A DNA stretch of 64,000 nt from Halorubrum coriense DSM 10284 (lineage in GTDB: Archaea; Halobacteriota; Halobacteria; Halobacteriales; Haloferacaceae). The stretch lies in contig NZ_AOJL01000060.1 in NCBI RefSeq assembly GCF_000337035.1, forward strand, positions 286,287 through 350,286, written 5' to 3'. Both the position numbers and the translations under genes were made by a program. Below, one piece after another: positions 1 through 64,000 of the stretch. The notes under the pieces are model-generated. The model ran no database searches and was not told the DNA's origin. It saw nothing but the letters and a program-made list of their open reading frames with translations. The stretch's first letter is position 1; each line of letters opens with the position of its first letter.

Positions 1-52
1 GGAAGAACGCTCCGAGAGCGCCTTCCGCATCACGGGGGGTGGACCCCGGCGA

Positions 53-136
53 TGCGAGGGGAGGGATTTGAACCCACGGACCTCTACAGGAGCGGAGCTT
101 GAATCCGCCGCCGTTTCCGGGCTTGGCTACCCTCGC
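53..136 (-). tRNA. tRNA-Leu (anticodon CAA)
   Basis: Read on the minus strand this is an 84-nt class II tRNA. The 7-bp acceptor stem pairs 130-136 with 54-60, and base 53 is the discriminator A. The anticodon stem GCGGA/TCCGC closes the loop TTCAAGC, giving anticodon CAA. A long variable arm and the T-loop TTCAAAT are present. No intron is seen and CCA is not encoded. A TATA-like box lies at 165-172, about 30 nt upstream. Confidence 0.96.
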
Positions 137-164
137 ACGCAGTCGAGACCAAGCCCGCCGAGCG

Positions 165-172
165 ATTTAAAT
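165..172 (-). promoter_or_regulatory. TATA box of tRNA-Leu
   Basis: The palindrome ATTTAAAT is centred about 32 nt upstream of the tRNA 5' end, in GC-rich surroundings. It touches the stop codon of the upstream endonuclease/exonuclease/phosphatase gene (172-174), so promoter and gene end abut. Confidence 0.6.
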
Positions 173-1410
173 CACCGGTTTCCGCGTCCGCGGCCGCCGC
201 CGGATGACCCCGGCCGCGCGGCGATGTCCGCCCAGACGAGGCGGTGGTCCGAGGCGGCCGCGACGTCGTCCGCGAGCCCGCGCTTGTTCGCGTTCGAACT
301 CGGCCAGACGACCGAGGAGCCCCGGAGCGAGAGGTCCGGCGAGGGGAGCACCCAGTCGACCGTCTCACCGCCGCCGAACTCGGCGGTCGCGTATGGGTTC
401 CCGCGCTGCGCGCCGCCGGGGCTCGTGGGTCGACTGCGACTGTCGAAGTCCGAGTTGTCGATGAAGTACTTCGCCGCCGGGTTGAGCGGCTCGTCGCCGG
501 GACCGGCGTTCATGTCGCCGAGCAGGACGTAGGAGGCGTCGTCGTCGAGGCCGCCCTCCGTGCCGGAGTCGTCGTAGATGTACTCTGCGCCGGCGACGTA
601 GTCGGCCCAGAACCGGTTCTCGTCGTGGTTCCACCGTCCGTTGAAATTGTTTTCGGCGTCGAACCCGGTCGGGGTCGGGTGCGAGAACAGCCCGTGGACC
701 GTCTCGCCGTCGACGTCGAACGGCACGTCGACGTGGGTCTTCGAGGAGAGGCGGAAGGCGTCGAGCTCCGTCTCGGTCAGGTAGATCGCGTCGCCCTCGG
801 TAACGACGTCTTCGTCGCTCGCGAGCGGGATCCGGTTGTCCGGCATGTCCGCCCACAGGAACTCCTGGAACGAGCGGACCGCGTCCTCGTCGACGGGGTA
901 CTTGCTCGCGATCCCGAAGGCGTACTGGCCGGGGTAGAACCCGAAGCCGAACGCGTCACCCGGCCGAGCGCCCGCCTCGCCGTCCTTGTTGAAGTCGTAG
1001 TCTTCCTCGGGGAGGAGCCCGGTGTTGCTGTCTGGCTGGAGCGTGTACTCGTAGTCGATCCCCTCCAGCCGCGGGGTCTGCGGGTCGCTGAGGTAGTTCT
1101 CGACGAACGCCTCGATGTTCGTCCGGTCGGTCGGCACGTCATCGTCGACCGTCGCCTCCTGGACGTTGTTGGCGAGTTCGTTGACGACGAGCACGTCGGG
1201 GTCGACCTCTTGGACGACGCGGGCCGCGGCCTCCGCCTGCGAATCGCCCGGTTCCTGTACCTGCTCGGTGCCGAGGTCGACGACGTTGAACGCGGCGTAC
1301 CGCGGGGTCGGGGCGTTCCCACGACCGGCGGCGGTGCCGACGACACCCGGCACCGTCGCGGCTGCGCCGATCGCCTTCAGCACGCTCCGTCGCGAGGAGT
1401 TGCGTGGCAT
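172..1410 (-). CDS. Tat-exported endonuclease/exonuclease/phosphatase-family protein
   Basis: A 412-residue protein. Residues 6-30 form a twin-arginine signal (SRRSVLKAIG followed by a hydrophobic stretch), so it is probably exported folded. The rest resembles the EEP metal-dependent phosphodiesterase fold: an N-terminal FNVVDLGT strand, VDPDVLVVNELANN with the catalytic-type Asn-Glu, LLGDMNAGPGDEP (the Asp-Met-Asn metal site) and a C-terminal ASDHRLVWADI (the Ser-Asp-His site). In known relatives these residues cleave nucleic acid or phosphoester bonds; the substrate here cannot be told. A TATA box at 1438-1448 supports a leaderless start at 1410. The C terminus is Gly/Arg-rich. Confidence 0.85.
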   Translation of the reverse strand: MPRNSSRRSVLKAIGAAATVPGVVGTAAGRGNAPTPRYAAFNVVDLGTEQVQEPGDSQAEAAARVVQEVDPDVLVVNELANNVQEATVDDDVPTDRTNIEAFVENYLSDPQTPRLEGIDYEYTLQPDSNTGLLPEEDYDFNKDGEAGARPGDAFGFGFYPGQYAFGIASKYPVDEDAVRSFQEFLWADMPDNRIPLASDEDVVTEGDAIYLTETELDAFRLSSKTHVDVPFDVDGETVHGLFSHPTPTGFDAENNFNGRWNHDENRFWADYVAGAEYIYDDSGTEGGLDDDASYVLLGDMNAGPGDEPLNPAAKYFIDNSDFDSRSRPTSPGGAQRGNPYATAEFGGGETVDWVLPSPDLSLRGSSVVWPSSNANKRGLADDVAAASDHRLVWADIAARPGSSGGGRGRGNR

Positions 1411-1437
1411 GCGAACACGAATATAGTTTAATCGATG

Positions 1438-1448
1438 TTAAATTTAAA
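1438..1448 (-). promoter_or_regulatory. TATA box of the exported EEP-family gene
   Basis: An AT-only stretch reading TTTAAATTTAA on the minus strand, 28-38 nt before the ATG at 1410. It is the only strong AT block in the gap 1411-1636 and fits a leaderless or nearly leaderless transcript. Confidence 0.6.
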
Positions 1449-1568
1449 CAAATGTGCCTAAAAATACATTTTGCGGCGATCGAGAGAGAAACGTGGCGTC
1501 GACGGCGCGTCGGCTGCGTGGCCGTCGGCGGTATCACGGCGCGTCGACGGCGAGAGAGTTCGCGGCTC

Positions 1569-1631
1569 GGCCGGGCGGGACGGGGAGGGCTAGGGCGGGA
1601 CAGGGCGGGGCGGGCTAGGGCGGGTAGGGTA
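1569..1631 (+). repeat. G-tract-rich intergenic segment
   Basis: The plus strand carries about ten runs of three or more G with short spacers, in a loose repeat of GGGCTAGGGCGGGACAGGG type. It lies between the stop of the sensor kinase (1637) and the promoter of the EEP gene. The G-rich strand is not the coding strand of either neighbour, so transcripts reading through would be C-rich. Confidence 0.6.
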
Positions 1632-1636
1632 GGCGA

Positions 1637-2713
1637 CTACCGCGTTGCGGCGCGCTCGGCACCGACCAGCGTCGCCCGGAACCCGCCCTCGGCGGACTCG
1701 TCGATCTCGAGCGTCCAGCCGTGCGCGGCCGCGACGCGCTCGACGATGGCGAGCCCGATTCCGGTGCCGCCGCCGCGAGAGACGCCGAAATCGGCCAGAT
1801 CGGCCGTCGGGTCCGACCCGTCGGAGAGCGCCGCGTCGTCCGGGAGCCCGGGCCCGTCGTCGGCCACGTACAGCCCGCGGTCGTCGACGCCGACGCGGAC
1901 CGTCGGGGCGTCGCCGCCGTGGTCGAGGGCGTTGGCGATCAGGTTCCCGACCGCGCGCCGGAGGAGGGCCGGGTCGCCGGCGACCGGGCCGGGGTCCTCG
2001 ACGACGAGGTCGGCGTCGGCCGGCAGGTCGCCGAAGTCGCCCGATTCGAGGCAGTCGTCGGCGAGGGCGGCGAGGTCGACCGCCCCGTCCGCGGTCTCGA
2101 TCGCGTCCGGATCGCGGGCCATCACCAGCGCCTCGTCGATCATCGTCTCGATCCGACCGAACGCGCTCTCGGCGGCGTCGAGTCGCTCCACGTCGCCGGT
2201 CTCGCGCGCGAGGTCGACGTAGCCGCGGGCGACCGAGAGGGGGTTCCGGAGGTCGTGCGAGAGGAAGCCGGCGAGGCGTTCGAGCCGCTCGTTGAGCCGC
2301 CTCAGCTCGCGCTCGCGCTCGACCCGGTCCGTGACGTCGCGGATGACGCCGACCGCGCCGACGACCGCGTCGCCGCGCTCGACCGGCGTCAGCCTGGTCT
2401 CGGTGGTCACTTCGCTGCCGTCCGCCAGCGTCGTCGTGAGTTGGACGCGCTCGTCGGCGGCCTCGCCCGCGAGGACGCGCTCCGCGGCCTCCCGGTAGCG
2501 GTCGCCCGTCTCGGCGCTCCAGTACCCCTCCTCGACGAGCCGTTCCGGGTGTTTCGCGTGGAGGACCGCCTCCTCGAACCCGGTCACCTCGCGGAGGCGG
2601 TCGTTGACGAACGCGCGGTTCCGGTCGGCGTCGAGGACGTACGCGCCGTCGCCGAGGGCGTGGACGATCGACTCGGCGTGGTCGATCGGGGTCGACTCGG
2701 ACGCGGGTTCCAT
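1637..2713 (-). CDS. PAS-domain sensor histidine kinase
   Basis: A 358-residue soluble kinase with no membrane segment. A PAS domain spans about residues 14-130 ([20 protein letters not shown] near its start). A HisKA helix follows with the phosphorylatable His at about 153 in [10 protein letters not shown]. The HATPase part has the N-box ([13 protein letters not shown], about 256-268), the G1 box [11 protein letters not shown] and the G2 box [10 protein letters not shown]. It probably senses an internal signal through PAS and passes phosphate to an unlinked regulator, since no response regulator is adjacent. The layout is the common haloarchaeal PAS-HisKA-HATPase type. Confidence 0.92.
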
Positions 2714-2780
2714 GGGGGCGGTAAGAGTCGAGCGGTCAAGTGTCTCTCGGCTGCCGGCGGGAGTGCGGGACGGCGACGCC

Positions 2781-3662
2781 TCAGCCGGCGATCATCGCGA
2801 CGCCGACGACCGCGAGGACGGCCGCGACGAGCCGGACTCGGAAGTGTCGCTCGCCGAGCAGCACGCCCCCGAGGACGACCGCGACGATGGCCTGCGTGTT
2901 GATCACCGGGGAGGCGACGCTCGCGGGCAGCGCCGCGAACGCGACCGTCGTCAGGTGCTCGCCCAGCGCGACGAGCGCGCCGGCCGCGAGGAACTTCGGG
3001 AGGTCCCGTCGGCTGACCTCGAACGAACTCCGGAGCGCCGCCGGGAGGAGGACGGCCGCGACGCCGGCGAGCAGCAGCGGCACCCAGAGCGTGCCGGGGA
3101 TCGCGAGCTCCTGGAGCGCGACCCGCTTTCCCACGTCGGCGACCGCGTAGCAGGCCGCGCTCGCGAGCGCCAGCTGCGCCGGTCGCGACCGCGCGGCCCG
3201 CGCGAACGGCGCGAAGAAGCCGCCCGGCTCGTAGTTCGCGACGTACACCGCGAGGGTGGTGACGACGACGCCGGCGACCTGGACCGGCGACAACACCTGT
3301 CCGAGCAGTCCGACCTCCAGCGGGAGGACGAACATCGGGACGACCTTGTTGATCGGCGCGACGTACGACACCGCGCCGTCCTCGATGGCGCGCAGGAAGA
3401 GGACGAAGGCGGCGGCCGTCGCGAGCGTCGTGACGGCGACGACGGCGAACCGTCGCGGGACCGCGAGCCCCGCCACGCCGGCCGCGGCGTCGCCGAAGCC
3501 CACCGTGAGACCGGTCGCCGCGAGGAACCACGCGAGCGCCGCGGCGTTGATCGTCACCGTCAGCGCGGCGGGCGGATACGCGGAGAAGGACCGCTTCAGG
3601 ACGAAGAGGTACGCGCCCCAGACGACGGCGGCGGCGAGGGCGAAGAGGAGTCCGGCGTCCAT
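2781..3662 (-). CDS. EamA/DMT-family transporter
   Basis: A 293-residue integral membrane protein with about ten hydrophobic helices arranged as two EamA-like halves. The first helix carries the typical [15 protein letters not shown] pattern and the second half begins with [18 protein letters not shown]. Family members move small metabolites or amino acids across the membrane; the substrate cannot be deduced. The ATG at 3662 opens directly into the first helix. It runs toward the sensor kinase, 67 bp away, but no co-function is evident. Confidence 0.88.
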
Positions 3663-3773
3663 TCGGTAGACCGGAGCGCGAGCGGGGGAAAGAAGGGTTC
3701 GATCCGTCTGCGGACCGGCTCCGTCGCCAGCGCCGCGAAACGGTTAGGTCGCTGCCGCGTCAACGGCCCGCGC

Positions 3774-4355
3774 ATGGACGACCACACCCGCGATCCGGGC
3801 GTCGCCCCGCCCCTCGGGAACCCGACCGGGTGGCACGCGGGCGACGACCCGGACCCGAGGTCGGGAGCGCCGGAATCGACGTCCGACGACGGGGACGGGT
3901 CGTCCGGCGAACCGTCGGACGCGCGGCTGGTCGGCGGCTACTGGGAGCACGCGACGCTCCGGCGCGCGACCGAACACGGTGTGCGGCTGTTCAACGACGG
4001 CGCGTACCACGAGAGCCACGACTGTTTCGAGGACGAGTGGTACAACTACGGCCGCGGGACGGCTGAGAGCGCCTTCCTCCACGGAATGGTTCAGGTCGCC
4101 GCCGGCGCGTACAAGCGCGTCGACTTCGAGAACGACGCGGGGATGCGGTCGCTGTTCGAGACGGCGCTCCAGTACCTCGACGGGATCCCGAGCGACTTCT
4201 ACGGGGTCGACGTCGACGACGTGCGGGAGACGCTCCGGGCCGCGCTCGGCGACCCGGCCGCGGTCGACGGGTGGCAGATCGCCCTCGACGGCGCGCAGCC
4301 GCCGGCGTACCCGGCCGACTACGAGTACGCGGAGCGCGTCGACGAGGAGCACTGA
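3774..4355 (+). CDS. DUF309-family protein
   Basis: A 193-residue soluble protein. The N-terminal 50 residues are acidic and probably disordered. The helical core holds the DUF309 hallmark: a run ending [14 protein letters not shown], then [15 protein letters not shown]. The function of the family is unknown; it is conserved in archaea and some bacteria. The ATG at 3774 is preceded by a TATA-like ACGGTTAGG about 30 nt upstream, and the DMT gene diverges on the other side. Confidence 0.85.
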
Positions 4356-4483
4356 ACTCGGGCGTCGCCGATCGCGGAGCGGCGGGGACCGAACGCTTCG
4401 CCGCGGGTCCGCACTCCACCTCGGGTCCGAACCCCTCGCCCCGGATCCGAACGCCACTTATCCGCCGCCCGCCAGGGTGTGGT

Positions 4484-5287
4484 ATGGAGATCCACGATCT
4501 GGGCGACGGGGAGCCCGAGGTCGCCGTGGTCGGCGCGATCCACGGCGACGAGCCCTGCGGCGCCCGCGCCGTCGAGCGCCTGCTCGACGCGGGCCTCGAC
4601 CCCGAGCGGCCGGTGCGGCTGATCGTCGCCAACGAGGCCGCGCTCGACGCCGGGGAGCGCTACCTCGACGCCGACCTCAACCGGGCGTTCCCGGGCAACC
4701 CCGACGCGGAGGCCCACGAGGTGCGGCTCGCGGCCGAACTGGTCGGCGCGCTGGAGGGGTGTACGACGTTCGCGATCCACTCGACGCAGTCGTACGCGGA
4801 GCCGTTCGCCGTCATCGACTCGATGGACGAGGTGACCCGCGCGGTCGCGCCGCACCTCCCCGTCGACGCCGTGATCCAGACGGACGCGTTCACCGAGGGA
4901 CGGCTCATCGAACACCCGCACACGCTCGAAGTGGAGGCCGGGCTCCAGGGCTCCGAGGCGGCCGCCGACAACGCCTACTGGCTCGCCCGCGCGTTCCTCG
5001 CCGCGACCGGCGCGATCTCCGCGCCCGGCGCCGACGACGTGCTCGACGCCGGCGGCCGCGAGGACGTCTCCGTGTTCCGGCTCCGCGAGCGGATCCCGAA
5101 GCCCGACGCGGAGGCGTACGAGGTGTTCGCGCGCAACTTCGAGCGCGTCGAGCCCGGCGAGCGGTTCGCGGCCGCCGACGGCGAGCCGCTGCTCGCCGAC
5201 GAGTCCTTCTACCCCGTGTTGCTGTCGTCGAACGGCTACCGCGACCAGTTCGGCTACGTCGCCGACCGCGTCGGTACGCTGGAGTAG
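4484..5287 (+). CDS. Succinylglutamate desuccinylase/aspartoacylase-family zinc hydrolase
   Basis: A 267-residue M14-like zinc amidohydrolase. The first zinc motif is GAIHGDEPCG (His20, Glu23) and a second His lies at 99 in FAIHSTQS; DADLNRAFPG gives the substrate-binding Asn-Arg pair. Known relatives remove acyl groups from N-acyl amino acids (AstE, aspartoacylase). The length is somewhat shorter than AstE. No arginine-degradation genes are nearby, so the substrate is open. The ATG at 4484 has a CACTTAT box about 30 nt upstream. Confidence 0.85.
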   Translation: MEIHDLGDGEPEVAVVGAIHGDEPCGARAVERLLDAGLDPERPVRLIVANEAALDAGERYLDADLNRAFPGNPDAEAHEVRLAAELVGALEGCTTFAIHSTQSYAEPFAVIDSMDEVTRAVAPHLPVDAVIQTDAFTEGRLIEHPHTLEVEAGLQGSEAAADNAYWLARAFLAATGAISAPGADDVLDAGGREDVSVFRLRERIPKPDAEAYEVFARNFERVEPGERFAAADGEPLLADESFYPVLLSSNGYRDQFGYVADRVGTLE

Positions 5288-5326
5288 TCGGCCCCGCCGC
5301 GGGGGACGCGACCGCGCACGCGGCCC

Positions 5327-5707
5327 TTACTCGACGAGTTCGATCGCGTCGTCGCCGTTCGGCACCGCGCAGATGAACGCGCCGGGCTCGTCGCGCTCGT
5401 TGCGGTACCAGTGCTCGACGCCCGCGGGTATCAGGAGGGCGTCGCCGGCCGACACGGCGTGTTCCTCGTCGCCGATCCCGACGACGTACTCGCCGGCGAG
5501 GACGTACTGCTCGTGTTCGACCGCGTTGGTGTGGCGGGGGACCGCGGCGCCCGGCGCGAGTTCGAACCGGCGCATCGCGAAGTTCGGCGCGCCGTCCGAC
5601 TCGTCGAGGAGGACGCCCTTCGAGAGCCCCTCGGCGGCCTCGACGGGTTCGTAGGTGATCTCGCCGCCGCGTTTCACGACCGACTCGGGATCGCCTGTGT
5701 CGCTCAT
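5327..5707 (-). CDS. Small cupin-domain protein
   Basis: A 126-residue single-domain cupin. Conserved metal-site elements are visible: PRHTNAVEHEQYVLAGE gives motif 1 (His, His, Glu) and AGDALLIPAGVEHWY gives motif 2 with its His. Such proteins are often isomerases, dioxygenases or small-ligand binders; nothing here shows which. The start at 5707 has a TATA-like TCGATTAAGT about 25-33 nt upstream, inside a direct repeat shared with the divergent protease gene. Confidence 0.85.
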   Translation of the reverse strand: MSDTGDPESVVKRGGEITYEPVEAAEGLSKGVLLDESDGAPNFAMRRFELAPGAAVPRHTNAVEHEQYVLAGEYVVGIGDEEHAVSAGDALLIPAGVEHWYRNERDEPGAFICAVPNGDDAIELVE

Positions 5708-5731
5708 GTGCGTCCCGACGAGGGGCGCGCA

Positions 5732-5776
5732 CTTAATCGATCACCGGCCCGACCCGGTTACTTAACCGATCACCGG
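5732..5776. promoter_or_regulatory. Divergent promoter region with a 16-bp direct repeat
   Basis: Two copies of CTTAAYCGATCACCGG lie at 5732-5747 and 5761-5776, differing at one base and starting 29 bp apart. The TTAA core of the first copy sits where the TATA box of the cupin gene (start 5707) is expected. The core of the second sits at the same distance from the protease start at 5791. The repeat may be an operator shared by both genes or simply two promoters with matching flanks. Confidence 0.5.
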
Positions 5777-5790
5777 GCGAACCCGAGGGC

Positions 5791-6975
5791 ATGCGTGGAA
5801 TCAAGATCGGGACCGCGTTCGGGATTCCGATCAGGCTCAACTGGACGTTCCTGATCGTCTTACCGCTCTTCGCGTATCTCATCGGGTCGCAGGTCGGGAT
5901 GATCGCGGAGGTGATGAACGAGGTCGCCGGGCTCGGGATCGACGCCGGCGCGGTCGCCGCCGGCAACACGCCGTGGCTGCTCGGGCTGTCGGCCGCCGTC
6001 GGGCTGTTCGTCGGCGTGTTGCTCCACGAGTTCGGCCACTCGCTCGTCGCCATGCGCTACGGCTACGAGATCGAATCGATCACGCTGTGGCTGCTCGGCG
6101 GCCTCGCCAGCTTCGCCGAGTTCCCCGAGGACTGGAAACACGAGTTCTGGATCGCGATCGCGGGCCCGCTCGTCAGCGTCGCGGTCGGGGTCGCCTGCTA
6201 CGGGGTCGTCCTCGTCGCCGCGGGCGGCTCCAACGCCGTCCTCTTCGTCTTCGGCTACCTCGCGCTCTTGAACGTCGTCCTCGCCGTCTTCAACATGCTC
6301 CCCGCGTTCCCGATGGACGGCGGGCGGGTCCTGCGGGCGCTCCTCGCGCGGAACCAGCCGCACGCGCAGGCGACCCAGCGGGCCGCCTCCGTGGGGAAGG
6401 TGTTCGCGTTCCTGATGGGCATCATCGGCCTGTTCAGCTTCCAGCTGCTGCTCATCGTGCTCGCCTTCTTCATCTACATCGCCGCCTCGGGCGAGGCCCA
6501 GCAGACGACCCTGAAGGCCACCTTCGAGGGCGTCACCGTCACCGACGTGATGACGCCCCGCGAGCAGCTCCACACGGTGACGGAGGACACCTCCGTCGCC
6601 GACCTGATGAGCCGGATGTTCGAGGAGCGCCACACGGGGTATCCAGTCCTCGACGGCGACGAGCTCGTCGGGATGGTCACCCTCGAAGACGCCAGGTCGG
6701 TCCGCGAGGTGGAGCGCGACGCCTACCGCGTCGACGAGGTGATGGCGACCGATCTCGTCGCCGTCGACCCGAGCGCCGACGCCCTGACCGCGCTTCAGAC
6801 GATGCAGGAACACGGCGTCGGCCGGCTCCCCGTGGTCGGGGGGGAGGGCGAGCTCGTCGGCCTCATCTCCCGGTCTGACCTGATGACCGCGTTCAACATC
6901 ATCCAGACGGGCGGGACGCCGGGAGTCATCAGCGGCCGGCGACAGCAGGCGGGCGACGAGCCCGGGATCTTCTGA
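5791..6975 (+). CDS. Site-2 protease (M50) with two CBS domains
   Basis: A 394-residue intramembrane metalloprotease. Helices occupy about residues 17-230. The catalytic zinc motif HEFGH is at 79-83 and the third ligand is Asp176 in FNMLPAFPMDGGR. A C-terminal pair of CBS domains (about 245-310 and 312-375) probably binds adenine nucleotides and regulates the protease. In known relatives such enzymes cut transmembrane helices, for example of anti-sigma-like or membrane-bound regulators; no substrate is encoded nearby. The start at 5791 is followed within 30 residues by the first helix. Confidence 0.93.
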   Translation: MRGIKIGTAFGIPIRLNWTFLIVLPLFAYLIGSQVGMIAEVMNEVAGLGIDAGAVAAGNTPWLLGLSAAVGLFVGVLLHEFGHSLVAMRYGYEIESITLWLLGGLASFAEFPEDWKHEFWIAIAGPLVSVAVGVACYGVVLVAAGGSNAVLFVFGYLALLNVVLAVFNMLPAFPMDGGRVLRALLARNQPHAQATQRAASVGKVFAFLMGIIGLFSFQLLLIVLAFFIYIAASGEAQQTTLKATFEGVTVTDVMTPREQLHTVTEDTSVADLMSRMFEERHTGYPVLDGDELVGMVTLEDARSVREVERDAYRVDEVMATDLVAVDPSADALTALQTMQEHGVGRLPVVGGEGELVGLISRSDLMTAFNIIQTGGTPGVISGRRQQAGDEPGIF

Positions 6976-7020
6976 CCGCTCGCCCGTCCGGCGGCGATCC
7001 GCGGCTCCCTCGGCGTGGGG

Positions 7021-7026
7021 TATATA
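7021..7026 (+). promoter_or_regulatory. TATA box that fixes the DUF460 gene start
   Basis: TATATA lies 25-30 nt before the GTG at 7051. It falls inside a longer reading frame that could begin at 7015, which argues that the GTG at 7051 is the true start of a leaderless mRNA. Confidence 0.65.
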
Positions 7027-7050
7027 CGGGGCAACGACCTACCTCGGTAC

Positions 7051-9099
7051 GTGACAACCCGGACCATCCGCGCCCGCGACCGGCCGGTGTTCGGCGTCGA
7101 CGTCCACAGCGGGGACGTCCGCGGCGACAGCCCCTCTTACGCGCTCGTCATTCTGGATCCCGTCGACGAGGACGACCCCGACGCTCCCGACGTCGACGGC
7201 CCGATGGCCCGGATCACCCGCGACGTCGTCTCCTTCCGGAAGCTCTGCCGGCTGATCGACGACCGCGAGCCCCTCTACGTCGCCACCGACAACGCCTACG
7301 AGCTGGCGGCGGACAAGGGCGAACTCGTCAACTTCCTCCGGTCGCTGCCCGACGGCACCCGGCTCGTCCAGGTGACCGGCGCGGAGCGCCCGGAGCCGCT
7401 CTCGCGGGTCGCCTCCCGGCACGGCATCCCCTACGGCAAGAAGCCGATGAAGGAGGCGGAGGCGTCGGCGCGGCTCGCCGCCGCGAACGTCGGCCACGAG
7501 GTGACCGCGTTCACCGACGAGACGACGGTGAAGGTGTCCCGCGGGCGTTCGACGGGGAAGGGCGGATGGAGTCAGGACCGGTACACGCGGCGGATCCACG
7601 GCAACGTCCGCAAGCGGACGCGGCAGGTCCAGTCGAAGCTGAACGAGGCGAACCTGTCGTTCGAGCGCGACGTGACCGAGAAGTACGGCGGCTACGCGAA
7701 CGCGACGTTCGCCGTCGAGGCCCGCCCCGAGGACATCCCGGTCTCGAACTCGCGGGCCGGCGACGTGCGCGTCGAGGTCGAGCGCGAGCGCCGCGACGGG
7801 ATCGAGTACGAGCCGCTGGTGAAGCGGCGCGACCGCGTGATCGTCGGGATCGACCCCGGGACGACCACCGCGGCCGCCGTCGTCGGCCTCGACGGCACCG
7901 TCCACGCGCTGTACTCCTCGCGGACGGGCGACACCGCCGAGGTGACCGAGTGGATCGTCGAGCAGGGGCGGCCGATCATCGTCGCCGCAGACGTCGAGCC
8001 GATGCCGGAGACGGTCGAGAAGTTCCGGCGCTCGTTCGACGCCGCCGGCTGGCGGCCCACGACCGACCTCCCGGTCGACGAGAAGCTCCACCGCACCCGC
8101 GAGGCGAGCTACGCGAACGACCACGAGCGCGACGCGCTCGCGGCCGCGCTGTACGCCTACGACGACCACGAGGACCAGTTCGAGCGGATCGCGGCGAAGA
8201 CCCCGCCGCGGCTCGACCGCGGGGCGGTGATCGCCGGCGTCGTCGCGGGCGGCTCGTCGGTCGAGGCCGTCATCGACGACCTGAGCGAGGACGACGGCGG
8301 GGACGGAGGGGACGACGAGGAGGAGGATCCGGATCCCACCGAGCCCGATCGCACCGAGGAGGAGGAGACGATCCGGCGGCTCCGCGAGCGCGTCGACCGC
8401 CTGGAGTCGCACGCCGAGTCGCTCGAGGACGACCTCGACGAGCGCGACGGGCGGATCGCGGAGCTGGAAGGGGAGCTGGAGGAGGCGAAACGCGAGGAGC
8501 GCATCGAGGCGCGCACGCGGCGAGCGGTCTCCCGGCTCGAACGCGAGACGGACCGCTTGGAGCGCGAGCGCGACGAGGCCCGAGAGCGCGTCGCAGACCT
8601 CGAACGGAAGGTGGAGACGCTGAAGGAGCTGTGGCGGCTCGATCACTCGAACTTCGGCGACGTGGCCGAGGGGCGGGGGCTCGTGAGCGTGAAGGTCGTC
8701 GAGCAGTTCACGCTCGACGCGCTCGACGCCGCGGACGACGCGTACGGGCTCGTCGCCGGCGACGTGGTCTACCTCCGGGACGCGTCCGGGGCGGGCCGCC
8801 GGACCGCGGAGCGGCTCGCGGAGGCGGAGCCGCGGGCCGTGATCCGCGGCGAGGGGAACCTCTCGGGCGTCGCCGACGAGGTGCTGTTCGAGCGCGCGAT
8901 TCCGGTGGTGCCCGCCGACGCCGTGCCGGTCCGCGAGGTGGACGAACTGGCGGTCGCGAGCGAGGAGGCCCTCGCCGACGCCGTCGAAGACTGGGAGGAG
9001 CGCGCCGAAGAGCGCCGGCGCGACGAGAAGGCCGAGCGGATCGACCGGATCATCTCCGAACACCGGGCAGGGCGGACGCTGCCCGAGACGGAGGAGTGA
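7051..9099 (+). CDS. DUF460-family protein (RNase H-like fold, coiled coil)
   Basis: A 682-residue archaeal protein. The N-terminal part has a nuclease-like region with strongly basic stretches (about 150-215). An RNase H-like segment follows with VIVGIDPGTTTAAAVVGLDG, a DPGT motif seen in Holliday-junction resolvase-like and YqgF folds. Residues from about 425 to 535 form a long charged coiled coil. The family is known only as an archaeal DUF; a role in nucleic-acid metabolism is plausible but not shown. The GTG at 7051 is chosen over the upstream in-frame start at 7015 because a TATA box lies between them. Confidence 0.85.
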   Translation: MTTRTIRARDRPVFGVDVHSGDVRGDSPSYALVILDPVDEDDPDAPDVDGPMARITRDVVSFRKLCRLIDDREPLYVATDNAYELAADKGELVNFLRSLPDGTRLVQVTGAERPEPLSRVASRHGIPYGKKPMKEAEASARLAAANVGHEVTAFTDETTVKVSRGRSTGKGGWSQDRYTRRIHGNVRKRTRQVQSKLNEANLSFERDVTEKYGGYANATFAVEARPEDIPVSNSRAGDVRVEVERERRDGIEYEPLVKRRDRVIVGIDPGTTTAAAVVGLDGTVHALYSSRTGDTAEVTEWIVEQGRPIIVAADVEPMPETVEKFRRSFDAAGWRPTTDLPVDEKLHRTREASYANDHERDALAAALYAYDDHEDQFERIAAKTPPRLDRGAVIAGVVAGGSSVEAVIDDLSEDDGGDGGDDEEEDPDPTEPDRTEEEETIRRLRERVDRLESHAESLEDDLDERDGRIAELEGELEEAKREERIEARTRRAVSRLERETDRLERERDEARERVADLERKVETLKELWRLDHSNFGDVAEGRGLVSVKVVEQFTLDALDAADDAYGLVAGDVVYLRDASGAGRRTAERLAEAEPRAVIRGEGNLSGVADEVLFERAIPVVPADAVPVREVDELAVASEEALADAVEDWEERAEERRRDEKAERIDRIISEHRAGRTLPETEE

Positions 9100-9219
9100 C
9101 TCCGCCCGGCGGCGGCCGGAGGCCGAGCGAACGCGGCCGACGGCCGCGCTGGCGGCGATCCGCGTGAGTCGTCGGCACGCATCCAGAAGTCATATGTCCG
9201 GGAACGCACACTCGAAGGT

Positions 9220-10206
9220 ATGGACGCTCACGAGCTGATCACCCGGAACGCGGCCGAGGTGGTCACCGAGTCGGAGATCGAGGCGCTGGCCGACGACCCC
9301 GAAGGGAAGCGGGCGTACGTCGGCTACGAGCCCTCGGGCGTGCTCCACATCGGTCACATGCTCACCGCGAACAAGCTCATCGACCTCCAGGAGGCGGGAT
9401 TCGAGGTGACGGTCCTGCTGGCCGACGTCCACGCCTACCTCAACGACAAGGGGTCGTTCGAGGATATCCGCCACACCGCCGAGCGGATGCGCGACCAGTT
9501 CATCGCCTACGGGCTCGACGAGTCGAACACGCAGTTCGTGCTCGGCTCGGACTTCCAGCTCGACGACGACTACACCCTCGACCTCCACGCCCTTGAGCTC
9601 GAAACGACGCTCGCGCGCGCCGAGCGGGCGATGGCCGAGATCAGCTCCGGCGACTCGGTGAAGGTGTCGCAGGCCGTCTACCCCCTGATGCAGGCGCTCG
9701 ACATCCCGTACCTCGGCGTCGACCTCGCGGTCGGCGGGATGGAACAGCGGAAGGTCCACATGCTCGCTCGCGACGTGTTACCGAGCATCGACCGCGAGCC
9801 GCCGACGAGCCTCCACACGCCGCTGATCGCCGACCTCGGGACCGGGCGCGGCAAGATGTCCTCCAGCGAGGGCGTCACCATCTCGATGGAGGACTCCCGG
9901 GAGGACATCGAGTCGAAGGTGAACGACGCCTACTGCCCGCCGACGGCCGACCCCGAGCCGACCGACGACGGCGCGGAGCGCGAGAACCCCGTCCTCCAGG
10001 TGTTCGAGTACCACGTGTTCCCCCGGTTCGACTCGGTCACCGTCGAGCGGCCGGAGGAGTACGGCGGCGACCTGGAGTACGACGCCTACGCCGACCTCGA
10101 AGCCGATCTGGAGTCCGGCGAGCTCCACCCCGCGGACGCGAAGGGCGCGCTCGCGGAGTACCTCGACCGCCTCATCGCGCCGGGTCGCCAGCAGCTCGCG
10201 GAGTAG
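9220..10206 (+). CDS. tyrS: Tyrosyl-tRNA synthetase
   Basis: A 328-residue class I synthetase of the archaeal TyrRS type, which charges tRNA-Tyr in the cytoplasm. The HIGH signature is HIGH at 43-46 after the substrate-contact motif YEPSG; the KMSKS signature is KMSSS in GRGKMSSSEGVTI. Length matches archaeal TyrRS, which lacks the bacterial S4 tail. TATA-like CATATG lies about 30 nt before the ATG. It runs alone, with a convergent zinc-ribbon gene ending 24 bp beyond its stop. Confidence 0.97.
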   Translation: MDAHELITRNAAEVVTESEIEALADDPEGKRAYVGYEPSGVLHIGHMLTANKLIDLQEAGFEVTVLLADVHAYLNDKGSFEDIRHTAERMRDQFIAYGLDESNTQFVLGSDFQLDDDYTLDLHALELETTLARAERAMAEISSGDSVKVSQAVYPLMQALDIPYLGVDLAVGGMEQRKVHMLARDVLPSIDREPPTSLHTPLIADLGTGRGKMSSSEGVTISMEDSREDIESKVNDAYCPPTADPEPTDDGAERENPVLQVFEYHVFPRFDSVTVERPEEYGGDLEYDAYADLEADLESGELHPADAKGALAEYLDRLIAPGRQQLAE

Positions 10207-10230
10207 GCCGAGCGGGCCGGGGAGCCGGAG

Positions 10231-11013
10231 TTAGCCGTCGCTCTCTCCCGTGAGATCCGTCTTTTCGCTCACCGTGTGACCGCCGACTTCGCAGGTCCCG
10301 TCCAGACAGCCCAGCCCGGCCGCCGTCTCGAAGACGGGGAGCCCGCAGTCGCACTCGTCGACGACGACCCCGGCGGGGAACGAGAAGGTGGTCTCGCAGT
10401 CGGGGTAGTCCTCGCAGCCGAGGTAGACGCGGCCGGGCGCGGAGCGGACGCGGAGGTCGTCCCCGCAGTCGGGGCACTCCCAGACGCCGTCGAACCGGTC
10501 GCTGACGGCCGCCTCCATCGGGTCGCACGCGGGGTCGAGACAGAGGTGGAACGGTTCGCCGCGCTCGACGCGGATCTTCGGGAGCCCGCAGTCGTCGCAG
10601 GTCGCGTCCGTGACGCTCGCGCCCGCCGGGAGCCCCCGGCGCGTCTCGCAGTCGAGGCAGACCACGTCGCCGCGCGACCGCACGAGCGGCCCGCCGTCGT
10701 CGGGGCAGGTCCCGACCGGCACGCCCGCCTCGGTGACGGGGAGGGCCCGGCTCGCCGTCGCCTCCTCGGCGACGACGCGGAGCCGCCGGGAGCCGTCGCG
10801 GGCGGTGATCGTGAACCCGTCGCCGTCGCCCTCGACGACGACGCTCTCGGGCCGGGTGAGCCACGCGACGGGCTGGTAGCCGTCGGCGTCGTGGACGAGC
10901 GTCGTGTCGTCGGGTTTGATCAGGACGACGACCCGCCCGCGGTACGTGCGGGTCCGGTCGCCGCGGTCGGTCACCTGGCAGTCGCCTGCGAGCACGCGGA
11001 GTCGTTCCGGCAT
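10231..11013 (-). CDS. Multi-zinc-ribbon protein with NucS-like N-terminal region
   Basis: A 260-residue protein. The first about 90 residues are beta-rich and resemble the N-terminal domain of DUF91/NucS proteins (RVLAGDCQVTDRGDRTRTYR, then VVVLIKPDDTTLVHDADGYQP). Four Cys4 zinc-ribbon units of the topoisomerase C-terminal type follow, for example WECPDCGDDLRVR with GCEDYPDCETTF. The NucS nuclease domain itself is absent. It probably binds DNA or RNA through the ribbons. The role is unknown, and the family seems limited to haloarchaea. Confidence 0.75.
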   Translation of the reverse strand: MPERLRVLAGDCQVTDRGDRTRTYRGRVVVLIKPDDTTLVHDADGYQPVAWLTRPESVVVEGDGDGFTITARDGSRRLRVVAEEATASRALPVTEAGVPVGTCPDDGGPLVRSRGDVVCLDCETRRGLPAGASVTDATCDDCGLPKIRVERGEPFHLCLDPACDPMEAAVSDRFDGVWECPDCGDDLRVRSAPGRVYLGCEDYPDCETTFSFPAGVVVDECDCGLPVFETAAGLGCLDGTCEVGGHTVSEKTDLTGESDG

Positions 11014-11140
11014 ACGGGGGGTTGCCCCGTTCTCCGTGTTAAGCGGTCGGCGGGGAGCCGCTCCGCGCGGCCGGGCGCTGGCGCTCTGTACGCCGGGTAT
11101 TGTGTGGGTAACTTAGCAAGATCGCTCTGGGAGGGGAGGT

Positions 11141-12487
11141 ATGAGAGAGGGCTCTGGTTCGGACCCGTCGGTGACGGCCGACGAGGCGTCCCCGGTCCGG
11201 GTTGGCGTGTTGAGTTTCCACAACAGCAAAGAGACCAAAGCGATCCTCAACGCCGTTCGGGCGTTGGGACACGAGCCGGTCTGGCTCCGCGAGGAGAACA
11301 CCAGGTCGTGGATCGAAGACGAGAGCCTCCGGTTCGACCCCGACGTGGAGGTCGTCGTGAACCGGCTGCTGATGACGAAGTCTGCCGAGCCGTTGGACGA
11401 CCTCGGGATCGCGACGGCCTACGCCGCGTCCCGCGCGGTGTTGAACCCGCCTGAGGTCGCCGTCCAATCGCTTCACAAGTACGGGGCCGCGGCGAGGCTC
11501 GCGACGGCGGGGATTCCGGTTCCGGACGCGTACATCGCGTTCAGCCGGCGGACGATCAACGAAGGGAACCGTCTCACGAGCGAGACGGCGGTTCACAAGT
11601 CCGCCGTCGGAACGAACGGGGATCGGATGGCGGTCGTCGGCGCAGACGACATCGTCGCTCCGCATATCGCCCGGCGTCGGGCGTTTTTACAGGAGTTCAT
11701 CGACGCCGGCGTCGAGCGGCCGTTCGACGTCCGCGCGTACGTCGTCGGCGACCGCGTCGTCGGCGCCATGAAGCGGTACGCGCCGTCGGACGAGTGGCGA
11801 ACGAACGTCGCCGTCGGCGGCGAGGTCGAAGGTTTCACCGCCGGCTTGCCCGAGGAGGCGGCGCGACTCTCACGGGAGGCGGCCGACGTGCTCGACCTCG
11901 ACTACGCCGGCGTCGACCTGTTGTGTCGCGACGGCACCTGGTACGTGCTCGAGGTGAACGTGACGGCGGGATTCAAGGGGCTCTTCGAGGCGACGGGGGT
12001 CAGTCCGGCACCGCACATCGCCGCGCTCGCTATCGAGCGGGGCGGCGGCGTCGACCGCGATCGCGTCGCGTCCCTCGCGTCGGTGCTGGACGATTCGGTC
12101 CCCGACTGTAAGCCCCCGCTCGATCCGGATCCGGAGGAATCGACGACGGTCGGCTACACCGAGGCCGTGGCGGTGAGCGCGGGCCAGCGGGCGGTCGAGG
12201 TGGTCGCCAAGTCGGACACCGGCGCCGGGCGGACGAGCATCGACTTCGACGTCGCCGCCGAGATCGGCGCCGGGCCGATACTCAGGACGGTCCGCGTGAA
12301 GACAGGATCGCGCCGGAAGCGACAGCGGCGCCCGCTCGTCGAGATCGACGTGAAGATCGGGAACCGCTGGCAGACCGTGACCGCGAGCGTCGAGGATCGG
12401 AGTCACATGAACTATCCCGTGCTGCTCGGGCGGGACGTTCTCGACGGGTACCACGTGGACGTCGCGAAGCGGGAACGCGAGGAGTGA
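11141..12487 (+). CDS. RimK-type ATP-grasp ligase fused to a retropepsin-like domain
   Basis: A 448-residue fusion. Residues about 20-300 are an ATP-grasp ligase: an N-terminal VGVLSFHNSKET domain, a Lys-containing VHKSAVG strand, a core with LQEFIDAG and FDVRAYVVGD, and the Mg site VLEVNVTAGFKG. RimK relatives add glutamate or similar amino acids to a carboxyl group. Residues about 335-445 match the putative ATP-dependent zinc protease family, a retropepsin-like fold with an SDTGAGRTS motif and NYPVLLGRDVLDG near the end. The pair may modify and then bind or trim the same peptide; that is inference. A GTAACTTAG box lies about 30 nt upstream. Confidence 0.85.
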   Translation: MREGSGSDPSVTADEASPVRVGVLSFHNSKETKAILNAVRALGHEPVWLREENTRSWIEDESLRFDPDVEVVVNRLLMTKSAEPLDDLGIATAYAASRAVLNPPEVAVQSLHKYGAAARLATAGIPVPDAYIAFSRRTINEGNRLTSETAVHKSAVGTNGDRMAVVGADDIVAPHIARRRAFLQEFIDAGVERPFDVRAYVVGDRVVGAMKRYAPSDEWRTNVAVGGEVEGFTAGLPEEAARLSREAADVLDLDYAGVDLLCRDGTWYVLEVNVTAGFKGLFEATGVSPAPHIAALAIERGGGVDRDRVASLASVLDDSVPDCKPPLDPDPEESTTVGYTEAVAVSAGQRAVEVVAKSDTGAGRTSIDFDVAAEIGAGPILRTVRVKTGSRRKRQRRPLVEIDVKIGNRWQTVTASVEDRSHMNYPVLLGRDVLDGYHVDVAKREREE

Positions 12488-12488
12488 C

Positions 12489-14831
12489 CTACTCGATCCG
12501 GACCGTCCGCGTGGCCGTGACGGGCAACAGCGGGAGGTCCGGGAAGGCGACCTCGACGGTGAACTCCAGTTCGTCGGCGTCGGGCGTGCCGAACACGCCG
12601 ACCGGGAGCGTCGTCTCCCCGTCGAGGTACGTGGTCGTCGTGGTCATCTCCACGTTGTTGACGGTGACGCGGATGCCGGCGCGAGCGCTTCCCGAGGCCG
12701 CGGCGACGGCGACCTCGCACATCTCGTTCTCGCCGACCGCGATGCCGTCCGGAAACTCGCCCCAGTCGACGTCGATCCGGGGGCAGTCGCGCGCGGCGTC
12801 GACGACGCGCTCCGCGACGGAGCCGCTCATGCCGGCGTTTTCGAGCTCTGTCGCGCCGGCGTCGACGACGTCGGCGGGGGAGGTGAGCCCGACGTCCGCG
12901 AGGCGCTCCGCGCGGCCGGAGCCGACCCCCTCGATCGCCGTGAGCGCGACGGCCTCGCGGGAGACGCCGTGTTCGACGCGCGCCTCCACGCGGCAGGCGA
13001 GGTTGGCCGCGCGTGGGCCGGCGAACCGGTCGAGGAACTCCGCGAGCGCGGCGAGCAGCCGGAGCGCGTTCTGCCGGATCACCCACGCGTCGGAGCGGAG
13101 GTCAGAGGGGATCGAGTCGGCCATCCCGGCGAGGAGGATGGCGAACACCTTGCGGTGGCCGTCTTCGAGGTCGGTGTCGCGGCCGTCGAGGATGCGGTCG
13201 ATCGCGTCGGACTCGGCCGAGCGCGCCGAGACGGAGTCGAACTCGCCCGCCGACGCGACGGTCTCCAACACCGAGTCGACGGTGAGCGTCTCCCGGTCCG
13301 CGAGCCGCCGGAACCGCCGCGCGGTGTCGAGCCGGAGGTAGTACTTCGAGGCGAGTCGCCCGAGCGCGGTGGGCTCGATCGCGAGGTCGTCGTCGGCCGC
13401 GACGAAGCCGTCGTCGACGAGCGATTCGAGGGTGTCGCGGACGCGGTCGCGGAGCGTCGGGAAGTCGTACGCGTCGGGCTCCGACTGCGCCCGGACGTAG
13501 TAGAAGGTCGTTTCGAGCCACGCCATCACGTCCTCCAGCCCGCGGATCGTCCCCATCGCGATCTCCGCGTTGAGGTGCGATTCGAGGTCGGCGGCGAGCC
13601 GCGACTCGATCTCTTTGCCCTCGCGCAGCAGTTTCCGGTACTTGTCCGCGTCGGCGCGGTCGCAGACCACCCAGCCGTACCCCACGTCGTCGTACTCCGG
13701 GCGGCCGGCGCGGCCGAGCATCTGGAGCACGTCGAGCGGCGAGATGTCGGTCTCCCCCTCCAGCGGGTCGTGGTACTTCGTGTCGCGGATGACGACGCAG
13801 CGGGCGGGGAGGTTCACTCCCCACGCGAGCGTCGACGTCGAGAAGAGGAGCTTGATCTTCCCCTGCTTGAACCACTCCTCGACGCGGTCGCGGTCGTCCT
13901 TCCCGAGGCCGGCGTGGTGGAAGCCGACGCCGTCGGTGACCGACTGCCGGAGCGTGTCGTTGGTGAGTTCCTTGGCCTCGTTGTGGAAGTCGTAGTCGCC
14001 CCGCGAGTCGATCGGGATGTCGCGTTCGGTGATCTCGTCGCGCGCCTTCTTCGCCGCCTGGACCGTGTCCTGCCGCGAGGAGACGAACACGAGCGCCTGA
14101 CCGTCCTCGCGGACGTGCGGCTCGGCGAGGTCGAGCGCGCGGTAGAGCCGGCGGTACTTGTCGGCGAACGCGTTCGAGCCGTGCGAGTACGTCTTCACGC
14201 CGGTCTCGAGGTCGACGGGGCGGTACTCGTCGCCGAAGGCGTACGTCGTCTCCGCGGGCGCGTCGAGCCACTCCGCGACGTCGGCGATGTTCGGCATCGT
14301 CGCCGAGAGCGCGACGACGCGGGGGTCTTGGAGCCGGCGGAGCCGCGAGACGGTGACCTCGAGCACCGCGCCGCGCTTCTCGGAGTCGAGCAGGTGGACC
14401 TCGTCGATGACGACGCAGTCCACGTCGGTGATGAAGGAGTAGCGCGCGGAGTCGTGCTTCCGCGTCGCGCTGTCGGCCTTCTCCGGCGTCGTCACCAGCA
14501 CGTCCGCACGCTCGGCGCGGCGGGGGTTCAGGTCGCGCTCGCCGGAGACGACGTAGACGGAGTAGCCGAGCTCCTCGAACCGCTCCCACTCGCTCTCCTT
14601 CTCGTTCGTGAGCGCGCGCAGCGGCGCGACGAAGAGGGCGGTCCCGCCCGCGGCGAGCGTCCGACAGATGGCGAGTTCGGCGAGCGCGGTCTTCCCGGAG
14701 GCGGTCGGCGCGGACGCGACGACGTTGTGATCGGTCTCCAAGATGCCCGGCAGCGCCTCCCGCTGCATCCGGTTGAACTCGTCGAACCCGAAGGCCTCCG
14801 CGAACTCCGGCACCGCGTCCGCGACCTTCAC
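12489..14831 (-). CDS. Ski2-type DEAD/DEAH-box helicase with Sec63-like C terminus
   Basis: A 780-residue superfamily 2 helicase. Motif I is APTASGKT (about 41-48), motif II DEVH (about 143-146), motif III SATMPN, and motif VI QMLGRAGRPEYDD. A winged helix and a Sec63/helix-hairpin-helix part (AIEGVGSGRAERLADVGL) follow, as in Hel308/Brr2 relatives, then a C-terminal beta-sandwich. It probably unwinds DNA or RNA in repair or fork restart. The GTG at 14831 (VKVADAVPEF) is preferred; a frame open to the ATG at 14909 would add 26 low-complexity residues. The stop is 2 bp from the convergent RimK gene. Confidence 0.88.
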   Translation of the reverse strand: MKVADAVPEFAEAFGFDEFNRMQREALPGILETDHNVVASAPTASGKTALAELAICRTLAAGGTALFVAPLRALTNEKESEWERFEELGYSVYVVSGERDLNPRRAERADVLVTTPEKADSATRKHDSARYSFITDVDCVVIDEVHLLDSEKRGAVLEVTVSRLRRLQDPRVVALSATMPNIADVAEWLDAPAETTYAFGDEYRPVDLETGVKTYSHGSNAFADKYRRLYRALDLAEPHVREDGQALVFVSSRQDTVQAAKKARDEITERDIPIDSRGDYDFHNEAKELTNDTLRQSVTDGVGFHHAGLGKDDRDRVEEWFKQGKIKLLFSTSTLAWGVNLPARCVVIRDTKYHDPLEGETDISPLDVLQMLGRAGRPEYDDVGYGWVVCDRADADKYRKLLREGKEIESRLAADLESHLNAEIAMGTIRGLEDVMAWLETTFYYVRAQSEPDAYDFPTLRDRVRDTLESLVDDGFVAADDDLAIEPTALGRLASKYYLRLDTARRFRRLADRETLTVDSVLETVASAGEFDSVSARSAESDAIDRILDGRDTDLEDGHRKVFAILLAGMADSIPSDLRSDAWVIRQNALRLLAALAEFLDRFAGPRAANLACRVEARVEHGVSREAVALTAIEGVGSGRAERLADVGLTSPADVVDAGATELENAGMSGSVAERVVDAARDCPRIDVDWGEFPDGIAVGENEMCEVAVAAASGSARAGIRVTVNNVEMTTTTTYLDGETTLPVGVFGTPDADELEFTVEVAFPDLPLLPVTATRTVRIE

Positions 14832-15018
14832 GGCACACCACACCCGTGCGCGAGTCGTCGGGAACCGCGGCTGTGTCGCATCGGATCGAGAGGGGGGCTT
14901 CGAGGGCAAAGGCGTTTCTCATGCGGGCGGGACGCGTCGGGCGGGCGGCGGCCCGCGCGCGGCGGAACGGGCGTTCCGGACCCACACCGTTTAGTCGGCC
15001 GCGGTCGACCGCAGGGGT

Positions 15019-15381
15019 ATGATCCCGTCGTCGCCGCTCGTTATCGGTGCGGGCGTCGCGGTCGCGCTGCTCGCGCTGTTCGCGCTCGCTCGCCGACTCC
15101 GCGGCCCGTCCGCCGAGGCCCGCGAGTCGAAGCGCGCTCACGACGCCGCCCGAGAGCGCGAACCGCCGGTCGAGATCGGCGAGACCTACGAGTTCGGCGT
15201 CACCGAACTCACCGACCACCACTCCGGCGACGAGGTCGCCGTCGGCAAGGTCGAGGGGTTCGTCGTCTTCACCGAAGACGTTCCCGGCGGCCTCGAACCG
15301 GGCGACGTGATCCGCGCGAAGGTCCTCTCGTTCAACGAGGGGCGCACCTCAGCCGACGCGACCTTCGTCGGACGCGCGTAG
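15019..15381 (+). CDS. Membrane-anchored TRAM-domain protein
   Basis: A 120-residue protein. Residues 5-25 form one hydrophobic helix followed by RRLRG, suggesting a cytoplasmic C terminus. A TRAM beta-barrel covers about 48-118, with the typical GETYEFGVTEL start and GDVIRAKVLSFNEGRTSADA end. TRAM domains bind RNA; free-standing versions act as RNA-binding or chaperone-like proteins in archaea. The membrane anchor would place RNA binding at the membrane. CGTTTAGT lies about 28 nt upstream. Confidence 0.85.
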   Translation: MIPSSPLVIGAGVAVALLALFALARRLRGPSAEARESKRAHDAAREREPPVEIGETYEFGVTELTDHHSGDEVAVGKVEGFVVFTEDVPGGLEPGDVIRAKVLSFNEGRTSADATFVGRA

Positions 15382-15474
15382 GCGACGGTCCGATCCGACT
15401 CCCGACCCGCCCGCCGCGACCACGTCCGCCCCGAACCGGAGGTTCATACGTGATGCCGACGAAGAGGTGTCGCA

Positions 15475-18400
15475 ATGGCTCAGGCCGGCACCCAGGACCT
15501 CACGGAGCGGTTCATTCAGTTCTATCGCAACTACTACCGTGAGGACATCGGGCAGCTCGCGCAGCGGTACCCCAACGAGCAGCGCTCGCTGTACGTCTCC
15601 TACGACGACCTCTTTCAGTTCGACCGCGACCTCGCCGAGGACTTCCTGAACAAGCCCGAACAGATGCGCGAATACGCCGAGGAGGCGCTGCGGCTCTACG
15701 ACCTCCCCGCCGACGTCAGCCTCGGCCGCGCGCACGTCCGTATCGAGGACCTCCCCGAGAGCGTCGACATCCGCGGTATCCGCGTCCACGACGACCACAT
15801 CGGGAAGCTCGTCTCGATTCAGGGGATCGTTCGCAAGGCGACCGACGTGCGCCCGAAGGTGACCGAGGCCGCCTTCGAGTGCCAGCGCTGCGGCACGATG
15901 ACGTACATCCCGCAGAGCGACGGCGGCTTCCAGGAGCCCCACGAGTGTCAGGGCTGCGAGCGGCAGGGCCCCTTCCGCGTCAACTTCGACCAGTCCGAGT
16001 TCGTCGACTCCCAGAAGCTCCGCATCCAGGAATCGCCCGAGGGGCTCCGCGGCGGCGAGACGCCCCAGTCGCTCGACGTCGACATCGTCGACGACATCAC
16101 CGGCAAGGTGAGCCCCGGCGACCACGTGACCTGCGTCGGGATCCTCCACATCGAGCAGGTCGAGCAGGGCAACGAGAAGTCCGCCATCTTCGACCTGTAC
16201 ATGGACGGCGTCTCCATCTCCATCGAGGACGAGGAGTTCGAGGACATGGACATCACGGAGGCGGACAAGCGCGACATCATCGAGCTCTCCGAGCGCGACG
16301 ACATCTACGAGGCGATGGTGGGCTCCATCGCCCCGGCCATCTACGGCTACGAGGAGGAGAAGCTCGCGATGATCCTCCAGCTGTTCTCCGGCGTCACCAA
16401 ACACCTCCCCGACGGCTCGCGGATCCGGGGAGACCTCCACATGCTCCTGATCGGCGACCCCGGAACGGGTAAATCTCAGATGATTTCGTACGTAGAAAAC
16501 ATCGCCCCTCGCTCCGTGTACACGTCCGGGAAGGGGTCGTCCGCGGCGGGGCTCACGGCCGCCGCCGTCCGCGACGACTTCGGTGACGGCCAGCAGTGGT
16601 CGCTCGAAGCAGGCGCGCTCGTGCTCGCCGACAAGGGAATTGCCGCGGTCGACGAGCTGGACAAGATGGACTGTGTCACGGGTGACACGCTGGTCTCGCT
16701 GGCGGACGGCCGCGTCGAGCGCATCGACGAACTGGCGCGGGAGGCAGCGGAAGACGGCGATATCGAGGAGCTCTCGAACGGTCGCCGCGTCCGCGACGTC
16801 GACCTCGACGTCTGGACGATGGACGGGGACGGGCGGCTGGTCGAACGGCCGGTCTCGGCGGTCCACGAGTACGACGCGCCCTCGGAGCTCACCCGGGTCA
16901 CGATGGAGACCGGCGAATCCCTGACGGCGACGGCCGATCACCCGTTCTTCGTCCTCGACGACGGGGAGCGCGTCGAGCGTGAGGCGGCCGCGCTCGACGA
17001 CGACGACTGGGTGTACGTCCCCCGAGAGATTCCGACCAAGGCCGCCGACGGCGCCGGGGCGGCGGCAACGGCAGGCGGCGACGGAAGCATCGAACCGCTC
17101 GGCGACGGATCCGTCGACGGCGACGGGACCGATGCCGCGATGGCGAGCGTTCTCGGGTACCTCTCCGGCGACGGGAACGTTTACTACGACCGCGACGAGG
17201 GCGTCTACGGCGTCCGGTTCACCAACACGGACGACGACCTCTTAAACGACTTCGAGAGAGCGGCACGGGCAGCGTTCGACGCGGAGCCGGTCCGTCCGCC
17301 GAGCGAGAAGCGCGACGACGGCGCCGAGACGGTTCGAGTCACCGGAAAGGAACACGCCGACGCCGTCCTCGACGCGGGAATGAACCTCGGCCGGTACGAC
17401 GAGAAGTGCTTCCCGACGGACGTTTCGACCGGAAGCCGCGCAGCGAAGGCCGCGTTCGTCCGGGCACTGGCCGACAGCGAGGGCCACGTCGACGAATCCG
17501 CGGACAACGTTCGAATAGCGTCTGCGAGCCGGGACCTGCTCCGCGGCACGCGAAACCTCCTCTTACAGTTCGGTGTGTCGAGTCAGCTCCAGCACCGCGA
17601 GCGCGACAGAGGTCGCGATGTGTACTACCTCACGGTGACGGACGCCGACTCGCTCGCGGCGTTCCAACGCTACGTCGGGTTCACCGCCACGCGAAAAGCC
17701 GAGGCCCTCAACCGCGTCGTCGACGCCGCCGACGGCGACCGCACGATCCTCGACGTGGTCCCGGAGATCGGCGACGTACTTGCCGAATCTCGCGAGTCGC
17801 TCCGGCTTCACCAGAGCGAGTGCGGGATCAACGCGGTCACGTACCACGACTTCGAGAGCGAGGACGCGAACGTCTCGCTCCACCGCGCCCGGCAGGTACT
17901 CACGGCGTTCGAGGGGCGGCGGAGCCGTGCGGCCGAAGACGTGGACGCGCTCGAGGGAGTGCCGACGTGGGAAGCGCTATCAGAGCTGCGGCACCAATAC
18001 CACGTCTCGCAGTCCAAACTCGCGGATGGAACCGCGTTGTCCCAACAGCAGATCTCCCGCGAGTGGGGCGAAGACGACGAAGTCCGTCGGACGGTGACCG
18101 AGCGACTCCGAGAGATCCTCACCGAGGTCGCGGAGACCGACCTCGGAGACCTCCGCGAATTCGTCCGCGGCGACGTGAAGTGGCGGCGGGTGGAGGCAGT
18201 CGAAACCGTTCCGCCGGAGTCGACAGAACACCGCGGCGAGGTACTCCGACAGCGTCTCGCAGACGTCATCGAGGGGCCGATAGAAACGGTCGAAGAGCGG
18301 GCCCACGAGTTGCTCGACCGCGGTCCGATCGGCGAAACGCCGGCAGAGCTGTCGGCAGCGCTCGACGCCTACGGTATCAGTCAGTCCGGCGTGGCGTCCC

Positions 18401-19530
18401 GGCTCGATGTGACGCAGGCGACCGTGTCGCGGTGGCTGTCCGGCGCCGTCGAAACGGACCGGCTCGGAGATCTGCGCGAGGCCGCCGCGGAGGAGGCGCG
18501 GGCGGTCGAGTCGGAGCTACGGTCGATACTGGCGCAGATCGAGGACGGGGAGCGACCGAGGGTGTACGACCTGACGGTCGAGGAGACGCACAACTTCGTC
18601 GCGAACGGGCTCGTCGTCCACAACTCCTCGGACCGCTCCGCGATGCACGAGGGGCTCGAACAGCAGAAGATCTCCGTCTCGAAGGCGGGGATCAACGCGA
18701 CGCTGAAGGCGCGGTGTTCGCTGCTCGGGGCCGCGAACCCGAAGTACGGCCGGTTCGACCAGTACGAGCCGATCGGCGAGCAGATCGACCTAGAGCCGGC
18801 GCTCATCTCGCGGTTCGACCTCATATTCACCGTGACGGACAGCCCGGACGCGGAGCACGACTCCCGGCTGGCGAAACACATCATCAAGACGAACTACGCC
18901 GGCGAGCTCAACACGCAGCGGGAGGAGCTGGCCAGTTCGGAGTTCACCGCAGAGCAGGTGGCGGAGGTGACCGAGGAGGTCGCGCCGGAGATCGACGCGG
19001 AGCTGCTGCGCAAGTACATCGCCCACGCGAAGCGGTCCTGCTTCCCGACGATGACCGAGGAGGCGAAGGAGGTGATAGAGGAGTTCTACGTCGACCTGCG
19101 CTCGAAGGGGGCCGACGAGGACGCGCCCGTGCCGGTCACCGCCCGGAAGCTGGAGGCGATGGTGCGGCTCTCCGAGGCCAGCGCGCGGGTGCGGCTCTCG
19201 GACACCGTCGAGCGCGAGGACGCGGACCGCGCGACGAACATCGTCGAGTCCTGTCTCAAGGACATCGGCGTCGACCCGGAGACGGGGCAGTTCGACGCCG
19301 ACGTGGTCGAGACGGGCACGTCGAAGAGCCAGCGCGACCGCATCAAGAACATCAAGGGGCTCATCGCCGACATCGAGGAGGAGTACCAGGAGGGCGCGCC
19401 CGTCGAGGAGGTGCTCGACCGCGCGGGCGAGATCGGGATGGACCCCGGGAAGGCGGAGGGGGAGATCGAGAAGCTCCGGACGAAGGGCGAAGTGTACGAG
19501 CCCAAGCAGGGACACCTCCGGACGACGTAG
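15475..19530 (+). CDS. mcm: Replicative MCM helicase precursor (contains intein)
   Basis: A 1351-residue precursor; removing the 651-residue intein leaves a 700-residue MCM of usual archaeal length. The N-terminal domain has an OB fold and zinc site (CQRCG, then CQGCE). The AAA+ core has Walker A GDPGTGKS at about 327 and Walker B DELDKMD at 393-399, where the intein begins. The sensor/arginine-finger region ISRFDLIF lies after the intein, and a C-terminal winged helix closes the protein. MCM unwinds DNA ahead of the fork, so splicing must occur for a working enzyme. TATA-like TTCATACG lies about 28 nt upstream; a 97-codon gene starts right after the stop. Confidence 0.97.
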   Translation: MAQAGTQDLTERFIQFYRNYYREDIGQLAQRYPNEQRSLYVSYDDLFQFDRDLAEDFLNKPEQMREYAEEALRLYDLPADVSLGRAHVRIEDLPESVDIRGIRVHDDHIGKLVSIQGIVRKATDVRPKVTEAAFECQRCGTMTYIPQSDGGFQEPHECQGCERQGPFRVNFDQSEFVDSQKLRIQESPEGLRGGETPQSLDVDIVDDITGKVSPGDHVTCVGILHIEQVEQGNEKSAIFDLYMDGVSISIEDEEFEDMDITEADKRDIIELSERDDIYEAMVGSIAPAIYGYEEEKLAMILQLFSGVTKHLPDGSRIRGDLHMLLIGDPGTGKSQMISYVENIAPRSVYTSGKGSSAAGLTAAAVRDDFGDGQQWSLEAGALVLADKGIAAVDELDKMDCVTGDTLVSLADGRVERIDELAREAAEDGDIEELSNGRRVRDVDLDVWTMDGDGRLVERPVSAVHEYDAPSELTRVTMETGESLTATADHPFFVLDDGERVEREAAALDDDDWVYVPREIPTKAADGAGAAATAGGDGSIEPLGDGSVDGDGTDAAMASVLGYLSGDGNVYYDRDEGVYGVRFTNTDDDLLNDFERAARAAFDAEPVRPPSEKRDDGAETVRVTGKEHADAVLDAGMNLGRYDEKCFPTDVSTGSRAAKAAFVRALADSEGHVDESADNVRIASASRDLLRGTRNLLLQFGVSSQLQHRERDRGRDVYYLTVTDADSLAAFQRYVGFTATRKAEALNRVVDAADGDRTILDVVPEIGDVLAESRESLRLHQSECGINAVTYHDFESEDANVSLHRARQVLTAFEGRRSRAAEDVDALEGVPTWEALSELRHQYHVSQSKLADGTALSQQQISREWGEDDEVRRTVTERLREILTEVAETDLGDLREFVRGDVKWRRVEAVETVPPESTEHRGEVLRQRLADVIEGPIETVEERAHELLDRGPIGETPAELSAALDAYGISQSGVASRLDVTQATVSRWLSGAVETDRLGDLREAAAEEARAVESELRSILAQIEDGERPRVYDLTVEETHNFVANGLVVHNSSDRSAMHEGLEQQKISVSKAGINATLKARCSLLGAANPKYGRFDQYEPIGEQIDLEPALISRFDLIFTVTDSPDAEHDSRLAKHIIKTNYAGELNTQREELASSEFTAEQVAEVTEEVAPEIDAELLRKYIAHAKRSCFPTMTEEAKEVIEEFYVDLRSKGADEDAPVPVTARKLEAMVRLSEASARVRLSDTVEREDADRATNIVESCLKDIGVDPETGQFDADVVETGTSKSQRDRIKNIKGLIADIEEEYQEGAPVEEVLDRAGEIGMDPGKAEGEIEKLRTKGEVYEPKQGHLRTT
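16672..18624 (+). other. MCM intein with homing endonuclease and HTH segments
   Basis: This in-frame insert encodes precursor residues 400-1050. It begins CVTGDTLVSL, has the block B TADHPFF, and ends VYDLTVEETHNFVANGLVVHN with Ser as the next residue, so the splicing residues Cys1, His and Asn, and Ser+1 are all present. LAGLIDADG-type endonuclease blocks are LGYLSGDG (about 560) and RALADSEGHV (about 663). One helix-turn-helix-like segment lies at about 843-865. A second, clearer XRE-like one (SQSGVASRLDVTQATVSRW) lies at about 967-990, between DVKWRRVEAVE and the C-terminal splice block. Confidence 0.95.
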
Positions 19531-19824
19531 ATGGACCGCATCTCCGCGATACGGAACGTCGAGGACGCGCTCCGCGAGTTCGAGGACGGCGAGGCCGACC
19601 TCGCGGCCACCGAGCGGCGCGTCGCGGCCGTGCTGCGGACGTACGCGACCGAGTTCGACGGCGACGGCGACGTGTTCCGCGCGGTCGGCGACGACCCCGT
19701 CGACGGAACCGTGGTCGTCGCGCCGTCGGAACCGGCCGCACGCGAGCGCGTCCTCGCGGCGAGCGGGGTCGACGACCACTCGGACGACGAGAACGGGCCC
19801 GCGTTCGACGTCGAGCGGTTCTGA
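19531..19824 (+). CDS. Small conserved protein following mcm
   Basis: A 97-residue acidic protein whose ATG follows the mcm stop codon without a gap, so it is almost surely translated from the same mRNA. It starts with a helical stretch (ISAIRNVEDALREFEDGEADLAATERRVAAVLRTYATEF), which is amphipathic, and ends in an acidic tail. No known domain is recognised. Its fixed place behind mcm suggests a link with replication, but this is inference only. Confidence 0.8.
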   Translation: MDRISAIRNVEDALREFEDGEADLAATERRVAAVLRTYATEFDGDGDVFRAVGDDPVDGTVVVAPSEPAARERVLAASGVDDHSDDENGPAFDVERF

Positions 19825-19932
19825 CCCGCCGACTCCGGCGTCTGGAAACCGCCTCTCGGGCCGCCGTCGCTGACGCCGACTGAAACGTTCCGGTCCGGAA
19901 CGGATATATTTCGAAATCGACCACCGGCGGGC

Positions 19933-20271
19933 GTGTTGTTGGTCGTGACGTATTCGGCGGCCGCTCGAACCGGCCTCCGGAACCTGTGTCGTCGCCACGA
20001 GTCGGTCGTCGCCCGGCGGTTCGGGCGGGCGGCGCTGCTCGACGAGACGGAGTACGCCGCGTTCCTCGCGCTGCGGCTGCGGGAGTCGCACGGCGGGGAC
20101 GTTCAGCTAGAGCGCACCGAGCCGTTCAACGAGTTCGTCGCCCTCGACTCGGCGGTCCGCGAGGCCGCGGCGGCATACGCGGACCGGGACGCGAAATCGA
20201 CGCCGTACGCGGCGTTCGCGGCGGGGACGGAGCACCCGGACCCGGACGCCATGCGGGGGAGCGAACTGTGA
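19933..20271 (+). CDS. Unrecognised 112-residue protein, first gene of ParA cluster
   Basis: The start is the GTG at 19933, chosen because GGATATATTTC lies 23-30 nt upstream. The protein has a mixed alpha/beta look (LLVVTYSAAARTGLRNLCRRHE, then VVARRFGRAALLDETEYAAFLALRL) and no motif I recognise. Its stop overlaps the next start as GTGA, so the two are translationally coupled. It heads a set of four genes running to a ParA/MinD-type ATPase. Confidence 0.78.
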   Translation: MLLVVTYSAAARTGLRNLCRRHESVVARRFGRAALLDETEYAAFLALRLRESHGGDVQLERTEPFNEFVALDSAVREAAAAYADRDAKSTPYAAFAAGTEHPDPDAMRGSEL

Positions 20272-21140
20272 CCGAAGCGGCCTCGACCCCGTCGAGCGCC
20301 GACGGGGACGCCGAGGGAGACGCGTCGACCGACGTGGAGGAGACCCCGGGCCCCAATGCGGTACTCGGCCGGATCCCGACCGAGGCGGGCCTCCGGCGGC
20401 AGCTCGCGGCGGCCGCGCGCTCGCGGGGGCGAACGGCGTCCGTCGCGGGAGAGATCGCGGAGATCGAGGCGGAAATCGCCGCGATCGACGTCGAGGCGGT
20501 CGACCTGACGGCGGCGCGGCGACGGGTCGCCGAGGCGACCGGCGAGACCGAGCGCCTGAAAGAGCGGGTCGCTGCGCTCCGCGGCGACGCCCGGGCGCGC
20601 CGCGCGGTCGACGCGGATCCGGACGAGACGCTCGACGAACTGGAGGCGGCGGCCGCGGAGCTGTCGGCCGCGCAGACGGAGGCGATCGCCGCCGAGCAGG
20701 CGCTCGAACGCGCGCGGGCGGAGGCGGCTCGGGCCCGCGACGAGCGCCGCCGGCGGCTCCGGCTTCGCGACCGACTCCGGAACCGGCGACGGACGGCTCG
20801 CCGGGAACTCGCTGGGGCCGCGTACCCCGAGTTTCGGCGCGCCCTCGCGGCCGTGCCGGGCGGGCGTCCGAGCGCGGCGGGAGCGGACCCGGCGGCGTAC
20901 GGCGGTGACCCGGTCGCGGCGTCGCTCGCGGCGGTCAGGATCGCCGCGCTCGACGGCGGCGTCGAACTGCGCGGCGACGCGGCCCGAGCGGTCGAGGCGT
21001 CGGAACGGAGCGCGCGCTCGCTGCTTCGGACGGCGGACGTCCGAGTCGAAGGCGCGTGCGACGAGGTCGACGCCGCCGACCCAAGCGACCGCGGCCTCGA
21101 CGAGGGTCGGGACGAGCCCGGGGCCCGCCCCGACGGTTAA
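20268..21140 (+). CDS. Coiled-coil protein of the ParA cluster
   Basis: A 290-residue protein starting at GTG 20268 within the GTGA overlap with the gene before. Residues about 60-185 form a long charged coiled coil (repeats of IEAEIAAIDVEAVDL, then ELEAAAAELSAAQTEAIAAEQ and a basic stretch RRRRLRLRDRLRNRRR). The C-terminal part is globular. The arrangement recalls scaffold or SMC-like accessory proteins, but no family is recognised. No membrane segment is seen. Function unknown. Confidence 0.78.
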   Translation: MTEAASTPSSADGDAEGDASTDVEETPGPNAVLGRIPTEAGLRRQLAAAARSRGRTASVAGEIAEIEAEIAAIDVEAVDLTAARRRVAEATGETERLKERVAALRGDARARRAVDADPDETLDELEAAAAELSAAQTEAIAAEQALERARAEAARARDERRRRLRLRDRLRNRRRTARRELAGAAYPEFRRALAAVPGGRPSAAGADPAAYGGDPVAASLAAVRIAALDGGVELRGDAARAVEASERSARSLLRTADVRVEGACDEVDAADPSDRGLDEGRDEPGARPDG

Positions 21141-21164
21141 ATACGATTCCGCGGGACCCGGCGT

Positions 21165-21953
21165 ATGGAACTCGACTGGTCCGTCGACCGCGAAGGCGGC
21201 GCGTCGCTCGTCGGAGTCCGGGTGCGCAACGACGGGGCGGTCCCGCGGCGCGTTCGGATCGAGAGCCGGCTCGACGGCCCGCTGCTGCCGCCGCGGCGCG
21301 GCGGCGTCCCCGAGGCGGGATGGGACGCGACGGGCGTGACGAGGGTGATCGATCCCGGCGAACGCGCGGCGTTCGGGTTCGCCGCGCTCGCGGAGCCGAC
21401 CGATCCCCCGGTCGAAATAGCGAGCGTCGAGCCGGTGTCGTCGGGCGGGGGCGACGCTCACGAGACGGCGGAAGGTGAGGTCGGCCTCGCGCGAGCGGCG
21501 GTCCGAGACCTCGGCTCCCACCGACCACCGCGCGCCACGGTGGACGGGGAGAGAGAGATCGACCCCGACGCGGCTGAGAACGGCGGCGCGGGGGCGTCCG
21601 GCTCGGATAGAGACGTGGCGGATCGTGCGCAGGACGGGACGGACGGCGAGGCGGAACGAGGCGAGTCGGCGGCCGGGTCGCCGGCGAAGAGTGCGGCCGA
21701 CGACGGCGTCGACGCGTGGTTCGCGGCCGTCGAGTCGCGGATCGAGCGGGCGGAGCGGCTGACCGACGCCGACCTCGCGGCGGCGACGGCGGTCGTCGAG
21801 GAGCGCGGCGGTCTCGACGGGGTCGGGGAACTGGACGAGCGCGTCGCGGCCGACGCCGAGCGGCTGCGGGCGGTCCGCGACCGCGCCGCGGCGCTGGCCG
21901 AGCGCGCCGAGGAGAGCGAGGTCCCGGCCGAGGCGCTGGAGGCGCTGTCGTGA
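21165..21953 (+). CDS. Beta-domain/linker/coiled-coil protein of the ParA cluster
   Basis: A 262-residue protein in three parts. Residues 1-90 are beta-rich (MELDWSVDREGGASLVGVRV, then NDGAVPRRVRIESRLDGPLL), like an immunoglobulin-type sandwich. About 90-185 is an acidic, low-complexity linker. About 190-262 is a helical coiled coil. Its TGA overlaps the GTG of the ATPase gene, so the two are coupled. No known function; it may be a partner or adaptor for the ATPase. Confidence 0.78.
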   Translation: MELDWSVDREGGASLVGVRVRNDGAVPRRVRIESRLDGPLLPPRRGGVPEAGWDATGVTRVIDPGERAAFGFAALAEPTDPPVEIASVEPVSSGGGDAHETAEGEVGLARAAVRDLGSHRPPRATVDGEREIDPDAAENGGAGASGSDRDVADRAQDGTDGEAERGESAAGSPAKSAADDGVDAWFAAVESRIERAERLTDADLAAATAVVEERGGLDGVGELDERVAADAERLRAVRDRAAALAERAEESEVPAEALEALS

Positions 21954-22600
21954 TACTCGCGGTGGCCGGGGGGAAGGGCGGGGTCGGGAAGACGACGCTC
22001 GCGTACAACGTCGCCGCCGAACTCGACGCGGTCGTCGTCGACGCGGACCTCGGGATGGCGGACCTACCGGACGGCCGCGGGCCCGACCTCCACGACGTCC
22101 TCGCCGGTGCGGCGGACCCGACGGAGACGGTCCGTCCCGGTCCGGTCGACATCGTCCCGTGCGGGCGGACGCTGGCCGGCGCTCGGGCGGCCGACCTGAC
22201 GCGGTTGGCGGAGGCGGTCGCCGCGGTCGAGCGCGAGTTCGGGACCGTCGTCCTCGACTGTCCCGCGGGGCGCCGCGCCGACGCCGGTGTCCCGCTAGCT
22301 GTCGCGGACGCCTGCCTCCTCGTCGTCTCGCCGCGGGCGTTCGCGCTGGCCGACGCGATCCGCACCAGGGAGCTCGCCCGCGAGCTCGACGCCGGCACGA
22401 CCGGCTGCGCGGTCAACCGCGTGACCGACCCGCCGCCGGTCGAACCGATCGGCGACGCGCTCGGCGCGCCGGTCGAAGTGGTGCCGGCCGACCCCCGCGT
22501 CGGCCGGTCGGTGGCGGCGGAGCGACCGGTCGTGACCGCCGCGCCCGACAGCGAGGCCGCGGCCGCGGTCCGGGCGCTCACGCGGCGCGTCCCGGAGTGA
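21950..22600 (+). CDS. ParA/MinD-type ATPase
   Basis: A 216-residue SIMIBI-class ATPase starting at GTG 21950. The deviant Walker A GGKGGVGKTT opens the protein, DADLGMADL follows as the switch/A' region, and VVLDCPAG is the Walker B. Relatives position chromosomes, plasmids, division sites or motility and chemotaxis arrays by forming ATP-dependent dimers. There is no ParB-type gene next to it; instead it is coupled to coiled-coil proteins, which may be its cargo or adaptor. It lacks a clear C-terminal amphipathic membrane helix of the MinD kind. Confidence 0.88.
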   Translation: MILAVAGGKGGVGKTTLAYNVAAELDAVVVDADLGMADLPDGRGPDLHDVLAGAADPTETVRPGPVDIVPCGRTLAGARAADLTRLAEAVAAVEREFGTVVLDCPAGRRADAGVPLAVADACLLVVSPRAFALADAIRTRELARELDAGTTGCAVNRVTDPPPVEPIGDALGAPVEVVPADPRVGRSVAAERPVVTAAPDSEAAAAVRALTRRVPE

Positions 22601-22654
22601 GAGGCCGCGTCTCGACCGGGTCTTTTTACCCCGACCGTCCCGTCGGCGAGAGCG

Positions 22655-23356
22655 ATGATCGGACTCGCGTTCGTCCTCGGCGTCGCCGTCATCGCCGCGC
22701 TCGCGGTCGCCGTCGGACCGCTATACGCGGCCGACCGCTTCCGCGACCTCCGGGAGCCGACGGCGGCGGAGCGCGCACAGATCGAGGCGCTCGCGGACCC
22801 CGGCGGGCTCGACGTCGACAGGGTCGCGCTCGAATCCGTCGACGAGGCAAGTGACGGGAGTACGAGCGGGAGCGGCGAGTCGGGGGGCACCGGTCCCGCG
22901 GACGTCTCGGTCCGCGGACCGCCCGGGCGGCGGGTGCTGTTCCTCACGGAGGACGTGTTGACCGACCTCGACGAGGACGTCGCGGTCGGGCTGCTCGCGG
23001 CGGAGGCGGGGCGGGTGGCGACGTACTACGACGAGTTCCGCGCCGTCGCGGTCGGGGCCGTGCTGGCGATGCTGGCGGCGGTCGTCGCGACGCTCGTCCC
23101 CTTCGAGTCCGGCTTCGCCGCGCTCGTCGCCGTGGGGCTCGTCTCCTTCTGGGCCGGTCGGCGGGTCCAATACGCGGCGGACGACCGCGCCGCGGACGCG
23201 GTCGGTGCCGACCGCGTCGCCGACGCGTTCGAGCGCGTCGCGGAGCGTCGCGGGGTCGAACCGGAGACCGGCGACTGGTCGACGTGGTTCGAGGTTCAGC
23301 CGCCGCTCGGGGACCGGATCGGGCGGCTCCGCGAGCGGGCCGCAGACGAGCGGTAG
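22655..23356 (+). CDS. M48/HtpX-like membrane protein with degenerate active site
   Basis: A 233-residue protein with one N-terminal helix (2-24) and a hairpin of two helices (about 128-170). The stretch LTEDVLTDLDEDVAVGLLAAEAGRV aligns with the HtpX/M48 region that normally ends in HExxH, but here reads AEAGR, so the zinc ligands are gone. The C-terminal WFEVQPPLGDRIGRLRE matches the THPP..ERI.RL tail of M48 peptidases. It is therefore probably a non-catalytic relative. CTTTTTAC about 28 nt upstream gives it its own promoter. Confidence 0.7.
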   Translation: MIGLAFVLGVAVIAALAVAVGPLYAADRFRDLREPTAAERAQIEALADPGGLDVDRVALESVDEASDGSTSGSGESGGTGPADVSVRGPPGRRVLFLTEDVLTDLDEDVAVGLLAAEAGRVATYYDEFRAVAVGAVLAMLAAVVATLVPFESGFAALVAVGLVSFWAGRRVQYAADDRAADAVGADRVADAFERVAERRGVEPETGDWSTWFEVQPPLGDRIGRLRERAADER

Positions 23357-23384
23357 AGAAGGGGGGGATCGTCGGGTCGACGCC

Positions 23385-23690
23385 TCAGTCCCGGGACCGG
23401 CGAGCGACGGCGGAGTCGGAGCCCACGCGGACGTCGTAGTCCGCGACGGTGATCGAGACGTCCACGTCGGCGTCCGGGCGGCCGGCGACGAGCGCGTTCA
23501 GCGCGTCGGGGTCGACGTGATCGTACAGGACGACGCCCTTTTCGGGTAAGTCCGCGGGGTCGACGTCGGCGAGGTCGGCGATGGCCTCAACGACGGCGAG
23601 GCTGGGACTGGGACCGCCGTCGCCGTGGCGGACGCGAGCCGTCTCGACCGTCGACGGAAAGCCGACCGGTTCGGCCGGTACAGTACTCAT
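23385..23690 (-). CDS. HalOD1-domain protein
   Basis: A 101-residue haloarchaeal output-domain protein. The HalOD1 pattern is visible in SLAVVEAIADLADVDPADLP followed by YDHVDPDALNALV. HalOD1 is known as a stand-alone or C-terminal output domain in haloarchaeal signalling; its mechanism is not established. The ATG at 23690 is preferred over the GTG at 23702, since the TATA box at 23711-23720 lies 21-30 nt upstream of the former but only 9-18 nt from the latter. Confidence 0.85.
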   Translation of the reverse strand: MSTVPAEPVGFPSTVETARVRHGDGGPSPSLAVVEAIADLADVDPADLPEKGVVLYDHVDPDALNALVAGRPDADVDVSITVADYDVRVGSDSAVARRSRD

Positions 23691-23710
23691 ACTGCGTTCC
23701 ACGACGAAAT

Positions 23711-23720
23711 ATTATATAAA
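23711..23720 (-). promoter_or_regulatory. TATA box of the HalOD1 gene
   Basis: TTTATATAAT on the minus strand, 21-30 nt before the ATG at 23690. It is one of the strongest TATA boxes in the window and decides between two possible starts. Confidence 0.65.
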
Positions 23721-23812
23721 GGAGTCGTCCAGTTTATCAGAATTGATTTCTCGGCGGCGCTCCGGTCCCGGAACCGTTACCAACCAGCCGCACGCGTGTA
23801 GAGACAACTCGA

Positions 23813-25342
23813 ATGCGACTCCCGGAACGACAGCTCGCGGTCCTCGAGGCCGCGAGCGCGACGGACGAACGGACGGTGGCGGAGATAGCCGCGGCGGCGG
23901 ACCTGAAGCCGGAGACGGCCGCCGGTGCGGCCTTCGACCTCGCCGACGAGGGGCTCGTGGAGGTCGGGTCGGTGGCCGACGAGACCCTCGCGCTCACCGA
24001 CGAGGGGCGGCGCTACGTCGACGAGGGGCTCCCCGAGACGCGGCTCTACCGCGCCGGCCGCGACGCGGGGGCCGACGCCGAACCGGTCTCGATGGGCGCG
24101 GTCATCGGCGAGGCCGAGTTGGACGGCCCGGAGGTCGACATCGCGCTCGCGAACTTCGCGCGGAAGGGGTTCGGACGCGTCGACGGCGGCGACCTCTCGG
24201 TCGACCCGGACGCCGACCCGGACGCCGACCCGGAGGCGACGGCGCTCGCCGCGCTCGCGGACGCCGACGAGGAGGGTCTCGGCGCGGACGCGCTCGACGC
24301 CGACGAGGCGGTGATCGATCGGCTCGACTCGCGGGGGCTGCTCGCGGTCGCGGAGTCGGTCACGCGCACGGTGACGCTCACCGACGAGGGCGTCGACGCG
24401 CTGATGACCGGCGTCGAGGCGACCGAGACGGTGGGCGCGCTCACGCCCGAACTCCTCGCCAGCGGCGAGTGGCGCGACGCCGAGTTCGCCGAGTACAACG
24501 TCGAGGCCGAGGCGGAGACGGCCCGCGGCGGCCGCAAGCACGTCCTCCGGCGGACCGCCGACCGCGTGAAGGACGTCCTCGTCGGCATGGGGTTCAAGGA
24601 GATGGAGGGCCCCCACGCCGACGCCGACTTCTGGATCAACGACTGCCTGTTCATGCCGCAGGACCACCCGGCGCGGACCCACTGGGACCGGTTCGCGCTC
24701 GACGTGGACCCGATGGAGTCGATCCCGGACGAACTGATGGCCCGCGTCGAGGCCGCCCACCGCGACGGCTGGGGGCTCGACGGCGACGGCTACCACTCGC
24801 CGTGGTCGCAGGACTTCGCCCGCGAGGTCGCGCTCCGCGGCCACACCACCTCGCTGTCGATGCGCTACCTCTCCGGCGTCGCGGGCGCGGAGCTGGAGCC
24901 CCCGCAGCGCTACTTCTCGGTCGAGAAGGTGTACCGCAACGACACCCTCGACCCGACGCACCTCCTCGAGTTCTTCCAGATCGAGGGGTGGGTGATGGCC
25001 GAGGACCTCTCGGTGCGCGACCTAATGGGCACCTTCGAGGAGTTCTACCGCCAGTTCGGCATCACGGACATCCGGTTCAAACCCCACTACAACCCGTACA
25101 CCGAGCCCTCCTTCGAGCTGTTCGGCGAACACCCGGAGACGGGCGAGGAGATCGAGATCGGCAACTCCGGCGTCTTCCGCGAGGAGGTCACCGGGCCGCT
25201 CGGCGTCGACTGCGACGTGATGGCGTGGGGGCTCGCCTTGGAGCGGCTCGCGATGCTCACCACCGGCGCGGAGGACATCCGCGACCTCCACGGGACCCTG
25301 GCCGACATCGACTTCCTGCGGAACGCGGAGGTGAGCTACTGA
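23813..25342 (+). CDS. pheS: Phenylalanyl-tRNA synthetase alpha subunit
   Basis: A 509-residue class II synthetase subunit which, with PheT, charges tRNA-Phe. The N-terminal half has winged-helix repeats as in archaeal and eukaryotic PheRS alpha (TDERTVAEIAAAADLKPETA). The catalytic domain has motif 2 with the FFQIEGWVM block and motif 3 GLALERLAML near the C terminus. Length agrees with archaeal homologues. The stop TGA shares its A with the ATG of pheT, so both come from one mRNA. Confidence 0.97.
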   Translation: MRLPERQLAVLEAASATDERTVAEIAAAADLKPETAAGAAFDLADEGLVEVGSVADETLALTDEGRRYVDEGLPETRLYRAGRDAGADAEPVSMGAVIGEAELDGPEVDIALANFARKGFGRVDGGDLSVDPDADPDADPEATALAALADADEEGLGADALDADEAVIDRLDSRGLLAVAESVTRTVTLTDEGVDALMTGVEATETVGALTPELLASGEWRDAEFAEYNVEAEAETARGGRKHVLRRTADRVKDVLVGMGFKEMEGPHADADFWINDCLFMPQDHPARTHWDRFALDVDPMESIPDELMARVEAAHRDGWGLDGDGYHSPWSQDFAREVALRGHTTSLSMRYLSGVAGAELEPPQRYFSVEKVYRNDTLDPTHLLEFFQIEGWVMAEDLSVRDLMGTFEEFYRQFGITDIRFKPHYNPYTEPSFELFGEHPETGEEIEIGNSGVFREEVTGPLGVDCDVMAWGLALERLAMLTTGAEDIRDLHGTLADIDFLRNAEVSY

Positions 25343-27102
25343 TGCCCGTCGTCGACGTCGATCCGGCGGAGCTCCGCGAGCTCACCGGACACGAGGAGAA
25401 AGGGGACGCGGAGCTGAAGGCGGACCTGTTCGGGCTCGGCTTGGAGTTCGAGGGCGAGACCGACGACGGGATGTACCAGTTCGAGTTCGCGCCCGACCGG
25501 CTCGACCGGCTCTCCGTCGAGGGGGTCGCCCGCTCGCTGCGCTACCACTACGGCGACGCGCGCGGCGTCTACGTGCCGAACACGAACGACCCCGAGTGGA
25601 CCGTCGAGGTCGACGAGTCGGTGCCCGACGAGCGCCCGTACGTCACGGGGGCCGTGGTCCGCGGCCTCGACCTCGACGAGGCGGCGCTGGAGTCGCTGAT
25701 CCAGCTCCAAGAGAAGCTCCACGCGACGATGGGGCGCGGCCGCGCGAAGGGTGCCATCGGCATCCACGACCTCGCGATGGTGAAGGGCGCGCCGCTCCAG
25801 GAGGGCGCGGAGCCGACGATCACGTACCGCGGCGTCGACCCCGAGGGCGACACGTTCGTGCCGCTGGACGCGAACGACGAGCTGAGCCCGGCCGAGGTCT
25901 TGGACGAGCACGCCACGGGCGAGACGTACGCCGACCTCGTCGCGGACCTCGACCGCTACCCCGCGATCTACGACGAGCTCGGCCTGTTCTCGTTCCCGCC
26001 GGTGATCAACGGGAAGCGCACCGAGGTGACCACCGGCTCCCGGGAGCTCCTCGTCGAGCTCACCGGCACCGACCAGTGGACCATCGACCGGATGTGTAAC
26101 ATCATCTGTTACGCCCTGTCGGCCCGCGGCGCGACGATCGAGGAGATCGAAGTGAACTACGCGGACGGCGCGACGCACCCGAGCGAGTACGGCGCGGAGC
26201 TCGTCCGGCCGAACCTCGACGTCGACGAGAAGGCGGTGTCGCACGACCGGATCGAGACGCTGCTCGGCGTCGACTTCGAGCCGGAGGAGGTCGTCGACTG
26301 CTTCGAGCGCGCGGGGCTCGACGCCTCCTACACCCTCGGCGAGGACGTGCGCTACGAGGTGGAGATCCCGCCGTATCGCGTCGACGTGCTCCACCCGCTC
26401 GACCTCGTCGACGACGTGGGGCGCGCGTACGGCTTCGACAACTTGGAGCCGCGCTACCCCGACGTCGGCACCGTCGGCGGGCGGCACGAGCGCTCGCGGC
26501 TGGAGGACGCGGTCCGCACGAGCCTCGTCGGACTCGGCTTCGAGGACCTCCTCAACTTCCACATGACGAGCGGGACCGAGAACTTCGACCGGATGCGCGT
26601 GGAGCCGGGGACCGGCGGCGCCGCGGTCGACGGGGCGGGCGTCTTCGGCGGCGGCGACCCGGTACGGATCACGGAGCCGTACAGCGAGGAGTACACCCAG
26701 CTTCGCACGTGGGCGCTCCCGTCGCTCGTGATGTTGCTGGAGCGGAACACGCACAACGCCTACCCGCAGGACGTCGCCGAGGTGGGCTTCGTCGCCGAGC
26801 GCGACGACGCGGCGGACACGAACGTCGCCGAGTCGCGGCGCGTCGCCGGCGCGGTCGCGCGGCGAGACGCCTCCTACGAGGCCGCGAAGGGGCGACTCCA
26901 AGCGCTCTGTGCCGACTTCGACGCCGAGTTAGAGACCCCGCGGACCGAACACCCGACGTTCATCGAGGGGCGCGCCGCCGACGTCGTGATCGACGGCGCG
27001 CGCGTCGGCGTGATCGGCGAACTCCACCCGGCGGTGCTCGTCGAGCACGACCTCGAGGTGCCGGTCGCCGCCTTCGAGTTCGACCTCGACGCGCTGCGGT
27101 GA
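25342..27102 (+). CDS. pheT: Phenylalanyl-tRNA synthetase beta subunit
   Basis: A 586-residue subunit of the archaeal short PheT type, lacking the bacterial N-terminal tRNA-binding (EMAP) extension. B3/B4-type editing and B5 segments are visible: the B3/B4 block near GAIGIHDLAMVKGAPLQ, and the B5 region around VSHDRIETLLGVDFEPEEV. The catalytic-like core ends with FIEGRAADVVIDGARVGVIG and HPAVL. The start is the ATG overlapping the pheS stop by one base. Confidence 0.97.
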   Translation: MPVVDVDPAELRELTGHEEKGDAELKADLFGLGLEFEGETDDGMYQFEFAPDRLDRLSVEGVARSLRYHYGDARGVYVPNTNDPEWTVEVDESVPDERPYVTGAVVRGLDLDEAALESLIQLQEKLHATMGRGRAKGAIGIHDLAMVKGAPLQEGAEPTITYRGVDPEGDTFVPLDANDELSPAEVLDEHATGETYADLVADLDRYPAIYDELGLFSFPPVINGKRTEVTTGSRELLVELTGTDQWTIDRMCNIICYALSARGATIEEIEVNYADGATHPSEYGAELVRPNLDVDEKAVSHDRIETLLGVDFEPEEVVDCFERAGLDASYTLGEDVRYEVEIPPYRVDVLHPLDLVDDVGRAYGFDNLEPRYPDVGTVGGRHERSRLEDAVRTSLVGLGFEDLLNFHMTSGTENFDRMRVEPGTGGAAVDGAGVFGGGDPVRITEPYSEEYTQLRTWALPSLVMLLERNTHNAYPQDVAEVGFVAERDDAADTNVAESRRVAGAVARRDASYEAAKGRLQALCADFDAELETPRTEHPTFIEGRAADVVIDGARVGVIGELHPAVLVEHDLEVPVAAFEFDLDALR

Positions 27103-27198
27103 GCGGCGGGCGGACGGCGGCGTCGGGTCTCGTCCGGCGGAATTTCCGTTTCGTCGGTTCCATAACGAATTATCACAGATACGAGCGAGAACAGAAGA

Positions 27199-27207
27199 CA
27201 TATAATC
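27199..27207 (+). promoter_or_regulatory. TATA box of the 51-residue zinc-finger gene
   Basis: ACATATAAT lies 22-30 nt before the ATG at 27229, in a local AT-rich stretch (27160-27215) that is otherwise unusual between high-GC genes. It supports transcription of the small gene on its own, apart from pheST. Confidence 0.6.
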
Positions 27208-27228
27208 TCCTTGGGGTTCTGGGCTGGC

Positions 27229-27384
27229 ATGAACTGCGAGAGATGCGGCATCGACGCCACGCTCACGCACCGGGACGTCGACGGGTTCGCGTACTACCTC
27301 TGTGAGGCCTGTCTCATCGGGTGGGACGCGGTGCGCTCCCCGTCGGTCGACGCGGGCGACGGGACGCGGTCGGCGGCGCAGTAG
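27229..27384 (+). CDS. 51-residue zinc-finger miniprotein
   Basis: A very small protein, MNCERCGIDATLTHRDVDGF at its N terminus, with a second pair in YYLCEACLIGWD. The two CxxC knuckles spaced by about 20 residues should hold one zinc. The tail is short and polar. Haloarchaea carry many such small zinc proteins, some needed for growth or biofilm, but no role can be given here. A TATA box 22-30 nt upstream and good codon use support it. It follows pheT by 126 bp with a separate promoter. Confidence 0.75.
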   Translation: MNCERCGIDATLTHRDVDGFAYYLCEACLIGWDAVRSPSVDAGDGTRSAAQ

Positions 27385-27473
27385 ACGCGCGACGACGCGT
27401 CACCGATCCCCTCCCGCGTCGGCCGACGCGGCGTCGCGACCGACCGGTCGTCTCGCCGCCGAGCTCGCCGCGG

Positions 27474-28217
27474 TCACCCGTCGAACTCGGGCATTCGACC
27501 GCCGTCGACGGCAATGTTCTCGCCGCTGATGTAGTCGGCCGCGTCGCTCAGGAAGAACCGAAGCGGGGCGGCCACGTCCTCGAACGCCGCCGCACGCCCC
27601 CGCGGGAAGTCCTCGACGCCCGCCTCCGTGTTCGAGACGGCGAACGGGGAGACGGCGTTGACCGTGATCCCGTCGTCTCGGGTGTCCGCCGCGAGCATGC
27701 GCGTGAACATGAGCACGCCCGTCTTCGCGACGAAGTACGGGAAGTTCACCGGGTGGGCGTGCATCCGGTCGCTGTCGGCGAACCCGATGTTGACGATCCG
27801 CCCCCACCCCTGTTCGCGCATCGCCGGGACGGCGCGCCGGGAGCACAGCACGGTCCCGTAGAACGTCGTCTCCACCACGTTCCGCCACGACTCCCACTCT
27901 ATCTCGCTCCAGTGACGGGCGTCGAAGTCGCCGACGTTGTTGACGAGGGCGTCCACCGGGCCGAGCTCCGACTCGACCGTTTCGAACAGCTCGTCGACGG
28001 ACTCCGGGTCGGTGACGTCCCCTTGGGCGGTGATCGCGACGCCGCCGGCGTCGCGGACCTCCTCTGCCGTCGCGGTCGCCGCCGCCTCGCTCTCGTTGTA
28101 GTGGACGACGACGTCCGCACCGCAGTCGGCGATCGACAGGAGCAGCTCTCGTCCGACCCGCCTCGCGCTGCCCGTCACGAGGACCGTTCGTCCGCGCAGA
28201 TCCGGGGATAGTTCCAT
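27474..28217 (-). CDS. SDR oxidoreductase of pteridine-reductase-like type
   Basis: A 247-residue short-chain dehydrogenase. The cofactor motif is TGSARRVG, the TGx3RxG form typical of PTR1-like enzymes rather than the usual TGx3GxG; NNVG and the YFVAK (YxxxK) catalytic pair are present. The usual catalytic Ser before the Tyr is not in place (NIGFADSDR), again as in PTR1, where other residues act. It probably reduces a pterin or similar substrate with NADPH. The start is the ATG at 28217; longer upstream frame (to 28406) reads into the divergent promoter region. Confidence 0.88.
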   Translation of the reverse strand: MELSPDLRGRTVLVTGSARRVGRELLLSIADCGADVVVHYNESEAAATATAEEVRDAGGVAITAQGDVTDPESVDELFETVESELGPVDALVNNVGDFDARHWSEIEWESWRNVVETTFYGTVLCSRRAVPAMREQGWGRIVNIGFADSDRMHAHPVNFPYFVAKTGVLMFTRMLAADTRDDGITVNAVSPFAVSNTEAGVEDFPRGRAAAFEDVAAPLRFFLSDAADYISGENIAVDGGRMPEFDG

Positions 28218-28426
28218 GAAAAACGTGTGTGGCGGAAGCCACGTAAGCGTTCGTGGCGCGTACACCACGCCGACGGTCGCCGTCGATCGGTTCGAACGCG
28301 GGAGTACATCCGATCGCGCCGAGGCGGACGCCCGCCGGGCATCCCGGAGCCGGTCCGGGCTCCCACCGGGTTCGGAGTTCGTCGGTCGACCCAACATCCT
28401 TGCCAATAGGGCCCGTACCGACCGGT

Positions 28427-29311
28427 ATGCGGATTCTCATCGTCGGGGCGACCGGGTTCGTCGGCACGCGGCTCACGGAGGCGCTACACGCGGCCGGCCA
28501 CGACGTCGTCGCGTTCTCTCGGAGCGCGAGTCGGTCGACGTTCCCGGACGGCGTCGAAGTGTTCGAAGGCGACCTCGGCGACCCGATGTCGGTGGCGGGC
28601 CTCTGCGAGGACGTCGACGCCGCGTACTACCTGATCCACTCGCTGACGGCGAAGAACTTCGCCGAACTGGACCGGACGTACGCCCGTCGGTTCCGAAAGC
28701 TGGCGTCGGCGGCCGGCGTCGACAGGGTGGTGTATCTCAGCGGCATCAGCGGCGACGAGCGGAATCTCTCGCCCCACCTCGCGTCGCGCCGCGAGGTCGA
28801 GTCCGTGCTCGAAGCGGGCGACTTCGACCTGACCGTGCTCCGCGCGGCGATCATCATCGGTGCCGGGAGCGCGAGCTTCCGCATCGTCGACGACCTGACC
28901 GATCGGCTGCCGGTGATGACCGTTCCGAAGTGGGTCCGAACGCCGTGCCAGCCGATCGGCATCGCGGACGCGGTCGCCTACCTCGTCGGCGTGCTCGACG
29001 CCGACGAGACCCGCGGCGGCATCTACGACATCGGTGCGCCGACCGTGTGGTCGTACGAGTCGCTGCTGAAGCTGACCGCCGAGCGCAAGGGAAAGCGCGT
29101 CCTCATCGTGCCGGTTCCGGTGATGTCACCGGCGCTGTCCTCGCACTGGCTCCGGCTGACGACTGACGTCCAGTACGCCATCGCCCGACCGCTGGTCGAG
29201 AGCATGCGGAACCCCGTCACCGTCGACGCGGACCGAGACCTCCAGTCGGTCGTACCGATCGAGCAGACCTCTGTTGAGACGGCGGTCCGAGACGCGCTCG
29301 CGGACGGGTAG
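28427..29311 (+). CDS. NAD(P)-binding atypical SDR protein
   Basis: A 294-residue Rossmann-fold protein. It opens MRILIVGATGFVGTRLTEAL, the GxxGxxG nucleotide motif of extended/atypical SDRs related to NmrA and complex I NDUFA9. The Tyr/Lys catalytic pair is not obvious (VVYLSGISGDERNLS), so it may be a binding or regulatory protein or use a variant mechanism. The start at 28427 gives the glycine motif right at the N terminus as usual. It is divergent from the SDR gene; the 209 bp between them hold both promoters. Confidence 0.85.
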   Translation: MRILIVGATGFVGTRLTEALHAAGHDVVAFSRSASRSTFPDGVEVFEGDLGDPMSVAGLCEDVDAAYYLIHSLTAKNFAELDRTYARRFRKLASAAGVDRVVYLSGISGDERNLSPHLASRREVESVLEAGDFDLTVLRAAIIIGAGSASFRIVDDLTDRLPVMTVPKWVRTPCQPIGIADAVAYLVGVLDADETRGGIYDIGAPTVWSYESLLKLTAERKGKRVLIVPVPVMSPALSSHWLRLTTDVQYAIARPLVESMRNPVTVDADRDLQSVVPIEQTSVETAVRDALADG

Positions 29312-29376
29312 CTCGACCGGCTGCCCCCGCGGCGCACCGCCGCCTGAGACGCCGGGATCGGGGGCGAGACGCCGGC

Positions 29377-29802
29377 TCAGGGCTGCTCGTTGGGGAAGAC
29401 CATCACCGGGACGTCCGCCTCGCGAATGAGCCGATTCCCGGGGTCGCCCGCCAGCGTCCGCTCCCACGCGTCGATGTCTCGCGGCGTGAAGGCGACGAGC
29501 GTCGCCTCGGTCATCTCGACCGCGTCGATCAGCGCCTCCGCGACCTCGCGCGCCGCGAGCGTCACCCACTCGAACTGGAGGTCGCGGCGATAGAGGATGT
29601 CCGAGAACGTCTCATATGTCGCACCGGCGAACTGGTCTCGACCGGTCTCGATCGTCGTCTCGGCGTCCGTCCCACGCGTGACGTGCGTCACGATGAGCGT
29701 GGTCCCCGCGTCGAGGTGCGGCCGAACCGCGCGCGCCGTCGCCTCCGCGTCTTCGGGGTCCGCTATCGGGACGAGGATGCGTTCGAAGAGCTCGTCGTTC
29801 AC
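29377..29802 (-). CDS. Universal stress protein (UspA family)
   Basis: A 141-residue single Usp domain. It starts VNDELFERILVPIADPEDAE and ends RLIREADVPVMVFPNEQP. The central GxxGxxxGS ATP-binding loop is altered to LAGDPGNRLIR, so nucleotide binding may be weak. The GTG at 29802 is chosen because GTATAAAT lies at 29825-29832 (about 24-30 nt upstream), inside the longer open frame that reaches 29850. Role: likely stress response, not further defined. Confidence 0.87.
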   Translation of the reverse strand: MNDELFERILVPIADPEDAEATARAVRPHLDAGTTLIVTHVTRGTDAETTIETGRDQFAGATYETFSDILYRRDLQFEWVTLAAREVAEALIDAVEMTEATLVAFTPRDIDAWERTLAGDPGNRLIREADVPVMVFPNEQP

Positions 29803-29824
29803 AACGGAACTGTCGGCCAGACAA

Positions 29825-29832
29825 GTATAAAT
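29825..29832 (-). promoter_or_regulatory. TATA box of the Usp gene
   Basis: ATTTATAC on the minus strand, 23-30 nt upstream of the GTG at 29802. It lies within the longer frame and so argues against a start at 29850. Confidence 0.6.
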
Positions 29833-29896
29833 CGTGCGGGCCGTTCCCAAGATACGGCAGTCCGCGCGCGGCGGCCGTCGACGGCTCGGGTCGAGC

Positions 29897-30367
29897 TCAG
29901 TTGACGTCGACGATCTCGACGTCGAACGTCAGCGTTTCGCCGGCGAGGCGGGGGTTGAAATCCACGCGGACGACGTCCTCGTCGACGTGCGTGACCTCTC
30001 CTTGACTCCCGTTCTGGGCCTCGAGATACGAGCCCTCCTCCGGCGTCTGGCCGCCGAGCATCTCCTCCAACTCCGCTGTTTCGAACTCCTGAACGTGCTC
30101 GTCGCTCGGTTCGCCGTAGGCCTTCTCGGGCGGGATCGTCAGCGTCTCGGTCTCCCCCGCTTCGAGGCCGATCAGTCCCTCTTCCATCCCCTCGATGACC
30201 TGCTCGGCGCCGATCTCGACCGTCAACGGCGCGTACTCTCTGTCGGGTTGCGCCTCGGCGAGGCCCGTCTCCTCGGCGACGGACTCCCGAGAGGTGTCGA
30301 AGACCGTGTCGTCGTCGAGTCGGCCCGTGTACTCCAGCGTCACAGCGTCGCCAGTAGCTATCGGCAT
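29897..30367 (-). CDS. FKBP-type peptidyl-prolyl isomerase (SlyD-like)
   Basis: A 156-residue cytoplasmic proline isomerase/chaperone. The FKBP part is split as in SlyD: YTGRLDDDTVFDTS at the start, EVIGAEQ-type VEIGAEQVIEGMEEGLIGL, then the IF (insert-in-flap) domain from about 75 to 130, and the return strand VRVDFNPRLAGETLTFDVEI. It catalyses Xaa-Pro isomerisation and helps folding. Length agrees with archaeal long-type FKBP. No His-rich metal tail as in bacterial SlyD. Confidence 0.94.
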   Translation of the reverse strand: MPIATGDAVTLEYTGRLDDDTVFDTSRESVAEETGLAEAQPDREYAPLTVEIGAEQVIEGMEEGLIGLEAGETETLTIPPEKAYGEPSDEHVQEFETAELEEMLGGQTPEEGSYLEAQNGSQGEVTHVDEDVVRVDFNPRLAGETLTFDVEIVDVN

Positions 30368-30489
30368 ACCGTCTCGAACGGTGCCGCACGGATAGTCTAT
30401 GCCATTGCGAGACGGGAGTCGGCGGCGGCCGCGGCGCGTCGGCGTTCGCGCCGACGGTCAGCCGGACGGCGACGGCGGGAACTCCGCCG

Positions 30490-32214
30490 TCACTGCGACC
30501 CGAGCGAGTTCCGGAGCGCGCGCTGCGCCCGGTACAGCGTGTACGCGACGGAGAGGCCGACGAGGACCACCGCCGCACCGACGGCGGCGAGCACCGGACC
30601 GGACGCCGGCTCCATCAGTTCGTCGTCCGCGCCGCAGTTCCCGCAGCCGTCGTCGCCGCAGTTCCCGCAGCCCGGCGCGTCCGTCGATGTGTCGTCCGTC
30701 GGCTCGTCGTCAGTCGAGGCGACCGTCGAACCGTCTCGGTCGACCGCGGCGGCCTCGCTCTCGCCGGGTGCGTCGAGCGTCTCGTCCACTTCGGGAGAGG
30801 CACCGACCGAACCCGTCTCGCCCCGCGTTTCGTCCGCGGTGTCCGCAGTGTCCACGGTGTCCGCGGTGTCCGCAGTGGCGACCGGCCCGGCGGTCACCTC
30901 GACCGAGTCGGCGGCCTCGTCGACCGCGCCGTCGGACTCGTCGAACAGGTGCGGCGCGTGCGAGCGGAGCGCCTCCAGCCCCGCCTCGATCTCCTCGCGG
31001 TCCTCGTGGCCGACGGCGAACTCGGACAGCGCCGCGACCATCTCGCGCGCCCGTTCGGACCGGTCCGTCTCGACGTAGCTCCGGGCCGCGTCGAACATGG
31101 CTCGGCCGAGCCAGTGTGCGAAGACCGGGTTCTCGTACCGCCGTTCGAGTTCTTCGAGGCGTTCGAGCTTCGTCTCGCCCGCTTCGATGTCGCCGTCGAA
31201 GAACGAGGTCCGCGCGGAGAAGAACGTCGCCACCGCCGCCCACGTCGCGCTCGACGGCGTCGAGAGCCGCTCGTGGTGCGCGACCGTCTCGCCGGCCCAG
31301 TGTTCGACCCGACCGACGTCGGCCGCCTCGAAGCCGGCGCGCGCGGCGTTCGCCGTCGCGACCGGGAGCCAGCGGGTTATCGGCTCCTCTTGGGCCGGGT
31401 ACCGGTCGGCGAGGGCTTCGATCCGACCGATCCGGTCCTCGATCGCTTCCACGTCGGTGCGCTTGGCGTCGGCGTTCGTCCGTCCGGCGAGGACGCCGGC
31501 GAGGCCCGCGGCGACGTCGCCGTCCGGGTGGGTGCGGAACAGCTCCTCCGCGCGAGCGACGCGGTCGTCGCCGGCCGAGGGTCCGGGAGAGCGGTCGCCG
31601 GTGTCGGTCGCGTCGTCACCTCCCAGCGGGACGTCGGCGGCCTCCTCGCCCTCGCCGCCGCGTTCCCCGCCGAGGTACAGTTCCGCGTGGGCGTACGCCC
31701 GCAACAGCGCGGCGGCGACGTCCGGCTCGGAGTGGGCGTCGTACACCGTTTCGAGGCGGTCCAAGAGGGGTTCGATCCGGCCGCGACGGTCCCCCTTCCC
31801 GTTCGCGTGGATCGTCTCGGCGGTCGCCCGGGCCAGCGGCGCCGCGATCGCCGGCTCGGGGCGGCGGTCGTACAGCGCTTCGATCCGGTCTCGGTACGCC
31901 TCGATGCGGCCGGGGTCGATCGCGGTCTCGTAGAGGTCGTCGCGGCCCCGCACGCTCGTCGCGTTCGCGAGGGCGTTGGCGAGGTGGACCGCGACGTCGT
32001 CGGCCTCGTCGCGGCGGCGGAGCCGGTCCAACCGCTCGATCGTCTCGGCCTCGGCGTCGAACGCGCCGCGCCCGCCGTAGGCGTCGGCGAGCGCGACCAA
32101 GGCGTCGATCAATCGCGCGTGGTCGTCCGCGCTCCGCTCGGCCGGGTCCGTCGCGTCGATCGCCTCGACGCATCGTTCGAGTTCGTCGACCGATCGAGTG
32201 TCGCTAGCTACCAT
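30490..32214 (-). CDS. Helical-repeat membrane protein with CGNCG motifs
   Basis: A 574-residue protein not assigned to a family. Residues 1-about 410 consist of degenerate helical repeats of some 40-50 residues (patterns like RIEALYDRRPEPAIAAPLAR, then LETVYDAHSEPDVAAALLR), an alpha-solenoid similar to TPR. A Ser/Thr/Asp-rich linker follows (about 430-510). Then comes a doubled Cys motif GCGNCGDDGCGNCG, a single transmembrane helix (about 535-557) and a short basic tail. The solenoid would thus sit on one side of the membrane with the Cys cluster at the surface. Function unknown. Confidence 0.8.
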   Translation of the reverse strand: MVASDTRSVDELERCVEAIDATDPAERSADDHARLIDALVALADAYGGRGAFDAEAETIERLDRLRRRDEADDVAVHLANALANATSVRGRDDLYETAIDPGRIEAYRDRIEALYDRRPEPAIAAPLARATAETIHANGKGDRRGRIEPLLDRLETVYDAHSEPDVAAALLRAYAHAELYLGGERGGEGEEAADVPLGGDDATDTGDRSPGPSAGDDRVARAEELFRTHPDGDVAAGLAGVLAGRTNADAKRTDVEAIEDRIGRIEALADRYPAQEEPITRWLPVATANAARAGFEAADVGRVEHWAGETVAHHERLSTPSSATWAAVATFFSARTSFFDGDIEAGETKLERLEELERRYENPVFAHWLGRAMFDAARSYVETDRSERAREMVAALSEFAVGHEDREEIEAGLEALRSHAPHLFDESDGAVDEAADSVEVTAGPVATADTADTVDTADTADETRGETGSVGASPEVDETLDAPGESEAAAVDRDGSTVASTDDEPTDDTSTDAPGCGNCGDDGCGNCGADDELMEPASGPVLAAVGAAVVLVGLSVAYTLYRAQRALRNSLGSQ

Positions 32215-32271
32215 GTGTGTTGGATCGTGGTTGGCGCGTCCCGACGTAAACGCTCGCTTTCGGGCGCGGCG

Positions 32272-33435
32272 TCAGGCGACGTTTCCTTCGTCGAGCGCCT
32301 CGCCGCGTTCGAACCGGGCCCGCGAAAGGGACGCGCCGATCAGGTCCGTCTCGCCGCCGCCGACGAGGTCGGCGACGACTTGCCCGGAAGCGGGGGCGTG
32401 TTGGAACCCGTGCCCGGAGAACCCGGCCGCGGTCACGAGGCCCGGGACGCTCTCCTCGACGATCGGGTGGTGGTCGGGCGTGACCGCGTACAGCCCGGCC
32501 CAGCCCCGTTTCACCCGCGTGTCGGGACCGAAGTACGCCGCGTACTCGGCGGCGCTTTCGACGGCGCGCGCCGCCCACTCGATGTCCATCGACTCGTCGT
32601 ACGCGTCGGGGTCTCGGTCGGGGTCGGCCCCGTCGAAGTACCCGCCGACGAGCGCGACGCCGTCCCGCTCGGGGCGGAAGTACGACCCCGTCTCGAGGTC
32701 GACCGTCAGCGGGACCGACTCGGGGACCGGCCGCGCCGGGCTCGTGACGGCGACTTGCCGCCGCCGAGGGGCGATCGGGAGGTCGACCCCCGCCATCGCT
32801 CCGATCTGCGCCGCCCACGCGCCCGCCGCGTTGACGACGCAGTCCGCGTCGTGCCGTTCGGATCCCGTCGCATCCCTTCCTCGGAGACTCACACCGACGA
32901 CGCGGTCGTCGTCGTGGTGGACCGCCGTGACGGTCGTCCGCGTCCGAATGTCGACGTCCAACTCGCGAGCGGCCTCCGCGTATCCCTGGACGGCGAGGTT
33001 CGGGTCGGCGAACCCGTCTTCGGGGTTGTACGTCGCCGCGACGAACGGCTCCGGGTCGAGCCCCGGACAGTAGTCGGTCGCCGCCGCGGGCGTGAGCAGT
33101 TCGCTCTCCGCGCCGAGGTCGCGCTGTACGTCGACGTTCTCGCGGAACCGCTCGGCGGTCGCTTCGCCGCGCGCGAGGAACAGGTAGCCGTTCTTTCGGA
33201 ACCCGATGTCGACGCCGAACCGTTCCTCGAAGGTGTCCCAGACGCGCTTGCTGGCGAGCGAGAGTTCGACGTTCACCCGCGAGGAGAACTGCGACCGGAT
33301 CCCGCCCGCCGAACGGCCCGTGCTCCCGCCTCCGAGCGAGCCCGCTTCGACGAGGGTCACGTCCGCGCCGCGGTCGGCCAGCGAGTGCGCGGCGGCGAGC
33401 CCGACGATCCCCCCGCCGATCACGAGTACGTCCAT
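32272..33435 (-). CDS. FAD-dependent oxidoreductase (DAO/glycine-oxidase type)
   Basis: A 387-residue flavoprotein of the D-amino-acid/sarcosine oxidase family. The FAD motif is VLVIGGGIVGLAAAHSLADR at residues 3-22, with the acidic ribose contact in VTLVEAG. VVNAAGAWAAQIG is the second FAD region and GFSGHGFQHAPASG lies near the C terminus. Relatives oxidise amines or imino acids. The divergent neighbour is an ornithine-cyclodeaminase-type gene, a pairing known from hydroxyproline and D-amino-acid pathways. The ATG at 33435 puts the glycine motif at the N terminus. Confidence 0.9.
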   Translation of the reverse strand: MDVLVIGGGIVGLAAAHSLADRGADVTLVEAGSLGGGSTGRSAGGIRSQFSSRVNVELSLASKRVWDTFEERFGVDIGFRKNGYLFLARGEATAERFRENVDVQRDLGAESELLTPAAATDYCPGLDPEPFVAATYNPEDGFADPNLAVQGYAEAARELDVDIRTRTTVTAVHHDDDRVVGVSLRGRDATGSERHDADCVVNAAGAWAAQIGAMAGVDLPIAPRRRQVAVTSPARPVPESVPLTVDLETGSYFRPERDGVALVGGYFDGADPDRDPDAYDESMDIEWAARAVESAAEYAAYFGPDTRVKRGWAGLYAVTPDHHPIVEESVPGLVTAAGFSGHGFQHAPASGQVVADLVGGGETDLIGASLSRARFERGEALDEGNVA

Positions 33436-33510
33436 ACCGCGCCCTCTCGCCCCGGCGGTAAAAGCCATGCCGCCGCTCAGCCTAAGTCGTCGGCGAGCGA
33501 CGCCCCGCAC

Positions 33511-34494
33511 ATGGTTCTCGTACTCTCCGAAGCGGCGGTCGAGCGACACCTCGATCTGGCGGGGCTCGTCGACGTGGTGGCCGACGCGTTGGGCAAACAG
33601 GCCGCGGGCGAGGTCGAACGGCCACGCCGACCGCACTTCCCCGTCGGCGCGGGGCTCGACGGGGACGAGGCCCTCGGAACCGGCATCGCGATGCCCGCGT
33701 ACGTTCACGGGGCGGACCACTACGCCACGAAGCTCGTCGGGGTCCACGAGGGAAACCCCGAACGGGACCTCCCGACGATCAACGCGCAGATCGTGCTGAC
33801 AGCGGCTCGAACGGGCCTTCCGGTCGCGTTCATGGGCGGAACGACGGTCACCAACGCCCGGACCGGCTGTATCGGTGCGGTTTCGGTCCGCGAACTGGCA
33901 CCGGACACGGGCGGGGACGGGCTCACGCTGGGGGTCATCGGTGCGGGGGCGCAGGCGCGGTGGCAGACGCGAGCGATCGGGACGGTCCGGAGCCTCTCGG
34001 ACGTGCGGATATACTCGCCGAGCGACTCGCGGAAGGCGTGTGCGACGGCGTTGAGCGAGGAGGGGATCCCGGCGCGCGCGGTCGAAACGCCCGGGCTGGC
34101 CGTCGACGGTGCCGACGTGGTCGTGACCGCCACGACCGCGACCGAACCCGTCTTTCCGCCCGACGCGCTCGGTGACGGCTGTCTCGTCGTCGCCGTCGGG
34201 GCGTTCACCGCGGAGATACAGGAACTCGCCCCGTCCGTCCTCGAACGTGCGGAGCGCCTCTTCGCGGACGTGCCCGCGGAAGCCGCCGAAACCGGTGACG
34301 TCCTCGCGAGCGACGCCGACGAAGGCGACCTCACCGAACTGGGCGTCCCCCTGACGGCGGCGGACGCCCGGGCGGCTCCCGACGAGGTGGTGGTGGTCTT
34401 GAGCGTCGGCTCCGCCGCGTTGGACGCCGCCGCGGCCGAGACCGTCTACCGACGGGCCGTCGAGGCCGGTGCCGGCGTCGACGTCACGCTGTGA
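33511..34494 (+). CDS. Ornithine cyclodeaminase/mu-crystallin-family protein
   Basis: A 327-residue NAD(P)-binding protein. The dinucleotide motif GVIGAGAQARWQTRAI lies at about 141-156, and the N-terminal substrate part has ATKLVGVHEGNP with the conserved Lys. Family members include ornithine cyclodeaminase, alanine dehydrogenase and delta-1-pyrroline-2-carboxylate reductase. Because it is divergent from a DAO-type oxidoreductase, an imine reductase role is attractive, but sequence alone does not decide. ATG at 33511, with CCTAAGT about 28 nt upstream. Confidence 0.88.
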   Translation: MVLVLSEAAVERHLDLAGLVDVVADALGKQAAGEVERPRRPHFPVGAGLDGDEALGTGIAMPAYVHGADHYATKLVGVHEGNPERDLPTINAQIVLTAARTGLPVAFMGGTTVTNARTGCIGAVSVRELAPDTGGDGLTLGVIGAGAQARWQTRAIGTVRSLSDVRIYSPSDSRKACATALSEEGIPARAVETPGLAVDGADVVVTATTATEPVFPPDALGDGCLVVAVGAFTAEIQELAPSVLERAERLFADVPAEAAETGDVLASDADEGDLTELGVPLTAADARAAPDEVVVVLSVGSAALDAAAAETVYRRAVEAGAGVDVTL

Positions 34495-34626
34495 TGCCCG
34501 TCCGTCGTGAGGTCGGAGCGGCGGCGCTCGTCGGCCGGTGGCGGTCGACGGCCGGTGGCGGTCGGCGGCCGGCTTCGGCCGCGGCGGACGATTAATGCCG
34601 CTCGCGGCCCTGATACACGTGTTCAG

Positions 34627-35028
34627 ATGTCCGAAGAATATCCGATATCGGGACTCCCGGAACCGGACCCGGCGTACGACGCCGAGGAGGTGGTCGCGCT
34701 TCAGCTCGAGGCGCTCGCGGCCAACGACGACCCGTTCGAGGACGCCGGCATCGGGGTCGCGTACAACTTTGCGTCGCCGGCGAACAGGCGGGCGACCGGG
34801 CCGTTCGACCGCTTCCGGCGGATGGTGAACAACCCGCGGTACGCGCCAATGATCGACCACGTCGAAGCGGTGACGGGCCCGGTCGAGCGCGAAGCCGACA
34901 GCGCCGCGCAGCGCGTCACGCTGACCGGGTCCGACGGCCGCACCGTCACGTACGCGTTCGAGCTGTCGCGCCGACGACGCGGCGAACTCGACGGGTGCTG
35001 GCTGACCGACAGCGTCGTCCGCGAGTAG
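34627..35028 (+). CDS. DUF4864-family protein
   Basis: A 133-residue protein. The family pattern is clear: VVALQLEALAANDDPFEDAG, then VAYNFASPANRRATGPFDRF and MVNNPRYAPMIDH. It has no signal peptide, unlike many bacterial members, and no catalytic motif. The function of DUF4864 is not known. ATTAAT about 33 nt upstream of the ATG may be its TATA box. Confidence 0.85.
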   Translation: MSEEYPISGLPEPDPAYDAEEVVALQLEALAANDDPFEDAGIGVAYNFASPANRRATGPFDRFRRMVNNPRYAPMIDHVEAVTGPVEREADSAAQRVTLTGSDGRTVTYAFELSRRRRGELDGCWLTDSVVRE

Positions 35029-35119
35029 CGCGAACGCCCGGCCGTCGACCGGAGCCCTCCTCGGAGCGGACGCGTGCGAGGGGTCGAACAGTTATCCGTC
35101 TCACACGCTTACGGTATGC

Positions 35120-35308
35120 GTGGCCACTGAACACACGCACGTCGCGGTGCTCACGAGCGAAGAGGAGTACGACGGCGAGCAGACGTCGGAGCTCCCGGTC
35201 GTCGATTACGAGTTCGTCGGGAGCATGTACATGTTCGACCTCGCGGACGGGACGTCGAGGTCGTACGGGACCGGGGTCGTCGAGGAGGTCCGCCCGGTCG
35301 ACGAGTGA
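35120..35308 (+). CDS. Small hypothetical protein at island edge
   Basis: A 62-residue acidic protein starting at GTG 35120; the ATG at 35116 is in another frame and stops at once. It looks like a small beta-barrel (HVAVLTSEEEYDGEQTSELP, then DYEFVGSMYMFDLADGTSRS). No family recognised. It is the last ordinary-looking gene before the island. The remnant that follows is in the same frame directly after its stop. Confidence 0.65.
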   Translation: MATEHTHVAVLTSEEEYDGEQTSELPVVDYEFVGSMYMFDLADGTSRSYGTGVVEEVRPVDE

Positions 35309-35682
35309 GAGCGGGGCGGTCGGCACGGGAAGCCCGTCGAGCCGTGGGCGACGGACCGCGACCCGCTCACGCTCGACTATCCGGTCGTGGACGGGCCCAA
35401 GTTCGACGCGAGCGACGAGGACGGCCGCCCGTGGGACGTGAAGGGGTCGATGGTTGACCGACCTTCAATTTCTGGGAGGACCAGCACCGGGCGCTCGGGG
35501 ACGCTGATGGCGGCTACGCGCTCGTGTGGTACCGAGCGGAAGGGAGAGGGATAACTGTCGTGTCGTCGCGGACGGTGAGGGCTCGGGATTTAGATATCAC
35601 GAACTGGACGAATCCCGGCGAGACACACCACCGAAGCCACTCTCTGGAAGCACAACTTCCTGCGTCAACACTAAGACCGTAA
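35309..35682 (+). pseudogene. Frameshifted remnant of a nuclease-family gene
   Basis: Two adjoining frames together read as one protein. The first (to about 35455) gives KFDASDEDGRPWDVKGSMV. The second (35461-35682, ending TAA) gives FNFWEDQHRALGDADGGY, LVWYRAEGRGITVV and HHRSHSLEAQLPAS. The join needs a frame change near 35456-35461 and no start codon is left. The same pattern (xVxIKxxx, EQH, GGxY) occurs in the intact gene at 39306-39782, where LVEIKSAIPR suggests a PD-(D/E)xK-type core. This is thus probably a dead paralogue. Confidence 0.6.
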
Positions 35683-35754
35683 GCGATACTGGGTGATTCA
35701 TTTGATCTAACAGTCGGCCTACTGCTCTAGAATGTTCCGGACGGTGTAGGAAAC

Positions 35755-36564
35755 TTACGGAGGTATCTCGAATCCGGGTTCATCACCGCCTGCTCGGACT
35801 GTCATATTACTTGCTATTTCCAAAGACTCAGCAAGCTCTCTAACATCATCCTTATCTAGAATCATTGTCCGGTATCCATGCATTGTCTTGTTTCTGTACT
35901 TTTCGACTAAATCAAATGCCTCCCTACATTTCGTTTTTGAGGAAAATCCGAGGTCGTCACGAAGGGACTTCACATCGGCAACTATTTCCTTGAGATCTGC
36001 TATAGACATGAATTCAACAGGGTGTAAATCAACATCCCCCACAGATGCCTTTTGCCAGTATTCTATAGCTGGACCGCCGCTGCGCACGTCAGAATAGAGA
36101 TTTTGGATTTCATCGGCGTTGTACTCGGACTCAATCAATTCAGATATAGCACGGGCAGTTTCCGAATAGTACGAATATAGATATTCCTTAGCAGTCCGTG
36201 TGTTTAAGTCAGCTCGCGTTGCGATTTTCCAACTCGCTTTGTCCGGATGGACAACCATCGCAAATGGATATTCTGTTAGAATATTTATACAGTAGAGCAT
36301 CACTTCCTTATATCTGACATATTGCTCCTCTGCGATAGGTAGTACTTCTTCCGACTGGACATCGTAGTAATTGCGTTCTCTATACGGTCTGATTGAGGCG
36401 TAATCGAACCCGTTTGCGCGAAGTTCTTCATTTATTTCTTCCATCACCTCGCCAGAGTTCAGGTCGGCTTTAGCTACAAAATGAATTGGTGAGCCCAACT
36501 CTGCTGCGCTACCCTCAATCGCAAAACGTATTAGTTCATCCAGATTTTCCTTATTCCAGTACAT
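35755..36564 (-). CDS. HEPN-motif protein, AT-rich, possible defence or toxin gene
   Basis: A 269-residue protein with base composition clearly lower in G+C than its surroundings and with AT-ending codons, a sign of recent transfer. The C-terminal about 80 residues are helical and contain YRNKTMHG, the RNxxxH form of the HEPN active site, with the ADLKEIVADVKSLRDDLGF helix before it, as in Swt1/Abi-type HEPN domains. HEPN proteins of this kind are often RNases in toxin-antitoxin or phage defence. The N-terminal 190 residues match nothing I know. The ATG at 36564 is preferred over TTG at 36582. Confidence 0.7.
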   Translation of the reverse strand: MYWNKENLDELIRFAIEGSAAELGSPIHFVAKADLNSGEVMEEINEELRANGFDYASIRPYRERNYYDVQSEEVLPIAEEQYVRYKEVMLYCINILTEYPFAMVVHPDKASWKIATRADLNTRTAKEYLYSYYSETARAISELIESEYNADEIQNLYSDVRSGGPAIEYWQKASVGDVDLHPVEFMSIADLKEIVADVKSLRDDLGFSSKTKCREAFDLVEKYRNKTMHGYRTMILDKDDVRELAESLEIASNMTVRAGGDEPGFEIPP

Positions 36565-36687
36565 AGAGTTCTTTTGTAGCAACCAGATGTGGTATGTGTA
36601 TTAACGTTAGCGTCGATCAGGTAAATACATCTACCACTATGTCCCATTTGTCGTACGAGTCAGAGATTGCTGACTAATTCGTGACTT

Positions 36688-36706
36688 GGTTAGTATTCGA
36701 CTAACC
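36688..36706. promoter_or_regulatory. Inverted repeat in the divergent promoter region
   Basis: GGTTAGT-ATTCG-ACTAACC is a perfect 7-bp inverted repeat. It lies between the HEPN gene (start 36564, minus) and the membrane protein (start 36770, plus), about 40 bp upstream of the plus-strand TATA (TTTATATAG, 36745-36753). It has no T-tract, so an operator is more likely than a terminator. Confidence 0.5.
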
Positions 36707-36769
36707 GACAGAGATCCGCCAAGGATTGTTCAATACAGTTTTGTATTTATATAGTCATATTCTCCGTGA

Positions 36770-37081
36770 ATGTCCGACTACTCTGAGGTTGATACTATCG
36801 CCCTCACACTCGTTCAAGCGACAGCACTGCTACTCCCGGTCGTCTTCCTTAGTTTCCGGTTTTATTTGGATGATGCCGAGGGAGAAGCGCCAGCTAAAGA
36901 GATAGAACAGTCGGCAAAGCGTCTTGTTCTAATGATTTTCTTACTTACTGCGACTGGATTTCTCTCAACAATAGCCATATTAGATTTCAGCCTGAAGCCG
37001 ACAATAGCATTTTTTGCTGTCTTATCGCTCGCCGCATTTTTTCTCGTCTACGGCTGGTTCTTCTATAAGATCGTTACATGA
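36770..37081 (+). CDS. Small three-helix membrane protein
   Basis: A 103-residue, AT-rich gene divergent from the HEPN gene. Three hydrophobic helices lie at about 10-31, 50-71 and 78-100, with a charged, Lys/Glu-rich loop between the first two (DDAEGEAPAKEIEQSAKR). TATA-like TTTATATAG lies about 20 nt before the ATG. No family recognised. Its pairing and shared low G+C suggest it came in together with the HEPN gene; it could be a membrane effector or partner. Confidence 0.7.
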   Translation: MSDYSEVDTIALTLVQATALLLPVVFLSFRFYLDDAEGEAPAKEIEQSAKRLVLMIFLLTATGFLSTIAILDFSLKPTIAFFAVLSLAAFFLVYGWFFYKIVT

Positions 37082-37333
37082 GGTGGCGGTTGGTCAGCAG
37101 CTGGATGGACGGCGGCGGTGGGGTATCTTAGAATCTGTGGCCTTAGCCACACCTCTAACCGCCAACCGACCCCCCGGTGTCGGTTCGGCGGCGACGAGCA
37201 GCTCGTCGAGTCTGGATCCACGCTTGTGTTGCGGTCGAGATCGTCCCGAACCCGCCGGTCGAGAGAGTAGATAGTGGCGAGAACAGCCGCAAAAAGGGGT
37301 TCTGGATAGTGTTGCCACTCATGAGGGGCCGCG

Positions 37334-38950
37334 CTATCTGAGCGTCTGACCTTTCCCCCAAGCGCTCCGCACCGGACGGATCTTCGGTCCCGCTGCATCC
37401 CGGTAGTGCGACACCGCCTCTTTCAGCCGCTCCGGATCGCGACCCGCACCGACCCAGAACCGCTTGAGCCGCGTCACCAACTCCGACCAGGACTGATCCG
37501 CGAGGTTCCCCATCCGAACACGGAGGTGCGCCTCGCGCTCGTCGATGTGAATCCCGTTCGCTTGGCAGAACGCGATCAGTTCGTCCGTACGCTCGTCGAG
37601 GGACTCACGCTCGGCGTTTTGGACCGCATTCGCCGCGGCCCCCATTGCGTTCCGCACGCCCTCACGCGCCGCGTCGAGCGCTTCAACGACCTGCTCCGCG
37701 ACGTAGTGCGACCGCAACGCCACCGACCCCTGCTCGCGAACGACCATATCCTCGATTCGTCGGAGTCCGCGGCGCACGCTGTCCGGGTGCCAGTCGTGGT
37801 CCTCCGCGATCTCCGCCGGCGACACGTCGCCGCCGTCCGCGACGAGCGTCTTCAGCGAGTCCCACTCGATCGGCGAGAGCCCGTCGGCAAGCTGGCGCAC
37901 CACCACGTTCCGCTGGTCGCTCTCAACGCGTTCGAGGTTCAGCGGCAGGACTCGTGATCGGTCGACTGTCTCCGCCTCGAAGTACGCGTCTTCGACGAAC
38001 GTCCGCCCGCTCCCCGGTCCGTCGTCGTCAAGCGGCTGCGTGGGGAGCCCCGCCTCGTTCAGCGTCGCGAGGATTGCCTCCTCGAGCTCGTCGGCAATCT
38101 CGTCGTGGTCGACCGGCCGGAGCGTCTCGTCCCACCGACTCGACTGATACGACGCCTCGATCTTCGGGTGCGCGAGTGGGTGTTCATCCGGAAGCGACTC
38201 GGCGTTTCGCGCGTAGTAGTGCTTGAACTCCTTCGGAATCCGGTGGTCGGGGAAACATTCGCGAACGCGTTTCGGCCCGAGCGTCACCGTGTGGTAGTAC
38301 CCGGCCCGCTCGGTGTCGTCCTGAACGAGCTTCCGATACCCGGATCGGTCGCTTTCGAGAAGGTGGCCCATCCGCGCGAGCGGCCCTTCGCGGCCGTGGA
38401 TCGGCCCCGACACGTCCCGGTCGACGCGGACGTACCGCGCCGCGTCGATCACGACGCTGTACTCGTCGTTGCGGTTCTCGAAGTACGTTGAGTCAAGCGT
38501 CACCGCACTCGCCGCGCGCCGGATCACCGACTCCACCGCGTCGAACTCGACGTTCGACGCGTTCACGCGAACGTTGACCGCGTCGCCGAGATCCCACATC
38601 GGCCGCGCGACCGAACCCCCCTCCTTCGATTGGAGACCGCGCCACCGCGGTTGAATGAGCGCCTTCACCTTCCGCTCGCCGACCTCGTCGTCGGCGACCG
38701 CGTTCAGCCGGAACTCCCGGAGCGTGTCGAAGTCGACGCGCGTCCCGTCCGGCGTCTCGCCGCCGTCCGGCGGGGCGAGCCCGGATTCCTGATACGAGAG
38801 AGTGACGCGCCACTTCTCACCGTCGAGCGTGAAGCTCCCGCGCCGGCTCCCGGTCGCGTCAACAAGCCGCGCGGCCCCGAACCACGCCCCGAGCCCAGAG
38901 TACACATAGTTCGCCATGTACTCATGCGGGGCCGTCTCAACGGTCTTCAT
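37334..38950 (-). CDS. Island-encoded protein with winged helix, last gene of operon
   Basis: A 538-residue protein starting at ATG 38950, which overlaps the stop of the gene before (ATGA). The N-terminal two thirds match a kind of large protein found in haloarchaeal proviral and plasmid blocks (AGYYHTVTLGPKRVRECFPD, then RIPKEFKHYYARNAESLPDE). Residues about 385-450 look like a winged helix (LSPIEWDSLKTLVADGGDVS, then HPDSVRRGLRRIEDMV). A replication or regulatory role is a guess. It ends the six-gene operon; 252 bp downstream hold nothing I can identify. Confidence 0.75.
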   Translation of the reverse strand: MKTVETAPHEYMANYVYSGLGAWFGAARLVDATGSRRGSFTLDGEKWRVTLSYQESGLAPPDGGETPDGTRVDFDTLREFRLNAVADDEVGERKVKALIQPRWRGLQSKEGGSVARPMWDLGDAVNVRVNASNVEFDAVESVIRRAASAVTLDSTYFENRNDEYSVVIDAARYVRVDRDVSGPIHGREGPLARMGHLLESDRSGYRKLVQDDTERAGYYHTVTLGPKRVRECFPDHRIPKEFKHYYARNAESLPDEHPLAHPKIEASYQSSRWDETLRPVDHDEIADELEEAILATLNEAGLPTQPLDDDGPGSGRTFVEDAYFEAETVDRSRVLPLNLERVESDQRNVVVRQLADGLSPIEWDSLKTLVADGGDVSPAEIAEDHDWHPDSVRRGLRRIEDMVVREQGSVALRSHYVAEQVVEALDAAREGVRNAMGAAANAVQNAERESLDERTDELIAFCQANGIHIDEREAHLRVRMGNLADQSWSELVTRLKRFWVGAGRDPERLKEAVSHYRDAAGPKIRPVRSAWGKGQTLR

Positions 38951-39309
38951 CGCGTGCTCACCTCGCGACGGGGGACCACGATCGGACGCTTCGACCCGTC
39001 GACAAACACCGCACCGAGACGAACCCACGGAGCCCGGTCGGACTCGTCGGTCGGGTCGTCAACGTCAACAGTCGCGGCCTCGGGCGCAATCGCGAGGATG
39101 TACCGACACACCTCGCAGATATACCCGCGGGCGTTGACCGCGTCGCCGTCGACGCGAGTCGGATTCTGGTTCGCGAGCCGGAGCGTCGCGACCGCCGGCG
39201 ATCCGAGCGTCTCGGTCACTTCCTTCTGACACCGCGGGCACGCAGCGTACTTCCGGCTTCCTTCCCAACGCGCCGCGGGTCGTCGGAGTCCGTAAGCGGC
39301 GGTACTCAC
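38947..39309 (-). CDS. Island zinc-ribbon protein
   Basis: A 120-residue protein starting at GTG 39309, which overlaps the stop of the gene before (GTGA). The Cys pairs are CPRCQKEV and CEVCRYI, about 45 residues apart, forming one zinc ribbon. Starting further upstream (39468) would run through the neighbour's coding region and give a low-complexity tail. Function unknown; typical of small proviral zinc proteins. Confidence 0.7.
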   Translation of the reverse strand: MSTAAYGLRRPAARWEGSRKYAACPRCQKEVTETLGSPAVATLRLANQNPTRVDGDAVNARGYICEVCRYILAIAPEAATVDVDDPTDESDRAPWVRLGAVFVDGSKRPIVVPRREVSTR

Positions 39310-39782
39310 GGCTCCACCTCGCTCGGGTGGAAGATCCGTGACCACGCAACCTGCGAACACTCGGGGCGATCGTTTCCGCCCGAGCGCCACGTCGTGATCG
39401 CGTCGTCGACGACGGTCGCGGGAACTAGCTTCATCGCGACCGGCTCGCGGCCGGGCCGCGGCTCGCACACCGCAAAGAGGTAGCTCCCGCCTGCGTCCCG
39501 GAGCAGCTCGTGCTGCTCGCGTCGGAGGTAGAACCGGCCTCGGCGACCGCTCGCGAGCCGCGGGATCGCGCTTTTGATTTCGACGAGTGAACCGACTTCG
39601 AGCAGGCAGATTCCGACGAACGGGAGCTCGCGTGACGGCACGACGAGCGTCTCGGCGCGAGCGTCGACGTGTTCGGTGTCGGTGTCGGGAACGTATGCCA
39701 GCCCGTCGACCGCTTCGAGGACCGCGGCTTCGGCGTTCTCACCCGCTCGCTTCGACGAGACGGGACCACGCGAGCGGCTCAC
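39306..39782 (-). CDS. PD-(D/E)xK-like nuclease-family protein of the island
   Basis: A 158-residue protein, GTG start at 39782 in a GTGA overlap. It has LPFVGICLLEVGSLVEIKSA, where the Glu-Ile-Lys fits the ExK part of a PD-(D/E)xK active site, followed by YLRREQHELLRDAGGSYLFA. Such small nucleases include Holliday-junction resolvases and restriction-like enzymes; the exact activity is not shown. A broken paralogue lies at the other end of the island (35309-35682). Confidence 0.65.
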   Translation of the reverse strand: MSRSRGPVSSKRAGENAEAAVLEAVDGLAYVPDTDTEHVDARAETLVVPSRELPFVGICLLEVGSLVEIKSAIPRLASGRRGRFYLRREQHELLRDAGGSYLFAVCEPRPGREPVAMKLVPATVVDDAITTWRSGGNDRPECSQVAWSRIFHPSEVEP

Positions 39783-40084
39783 GCGAACACCACCACCAAG
39801 TTCACCGCGGCGACCATTGCGCCGATCGCCGCGATCGAGAGCCCGACCCACTCGGGTGCCTCCAGGGCGTCGGCTGCGACCGGCCACGCACCGCAACACA
39901 AGCCGACCACCGAGAGCATCGCGACTGTCGCGGACAACTCGCCCATCGCGAGCAACTCGCGGATGATCGGATTCGCTTCGGCGCTCGGTCCGACTGCTCG
40001 GGCCGCGAGGATCGTCGTCGCCGCGTCGAGAACGCCGTGCGACGTGAAGATCGCGGCGACTTCTCCACTCCGATTGCGACTCAC
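39779..40084 (-). CDS. DUF5658-like small membrane protein of the island
   Basis: A 101-residue protein, GTG at 40084 within a GTGA overlap. The sequence SHGVLDAATTILAARAVG and EANPIIRELL fits the DUF5658 pattern (Asp-Ala..Thr-Thr, Glu-x-Asn-Pro-Ile), followed by two hydrophobic helices (about 48-67 and 77-101). The family is a small membrane protein of unknown function seen in archaeal chromosomes and elements. Confidence 0.65.
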   Translation of the reverse strand: MSRNRSGEVAAIFTSHGVLDAATTILAARAVGPSAEANPIIRELLAMGELSATVAMLSVVGLCCGAWPVAADALEAPEWVGLSIAAIGAMVAAVNLVVVFA

Positions 40085-40200
40085 GCGGACCGCCCCCGTT
40101 CGGCGTCGCGCTCCCAGCGGAGTTGGGCAGCATCGCAGACATGCGGCCGCGGTCCTTGTGCGGGGTCGTACAGCCGGCTCGCGCGAACGAAGGGGCTCAT
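40081..40200 (-). CDS. 39-residue ORF inside the island operon
   Basis: ATG 40200 overlaps the stop of the gene before (ATGA) and its own stop TGA overlaps the next GTG, so it fills exactly the gap between two coupled genes. The product (MSPFVRASRLYDPAQGPRPH and on) is basic with a single Cys. No family. It is called on its position and tight overlaps rather than on sequence features. Confidence 0.55.
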   Translation of the reverse strand: MSPFVRASRLYDPAQGPRPHVCDAAQLRWERDAERGRSA

Positions 40201-40442
40201 CCGGACAGCCCTCCGTTCCACGGTTCGCCGGCGTTGCGGGCGGGGCTCGTCTGCGGGTCCGGCGTGTCGACGTCTTTCCCGGCCGCGCTCCCCTCGCAGA
40301 TCCGCACCCACGAATCGCACTCGGGACAGCGGTGAGCGCGATCGTCGTCGTCACCGTGAACCCGACCGAACCGCGGCGGGAGGTGCGACCCGCACTCCAG
40401 ACAGACCCCGGACTCGTCCGGCTCTACCCGGAGGTCCATCAT
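40197..40442 (-). CDS. Small Cys4 zinc-finger protein, first gene of island operon
   Basis: An 81-residue protein; ATG at 40442 with another ATG directly after it (40439). GVCLECGSHLPPRFGRVHGD followed by HRCPECDSW gives two CxxC pairs spaced by about 23 residues. This pattern, CxxCGxHV..RF.RV.GD...CxxC, closely matches small zinc proteins (DUF7563-like) common in haloarchaeal viruses and plasmids. It starts the operon that runs to 37334. The 177 bp upstream to the tRNA hold its promoter, not clearly located. Confidence 0.72.
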   Translation of the reverse strand: MMDLRVEPDESGVCLECGSHLPPRFGRVHGDDDDRAHRCPECDSWVRICEGSAAGKDVDTPDPQTSPARNAGEPWNGGLSG

Positions 40443-40619
40443 GCGGAAAACACCCCGGCGTTGGTGGGATCGATCACCCGACGCGAAGGGGTCGCGATCG
40501 GTGACGTATTCAACCCGATTTTAGGACCGGGTTCGGAAGGAACCGATTCGTCCGATTCCGTAGGGTAGCAGGTTTCTACTGTAGAATTGGCATTAGTCGT
40601 GGAACGGTTCGTGAGTAAG

Positions 40620-40692
40620 CGGGCGCGACGGGATTTGAACCCGCGGCATCTTGGTCCGGAACCAAGTGCTCTGTCCGCTGAGCTACGCGCCC
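40620..40692 (-). tRNA. tRNA-Arg (anticodon CCG)
   Basis: A 73-nt tRNA on the minus strand. Acceptor stem GGGCGCG (40686-40692) pairs with 40621-40627; discriminator G at 40620. Anticodon stem CTTGG/CCAAG closes the loop TTCCGGA, giving anticodon CCG. The T-arm has GGGTTCAAATCCC. No intron. A TATA-like GCGTTAAACGC lies at 40717-40727. The accessory island starts directly after its 3' end. Confidence 0.96.
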
Positions 40693-40716
40693 TCACGACC
40701 GGATATCCGCGGCGAG

Positions 40717-40727
40717 CGTTTAACGCT
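40717..40727 (-). promoter_or_regulatory. TATA box of tRNA-Arg
   Basis: The palindrome GCGTTAAACGC lies 25-35 nt upstream of the tRNA 5' end at 40692 and overlaps the stop codon of the truncated transporter gene (40720). Confidence 0.5.
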
Positions 40728-42090
40728 TCTGACTCGGATCGTCGGCCGGGGACCGCGGGTCGGTCTGCCGGTCGAAGGCGTCGACACTGGGGGCGTCCGG
40801 CACCTCGGATCCGCCGTCGGTTCGGGCGCGGTCGGTCGACTCGCCGTCTCCGCCGACGTCGATGGCGCCCGCGGCGGCGAGCAGGCGGCCGACGAACAGC
40901 AATTCGGGGCGGCGCTCGACGACGGCGACCCAGACGAAGAGCGCGGGGGGCAACACGATCAGCGACGCGAGGTACGCGAGCGTGATGCTGGCGGCGGTGA
41001 GCAGGTCGAACTGCCCCAGCACGGGCGTGATGGCCAAGACGAGGACGCCCGTCCCGAGCGCGGTCGTCGCCCACGTGCCGGTGAGCGCGCCGCCGGTCCC
41101 GCGGAGCGTGGTGACCACCGCGGCGTCCACGTCGCCGCCGCGCGAGTACTCGTCGTGGAAGCGGTGCGCGACGTGGACGGTGTAGTCCACCCCGAGCCCG
41201 ATGGTGATCGCGAGGATCGTCGCGGTGATCGCGTTGAACGGGATCCCGCCGAGCCGCATCGTGGCGGTGAGCGTCGCGACGGTGACGGGGACGAGCGTGA
41301 CGAGCCCCAGCGTCGGGCTGCGGAGCAGCAGCCAGAACAGCACGACGAGGAACACCGCCGAGAGCCCGAGCGCGGCCGCCAGCGAGACGATCGCCGACTC
41401 GAAGATGGTGTCGGCAACCGCCTGGAACACGACGATCTGCCCGGTCGCGATCGCGTCCCCGCGGTAGCGGTCGGCCACGCGCCGGGCGTCGGCGGCGATC
41501 TCGGCGTCGCTGGCGTCGGACTCGACGGCGTACACGATCCGCGTCGAGCGGTCGTCGTCCGCGAGGTACTCGCCGGTGAAGTCGTCGTACCCCGAGTCGC
41601 GAAGCTCGGCGTAGATCCGGTCGAGGTTCCGGTTCGGGCGGCCGTCGTCGAGCGCAGACGACTCGACGAGCGCCTCGAACTCGGGGCTCTCCCCGGCGTA
41701 CGCGTCGATCGCGCTCTGGACGCTGTCGGTGCTGGCGCGGCCGTCGACCGCGACGAACGTGTCGGGCGGGTCGCGCTCGGCGCGCGCGAGGCTGCGCAGG
41801 GCGGCGTCGCTGATCATGCGCCGCTCGACGTAGATGGTGACGGTGTCGTCCTCGCTCGTGGCGAAGTTGTCGGAGAGGAAGTTGATCGTCCCCGTCGCGG
41901 TGTACTCGCCGGGTTGGAGCGGACCGGGGAGGTAATCGACGTACGCCGGCTCCTCGCTCGGCGGCAGGAAGTCGTCGTCCTCGAAGGTGGTGTCGACGCC
42001 GGCCCCGTACCCCGCGGCGCCGGCCGTGACGAGCAGGACGATCACGAGGAAGACCGCGAGGGCCCGGAACTCCTCGACCGGCTCCTCGCG
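40720..42090 (-). pseudogene. 5'-truncated RND/MMPL-family transporter
   Basis: Only the C-terminal half of a haloarchaeal RND permease is present. About 455 residues run from a helix (FLVIVLLVTAGAAGYGAGVD) through an external domain to five more helices, with the motif LAITIGLGVDYTVHVAHRFH, then a short tail. The N-terminal half (helices 1-6) is missing. Upstream of about 42090 the frame stays open, but the sequence turns into the antisense of another gene fragment and makes no sense as transporter. Full-length relatives have 12 helices. It is probably inactive. Confidence 0.7.
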
Positions 42091-42402
42091 GCGGTCCGGA
42101 GCGGCGTCGACGTCTCCGTCCTCATCTCGCCGAGCGTGTTCGACGACGCGCACGCCGCCGTCGACGAGGACCGCGCGACGCTGACGATCGCGCAGGGTCC
42201 CTTCGAGTTGCGCGTCACGGAGGACGCGTACGGGAACTTCTACCTCATCGACGGCGAGGAGGTGTGTCTGGAGGTCGCCGACCCGCTCTCGCCCGACCGG
42301 CTGTTCGGCATGCTCGACCTCCGCGACCGAGGGTTCGCGGCGCGCGTGAACGACGGCTTCGAGGCCGCGTGGGCCGAGGGGATGGTCGTCGACGAGGTGT
42401 GA
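42067..42402 (+). pseudogene. 3' fragment of a transcriptional regulator (TrmB/PLD-like)
   Basis: A plus-strand fragment of about 110 residues ending at TGA 42402: ELLDRLLAAVRSGVDVSVLI, then FELRVTEDAYGNFYLIDGEE and DGFEAAWAEGMVVDEV. This looks like the C-terminal ligand domain of haloarchaeal TrmB-like regulators, without any helix-turn-helix part. There is no start codon of its own and it abuts the truncated transporter head-to-head. Confidence 0.55.
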
Positions 42403-42556
42403 CGTCGGCGGAGACGTCCTCTCGCCGACGGAGCGCGGGTCGCGTGTCTCGCGTAGAAGAACGGATCGCGACCTGTTGGTCGCGCTCGTTATCAATCCCG
42501 ATATTGAAGGGGCGCGCTTTTATCCGCCCGCGTGCGTACGACCGATAGAACAGATA

Positions 42557-44266
42557 GTGACCCTCCGTCCATCCGACACGTCGACGCCGGACCGCGGCGG
42601 CGACGAGGGCGACACCCCCGGGGTCGACGACCGGAGCACGGCCGACGCACCGACCGACGACGCCGAGCGATCGGCTCGGCCGACGGGACGCGTCGGGGGC
42701 GGAGCGGCGTCGGGCGGCCCCGAGACCGCCGACCACGCGTCAGAGGCGGTCGACCCGTCGCCCGGGGGCGGGCGCTCCTCCGGAGAGGGGCGGTCGCCCG
42801 AGGCGGACCGGTTCCTGCTCGCCGTCGCCGTGGACGGCGAGGTGCTGTTCGCCGGGCCGTCGGTCCCGGACGTCGTCGGCGTCGAGCGCGACGCGCTCGT
42901 CGGGAGCGACCTCCTCGACCGCGTCCACCCGAGCGACCGCGACCCGGTGGCCGACGCGCTGTCGGCGGTCGCGACGACCCGGACGGTCACCCACCGCGTC
43001 CGCCGCGCGAGCGGCGGGTACGCGTGGGTCGAGTCGGTCGTCGACGAGGAGCTCGCCCCGGAGTTCGGCGGGCGGATCGTCACGGTCCGCCGCGTGGACG
43101 TCGACCGGACCTTCCCGGAGCGCTACCGCGCCTTCCTCGAGTACGGCAGCGACCTCGTCACGGTCGTCGACGACGACGGCCTCATCGTCTACGAGAGCCC
43201 CTCCGTCGAGGAGGTGCTCGGCTACGAGCAGGGGTCGACCGTCGGGCGCTCCCCGCTCGGGTACGTCCACCCGGACGACCGCGAACGCGTGACGGAGCGG
43301 TTCTATCGCGCGCTCAACGAGCCCGACGCGGCGCCCACGCTGGAGTACCGCTACCGCGCCGCCGACGGCGACTGGGTCTGGCTGGAGTCGCGGACGCGCT
43401 CGCTGCCGGCCGACAGTCCGGTCGGCGAACTGCTCGTCAACTCCCGCGACGTCAGCGCGCGGAAGGCCCGCGAGCGGCGGCTCACCGACCGCAACGAGCG
43501 GCTCGACCGCTTCGCGAGCATCGTCTCGCACGACCTCCGGAACCCGCTGTCCGTGATCCGCGGGTCGATGGAGATGGCGCGGCTGCGCGGCGAGACCGAC
43601 CCCCTCGAACGGGGGGAGCGCGCCGTCGACCGGATCGACCAGCTCGTCTCGGAGCTGCTCACCCTCGCCCGACAGGGGACCGGGATGGACGATCCCACCC
43701 AGTTCGCGCTCGCGAGCGTCGCCCGCGACGCCTGGGAGACCGCCGCCGAGGGCGACGCCGACGCGGAGCTGGTCGTCGCCCGCGACGCGCGGGTGTACGG
43801 CGACCGGGGGCGGATGCGACAGGCCCTCGAGAACCTGTTCCGCAACGCGACCGAGCACGCGCGGCCGCCCGACGCCGCGGGCGAGTCACCCGGCGACGAC
43901 GCCGCGGACGGGACGCGGGACGACGCCGCGGCCGAGGCGTCGGACGACGACCCGCTCACGGTCCTCGTGACGGCCACGGACGGCGGGTTCCTCGTGGCCG
44001 ACGACGGGACCGGCGTCGACCCCGACGACCGGGGGTCGGTGTTCGACTCGGGGTTCACCACCCGGGCGGACGGGACCGGGTACGGGCTCGACATCGTCCG
44101 CGAGGTCGTCGAGGCGCACGGGTGGACGATCGAACTCCGCCGCGACGCCGACGGCCACATCGGGCTCCCGGACGGGCGGCGGCTCCGGCCCCCGGAGGGC
44201 GCGTGTTTCGAGGTGTGTGCCCCCGGTCCGGCCGACGCCGACCCGGACGAGCCGTGGATCGACTGA
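42557..44266 (+). CDS. PAS-domain sensor histidine kinase
   Basis: A 569-residue soluble kinase starting at GTG 42557; CTTTTATCC at 42517-42525 serves as TATA. After an 80-residue disordered, acidic N terminus come two PAS-like domains (about 85-185 and 188-305; the second has YESPSVEEVLGYEQG and YRYRAADGDWVWLES). The phospho-acceptor His is at about 325 in [14 protein letters not shown]-box QALENLFRNATEHA, G1 VADDGTGVDPDD and G2 GTGYGLDIVREV complete the kinase. A disordered insert separates the N- and G1-boxes. No response regulator adjoins. Confidence 0.92.
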   Translation: MTLRPSDTSTPDRGGDEGDTPGVDDRSTADAPTDDAERSARPTGRVGGGAASGGPETADHASEAVDPSPGGGRSSGEGRSPEADRFLLAVAVDGEVLFAGPSVPDVVGVERDALVGSDLLDRVHPSDRDPVADALSAVATTRTVTHRVRRASGGYAWVESVVDEELAPEFGGRIVTVRRVDVDRTFPERYRAFLEYGSDLVTVVDDDGLIVYESPSVEEVLGYEQGSTVGRSPLGYVHPDDRERVTERFYRALNEPDAAPTLEYRYRAADGDWVWLESRTRSLPADSPVGELLVNSRDVSARKARERRLTDRNERLDRFASIVSHDLRNPLSVIRGSMEMARLRGETDPLERGERAVDRIDQLVSELLTLARQGTGMDDPTQFALASVARDAWETAAEGDADAELVVARDARVYGDRGRMRQALENLFRNATEHARPPDAAGESPGDDAADGTRDDAAAEASDDDPLTVLVTATDGGFLVADDGTGVDPDDRGSVFDSGFTTRADGTGYGLDIVREVVEAHGWTIELRRDADGHIGLPDGRRLRPPEGACFEVCAPGPADADPDEPWID

Positions 44267-44313
44267 GACCGGGAAGCCACCGCGTTTATTCCCCGCGGCC
44301 GCCAATTCGACGC

Positions 44314-44838
44314 GTGAGCGTCGCCGACGTCACGATCCGACGGGCCGACCGCGCCGACCTCCTCACGGTGGTCCGGATCGAGCGCGCCTGCTTCTCGGAC
44401 CCGTGGCCCCACGACGCCTTCGAGCGGCTCCTCGACGAGCCGGCGTTCCTCGTGGCGGAGCGGTCGGGCGCGGTCGCCGGGTTCGTCGTCGCCGACCGGA
44501 CGCCGAACCACGGCCGCGACATCGGCCACGTGAAGGACCTCGCCGTCCGCCCCGACGCCCGCGGCGAGGGGATCGGGCGGACCCTCCTGCGGTCGGCGCT
44601 GGCGCGGCTCCGCGCGACCGGCGTGGCCGTCGTCCGGCTGGAGGTGCGCGAGGGGAACGACACCGCCCGGTCGCTGTACGCCGACGAGGGGTTCGAACCG
44701 ATCCGGCGGGTCGGCGGGTACTACCGCGACGGCGAGGACGCGCTCGTCCTCGTCGTCGACCTCGCGGAGTGGGCCGACGGGGAGGGCCCGGGCGGCGGCG
44801 CGCGGTCTGGCGGCGACGACGACACAAAGACGAGGTAA
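44314..44838 (+). CDS. rimI: RimI-like GNAT N-acetyltransferase
   Basis: A 174-residue GNAT. IERACFSDPWPHDAFERLL is typical of RimI; the acetyl-CoA loop is VRPDARGEGIGRTLL (the R/QxxGxG/A form) and LEVREGNDTARSLYADEGFE is the usual C-terminal strand and Tyr. RimI/Ard1-type enzymes acetylate protein N termini, in archaea widely. GTG 44314 is used because GTTTATT lies at 44284-44290, 24-30 nt upstream. The extra C-terminal 25 residues are acidic and disordered. Confidence 0.9.
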   Translation: MSVADVTIRRADRADLLTVVRIERACFSDPWPHDAFERLLDEPAFLVAERSGAVAGFVVADRTPNHGRDIGHVKDLAVRPDARGEGIGRTLLRSALARLRATGVAVVRLEVREGNDTARSLYADEGFEPIRRVGGYYRDGEDALVLVVDLAEWADGEGPGGGARSGGDDDTKTR

Positions 44839-44911
44839 CGCACCGCACGCCTATCGGCTCGTCGCGCGGGGTTTGCCAAGGCTTAGTGTCGGGGAGGCCG
44901 ACCGAAACGGT

Positions 44912-46711
44912 ATGAGTTCGGTTCCCGAGCGATCCGAGATCGACGCCGAGTACAAGTGGGACCTCGACGGCATCTACGCCGACGACGAGGCGTGGGAGGC
45001 CGCCTACGAGACCGTTTCCGGCCGTGTCGACGAGCTGCGCGACTACGAGGGGCGCGCCGTCGAGGACGCCGCGACCCTCCTCGAACTGCTCGAACTGCGC
45101 GAGGACATCTTCCGCGAGCTCCGGCAGGTGATGACGTACGCTCAGCTTCGCAGCGCCGAGGACACGCGGGACCAAGAGTATCAGGCGATGTCGGCGAAGG
45201 CGTCGTCGCTCGGCTCCGAGGCGTCGAGCGCGGTCTCCTACCTCGAGCCGGAGATCCAGTCGCTGACCGAGGGGGACGTCGAAGCGTTCCTCGACGACGA
45301 GCCCGCGCTCGCGACGTACGAGCACTACCTCGACGACGTGCTGCGGAAGAAGCCGCACACGCGGTCGAGCGAGGTCGAGGAGGTGCTCGCCGACCTCTCT
45401 GAGGTCACCGACGCGCCGAGCGAGATCTACTCGATGCTGACGAACGCCGACATGACCTACGGCGTCGTCGAGGACCCCGACGGCGAGGACGTCGAGATCA
45501 CGCAGGCGAACTTCACGAAGCTCCAGACGAACCCGGACCGCGAGTTCCGCGAGCGCGTCCACGAGACGTTCTACGACGAGTGGGCCGACGTGCGCAACAC
45601 GGTCGGCACGTCGCTGGAGAAGGCCGTCCGCGAGCACGTCACGAGCGCCGAGATCCGCGACTACGACTCCGCGCGCGCCGCCGCGCTCGACGGTTCGAAC
45701 GTCCCCGTCGCGGTGTACGACACGCTCGTCGACACCGTCGACGACAACCTCGACGTGCTCCACCGCCACGCCGACCTGAAGGCCGGGGCGCTCGGCGTCG
45801 ACCAACTAGAGAGCCACGACCTCTACATGTCGCTGACGGGCGATCAGGGCCCCGACGTGGAGTACGAACAGGCCCGCGAGTGGGTGATCGAGGCGGTCGC
45901 GCCGCTGGGCGACGAGTATCAAGAGCGGCTGGCCGAGGGGCTCGACTCGCGCTGGGTCGACGTGTACGAGAACCGCGGGAAGCGCTCGGGCGCGTTCTCC
46001 TCGGGCACGTACGACACCCAGCCGTACATCATGATGAACTATCAAGACGACATCGCCTCGATGTACACGCTGGCCCACGAGCTCGGCCACTCGATGCACT
46101 CGGAGCTGGCGGGCGACGAGCAGCCGTGGCACGACGCCAGCTACGAGATCTTCGTCGCCGAGATCGCGTCGACGGTCAACGAGACCCTGCTCACCCACCA
46201 CCTGCTCGACACGGTCGAGGACGACGAACTCCGCACCCACGTCCTCGACGAGTACCTCGAGCGCTTCCGCTCCACCCTCTTCCGCCAGACGATGTTCGCG
46301 ACGTTCGAACAGCGGATCCACGAGCGCGTGGAGGCCGGCGACGCGCTCACGCCCGACGCGTTCGACGAGATCTACGGCGACCTGAAGGGCGACTACTACG
46401 CGCCCGCCGAGCTCACGGGCGGCATCGAGCGCGAGTGGCAGCGCATTCCGCACTTCTACTACGACTTCTACGTCTACCAGTACGCGACCGGCATCTCCGC
46501 CGCGGCCGCCATCGTCGAGCGCGTCCTCGACGAGGGCGACGCGGCCGCCGCCGACTACCGTGAGATGCTGAAGGCGGGCGGCTCCGAGTACCCGCTCGAC
46601 GTCGTCGAGCTCGCCGGCATCGACATGGCCTCGCCCGACCCGATCGAGTCCGCCGTCGGCGTCTACGACGAGTACCTCGACGAGATCGCGACGCTGCTCG
46701 ACCTGGAGTAA
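44912..46711 (+). CDS. pepF: Oligoendopeptidase F (M3B peptidase)
   Basis: A 599-residue zinc peptidase that cleaves oligopeptides in the cytoplasm. The active site is LAHELGHSMHSE (HExxH) with the third Glu some 27 residues later in FVAEIAS. The N-terminal helical part starts with IDAEYKWDLDGIYADDEAWE, typical of PepF. Length matches the family. ATG 44912 is used; the frame is open upstream to 44873 but GGCTTAGTG, about 28 nt before 44912, fits a TATA box. Confidence 0.95.
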   Translation: MSSVPERSEIDAEYKWDLDGIYADDEAWEAAYETVSGRVDELRDYEGRAVEDAATLLELLELREDIFRELRQVMTYAQLRSAEDTRDQEYQAMSAKASSLGSEASSAVSYLEPEIQSLTEGDVEAFLDDEPALATYEHYLDDVLRKKPHTRSSEVEEVLADLSEVTDAPSEIYSMLTNADMTYGVVEDPDGEDVEITQANFTKLQTNPDREFRERVHETFYDEWADVRNTVGTSLEKAVREHVTSAEIRDYDSARAAALDGSNVPVAVYDTLVDTVDDNLDVLHRHADLKAGALGVDQLESHDLYMSLTGDQGPDVEYEQAREWVIEAVAPLGDEYQERLAEGLDSRWVDVYENRGKRSGAFSSGTYDTQPYIMMNYQDDIASMYTLAHELGHSMHSELAGDEQPWHDASYEIFVAEIASTVNETLLTHHLLDTVEDDELRTHVLDEYLERFRSTLFRQTMFATFEQRIHERVEAGDALTPDAFDEIYGDLKGDYYAPAELTGGIEREWQRIPHFYYDFYVYQYATGISAAAAIVERVLDEGDAAAADYREMLKAGGSEYPLDVVELAGIDMASPDPIESAVGVYDEYLDEIATLLDLE

Positions 46712-46825
46712 CGCCGTCGCCGGGGGGCGGCCGACCCCCTCGACGGACCGGCGCAGTGCGGGCCCCGAACGACCGAGCGGGCGACCCAAAGCCTATGATT
46801 CGCTCGACCGAACCCGCCCGCCGAG

Positions 46826-47302
46826 ATGGACCGCAGGCTGCTCGCCCTCCCGGGTGCCCTCTTCCTCTTCTTGCTGCTCGCGGACCCGAGCGTCGTCGGC
46901 TGGGAGGCGACGCTCCGCGCGGGACCGGGGCTCGAACGACACCCGGCCGTGAACGCGACCGACCTCCCCGGGAGATGCGCCGAGACCGCCGTCGCGCTCG
47001 CCGACGGCCGCAACGTCTCGGTCCGTGGGTATCGAGTCGCCCCCGACTCCCTCGACCTCCTCGTCGAACGCACGTCGGTCTCCGGGGAGTGGGCGCTCGG
47101 CGACGCGAACTGCGCGGCCCGGCTCAGCGGCGTCGACGACCTGCGCGTCGACGGCGAATCGTATCGGGTACTCGGCGAGTACTCGCGCGAGCGGCTTGAC
47201 CGAAGCCCGGCGTTCGGACTTGCGAGGCTCGGGAGCGGGCTCGCCGGCGTCGGACTGCTCGCGGTCGGTCTGCTTGCGACCGTTCACCGAGAATTCGAGT
47301 AA
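46826..47302 (+). CDS. Hypothetical protein with two membrane helices
   Basis: A 158-residue protein. Helix 1 (about 4-20, LLALPGALFLFLLLADP) may be a signal anchor and helix 2 lies at about 132-151, just before the end. Between them is a beta-rich extracellular region with two Cys (about 52 and 93) that could form a disulfide. No family recognised. A six-T run follows 4 bp after the stop. Confidence 0.7.
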   Translation: MDRRLLALPGALFLFLLLADPSVVGWEATLRAGPGLERHPAVNATDLPGRCAETAVALADGRNVSVRGYRVAPDSLDLLVERTSVSGEWALGDANCAARLSGVDDLRVDGESYRVLGEYSRERLDRSPAFGLARLGSGLAGVGLLAVGLLATVHREFE

Positions 47303-47306
47303 CGGG

Positions 47307-47312
47307 TTTTTT
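47307..47312 (+). terminator. Oligo-T terminator
   Basis: TTTTTT starts 5 bp after the stop codon of the gene at 46826-47302. In archaea a T-run alone can end transcription, and such runs are rare in this GC-rich DNA. It separates that gene from the structured repeat at 47328. Confidence 0.5.
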
Positions 47313-47327
47313 GAATGCGGCGCGGCG

Positions 47328-47581
47328 GCGCGTGCCTGCGAGCGGCCGCCTCCGGCGGCCGCGAAGCCAGCACGCGCGAGGGAGTCAGTCGCCGGAGCGA
47401 AGCGACGGCGACTGACGAGGCTGGGGAGGCGTGAGGTGCCGTGCGGTCGCGGTCGGGTGGGACTCAAAGGGGCAGCCGTGAGGCGGGCGCAGGCGACGCG
47501 AGCACCGCAGGGAGCGAACGTAGTGAGCGACCGAGGAGCGCGGCGAGCGTGCGCCCGTCTCACGGCTGGGGCTTTGGAGGT
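47328..47581 (+). ncRNA. Structured repeat, copy A (candidate RNA element)
   Basis: This fills the 380-bp gap 47303-47682 and is homologous to 61680-61981. It has an 8-bp stem GCGCGTGC/GCACGCGC (47328-47335 with 47370-47377), an 11-bp hairpin (47384-47394 with 47406-47416) around the loop GAGCGAAGCGA, the linker GAGGCTGGGGAGG, and an 18-bp stem (47474-47491 with 47550-47567) followed by GGGGCTTTGG. Stems differ between copies but pairing is kept. No credible reading frame. It may be transcribed RNA or a mobile repeat. Confidence 0.6.
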
Positions 47582-47682
47582 GTCCGCCGAGACGATAGTA
47601 ACCGCGTACCCCCGAACAACAACGACGACGTACGAGTATCGAGGCGACACGCCTTAGCCCGCGGACACAGTAAGACGTACAT

Positions 47683-47940
47683 ATGGCCTCCGAGGCGTGC
47701 GACGTCTGCGAGCGGTCCGTGCGGATCGCCGGCGGGATCGGCGACCTGTGGAACTTCGCGTTCGAGTCGACGCAGGGGCTGACCCTCGAACTCACCGACG
47801 GCTCGGAGTTCTTCCTCTGTTTCGACTGTATGGAGCGACTCCCCGACGACCACGAGCCGACCGCCGAGGACGTCGCCGACCTCCGCGAGCGCACCGACCC
47901 GGTCGAGGAGGACGGGAACCACTTCTGGCACTGGAAATAA
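47683..47940 (+). CDS. Small protein with two CxxC pairs
   Basis: An 85-residue acidic protein: ACDVCERSVRIAGGIGDLWN followed later by FFLCFDCMERL. The two CxxC pairs, about 40 residues apart, should bind one zinc ion. The C terminus is acidic and ends HFWHWK. It resembles small haloarchaeal zinc proteins of unknown function. It starts 101 bp after copy A of the structured repeat and converges with the permease gene. Confidence 0.8.
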   Translation: MASEACDVCERSVRIAGGIGDLWNFAFESTQGLTLELTDGSEFFLCFDCMERLPDDHEPTAEDVADLRERTDPVEEDGNHFWHWK

Positions 47941-47988
47941 CGGAAGTTCGGGGAGTCCCTCACCGAATAGAAGAGCGAAACCGCCGCG

Positions 47989-50367
47989 TCAGTCCGCCTT
48001 CGATTCCTCGCCCGCGGGCTCGTCGATCTCCGGCGTCGAGGGGTTCGGTTCGACGCCCGTGTCCGCCGGCGTCTCCGTCGTGTCGGTGATGTCGTTCTTC
48101 CGCGCGCCCCCGCCGAACAGGCGGTCGAGGATGCCGCGGTCGCTGCGCTTCTCCGCGAGCAGCACGGAACACTCCACCTCGTTGAGCACGTCCAAGACGA
48201 GCGATCCGCTGACGAGCCGCGAGAGCAGTCCCTTCTCGGTCGCGCCGACGATGAGCATCGTGGCGTCGCGGGCGGCCCGCTCGATGCTCGTCTCGACGTC
48301 GCCCGTCTCGATCCGCAGCGAGGCGTCGGAGAGGTCGTGGGCGTCGGCCCACTCGGAGAGGAACGCGCGCCCCGCCGCCTCCTCGCCGGGCTCCGCGACG
48401 TGGAGCAGCGTGACCTCGCCGCCGAACTCGGTCTGGAGCATCTTCGCGACCGCGCCGGAGAGGTCGGAGGCCGGTCCGCCGGCGGTCGGGACGAGGATCC
48501 GCGAGGCGTCGAAGCCGCGGTCGCGGAACACGAGGAAGTCCGAGGGGAGCGAGTACGCCAGCTCGTCGACGGCGGACTCGGCGCGCCCCGGCGCGCCGTG
48601 AGAGTCCTCGCCCCAGCCCATCACGGCCATGTCCGCGCCGTAGGTGCGCGCGGCGTCGAACACTTCCTCGAACACGCGGTGGGAGAGGACGACGTGGGTC
48701 TCGACGTCGACGCCGAACGTCTCGGCGTCCTCGCGGGCCTGATCGAGGAGCCCGTGCGCCGCCTCGTGCGCGCCGCGGTCGCGCGCCGCCTCCAGCGACG
48801 TCTGGTCGGGGACGTTCGCGATGTTGACCGCGACGACGGTCCCGTCGCGCTGTTTGGCGATGGCGGACGCGAGCGTGATCAGGTGTTTCTCGGTCGCGGG
48901 GTTCGCGAGCGGCACCATCACACGGTAGTCGTCGCCGCTCGGCTGGACCGACGTCGCGGCCGACACGGCCGCCTTCGGCAGTTCGTCGGAGCGGTCGAGG
49001 ATCCACGTCCCGAGCACGCCGCGCGACTCCACTTTCCCGCGGGCGTACAGCAGGTACCAGAGCAGCGCGAAGGCGACGAGGCCGCCGGAGATGGCGATGA
49101 TCCGCGGCTCGATGTAGATTATCAGCGCGAACGACGACACCGCGCCGATTATCGGTACGATCGGGTACAGCGGGACCTCGAAGTCGGGGTCGTACCCCTC
49201 GACGCCCGACTCGCGCATCACGATGAGCGCGATGTTGAGCAGCCCGTAGACGACGAGGTGAAGCACGGAGCCCATCGTCGACAGCGACTCGACGCTCCCC
49301 GCGACGAGGAAGAGGAGGATGAGCGCGCCGGTGAGCGCGATCGACTTGTACGGCGTCCCGAACCGGTCGTGGATCTCGTTGAGCGAGGGCGTGACGATCT
49401 TCTCGCGGCCCATCGCGAAGTTGATCCGCGACGACGAGAGGATGGACGCGTTCGCCGAGGAGGCGGTCGCGAGCAGGCCGCCGATCAGGAGCATTCCCGC
49501 CCCGACCGCGCCGAGCGAGAAGCCGAATATCTCGTAGTTGCCGAAGAGGAGTCTGGCGGCGTCGACCACCGCGGTCTCGTTGTTCGCGACGAGTTCGTTC
49601 GGCACCGCCGCGAGTAGCACCAGCAGGAACAGCGCGTAGACGACCGTGACGATGACGACCGACCCGAGCACCGCGAGCGGGAGGTTGCGGCCGGGGTCTT
49701 TGATCTCCTCGGCGACCGAGGTGATCTGGACGAAGCCGAGGTACGAGACGAAGATGACCCCCGTCACCGGGAGGACCTGGCTCGTCGTGCCCGGCGGCGC
49801 GAGGGGTCGCAGCGACGACATCTCGGCGTTCAGCAGGCCGACGACCGTGAAGACGGCGAGGATCCCGAGCAGCGACATGACGATGACGATCTGGAGCCCG
49901 CCGGTCTCCTTCGCGCCGAAGTAGTTGACCGCGATGAAGAGCAGCGCGCCGGCGAGCCCGATCACCTGCGCCGCCTCCAGCGTCACGACGCCGAGCCCGA
50001 TCGGTCCGAGCCCGACGAGCGCGTTGACGTACTCGCCGAAGCCGTACATGTAGAACGCGGAGGCGAACGCGAGCCCGAGCCAGTTCGCCCAGCCCGCGAC
50101 GGAGCCGAACATCGGGCCGAGCGCGCGGTTGACGTAGAAGTACGCGCCGCCGGACTTCGGCATCGCCGTCCCCAGTTCGGAGGCCGACAGCGCGGTGAAC
50201 AGGGCGATCACGCCGCCGAGGACGAACGTGAACGCCGCGAGCGGGCCGGCGCGGGCGACCGCGGTGCCGGGCAGCACGAAGATCCCGGCCCCGATCATCG
50301 TCCCGATCCCGATCGTAAGCGCCGCGAGCGGACCGAGGTCCTTCGCGAGTTCCTCGTCGCCGCTCAC
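47989..50367 (-). CDS. APC-family amino-acid permease fused to two Usp domains
   Basis: A 792-residue protein. Residues about 10-440 are an APC permease with some 12 helices; the N-terminal substrate loop is [19 protein letters not shown]. Then come two universal-stress-protein domains: the first at about 460-610 ([20 protein letters not shown]), the second at about 620-745 with [16 protein letters not shown] near its nucleotide site. It probably takes up amino acids with nucleotide-dependent control by the Usp part. The start is taken at GTG 50367, which overlaps the stop of a 15-codon upstream ORF. Confidence 0.9.
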
Positions 50368-50411
50368 GGCGGGCCACCCCGGGCGGTTGGGACTCTCCGT
50401 GTCTGTATCAT
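50364..50411 (-). CDS. 15-codon leaderless upstream ORF
   Basis: ATG at 50411 follows a TATA box (50432-50444) by the distance expected for a leaderless mRNA. The ORF reads [15 protein letters not shown] and its TGA overlaps the permease GTG as GTGA. It may allow ribosomes to reach the permease start by coupling, or act in attenuation. An alternative is that the permease itself starts at an in-frame TTG near 50418. Confidence 0.45.
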
Positions 50412-50431
50412 ACCACAATTCTCTGCTCTGT

Positions 50432-50444
50432 GCGTATAAATACG
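50432..50444 (-). promoter_or_regulatory. TATA box of the permease transcript
   Basis: GTATTTATACGCA on the minus strand lies 21-33 nt upstream of ATG 50411 but 65-77 nt upstream of the permease GTG. This places the mRNA 5' end at the short upstream ORF rather than at the permease start. Confidence 0.6.
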
Positions 50445-50514
50445 GTTGATCCGGGCAACGCCGCCGTGGTCGCCTTTCGACCGCCCCGGCCGGGCTTCCG
50501 GACGACCCGGCCGT

Positions 50515-50560
50515 CCGCCGACGAGACCGTGCCGCCGCCGACGAGACCGTGCCTCCGCCG
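50515..50560 (+). repeat. Short 20-bp tandem repeat
   Basis: The unit CCGCCGACGAGACCGTGC occurs twice, with period 20 (ACGAGACCGT at 50521 and 50541), followed by a partial third copy. It lies in the 245-bp gap between the permease promoter and the aminotransferase gene. It is probably a slippage repeat. Confidence 0.5.
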
Positions 50561-50656
50561 ACCCGGCCGCCGTCGTCGCCTCCCCGAGCCGACCGTGCCG
50601 GTTTTTGAACGGAACACAAGGACCATACCCTCACGCGTCCCGGTACGATCCAACAG

Positions 50657-51775
50657 GTGGATCCCGTGACGAAGAAACGCGAATACCGCGACGACTACGA
50701 CGAGAAGACGCTGTACATCCCCGGTCCGACGGAGGTCCGCGACGACGTCATCGAGGCGATGGCCGAGCCGATGTTCGGCCACCGGATGGACCGGATGACC
50801 GACCTCTACACCACCATCGTCGAGGACACGAAGGAGTTCCTCGGCACCGACCACGAGGTCGTGATCCTCACCGGGTCCGGCACGGAGTTCTGGGAGGCGA
50901 CGACGCTCAACCTCGTCGACGAGCACGTCCTCGTCCCGACCTGCGGCGCGTTCAGCGAGCGCTACGCCAACGTCGCCGAGCGGCTCGGCAAGGACGTCGA
51001 CCGGCTGGAGTACGAGTGGGGCGAGGCGGTCAAACCCGAGGACGTCCGCGAGGCGATCGAGTCCGCCGACGCGAAGTACGACATGGTCGCGGGCGTCCTG
51101 AACGAGTCGTCGACCGGCGTGCGGAACCCGGTCGAGGCGATCGGCGACGTGGTCGCGGAATACCCGGACACGTACTTCGCGGTCGACGCCGTCTCGTCGC
51201 TCGGCGGCGACTACGTCGACATCGACGAGCACGGCATCGACGTCATCTTCGCGTCGAGCCAGAAGGCGTTCGCGATGCCGCCGGGGCTCGCCGTCGCCGT
51301 CGTGAGCGACGACGCCTACGACCGCGAGGTCGAGAAGGGCGACTCCTCGTGGTACGGCGGCTTCCGCCGCACGATCGACTACTACGACCGGAAGGGACAG
51401 ACGCACTCGACGCCCGCGATCCCGATCATGTTGGCGTACCGCAAGCAGATGAAACACATGCTGGAAGAGGGGCACCGGGCCCGCGACCGGCGTCACCGCG
51501 AGATGATGGAGTACGTCCACGACTGGGCCGGCGAACACTTCGCGATGTTCCCCGAGGCGGGCTACGAGTCGAAGACGGTCGCCTGCATCGAGAACACGCG
51601 GGGGATCGACGTGGCCGCGACCATCGAGGCGGTGAGCGAGGAGTACGACATGGCCTTCTCGAACGGGTACGGCGACATCGGCGAGGAGACGTTCCGGATC
51701 GGCCACATGGGCGAACACACCGTCGAGAGCGTGAAAGAGCTCACCGACGCCATCGAGGACGTCGCCGGCCTCTGA
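50657..51775 (+). CDS. Class V pyridoxal-phosphate aminotransferase (serine/alanine-glyoxylate type)
   Basis: A 372-residue PLP enzyme. The N-terminal [20 protein letters not shown] is typical of alanine-glyoxylate/serine-pyruvate aminotransferases, VDAVSSLGG has the PLP Asp, and the Schiff-base Lys is in [13 protein letters not shown] (about 207). It moves amino groups between serine or alanine and glyoxylate or pyruvate; the true pair is not decidable. GTG 50657 is used; GTG 50666 ([10 protein letters not shown]) is equally possible. Confidence 0.92.
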
Positions 51776-51814
51776 CCGGGACCACGCCGCACAGAATCCG
51801 CTTTGCTAGGAGTC

Positions 51815-52102
51815 TCAGTCCCCGTCGCGGTCGGCGACGAGTTCGATCCGGTAGACCCGACCGCCGCCGTCGGTGCGCTCGGCGTCCACGACCACGAAGG
51901 CGCGGTCGCCCACGTCGACGATGTCGCCGGTGTCGAGCGGCTCCCTCGGCCCGTCGTCCGCGTCGGGTTCGCCGCCGTTCAGGGCCTCCGCGCCGACCCC
52001 GAGGGCGGCCTCTCCCCGGTCGATCGCGCGCCGCCAGAAGGCGTCGGAGGGCGGTCGCGGCCCCACCCGCGACGCCAGTTCGCTCCGCGTGAGTCGTCTC
52101 AT
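51815..52102 (-). CDS. Small hypothetical haloarchaeal protein
   Basis: A 95-residue protein. The N terminus (MRRLTRSELASRVGPRPPSD) is helical and basic, the C-terminal half is a beta hairpin-like domain (DTGDIVDVGDRAFVVVDAER). No family recognised. It lies next to the DUF424/TPR pair on the same strand, 69 bp from DUF424. Confidence 0.72.
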   Translation of the reverse strand: MRRLTRSELASRVGPRPPSDAFWRRAIDRGEAALGVGAEALNGGEPDADDGPREPLDTGDIVDVGDRAFVVVDAERTDGGGRVYRIELVADRDGD

Positions 52103-52171
52103 CGGATTCGCCTCGTCGCGCGCGCCCTTAGCCGGTTCGGATCCCGGCGACGCTCGGGCGGCGTCGAACCG

Positions 52172-52471
52172 CTACAGCCAGAGCAGCTGCGCGTGGCGCG
52201 TCTCGTCGAACTCCAAGACCGCCTCCTCGTCGACGAGCCCCGCCTCGACCGCGACGCCGACCGCCTCGGTGCCGACGATGTTCGCGACCTGCGCGCGCTG
52301 GAGTCCCGCGACCACCTCGTCCGCGGTCGCCTCGACCGCGTCGTCGCCGCCGTAGAACTCCTCGCTCACCGTGATCGTCGCGCGGCCGTTGTCGTACGTC
52401 TCGCCGAGGCAGTCGGCGTCACAGACGGAGACGAGCCGTCCCTCGGCGGTCTCGCGCTCGCGGAGGAGCAT
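52172..52471 (-). CDS. DUF424-family protein
   Basis: A 99-residue archaeal protein. The family pattern is present in LVSVCDADCLGETYDNGRAT and VANIVGTEAVGVAVEAGLVD. DUF424 members are small conserved archaeal proteins, some thought to bind RNA or ribosomal components, without proof. The ATG at 52471 is directly next to the TGA of the TPR gene (TGAATG), so they share an mRNA. Confidence 0.88.
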   Translation of the reverse strand: MLLRERETAEGRLVSVCDADCLGETYDNGRATITVSEEFYGGDDAVEATADEVVAGLQRAQVANIVGTEAVGVAVEAGLVDEEAVLEFDETRHAQLLWL

Positions 52472-53356
52472 TCAGAAGCCCTCGGGCCCCTCGCCCTGAA
52501 GCTCGCGCTCCGGGCCGTCGGACTCGCCGCCCCGCCCGCCGCGACCGCCAGCACCGGGCTCGCTGCCGCGACCGCCCTGGCGGCGCTGGCCGCCCGGCCC
52601 GGGTGCCTGCCCCGTCTGCTCTTCGACCATCTGCTCTTCGGCCTCGCGCCGGAGCTCCTCGGCGCGGTCGGCGACCTCCTCGGCCTGCTCGTGGTCGCCG
52701 GCCTCCTCGAGGGCGCGCGCCTTCTCCTCTAAGACGCCCGCGTCGCGGTAGCCGAGGCGGATGGCGTTGTCGAAGCACTTCACCGCGTCCTCGGCGAGCC
52801 CGCGCTCGACCAGCAGGAACCCGCGGTTGTACCACGCTTCGGCGAAGCGCGGGTCCGTCTCGACGGCGCGCTCGGCGTGTTCGAGCGCCTGTTCGCCCCG
52901 CCCGGACTCCCAGAGCGAGTACGCGAGGTTCGTCTCGGCGGTCGCGGCGTGTTCGGACTCCTCGTCGATGCGGAGCGCCTCCTGGTACGCGCCGATCGCT
53001 TGGTCGAACTCCTCCAGTTGGGCGTGGGCGGCCCCCTTGTTCACCCACGCCTCCTGCGCCTCCAGCGAGTCCTCCTCGGCGAAGTTGGCGGCGCGCTCGA
53101 ACGTCTCCGTCGCCTCCTCGAAGCGGTTGATCCCCATGTACGAGAGGCCGACGTCGATCAGCTGCTCGACGTCGACGTCCTCGCTGCCGATGTTCCGGCG
53201 GTCCAGCTCGTCGGTCAGCACGCGGGAGTCGACGGGGTCGACGCGGCTCGGGTCCTCGCCGAGCTCGGGCGGGTCGAGCGTGAACGCGTCGTAGTCGGCG
53301 TCGACGCCCTGCCCCGAGGAGAACTCGTGGCCGTCGTCGTCGCGTTCGTCGGTCAT
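52472..53356 (-). CDS. TPR-repeat protein
   Basis: A 294-residue soluble protein. An acidic N terminus (1-65) is followed by at least four tetratricopeptide repeats (about 70-230), such as AEAWYNRGFLLVERGLAEDA followed by VKCFDNAIRLGYRDAG. A Glu-rich helix (about 230-255) and a Gly/Arg/Glu-rich disordered tail end it. TPR proteins act as protein-binding scaffolds. It is co-transcribed with DUF424 directly downstream. ATG 53356 is used; the frame open to 53425 has no better start. Confidence 0.88.
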   Translation of the reverse strand: MTDERDDDGHEFSSGQGVDADYDAFTLDPPELGEDPSRVDPVDSRVLTDELDRRNIGSEDVDVEQLIDVGLSYMGINRFEEATETFERAANFAEEDSLEAQEAWVNKGAAHAQLEEFDQAIGAYQEALRIDEESEHAATAETNLAYSLWESGRGEQALEHAERAVETDPRFAEAWYNRGFLLVERGLAEDAVKCFDNAIRLGYRDAGVLEEKARALEEAGDHEQAEEVADRAEELRREAEEQMVEEQTGQAPGPGGQRRQGGRGSEPGAGGRGGRGGESDGPERELQGEGPEGF

Positions 53357-53550
53357 ATGGCCGGATTTGGCGGTCAGGACCGGTAAGGGTTGCGTCGCAC
53401 CGGGCACATCGGGGACGGTTCGCACGGCGGTGCGTCGAGGGGTACGTCCCGTCGTCGGAATGGGGTGGAAATCAGGAAAATCGAGTCGTTGACGTGCCGA
53501 AAGCGGGCACGCGTCTCACACCGCGGGGCTGACGAACGCTTCGGGCCGTA

Positions 53551-54162
53551 TCAGGCCGTGATGGTGCGGTCGTCGGCGTCGGTGGCGACGAAGTCGGCCA
53601 CGAGCATCGCGTCGAGGCTGTCGTCACCGAGCATGCCGGTCGCGAACGCGGTGTAGGCGGTCGCGCCGTCGAAGTCGATGTCCGAGAGGCGCAGGACGCT
53701 GTCCTCCGAGCCGCTCGGACGGACGTCGATGTCGTAGGCGTCGGCGTCGACCGTCGCGAGCGAGGAACTGTCGCCGAAGGCGACGTTCTCGAAGAGGGGC
53801 GATCCGCCGGCCATGACGTCGACCGCGGGAGCGTCCGGGACCGTGTGGACGAACCGGATGCGGGCGTCGCCGGCGTCGACGGCGGAGCGGTCGTCGGTCA
53901 GGACGAGCGCCTCGATGTCGGCGAGGGCGTTGATCGCGAGGACGGTGTAGCTCGCGCCGTCGTCGATCTCGAGCGTGGCGGAGAGGACCGCGTCGTCGCC
54001 AGAGGCGGGGACGATATCGACGTCGTAGGAGCCGGCCTCAACGTCCATATAGTCGCCGAGCGTTCCGAAGGAGACGTTCTCGAGGAGAGATTCGCCGTCG
54101 ATTCGGACGTCGACCGCGGGTGCGTCGGGGGAGAAGTGACCGATACGGAGTTGAGTGTTCAT
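53551..54162 (-). CDS. DUF4397 double-domain protein
   Basis: A 203-residue protein with two similar DUF4397 beta-sandwich domains of about 100 residues. The first starts LRIGHFSPDAPAVDVRIDGE, the second IRFVHTVPDAPAVDVMAGGS. In other organisms DUF4397 proteins are usually secreted, but no signal peptide is visible here, so it may be cytoplasmic or exported in another way. GTATATAAAC at 54189-54198 lies 27-36 nt upstream of the ATG at 54162. Confidence 0.88.
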   Translation of the reverse strand: MNTQLRIGHFSPDAPAVDVRIDGESLLENVSFGTLGDYMDVEAGSYDVDIVPASGDDAVLSATLEIDDGASYTVLAINALADIEALVLTDDRSAVDAGDARIRFVHTVPDAPAVDVMAGGSPLFENVAFGDSSSLATVDADAYDIDVRPSGSEDSVLRLSDIDFDGATAYTAFATGMLGDDSLDAMLVADFVATDADDRTITA

Positions 54163-54188
54163 GGTGTACCGTATAGTAGGGTATCTGA

Positions 54189-54198
54189 GTATATAAAC
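54189..54198 (-). promoter_or_regulatory. TATA box of the DUF4397 gene; rest of gap empty
   Basis: GTTTATATAC on the minus strand is 27-36 nt before ATG 54162. The rest of the 375-bp gap 54163-54537 is AT-richer than average and holds only a further TATA-like CATATATTTATC at 54500-54512, for the SdpI-like gene. No gene or RNA is seen in it. Confidence 0.6.
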
Positions 54199-54537
54199 AT
54201 AGTGAGATGTTAGATAGCATGATAAGATGGCGAGGAGAACGCCGTCGGACGCCGCATCGTTTGGGAAATAACAGCCGTCGAGAACCCGCACTACAAGCCA
54301 CGAGACACCGGCCAGCCAGCGTTTACGATAAAATTCGTTCTCGCGTTGGACGCGTCCCGATCCCGTTTGATCCCTCATCCGAGTGCTCTGTCCTTGCCCA
54401 AAACTATTAGAAAACAGAAACTTCGACGGTCAACTACACACGGAGTGTCGGAATCGCGACTTTTCACACTTCTCAGGGGGTCGAAACGCCTGTTCGGTGC
54501 CATATATTTATCAGTTCAGGGCGTGGAGATCCCGGGG

Positions 54538-55233
54538 ATGACAGGTCCTCGACTCTCCACGCGGCTCCGGTTCGGCGTCGCCGCCCTCCTCGTCGCCGCC
54601 GCCGGGGCCGCCAGCCTCGCGGTCGCACCGGACCTCCCCGAACAGATGGTGACGCGGTGGAACGCCGCCGGCGAGCCGACCGGGACGCTCTCCCGCACGG
54701 CCGGGATGTGGCTCGTGCCGGGCCTCGCGGCCGGCCTCGTCGGCCTGTTCGCGCTGCTCCCGCGGATCGACCCGCTCGGCGAGAACATCGCCGGGTTCCG
54801 GGTCCACTACGACCGGTTCGTCGTCGTGGTCACCGCGTTCCTCGCCGCCCTCCACCTCGCCGTCCTCGCCGTCAACCTCGGCTACGCGGTCGACGTGACG
54901 ACGGTCGCGGTGGCCGGCGCGGCCGCGCTGTTCTACTACCTCGGAACGCTGCTGCCGCACGTCGAACCGAACTGGTTCGTCGGGATCCGGACGCCGTGGA
55001 CGCTGAGCGACGACGCCGTCTGGGACCGCACCCACGCGCTCGGCGGCCGGCTGTTCAAGCTCTCCGCTGCGCTCGCGGTCGTCGGCCTCTTCGCCGGCGA
55101 GTACGCGATCTACTTCCTCGTCGGTCCGGCGGTCGCGACCGCCGCGATCACCGCTGGCTACTCGTACGTCCTGTACGCGAGGCGGCCGGACGAGGGAGAC
55201 GACGGCGACGGGACGGCCCCGGCCGCGAAGTGA
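54538..55233 (+). CDS. SdpI/DUF1648-family membrane protein
   Basis: A 231-residue protein with about six helices. The DUF1648 part has LPEQMVTRWNAAGEPTGTLS, the SdpI part has NWFVGIRTPWTLSDDAVWDR and HALGGRLFKL. In Bacillus SdpI gives immunity to a killing factor and senses it; in archaea the role is not known. ATG 54538 with a TATA box at 54500-54512. No sdpR-like regulator adjoins. Confidence 0.88.
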   Translation: MTGPRLSTRLRFGVAALLVAAAGAASLAVAPDLPEQMVTRWNAAGEPTGTLSRTAGMWLVPGLAAGLVGLFALLPRIDPLGENIAGFRVHYDRFVVVVTAFLAALHLAVLAVNLGYAVDVTTVAVAGAAALFYYLGTLLPHVEPNWFVGIRTPWTLSDDAVWDRTHALGGRLFKLSAALAVVGLFAGEYAIYFLVGPAVATAAITAGYSYVLYARRPDEGDDGDGTAPAAK

Positions 55234-55377
55234 GGGGCGAACCGCGGAACGAGAAGCTGACCGCGAAGCGAGGACGCGACCGCGAGGAGGACAGAGCGCC
55301 CGAACCGGAGGTCGGTCGCCCGGGCGAATTCCGCCCCGGTGCCCGGCGTTTATATCCGCAGCCCCGAAGAGGTGTGT

Positions 55378-56040
55378 ATGACCGAGGAGTCACGCGCGGA
55401 CCGGCAGTCACCCATCGGCGAGCCGGTGGTCCGGTCGGACCCGGCGGTGACGGGCGACCGGGCCGCGGACGCGGTGGGGTTCGACCCGAACGACCCCGAC
55501 AGCGTCGGCGAGGCCGCGGAGACGGTGGGCCGCTTCGCCGGCGGCGGCGTCGGGGACGACGACAACGTCCTGATGCTGCGCGGGGCCGCGGCCTGCGCGG
55601 CGCTCGTCCGCGGGGTCGGCTCGTACAAGGAGGCGGCCGAACGGGCCGGCGAGGGCGTCTCCGTCGCGTTCATCCGCAAGTGGGCGCGGGTCCACGACCT
55701 CCCGCAGGCGATCCGTCGGCAGGTCGCGAACGGCCGGATCGCGCCGAGCGCGGCGAAACACGTCGCGCGGCTCGGCGGGCGGGACCGCTACCTGCTCGCG
55801 TGGGCGACGATAGACGGCGGACTCACGGTCCGCGAAGTGCGCGCGATCGCGTCCGCGGTCAACGACGGGGCCGACATCGACGACGCCGTTCGCGACGCGG
55901 GCGTCGAACTCGGCCGCCTTCAGGTCCGCCTCCCGCCCGAGACGTACGTCGAACTGCGACGTCGCGCCTCGATGGGGACCGTCGAGCCGGGGACGCTCGT
56001 CGCCGACGCGGTCGACGAGTACCTCGCGGACGACCGGTAA
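55378..56040 (+). CDS. ParB-HTH-like haloarchaeal protein
   Basis: A 220-residue protein (DUF7119-like). After an acidic N terminus comes a helical region similar to the HTH part of ParB: SYKEAAERAGEGVSVAFIRK, then VANGRIAPSAAKHVARLGG and the LAWATIDGGLTVREVRAIAS helix. The N-terminal ParB nuclease/CTPase part is missing. A small ribbon-helix-like end follows (LPPETYVELRRRASMGTVEP). It probably binds DNA. TTTATATCC about 22-30 nt upstream supports ATG 55378. Confidence 0.78.
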   Translation: MTEESRADRQSPIGEPVVRSDPAVTGDRAADAVGFDPNDPDSVGEAAETVGRFAGGGVGDDDNVLMLRGAAACAALVRGVGSYKEAAERAGEGVSVAFIRKWARVHDLPQAIRRQVANGRIAPSAAKHVARLGGRDRYLLAWATIDGGLTVREVRAIASAVNDGADIDDAVRDAGVELGRLQVRLPPETYVELRRRASMGTVEPGTLVADAVDEYLADDR

Positions 56041-56092
56041 CCGCGCCCGGGGACGGACCCGAGCGCGACACGGAAGAATCCTCTCTCGACGA

Positions 56093-57466
56093 TTACGCCG
56101 CGTAGTCCCGCGCGAACCGCTCCGCGGCCGCGGCGATGGCGGCCCGCGCGCGCTCGACCTGCTCCCACGCGATCGTCTCGTCGGGGTAGTGCGCCTCGTC
56201 GATGGTGCCCGGCCCGAACAGCACCGCCGGAACGCCGGCCGCGACGAAGTGCCGCGAGTCGGCACCGTACGTCGCCCCTCGGGGCTCGGCGTCCGGGAGG
56301 CCGGTCGCGGCGAGGCCGGCGCGGACCGCCTCGACCACCGGCTCGTCGGCGGCGACCTCGGCCGGCTCGAACTGGACGGAGAACCGCTCGAACCGCGGCG
56401 GGTGGTCGCGCAGCCACGGGTCGGCGGCGGCGACCTCGGCCAGCCGCTCGCGGAACGCCGCCTCCACCTCCGCGACGGTCTCGCCGGGCGCGACGCCGAT
56501 CCGGAACTCCGCCTCGAGCGTCGCCGGGACCGTCGACGCCCACGAGCCCGCCTCGACCCGGCCGCAGACGACCGGCCACGGGATCGGGAACTCCTCGTAC
56601 AGCGGGTGCGACACCGACTCGCCGCGCTCCGCCTCCAGGTCGGCGAACGCCTCGCGCACGGCCTCGAACCGCGGGAGCACGTCCTCGCCGCGCCAGCGGG
56701 TGGCCGCGTGGGCGCTCCGCCCGTCGATCTCCAGCCGGGCCATGAGCGACCCCTCGCAGGCGACGACCGGGCGCAGCTCGGTCGGCTCCGCAACGATGGC
56801 CGCGTCGCGCTCGAAGGGATACGGGTTCGCGAACGCGGCGGTCGCCGCGCCGTAGCCGCCGTCCTCCTCGCCGGCGACGGCCTCGACGACGAGCCGAAGC
56901 CCGGACGGGGGCAGGTCGACCGAGCCGTCGGCGACGCCCGCCCGGAGGTCCACGGCGGCGCCGACGCAGGCCGCCACCCCCGACTTCATGTCGGCCGCGC
57001 CGCGGGCGGTGAGCGTCTCGCCCAGTTCGTCGTTTCCGCCCTCCGTGGGCCGGTCCGTCGGGCGGGCCCCGGCGTCGCGCCAGACCGGCTCGAACGGGTC
57101 GTTCGACCACGCGCTCGGCTCGGCGGGGACGACGTCGAGGTGCCCGTTCAACGCGAGCGTCGGGACCGGGTCGGCGGCGGGTTCGGGAGCCGCGTCGCCG
57201 TCGGCGCTCGCGTCGACACGGTCGCCCGCGCCGCCCAGTTCGAGGACGCCGGCGACGCTGCGCCGCCCCTCCACGGTCGCCGCGTCGAGGTCGTCCGGGA
57301 AGGAGGGGTGGTCGGCGAGGACCGTCGGATCCGCGTCCCAGGCGTACGTCTCGAAGCCCAGATCGGCGAGGCGCTCCGCGACGAACGCGGCCGCGGCCGC
57401 CTCCTCGCCGGCGGTCGAGCGGTGTCGACAGAGGTCGGCGGCGAACGCTCGCATGTCGAACTCCAT
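56093..57466 (-). CDS. M20-family metallopeptidase (ArgE/DapE type)
   Basis: A 457-residue zinc hydrolase. Metal-site motifs are NGHLDVVP (His, with catalytic Asp), RGAADMKSG (bridging Asp), VAGEEDGGYG (catalytic Glu and ligand Glu) and AEPTEL. A lid/dimerisation domain spans about 215-330, starting with the conserved GRSAHA. Relatives include acetylornithine deacetylase, succinyl-diaminopimelate desuccinylase and carboxypeptidase G2. Substrate not deducible. An insert of about 50 residues (70-120) is acidic and disordered. Confidence 0.9.
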   Translation of the reverse strand: MEFDMRAFAADLCRHRSTAGEEAAAAAFVAERLADLGFETYAWDADPTVLADHPSFPDDLDAATVEGRRSVAGVLELGGAGDRVDASADGDAAPEPAADPVPTLALNGHLDVVPAEPSAWSNDPFEPVWRDAGARPTDRPTEGGNDELGETLTARGAADMKSGVAACVGAAVDLRAGVADGSVDLPPSGLRLVVEAVAGEEDGGYGAATAAFANPYPFERDAAIVAEPTELRPVVACEGSLMARLEIDGRSAHAATRWRGEDVLPRFEAVREAFADLEAERGESVSHPLYEEFPIPWPVVCGRVEAGSWASTVPATLEAEFRIGVAPGETVAEVEAAFRERLAEVAAADPWLRDHPPRFERFSVQFEPAEVAADEPVVEAVRAGLAATGLPDAEPRGATYGADSRHFVAAGVPAVLFGPGTIDEAHYPDETIAWEQVERARAAIAAAAERFARDYAA

Positions 57467-57531
57467 GCTCGGCGCGACGGCGGGGGGTCGGAAACCGTTT
57501 CGGGTGGCGACGGCGACGCCTCCCGCGGTTC

Positions 57532-57541
57532 TAAACGTTTA
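57532..57541 (+). promoter_or_regulatory. TATA box of tRNA-Lys
   Basis: The palindrome TAAACGTTTA lies 31-40 nt before the tRNA 5' end at 57572, in a high-GC setting. It also faces the M20 gene start (57466) on the other strand, but 66 bp away. Confidence 0.5.
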
Positions 57542-57571
57542 TCCGTCGGCTACCCTTACTGCGATTCGTCT

Positions 57572-57645
57572 GGGCCGGTAGCTCAGTTAGGGAGAGCGTC
57601 CGGCTTTTAACCGGACGGTCGGGGGTTCGAATCCCTCCCGGCCCG
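57572..57645 (+). tRNA. tRNA-Lys (anticodon TTT)
   Basis: A 74-nt tRNA. Acceptor stem GGGCCGG (57572-57578) pairs with CCGGCCC (57638-57644); the discriminator is G. Anticodon stem TCCGG/CCGGA closes the loop CTTTTAA, so the anticodon is TTT. The T-arm has GGGGGTTCGAATCCCTCC. No intron. Its 3' end is duplicated 181 bp downstream. Confidence 0.96.
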
Positions 57646-57674
57646 CTGTACTGCCGCGAGCAATATCGCGAGCG
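57631..57674 (+). repeat. Direct repeat copy 1: 3' end of tRNA-Lys plus flank
   Basis: This 44-bp sequence covers the last 15 nt of tRNA-Lys and 29 bp after it. It occurs again, identical, at 57812-57855. Such a duplication of a tRNA 3' end is what integration at a tRNA leaves behind (attL/attR). Confidence 0.8.
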
Positions 57675-57811
57675 GCGGTGCTGTGCTGAGGGAGGGATTC
57701 GAAGAGACCGGTCGCGCGCAGTGAGCGAAGCGAACGAGCACGTCCGGGCGTGGTTCGAATCCCGTCGCACCCGTCGGGTGCGACTGACCCACGCTCGCTT
57801 CGCTCGCGTGG
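57675..57811. other. Segment with tRNA T-arm fragments between the repeats
   Basis: Between the two 44-bp copies lie an inverted 14-nt fragment of the tRNA-Lys T-arm (57690-57703) and a T-arm-like GGTTCGAATCCC (57752-57763) belonging to another kind of tRNA. No gene fits. It looks like scars of repeated integration and loss. Confidence 0.5.
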
Positions 57812-57855
57812 ATCCCTCCCGGCCCGCTGTACTGCCGCGAGCAATATCGCGAGCG
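57812..57855 (+). repeat. Direct repeat copy 2
   Basis: Identical to 57631-57674. It ends 23 bp before the stop codon of the alpha/beta hydrolase gene (57878, minus strand), so the event that made it may have changed that gene's 3' end. Confidence 0.8.
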
Positions 57856-57877
57856 ACAGCACCGTCTCGCTCGTGGC

Positions 57878-58666
57878 TCACTCCGTGTCGTCGGCCCACT
57901 CCAGCGCCGCCCGTCGCCGGTCGAGGAGCGTGCCGTCCGTCTCCCGAACGAACGAGCGGACTGGCGAGAGCGGCGCGTTCTCGTCGGCCGTCCCGTGCCA
58001 CGCGCGGAGCGGCAGGTCGGGCGTGTCCGGGCCGAACGAGGCGCTCGCGAACGTCCGGTTCTCGCGTTCGACCGCGCGAGCGCCCCGGTCGAGGGCCTCG
58101 TGGAAGTCGGCCGCCACCGCGTCGGCGACCGCGTCGGAGACCGACCGGTCCGTGTACTGCGAGACGACGGCGTCCGGCACGGAGACCGACGCGAACGCCT
58201 TCGAGAGTCGGAAGACGACGCGCAGGGCGAAGGGGACGGACGCGAGGGTCGCGAGGGAGTTCTCGGTCGGGGGAACGACGCTGCTCATCAGGCCGACTCG
58301 GGCCACTCGGTCGTCGCCGCCGGCGGCCAGCGCGAACGGCCCGCCGCCGGAGAATCCGAGGATGCCGGCTCGGTCGACCGACTCGGCGTCGAGGAGTTCG
58401 CCGAGGTCCGCCGCCCAGTCGCGCCACGACCACTCGGCCGCGGGCGGCGACGAGCGACCGTATCCGGGGCGGTCGGGGACGAGGACGCGGACCCCGACCT
58501 CGGCCGCGGGCGCGGCCACCAGCGCGCCGAACAGCCGCGACCCCGGGGTGCCGTGGTGGACGACGACGGGGCGGCCGTCCGGGTCGCCGCCGGTCGCGTA
58601 CGAGAGGGTGCGACGGTCGGACAGCGTACACGCGTCCGTCGAGAACTCCGTCGAATGTGACGCCAT
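57878..58666 (-). CDS. Alpha/beta hydrolase, catalytic His not visible
   Basis: A 262-residue alpha/beta-hydrolase. The oxyanion motif HHGTPGSR, the nucleophile elbow GFSGGGPFAL (Ser at about 107) and the acid loop HGTADENAP are present. The last part should contain a catalytic His in a DHxxxL setting, but reads ETDGTLLDRRRAALEWADDT with no His. The gene may thus be inactive or altered at its 3' end, next to the tRNA-Lys repeat copy 2. Substrate unknown. Confidence 0.82.
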   Translation of the reverse strand: MASHSTEFSTDACTLSDRRTLSYATGGDPDGRPVVVHHGTPGSRLFGALVAAPAAEVGVRVLVPDRPGYGRSSPPAAEWSWRDWAADLGELLDAESVDRAGILGFSGGGPFALAAGGDDRVARVGLMSSVVPPTENSLATLASVPFALRVVFRLSKAFASVSVPDAVVSQYTDRSVSDAVADAVAADFHEALDRGARAVERENRTFASASFGPDTPDLPLRAWHGTADENAPLSPVRSFVRETDGTLLDRRRAALEWADDTE

Positions 58667-58818
58667 CGTGGGACCTGCGCGACGGTTCTCGGAGGGGCCG
58701 AAAACTGATTGCGGTTTCGCGATCGGGGCTCGACCGCGGCGGTCGCGGCGCTCGCGGTCGTCGAAAGGGGAGAGAAACGATGTGCCGCGTCAGCGCGTGT
58801 CGCGGTACGGTGCGGCGT

Positions 58819-59475
58819 TCAGTAGCCGAGCTGCTCGCGCACGAGGACGACCGTCGTCCGGCCCTCCTCGGTCTCGCGCCGGTAGACGAGCTGCTTCGCG
58901 ATCGCGGACTCGGCGCCGTACGCCTCCTGTGCGCGCTCGTTCTCCAGCGGGTACGCGACCGACTCCAGCCGGTCGAAGGCGTCCGAGAGCGTCGGGACGA
59001 CCTTGTTGGCCCCCGTGACGATGACGACGTTGCCCGCGGCGAACGGGTACGCGCCGATGCGGCTGCCGGAGAGGTCGGCGGCGACCAGCTCGCCGGTCTG
59101 CGCGACCGCGTTGATCCCGCCGAGGAAGTAGTCGGCCGTCTGCGACTCGCGCCGCGCGGTCTGTCGCTCCGCGTCGTCGTCGATGCTCCAGATCTGGTCC
59201 GGCAGGCTCTCCCACTCGTGGTCGCCCTCGCTCAGGAACTCGTCGAACCCGATCTCTTCGAGCGTCGTCGAGTGTCCGTTCATCACCGAGACCCCGTCGG
59301 GAATCTGGGCGGTGACGGTCTCCAGCGCCTCGTCGGCGTCGTCGACGACGATCACGTCGAAGCCGCGCTCCTCCAGGTTCGCGACCGTCTCCTCGACGGT
59401 CTCGTCGTCCGGGAGCTCGTCTAGTTCCGCGTCGATCTCGGTGTCGTCGGCGTAGTCGGCTTTCTGCTGTGGCAT
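58819..59475 (-). CDS. LUD-domain protein (LutC/YkgG type)
   Basis: A 218-residue protein of the lactate-utilisation LUD family: VANLEERGFDVIVVDDADEA, VSVMNGHSTTLEEIGFDEFL, and the signature YFLGGINAVAQTGELVAADL with IVTGANKVVPTLSDAF. Family members form part of lactate oxidation complexes or act alone in unknown reactions; no lutA or lutB is nearby. CAATTTATCG about 22-30 nt upstream of ATG 59475 is its TATA box. The 351-bp gap 59476-59826 holds this promoter and the thermosome terminator, and otherwise nothing I can identify. Confidence 0.88.
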   Translation of the reverse strand: MPQQKADYADDTEIDAELDELPDDETVEETVANLEERGFDVIVVDDADEALETVTAQIPDGVSVMNGHSTTLEEIGFDEFLSEGDHEWESLPDQIWSIDDDAERQTARRESQTADYFLGGINAVAQTGELVAADLSGSRIGAYPFAAGNVVIVTGANKVVPTLSDAFDRLESVAYPLENERAQEAYGAESAIAKQLVYRRETEEGRTTVVLVREQLGY

Positions 59476-59804
59476 GGTGAACGTGAGAACCTCGTCGATA
59501 AATTGGAGGGCCGGGACTCACTTAATCGCTCGCTGACACCGCTGTCCGGTGGTTACGCGGGTGTTACCGTCGTGTCGCGCGCGCCGAGTGTGCGGGTTGC
59601 TAGCGTGGAACGATAGAGCGAAACGAGGCGGTCGCGTCGCTGGGAGGTCGGCGTCGATAAAATTCGCGTGTCGTCGTGGCCCGAAGGGGCGCGCGACGGT
59701 CGGTCGGTGAAGTGGTCCGGCGAAACGGCTGCGGTCGGAGTGGGGGGTGAAGGCGTTAACCGAACTTCACACCTCGCGGGTCGCGTGCGCTCCCCGCTCG
59801 GTAT

Positions 59805-59825
59805 CGAGGTTCTTTCAGAACCTCG
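59805..59825 (-). terminator. Hairpin directly after the thermosome gene
   Basis: CGAGGTTCT-TTC-AGAACCTCG is a perfect 9-bp stem with a 3-nt loop, starting 1 bp after the thermosome stop codon at 59827. It lacks a following T-run on the minus strand, so it may stabilise the mRNA 3' end or help termination. Confidence 0.55.
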
Positions 59826-59826
59826 C

Positions 59827-61512
<1,686 letters not shown>

Positions 61513-61536
61513 TACAACCATTGATTGTTTGTGATT

Positions 61537-61546
61537 CTATATAAAC
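61537..61546 (-). promoter_or_regulatory. TATA box of the thermosome gene
   Basis: CGTTTATATAG on the minus strand, centred about 30 nt upstream of ATG 61512. It is a strong, perfect-looking archaeal box in keeping with high, heat-induced expression of this gene in known haloarchaea. Confidence 0.65.
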
Positions 61547-61679
61547 GTTTTGCTCGGTTCGTGCGGAACCGCAACACGGTGGGGGAGTATCTGGGCGCAT
61601 GCGGTGCGTTCACACGTTCCTTTATATAGAACTCCAGATCGACTACTGGATACAGATTGTTTATATACGGACCGCGGTG

Positions 61680-61981
61680 GCGCGTGCCGACGAGCGCCCG
61701 GAAGGCGATGAGTCGCACGCGCGAGGTCGCCGGCGCTACGCGCCGGCTGCCAGAGGGACCTCCGGTCCCTCGCTGGAGTCGCTGGCGGTCGAAGCGAAGC
61801 GACGACCGCCGGCGACGAGGCTGGGGAGGGGTGAGGTGCGGTGGCGGTCGGGGTCGGGCGGGACTCGAAGGGGCAGTCGCGAGGCGGGCGCAGGTGACGT
61901 AAGGACCGCAGGGAGCGAGTGAGACGAGCGACTGAGGACCGCGGCGAGCGTGCGCCCGCCTCGCGACTGGGGCTTTGGCGG
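61680..61981 (+). ncRNA. Structured repeat, copy B (candidate RNA element)
   Basis: This fills most of the 581-bp gap 61522-62102. It is homologous to 47328-47581: stem GCGCGTGC (61680-61687)/GCACGCGC, two further hairpins (GCCGGCG/CGCCGGC and AGGGACC/GGTCCCT), a 14-bp stem (61778-61791 with 61803-61816) around loop AAGCGAAGCGA, the linker GAGGCTGGGGAGG, and an 18-bp stem (61875-61892 with 61951-61968) before GGGGCTTTGG. TTTATATAC at 61660-61668 just upstream could be a promoter. No credible reading frame. Confidence 0.6.
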
Positions 61982-62102
61982 TGGTCTCCGTCGATCTGTA
62001 CGGCCGAGCGACTGAGGCGTTGATAATGGGTGCCACGTCGCAGCAGCGGTCGCCTACAATCGGAGGAGGATCGCAACGGCGACGACAGGAGAATTCGCTT
62101 TC

Positions 62103-62645
62103 TTACTGCGGCGCGTTGAAGCTCACGTCGTCGTCGAGCTCGTTCGACATGCGCTCTAGGTACGAGTACACCGCGCCGTGCGGGGCCCCGTCGAGCAGCA
62201 TCCCGACGGCGCGCCGGACCACTTCCAGCTCCTCCGGCTGGCCGACCGCGCCCACTGTCGACCCGTAAACGACGACGTTCGCGCCCGACAGCTCCTCGAT
62301 GAGCTCGCGCGTCCGGCCGTTCTCGCCGATGATCCGGCCCTTCTTGCGCTGGAGGTCGTTGTCGTTGCGGGTGTGTTCCGACAGGTCGACGAGGTCGAGC
62401 GTCCGGAGGTCGTGGTCGAGGATCGACAGCGCGGTCTCCGGCTTGAAGCCACGCCCGATCGCCTTGATGACGTCCGGGGCCACCATCGCCGCCACGGGGT
62501 CGTCGCGCTCCTCGATGGCGACGCTGCCCGACTCCGAGTCGATGTCCAGCCGCACGTTCGCCCGCTCTTCGATCTCCCGCATCGTCTCGCCGCCGGCGCC
62601 GATGACGACGCCGATCCGGTCCTGCGGAACCGTCACGTGTTGCAT
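62103..62645 (-). CDS. KH-domain RNA-binding protein (Dim2/Pno1-type)
   Basis: A 180-residue protein with two KH domains: GVVIGAGGETMREI at about 11-24 and KGRIIGENGRTRELIEEL at about 101-118, each with the GxxG RNA-binding loop. It matches archaeal relatives of eukaryotic Pno1/Dim2, which bind the 3' end of small-subunit rRNA during ribosome assembly. The neighbour upstream is Rio1 kinase, which acts in the same process. CTTAAAAGG about 25-30 nt before ATG 62645 is its promoter. Confidence 0.92.
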   Translation of the reverse strand: MQHVTVPQDRIGVVIGAGGETMREIEERANVRLDIDSESGSVAIEERDDPVAAMVAPDVIKAIGRGFKPETALSILDHDLRTLDLVDLSEHTRNDNDLQRKKGRIIGENGRTRELIEELSGANVVVYGSTVGAVGQPEELEVVRRAVGMLLDGAPHGAVYSYLERMSNELDDDVSFNAPQ

Positions 62646-62740
62646 ACCACGGCGTACCCGGCGGAGCCTTTTAAGCGTGTTCCGCGGCGGCCGCCGCGTG
62701 ACGGGGGTCTCGGACCGCTTGCGGAGGAAATAGACGCGAC

Positions 62741-63709
62741 TTACTCGTCCGACTCCGGGCTCGACGGCGGTCCCGAATCCGTCTCCGGCTCCCTGCTCGG
62801 GTCGGCCTCGGGTTCCGTCACGTACGCGCGGAGGTCGTCGGGGTCGACGTCGATCCCCTGCCGCGTGAAGAAGGTCGCCACGTTCTCGCAGTCCCGATCG
62901 AGGAACTCGCCGGCGTTCGGGTGGTGGATCGTCACCGCCTGTCCCATGTCGATGATCACCAGTTCGCCGTCGTGGATGATCATGTTGTACTCCGAGAGGT
63001 CGCCGTGGATCAGGCCGGCCCCGTACAGCCGGCGCATGTACTCGCGGACGACCTCGTAGGCGGTCTCGGGGTTCTCGACGTCGACCTCGCTCAGCCGTCT
63101 GGCGCGCTCCTCGGCGTGGCCGACGAGCTCCATCACGAGGACGTTCCGCTGGACCGCGATCGGTTCCGGCACGCGCACGCCGGCCTTCCGCGCGCGTTCG
63201 AGGTTCGCGAACTCCTTGCGCGTCCACGCCAGCACGACCGCCTTCTTGTCGCTCGCGATGCCGTCGAAGCGCGGGTCGCCCTCCAGGTACTCGCGCATCT
63301 GCCGGAAGTTCGAGGAGTTGATCCGGTACACCTTCACCGCGACCTCGCGCTCGGGCGTGACGCCCTCGGGGCCGCCGCCGGCCGCCTTCGAGCCCGGCTC
63401 CGGCCGCTCGCCGGCCTGCCCGCCGAGCGCCTCGAAGACGCTCGCCTCCTTCCCGGTCGACACCGGCCCGCCGAAGGCGTCGACGTAGCCGTCTTGGACC
63501 AGCTTGTACACCGCCGCCAGCGTGGCGTCGTCGAACACCGACTCCTGGAGTTTGAACTGCTCGGTGTCTTTGATCCGCTTGCGGAACTCGTCGAACTCGC
63601 GGTCCTGCCGCCGGGCGATCCGGTCGGCCTCGGTGTCGGAGACGTCGAGTTTCTCCCACTCGTCGCCGGGCTGGTCCGCCGGTTCGAGCAGGCCGAAGTC
63701 CTCGCTCAT
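62741..63709 (-). CDS. rio1: RIO1-family atypical protein kinase
   Basis: A 322-residue serine kinase. STGKEASVF is the flexible P-loop, VAVKVYR carries the ATP-binding Lys, and the catalytic loop and metal site are LIHGDLSEYNMI and LVIIDMGQAV. The insert of about 25 residues after FEALGG is Gly/Pro-rich and unusual; the C terminus is acidic and disordered. In archaea and eukaryotes Rio1 works in late maturation of the small ribosomal subunit. It lies 95 bp upstream of the KH gene on the same strand. Confidence 0.95.
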   Translation of the reverse strand: MSEDFGLLEPADQPGDEWEKLDVSDTEADRIARRQDREFDEFRKRIKDTEQFKLQESVFDDATLAAVYKLVQDGYVDAFGGPVSTGKEASVFEALGGQAGERPEPGSKAAGGGPEGVTPEREVAVKVYRINSSNFRQMREYLEGDPRFDGIASDKKAVVLAWTRKEFANLERARKAGVRVPEPIAVQRNVLVMELVGHAEERARRLSEVDVENPETAYEVVREYMRRLYGAGLIHGDLSEYNMIIHDGELVIIDMGQAVTIHHPNAGEFLDRDCENVATFFTRQGIDVDPDDLRAYVTEPEADPSREPETDSGPPSSPESDE

Positions 63710-63796
63710 TCGTTCCGGGATTCGACGCCGCGAGGGATAAGCGAGGGGGTCCGCGAGCGGCCGTCCCGCCGCAGCACGTCGAGCGCGGCCGTCCGG

Positions 63797-64000
63797 CTAC
63801 AGCACGTCGAGCGCGTCCGCGACCGGCATGTGGCCGTCGCGGACGGCCTCCAGAATCGTCCGCCGCTCCTCGGTCTCGGGGTCGGTCGCGTCCGCGTCGT
63901 CGCCGCCGTCGCCGACCTCCGCGAGCGTCACCTTCTCCGTCTCGCCGACGAACTCGGGGAAGTCGGTCCCGTCGGCCAGCGCTTTCTCCTTCTTCACGCG
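63797..64000 (-). CDS. Partial gene, C-terminal part only
   Basis: The last 67 codons of a minus-strand gene that begins beyond the window edge. They read VKKEKALADGTDFPEFVGET, an acidic linker with several Asp and Glu, and then an amphipathic helix ILEAVRDGHMPVADALDVL to the stop. I do not recognise the family. The gene lies upstream of rio1 and may belong to the same transcription unit. Confidence 0.55.
   Translation of the reverse strand, partial: RVKKEKALADGTDFPEFVGETEKVTLAEVGDGGDDADATDPETEERRTILEAVRDGHMPVADALDVL

Follow-up and report, generated by a model that had tools for sequence, protein, structure and literature searches.

Most of a divergent transporter-regulator module in Halorubrum coriense was lost, very probably by one deletion between copies of a 7-bp repeat

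In Halorubrum coriense DSM 10284 a single deletion, private to this lineage, very probably removed the front of an RND/MMPL transporter gene, the whole of a CARDB-domain gene, the intergenic promoters and the front of a TrmB-like regulator gene. Its ends were joined at the 7-bp repeat GACCGCG, and both remnants are probably dead. Pseudogenising deletions of this sort are ordinary; this one is resolved unusually well and has several parallels in the genus. The window, by which the whole analysed stretch of 64,000 nt of contig NZ_AOJL01000060.1 is meant, belongs to genome G000, and the features of the locus are listed in Table 1.

Table 1. Features at and around the deletion junction (positions within the window).
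Feature	Position	Strand	Basis or remark
tRNA-Arg (anticodon CCG)	40619..40692	-	ARAGORN; fixed left border of the interval
TTTAACGCTTCTGACT, probable tRNA-Arg promoter element overlapping the MMPL stop codon (40720-40722)	40719..40734	-	Conservation; promoter role putative
C-terminal half of RND/MMPL transporter, 445 aa plus stop, first ~420 codons absent	40720..42057	-	Pfam MMPL
Deletion junction GACCGCG, single copy of the 7-bp direct repeat	42052..42058	.	Both flanks in the sister genome G049 carry GACCGCG
C-terminal 116 codons plus stop of TrmB-like/DUF7436 regulator, first 152 codons absent	42052..42402	+	DUF7436
PAS-domain histidine kinase, intact right border	42476..44266	+	Pfam PAS, HisKA, HATPase_c; orthologue adjoins the module in relatives

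The original prediction had placed the C-terminal half of an MMPL transporter on the minus strand head to head with the C-terminal part of a regulator on the plus strand, both without their 5' parts, with a junction near 42070. Domain matches and alignments to intact orthologues bore this out and placed the junction, where the two remnants meet, at 42052-42058. The MMPL remnant (40723-42057, minus strand) matched Pfam MMPL with an E value of 3.8e-17 and aligned to residues about 419/420-869 of the intact 869-residue protein of H. distributum JCM 10118 (G017) and other relatives. In MMPL/RND transporters the MMPL repeat occurs twice, and each repeat comprises a membrane bundle and a large exoplasmic domain; the intact orthologue showed two matched MMPL stretches, while the remnant showed a single one, from the second half. 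The regulator remnant (42052-42399, plus strand) matched DUF7436 with an E value of 9.8e-24 and corresponded to residues 153-268 of the intact 268-residue orthologue. It lacked the N-terminal TrmB helix-turn-helix, which lies at residues 4-71 of the intact protein. An open frame of 583 codons (40651-42402, plus strand) runs antisense to the MMPL remnant and into the regulator remnant; it is an effect of the high G+C content and might wrongly be annotated as a single long protein. The two truncated genes themselves should likewise be annotated as fragments and not as new short families.

The module was searched for in 52 genomes of the genus Halorubrum. The intact locus has the order tRNA-Arg, MMPL gene (minus strand), CARDB gene (minus strand), regulator gene (plus strand) and histidine kinase gene. 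In H. distributum JCM 10118, for example, the same tRNA and kinase enclose genes for an MMPL protein of 869 residues, a CARDB-domain protein of 600 and a TrmB-like/DUF7436 regulator of 268. All three genes were intact and in place in 16 of the 52 congeners (G005, G015, G016, G017, G022, G046, G047, G049, G050, G052, G054, G060, G062, G064, G065 and G067). In each of these 16 a complete CARDB gene lay between the MMPL gene and the divergent intergenic region, and the intact MMPL and regulator genes were never adjacent. The proposed history, a divergent regulator-transporter pair struck by a single deletion, therefore stood as to the one deletion and the removal of both N-terminal parts with the shared promoter region, but not as to the ancestor, which was no two-gene pair; the third gene, lost entirely, had been missed. 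Regulator and transporter are nevertheless divergent members of one three-gene module, though not immediate neighbours.

By profile, the intact transporter resembles MMPL/RND transporters of the HAE3/HpnN kind, of which the window copy retains the second half only. It matched Pfam MMPL with an E value of 1.2e-39 and TIGR00921 (HAE3) below the cut-off of that model, and its best sequence relative among solved structures was HpnN (6wu0, E 9.1e-11). The intact regulator has the architecture of TrmB-type archaeal regulators, with a TrmB helix-turn-helix (E 3.1e-19) and DUF7436 (E 1.3e-37), whereas the window copy retains only part of DUF7436. The CARDB-domain protein is probably exported. The module arrangement is probably old, since a similar order of MMPL, CARDB, CARDB and regulator genes, with 28-43% identity, was found in G025, which belongs to another family of the same order. 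Two intact loci had altered surroundings. In G022 (L064) most of the adjoining histidine kinase gene was gone, which is a deletion of the right neighbour, and in H. trapanicum (G064, L091) the tRNA-Arg and the intact MMPL gene were separated by about 1.9 kb of additional sequence.

The nearest sister genome, G049, carries the intact module. An rpoB' tree of 28 genomes paired it with the window with a support of 100/97, and an MMPL tree did the same with a support of 100/99. G049 is a metagenome-assembled genome, and its contig begins inside the tRNA. The window and G049 were collinear, with identities of 91.9% to the left of the junction and 91.6% to its right, and exactly 3,807 bp were absent between the two flanks. 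In G049 coordinates the lost segment comprises 1,259 bp of the MMPL gene (about 420 codons), the CARDB gene in its entirety, the 282-bp divergent intergenic region and 152 regulator codons. The microhomology that had been anticipated between 42050 and 42095 was found as GACCGCG, present at both break ends in G049 and also in G050, of which the window, in the one strain of its species in which the junction was read, retains one copy. Four of five relatives compared earlier had GACGGCG in the left flank, and by themselves they would imply a repeat of only 3 bp; the sister genome decides for 7 bp. When breakpoints were drawn at random within the same two genes, a repeat of at least 7 bp was obtained with P = 0.0024 (200,000 draws).

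The best reading of the mechanism is end joining at microhomology. One deletion of 3,807 bp would have taken the first ~420 MMPL codons, the CARDB gene, the divergent, promoter-bearing region of about 280 bp and the first 152 regulator codons, and the break ends would most likely have been joined at GACCGCG by microhomology-mediated end joining or by slippage; slippage and short-repeat recombination are possible alternative routes. End joining in Haloferax volcanii is described as producing plasmid deletions of 6-977 bp at microhomologies of 3-5 bp, independently of Ku and also in a radA mutant (PMC2700283), and chromosomal deletions by microhomology joining are described under CRISPR self-targeting (PMC7521656). 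The window resembles these cases in the short repeat at both ends, the single retained copy and the haloarchaeal host (PMC2700283; PMC7521656), but differs from the published plasmid deletions in size (3,807 bp), in repeat length (7 bp) and in lying in a natural chromosome. Cases such as this one allow repair by microhomology, which in Haloferax has been studied with plasmids and at CRISPR-cut loci, to be examined in natural chromosomes. The module itself was not found in the titles and abstract openings of the literature on haloarchaeal RND transporters and CARDB proteins, on Halorubrum MMPL and TrmB proteins and on Halorubrum gene loss and microhomology, and the available part of PMC11078007 mentions neither MMPL nor RND.

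A gap of this kind could also have arisen from two or more deletions, or from a mobile element that was inserted and then lost. A smaller deletion occurring first would leave the same end state, and larger losses are seen in other lineages. However, the window has one clean junction without inserted bases and with the same repeat at both ends, and its sister shows no partial intermediate, so that a stepwise history is improbable and one deletion is preferred.

Less probable still is that the short forms are functional and that selection maintains a half-transporter together with a regulator devoid of its DNA-binding domain. Both frames are free of internal stops (445 and 116 codons), possible in-frame GTG starts lie at 42045 for the MMPL frame and at 42136 for the regulator frame, and comparison of the MMPL remnant with the sister gives a dN/dS of 0.30. 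Open frames over a short divergence are, however, also what a recent deletion predicts, and this one may be recent. The deletion took the promoter region and the helix-turn-helix, the sister genes are full length, and every other lineage is truncated differently. The pattern of change is also indistinguishable from that of the neighbouring gene. The ratio of non-synonymous to synonymous changes in the MMPL remnant was 13:6 along the branch of the window and 5:13 along that of the sister (p 0.02); the corresponding ratios for the intact neighbouring kinase were 12:8 and 2:8 (p 0.058). For the regulator remnant the counts were 4:4 and 3:0 (non-significant), and a pooled test gave p 0.14. Relaxed selection was therefore rejected as proof of pseudogene status, since the intact kinase shows a similar excess of non-synonymous changes on the window branch. 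The remnants are probably dead because the regulator lacks its DNA-binding domain and neither gene has its original start or promoter, and they are presumably not expressed.

An assembly artefact in a species that really carries the intact module is the least credible reading. An assembler might in principle be misled by a repeat of 7 bp, but this length is far below usual assembly overlaps, and the junction is deep within a contig of 424 kb. The two other MMPL-like places in G000 are paralogues of 43-48% identity, no separate N-terminus of the regulator orthologue occurred among the matches listed for G000, and scars of this type, with different ends, are present in three relatives.

The interval between tRNA-Arg and kinase was read in 45 of the 52 genomes; in the other seven it was not located or not read there. 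The 45 intervals comprised 16 with the intact module, eight with remnants (the window, G021, G044, G058, G042, G063, G012 and G051), four with a different CARDB-MMPL pair, one with another MMPL gene and 16 without a match to the three proteins, among them G007, G040 and G008. At the DNA level a short MMPL tail was also kept in G003 and possibly in G007, G018 and G055. When only losses were allowed, 12 were counted on the 28-genome rpoB' tree, whose genomes were chosen non-randomly, for having an orthologous gene or a remnant, with some neighbours added; with regain allowed there were 10 changes on this tree, and six were forced by well-supported branches alone. The rpoB' match in G022 and G050 (L135-L138) was split into two overlapping open frames, by a frameshift or a sequencing error.

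Four deletions, in the window and three other lineages, had both ends inside the MMPL and regulator genes. The window retains the MMPL protein from residue ~420 and the regulator from residue 153, with 3,807 bp lost at the 7-bp repeat. In H. tebenquichense (G021) the ends were at MMPL residue 824 and regulator residue ~69-72, with 4,780 bp lost at a 16-bp repeat (P 5e-6). H. ezzemoulense DSM 17463 (G044) had ends at 801 and ~100, a loss of ~4.85 kb and 4-5 bp of repeat as read from the alignment. In Halorubrum sp. Atlit-26R (L162) the ends were at 590 and 184, with 4,415-4,417 bp lost and a repeat of 1-4 bp depending on the reference. Short genes kept as stable units in relatives were not found; every remnant had different ends. 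As H. ezzemoulense retains more of the regulator and less of the MMPL gene than the window, neither scar can be derived from the other by further loss, and the intact G049 is closer to the window on the tree than H. ezzemoulense is. Together these loci form a clean natural record of the loss of a haloarchaeal module, with exact ends, a short repeat, an intact sister and parallel cases at the same site.

Other genomes showed further rearrangements of the locus. In G058 (L096) two lesions disable the module: about 100 bp are deleted within the MMPL gene, and the middle of the regulator gene is lost, with about 90 bp of upstream sequence occurring a second time where this middle was. In H. salsamenti (G012, L068/L158) only 43 regulator residues were left in the usual interval, and another CARDB-MMPL pair, with identities of 32% and 47%, lay beyond the tRNA-Arg, on its far side. 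The different CARDB-MMPL pair of G041, G045, G009 and G043 (L147, L148, L154, L155) lies on the opposite strand in the same tRNA-Arg/kinase interval, with MMPL proteins 47-50% identical; the site seems to accept more than one version. In H. sodomense (G055, L097) the interval held a plus-strand MMPL gene (34% identity) and a TrmB-like match (28%), perhaps a replacement after loss.

Why the module was lost so often may be asked. It is conceivable, though only as a tentative idea, that carrying the module is a cost or becomes a disadvantage, for example as a virus or halocin target or through a harmful partial module, and that Halorubrum for this reason loses it repeatedly and as a whole. The interval from the tRNA-Arg promoter to the kinase would then be a deletion-prone site at which deletions between short repeats recur and take away the promoter together with parts of all three genes.

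The tRNA-Arg bordered the interval in the 44 genomes read for it. The motif TTTAACGCTTCTGACT upstream of it was exact in 35 of 44 and near-exact or degenerate in 39 of 44 genomes, including genomes without an MMPL gene there, and by its conservation it is probably the tRNA-Arg promoter. If so, deletions reaching the tRNA would be unfit, which would account for where the left ends lie. The conserved bases beside the tRNA were also considered as proof that empty loci had once held the module; this was rejected because the motif also occurs in genomes without any sign of the module. No second copy of the 3' end of the tRNA-Arg was found in the 64-kb window. The region left of the tRNA-Arg (37122-40618) was unlike that of most relatives. 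Its blocks 37122-38967 and 39772-40618 matched H. xinjiangense (G067) at 90%, with about 800 bp of difference, and from these matches the region appears to be an island common to the window and G067.
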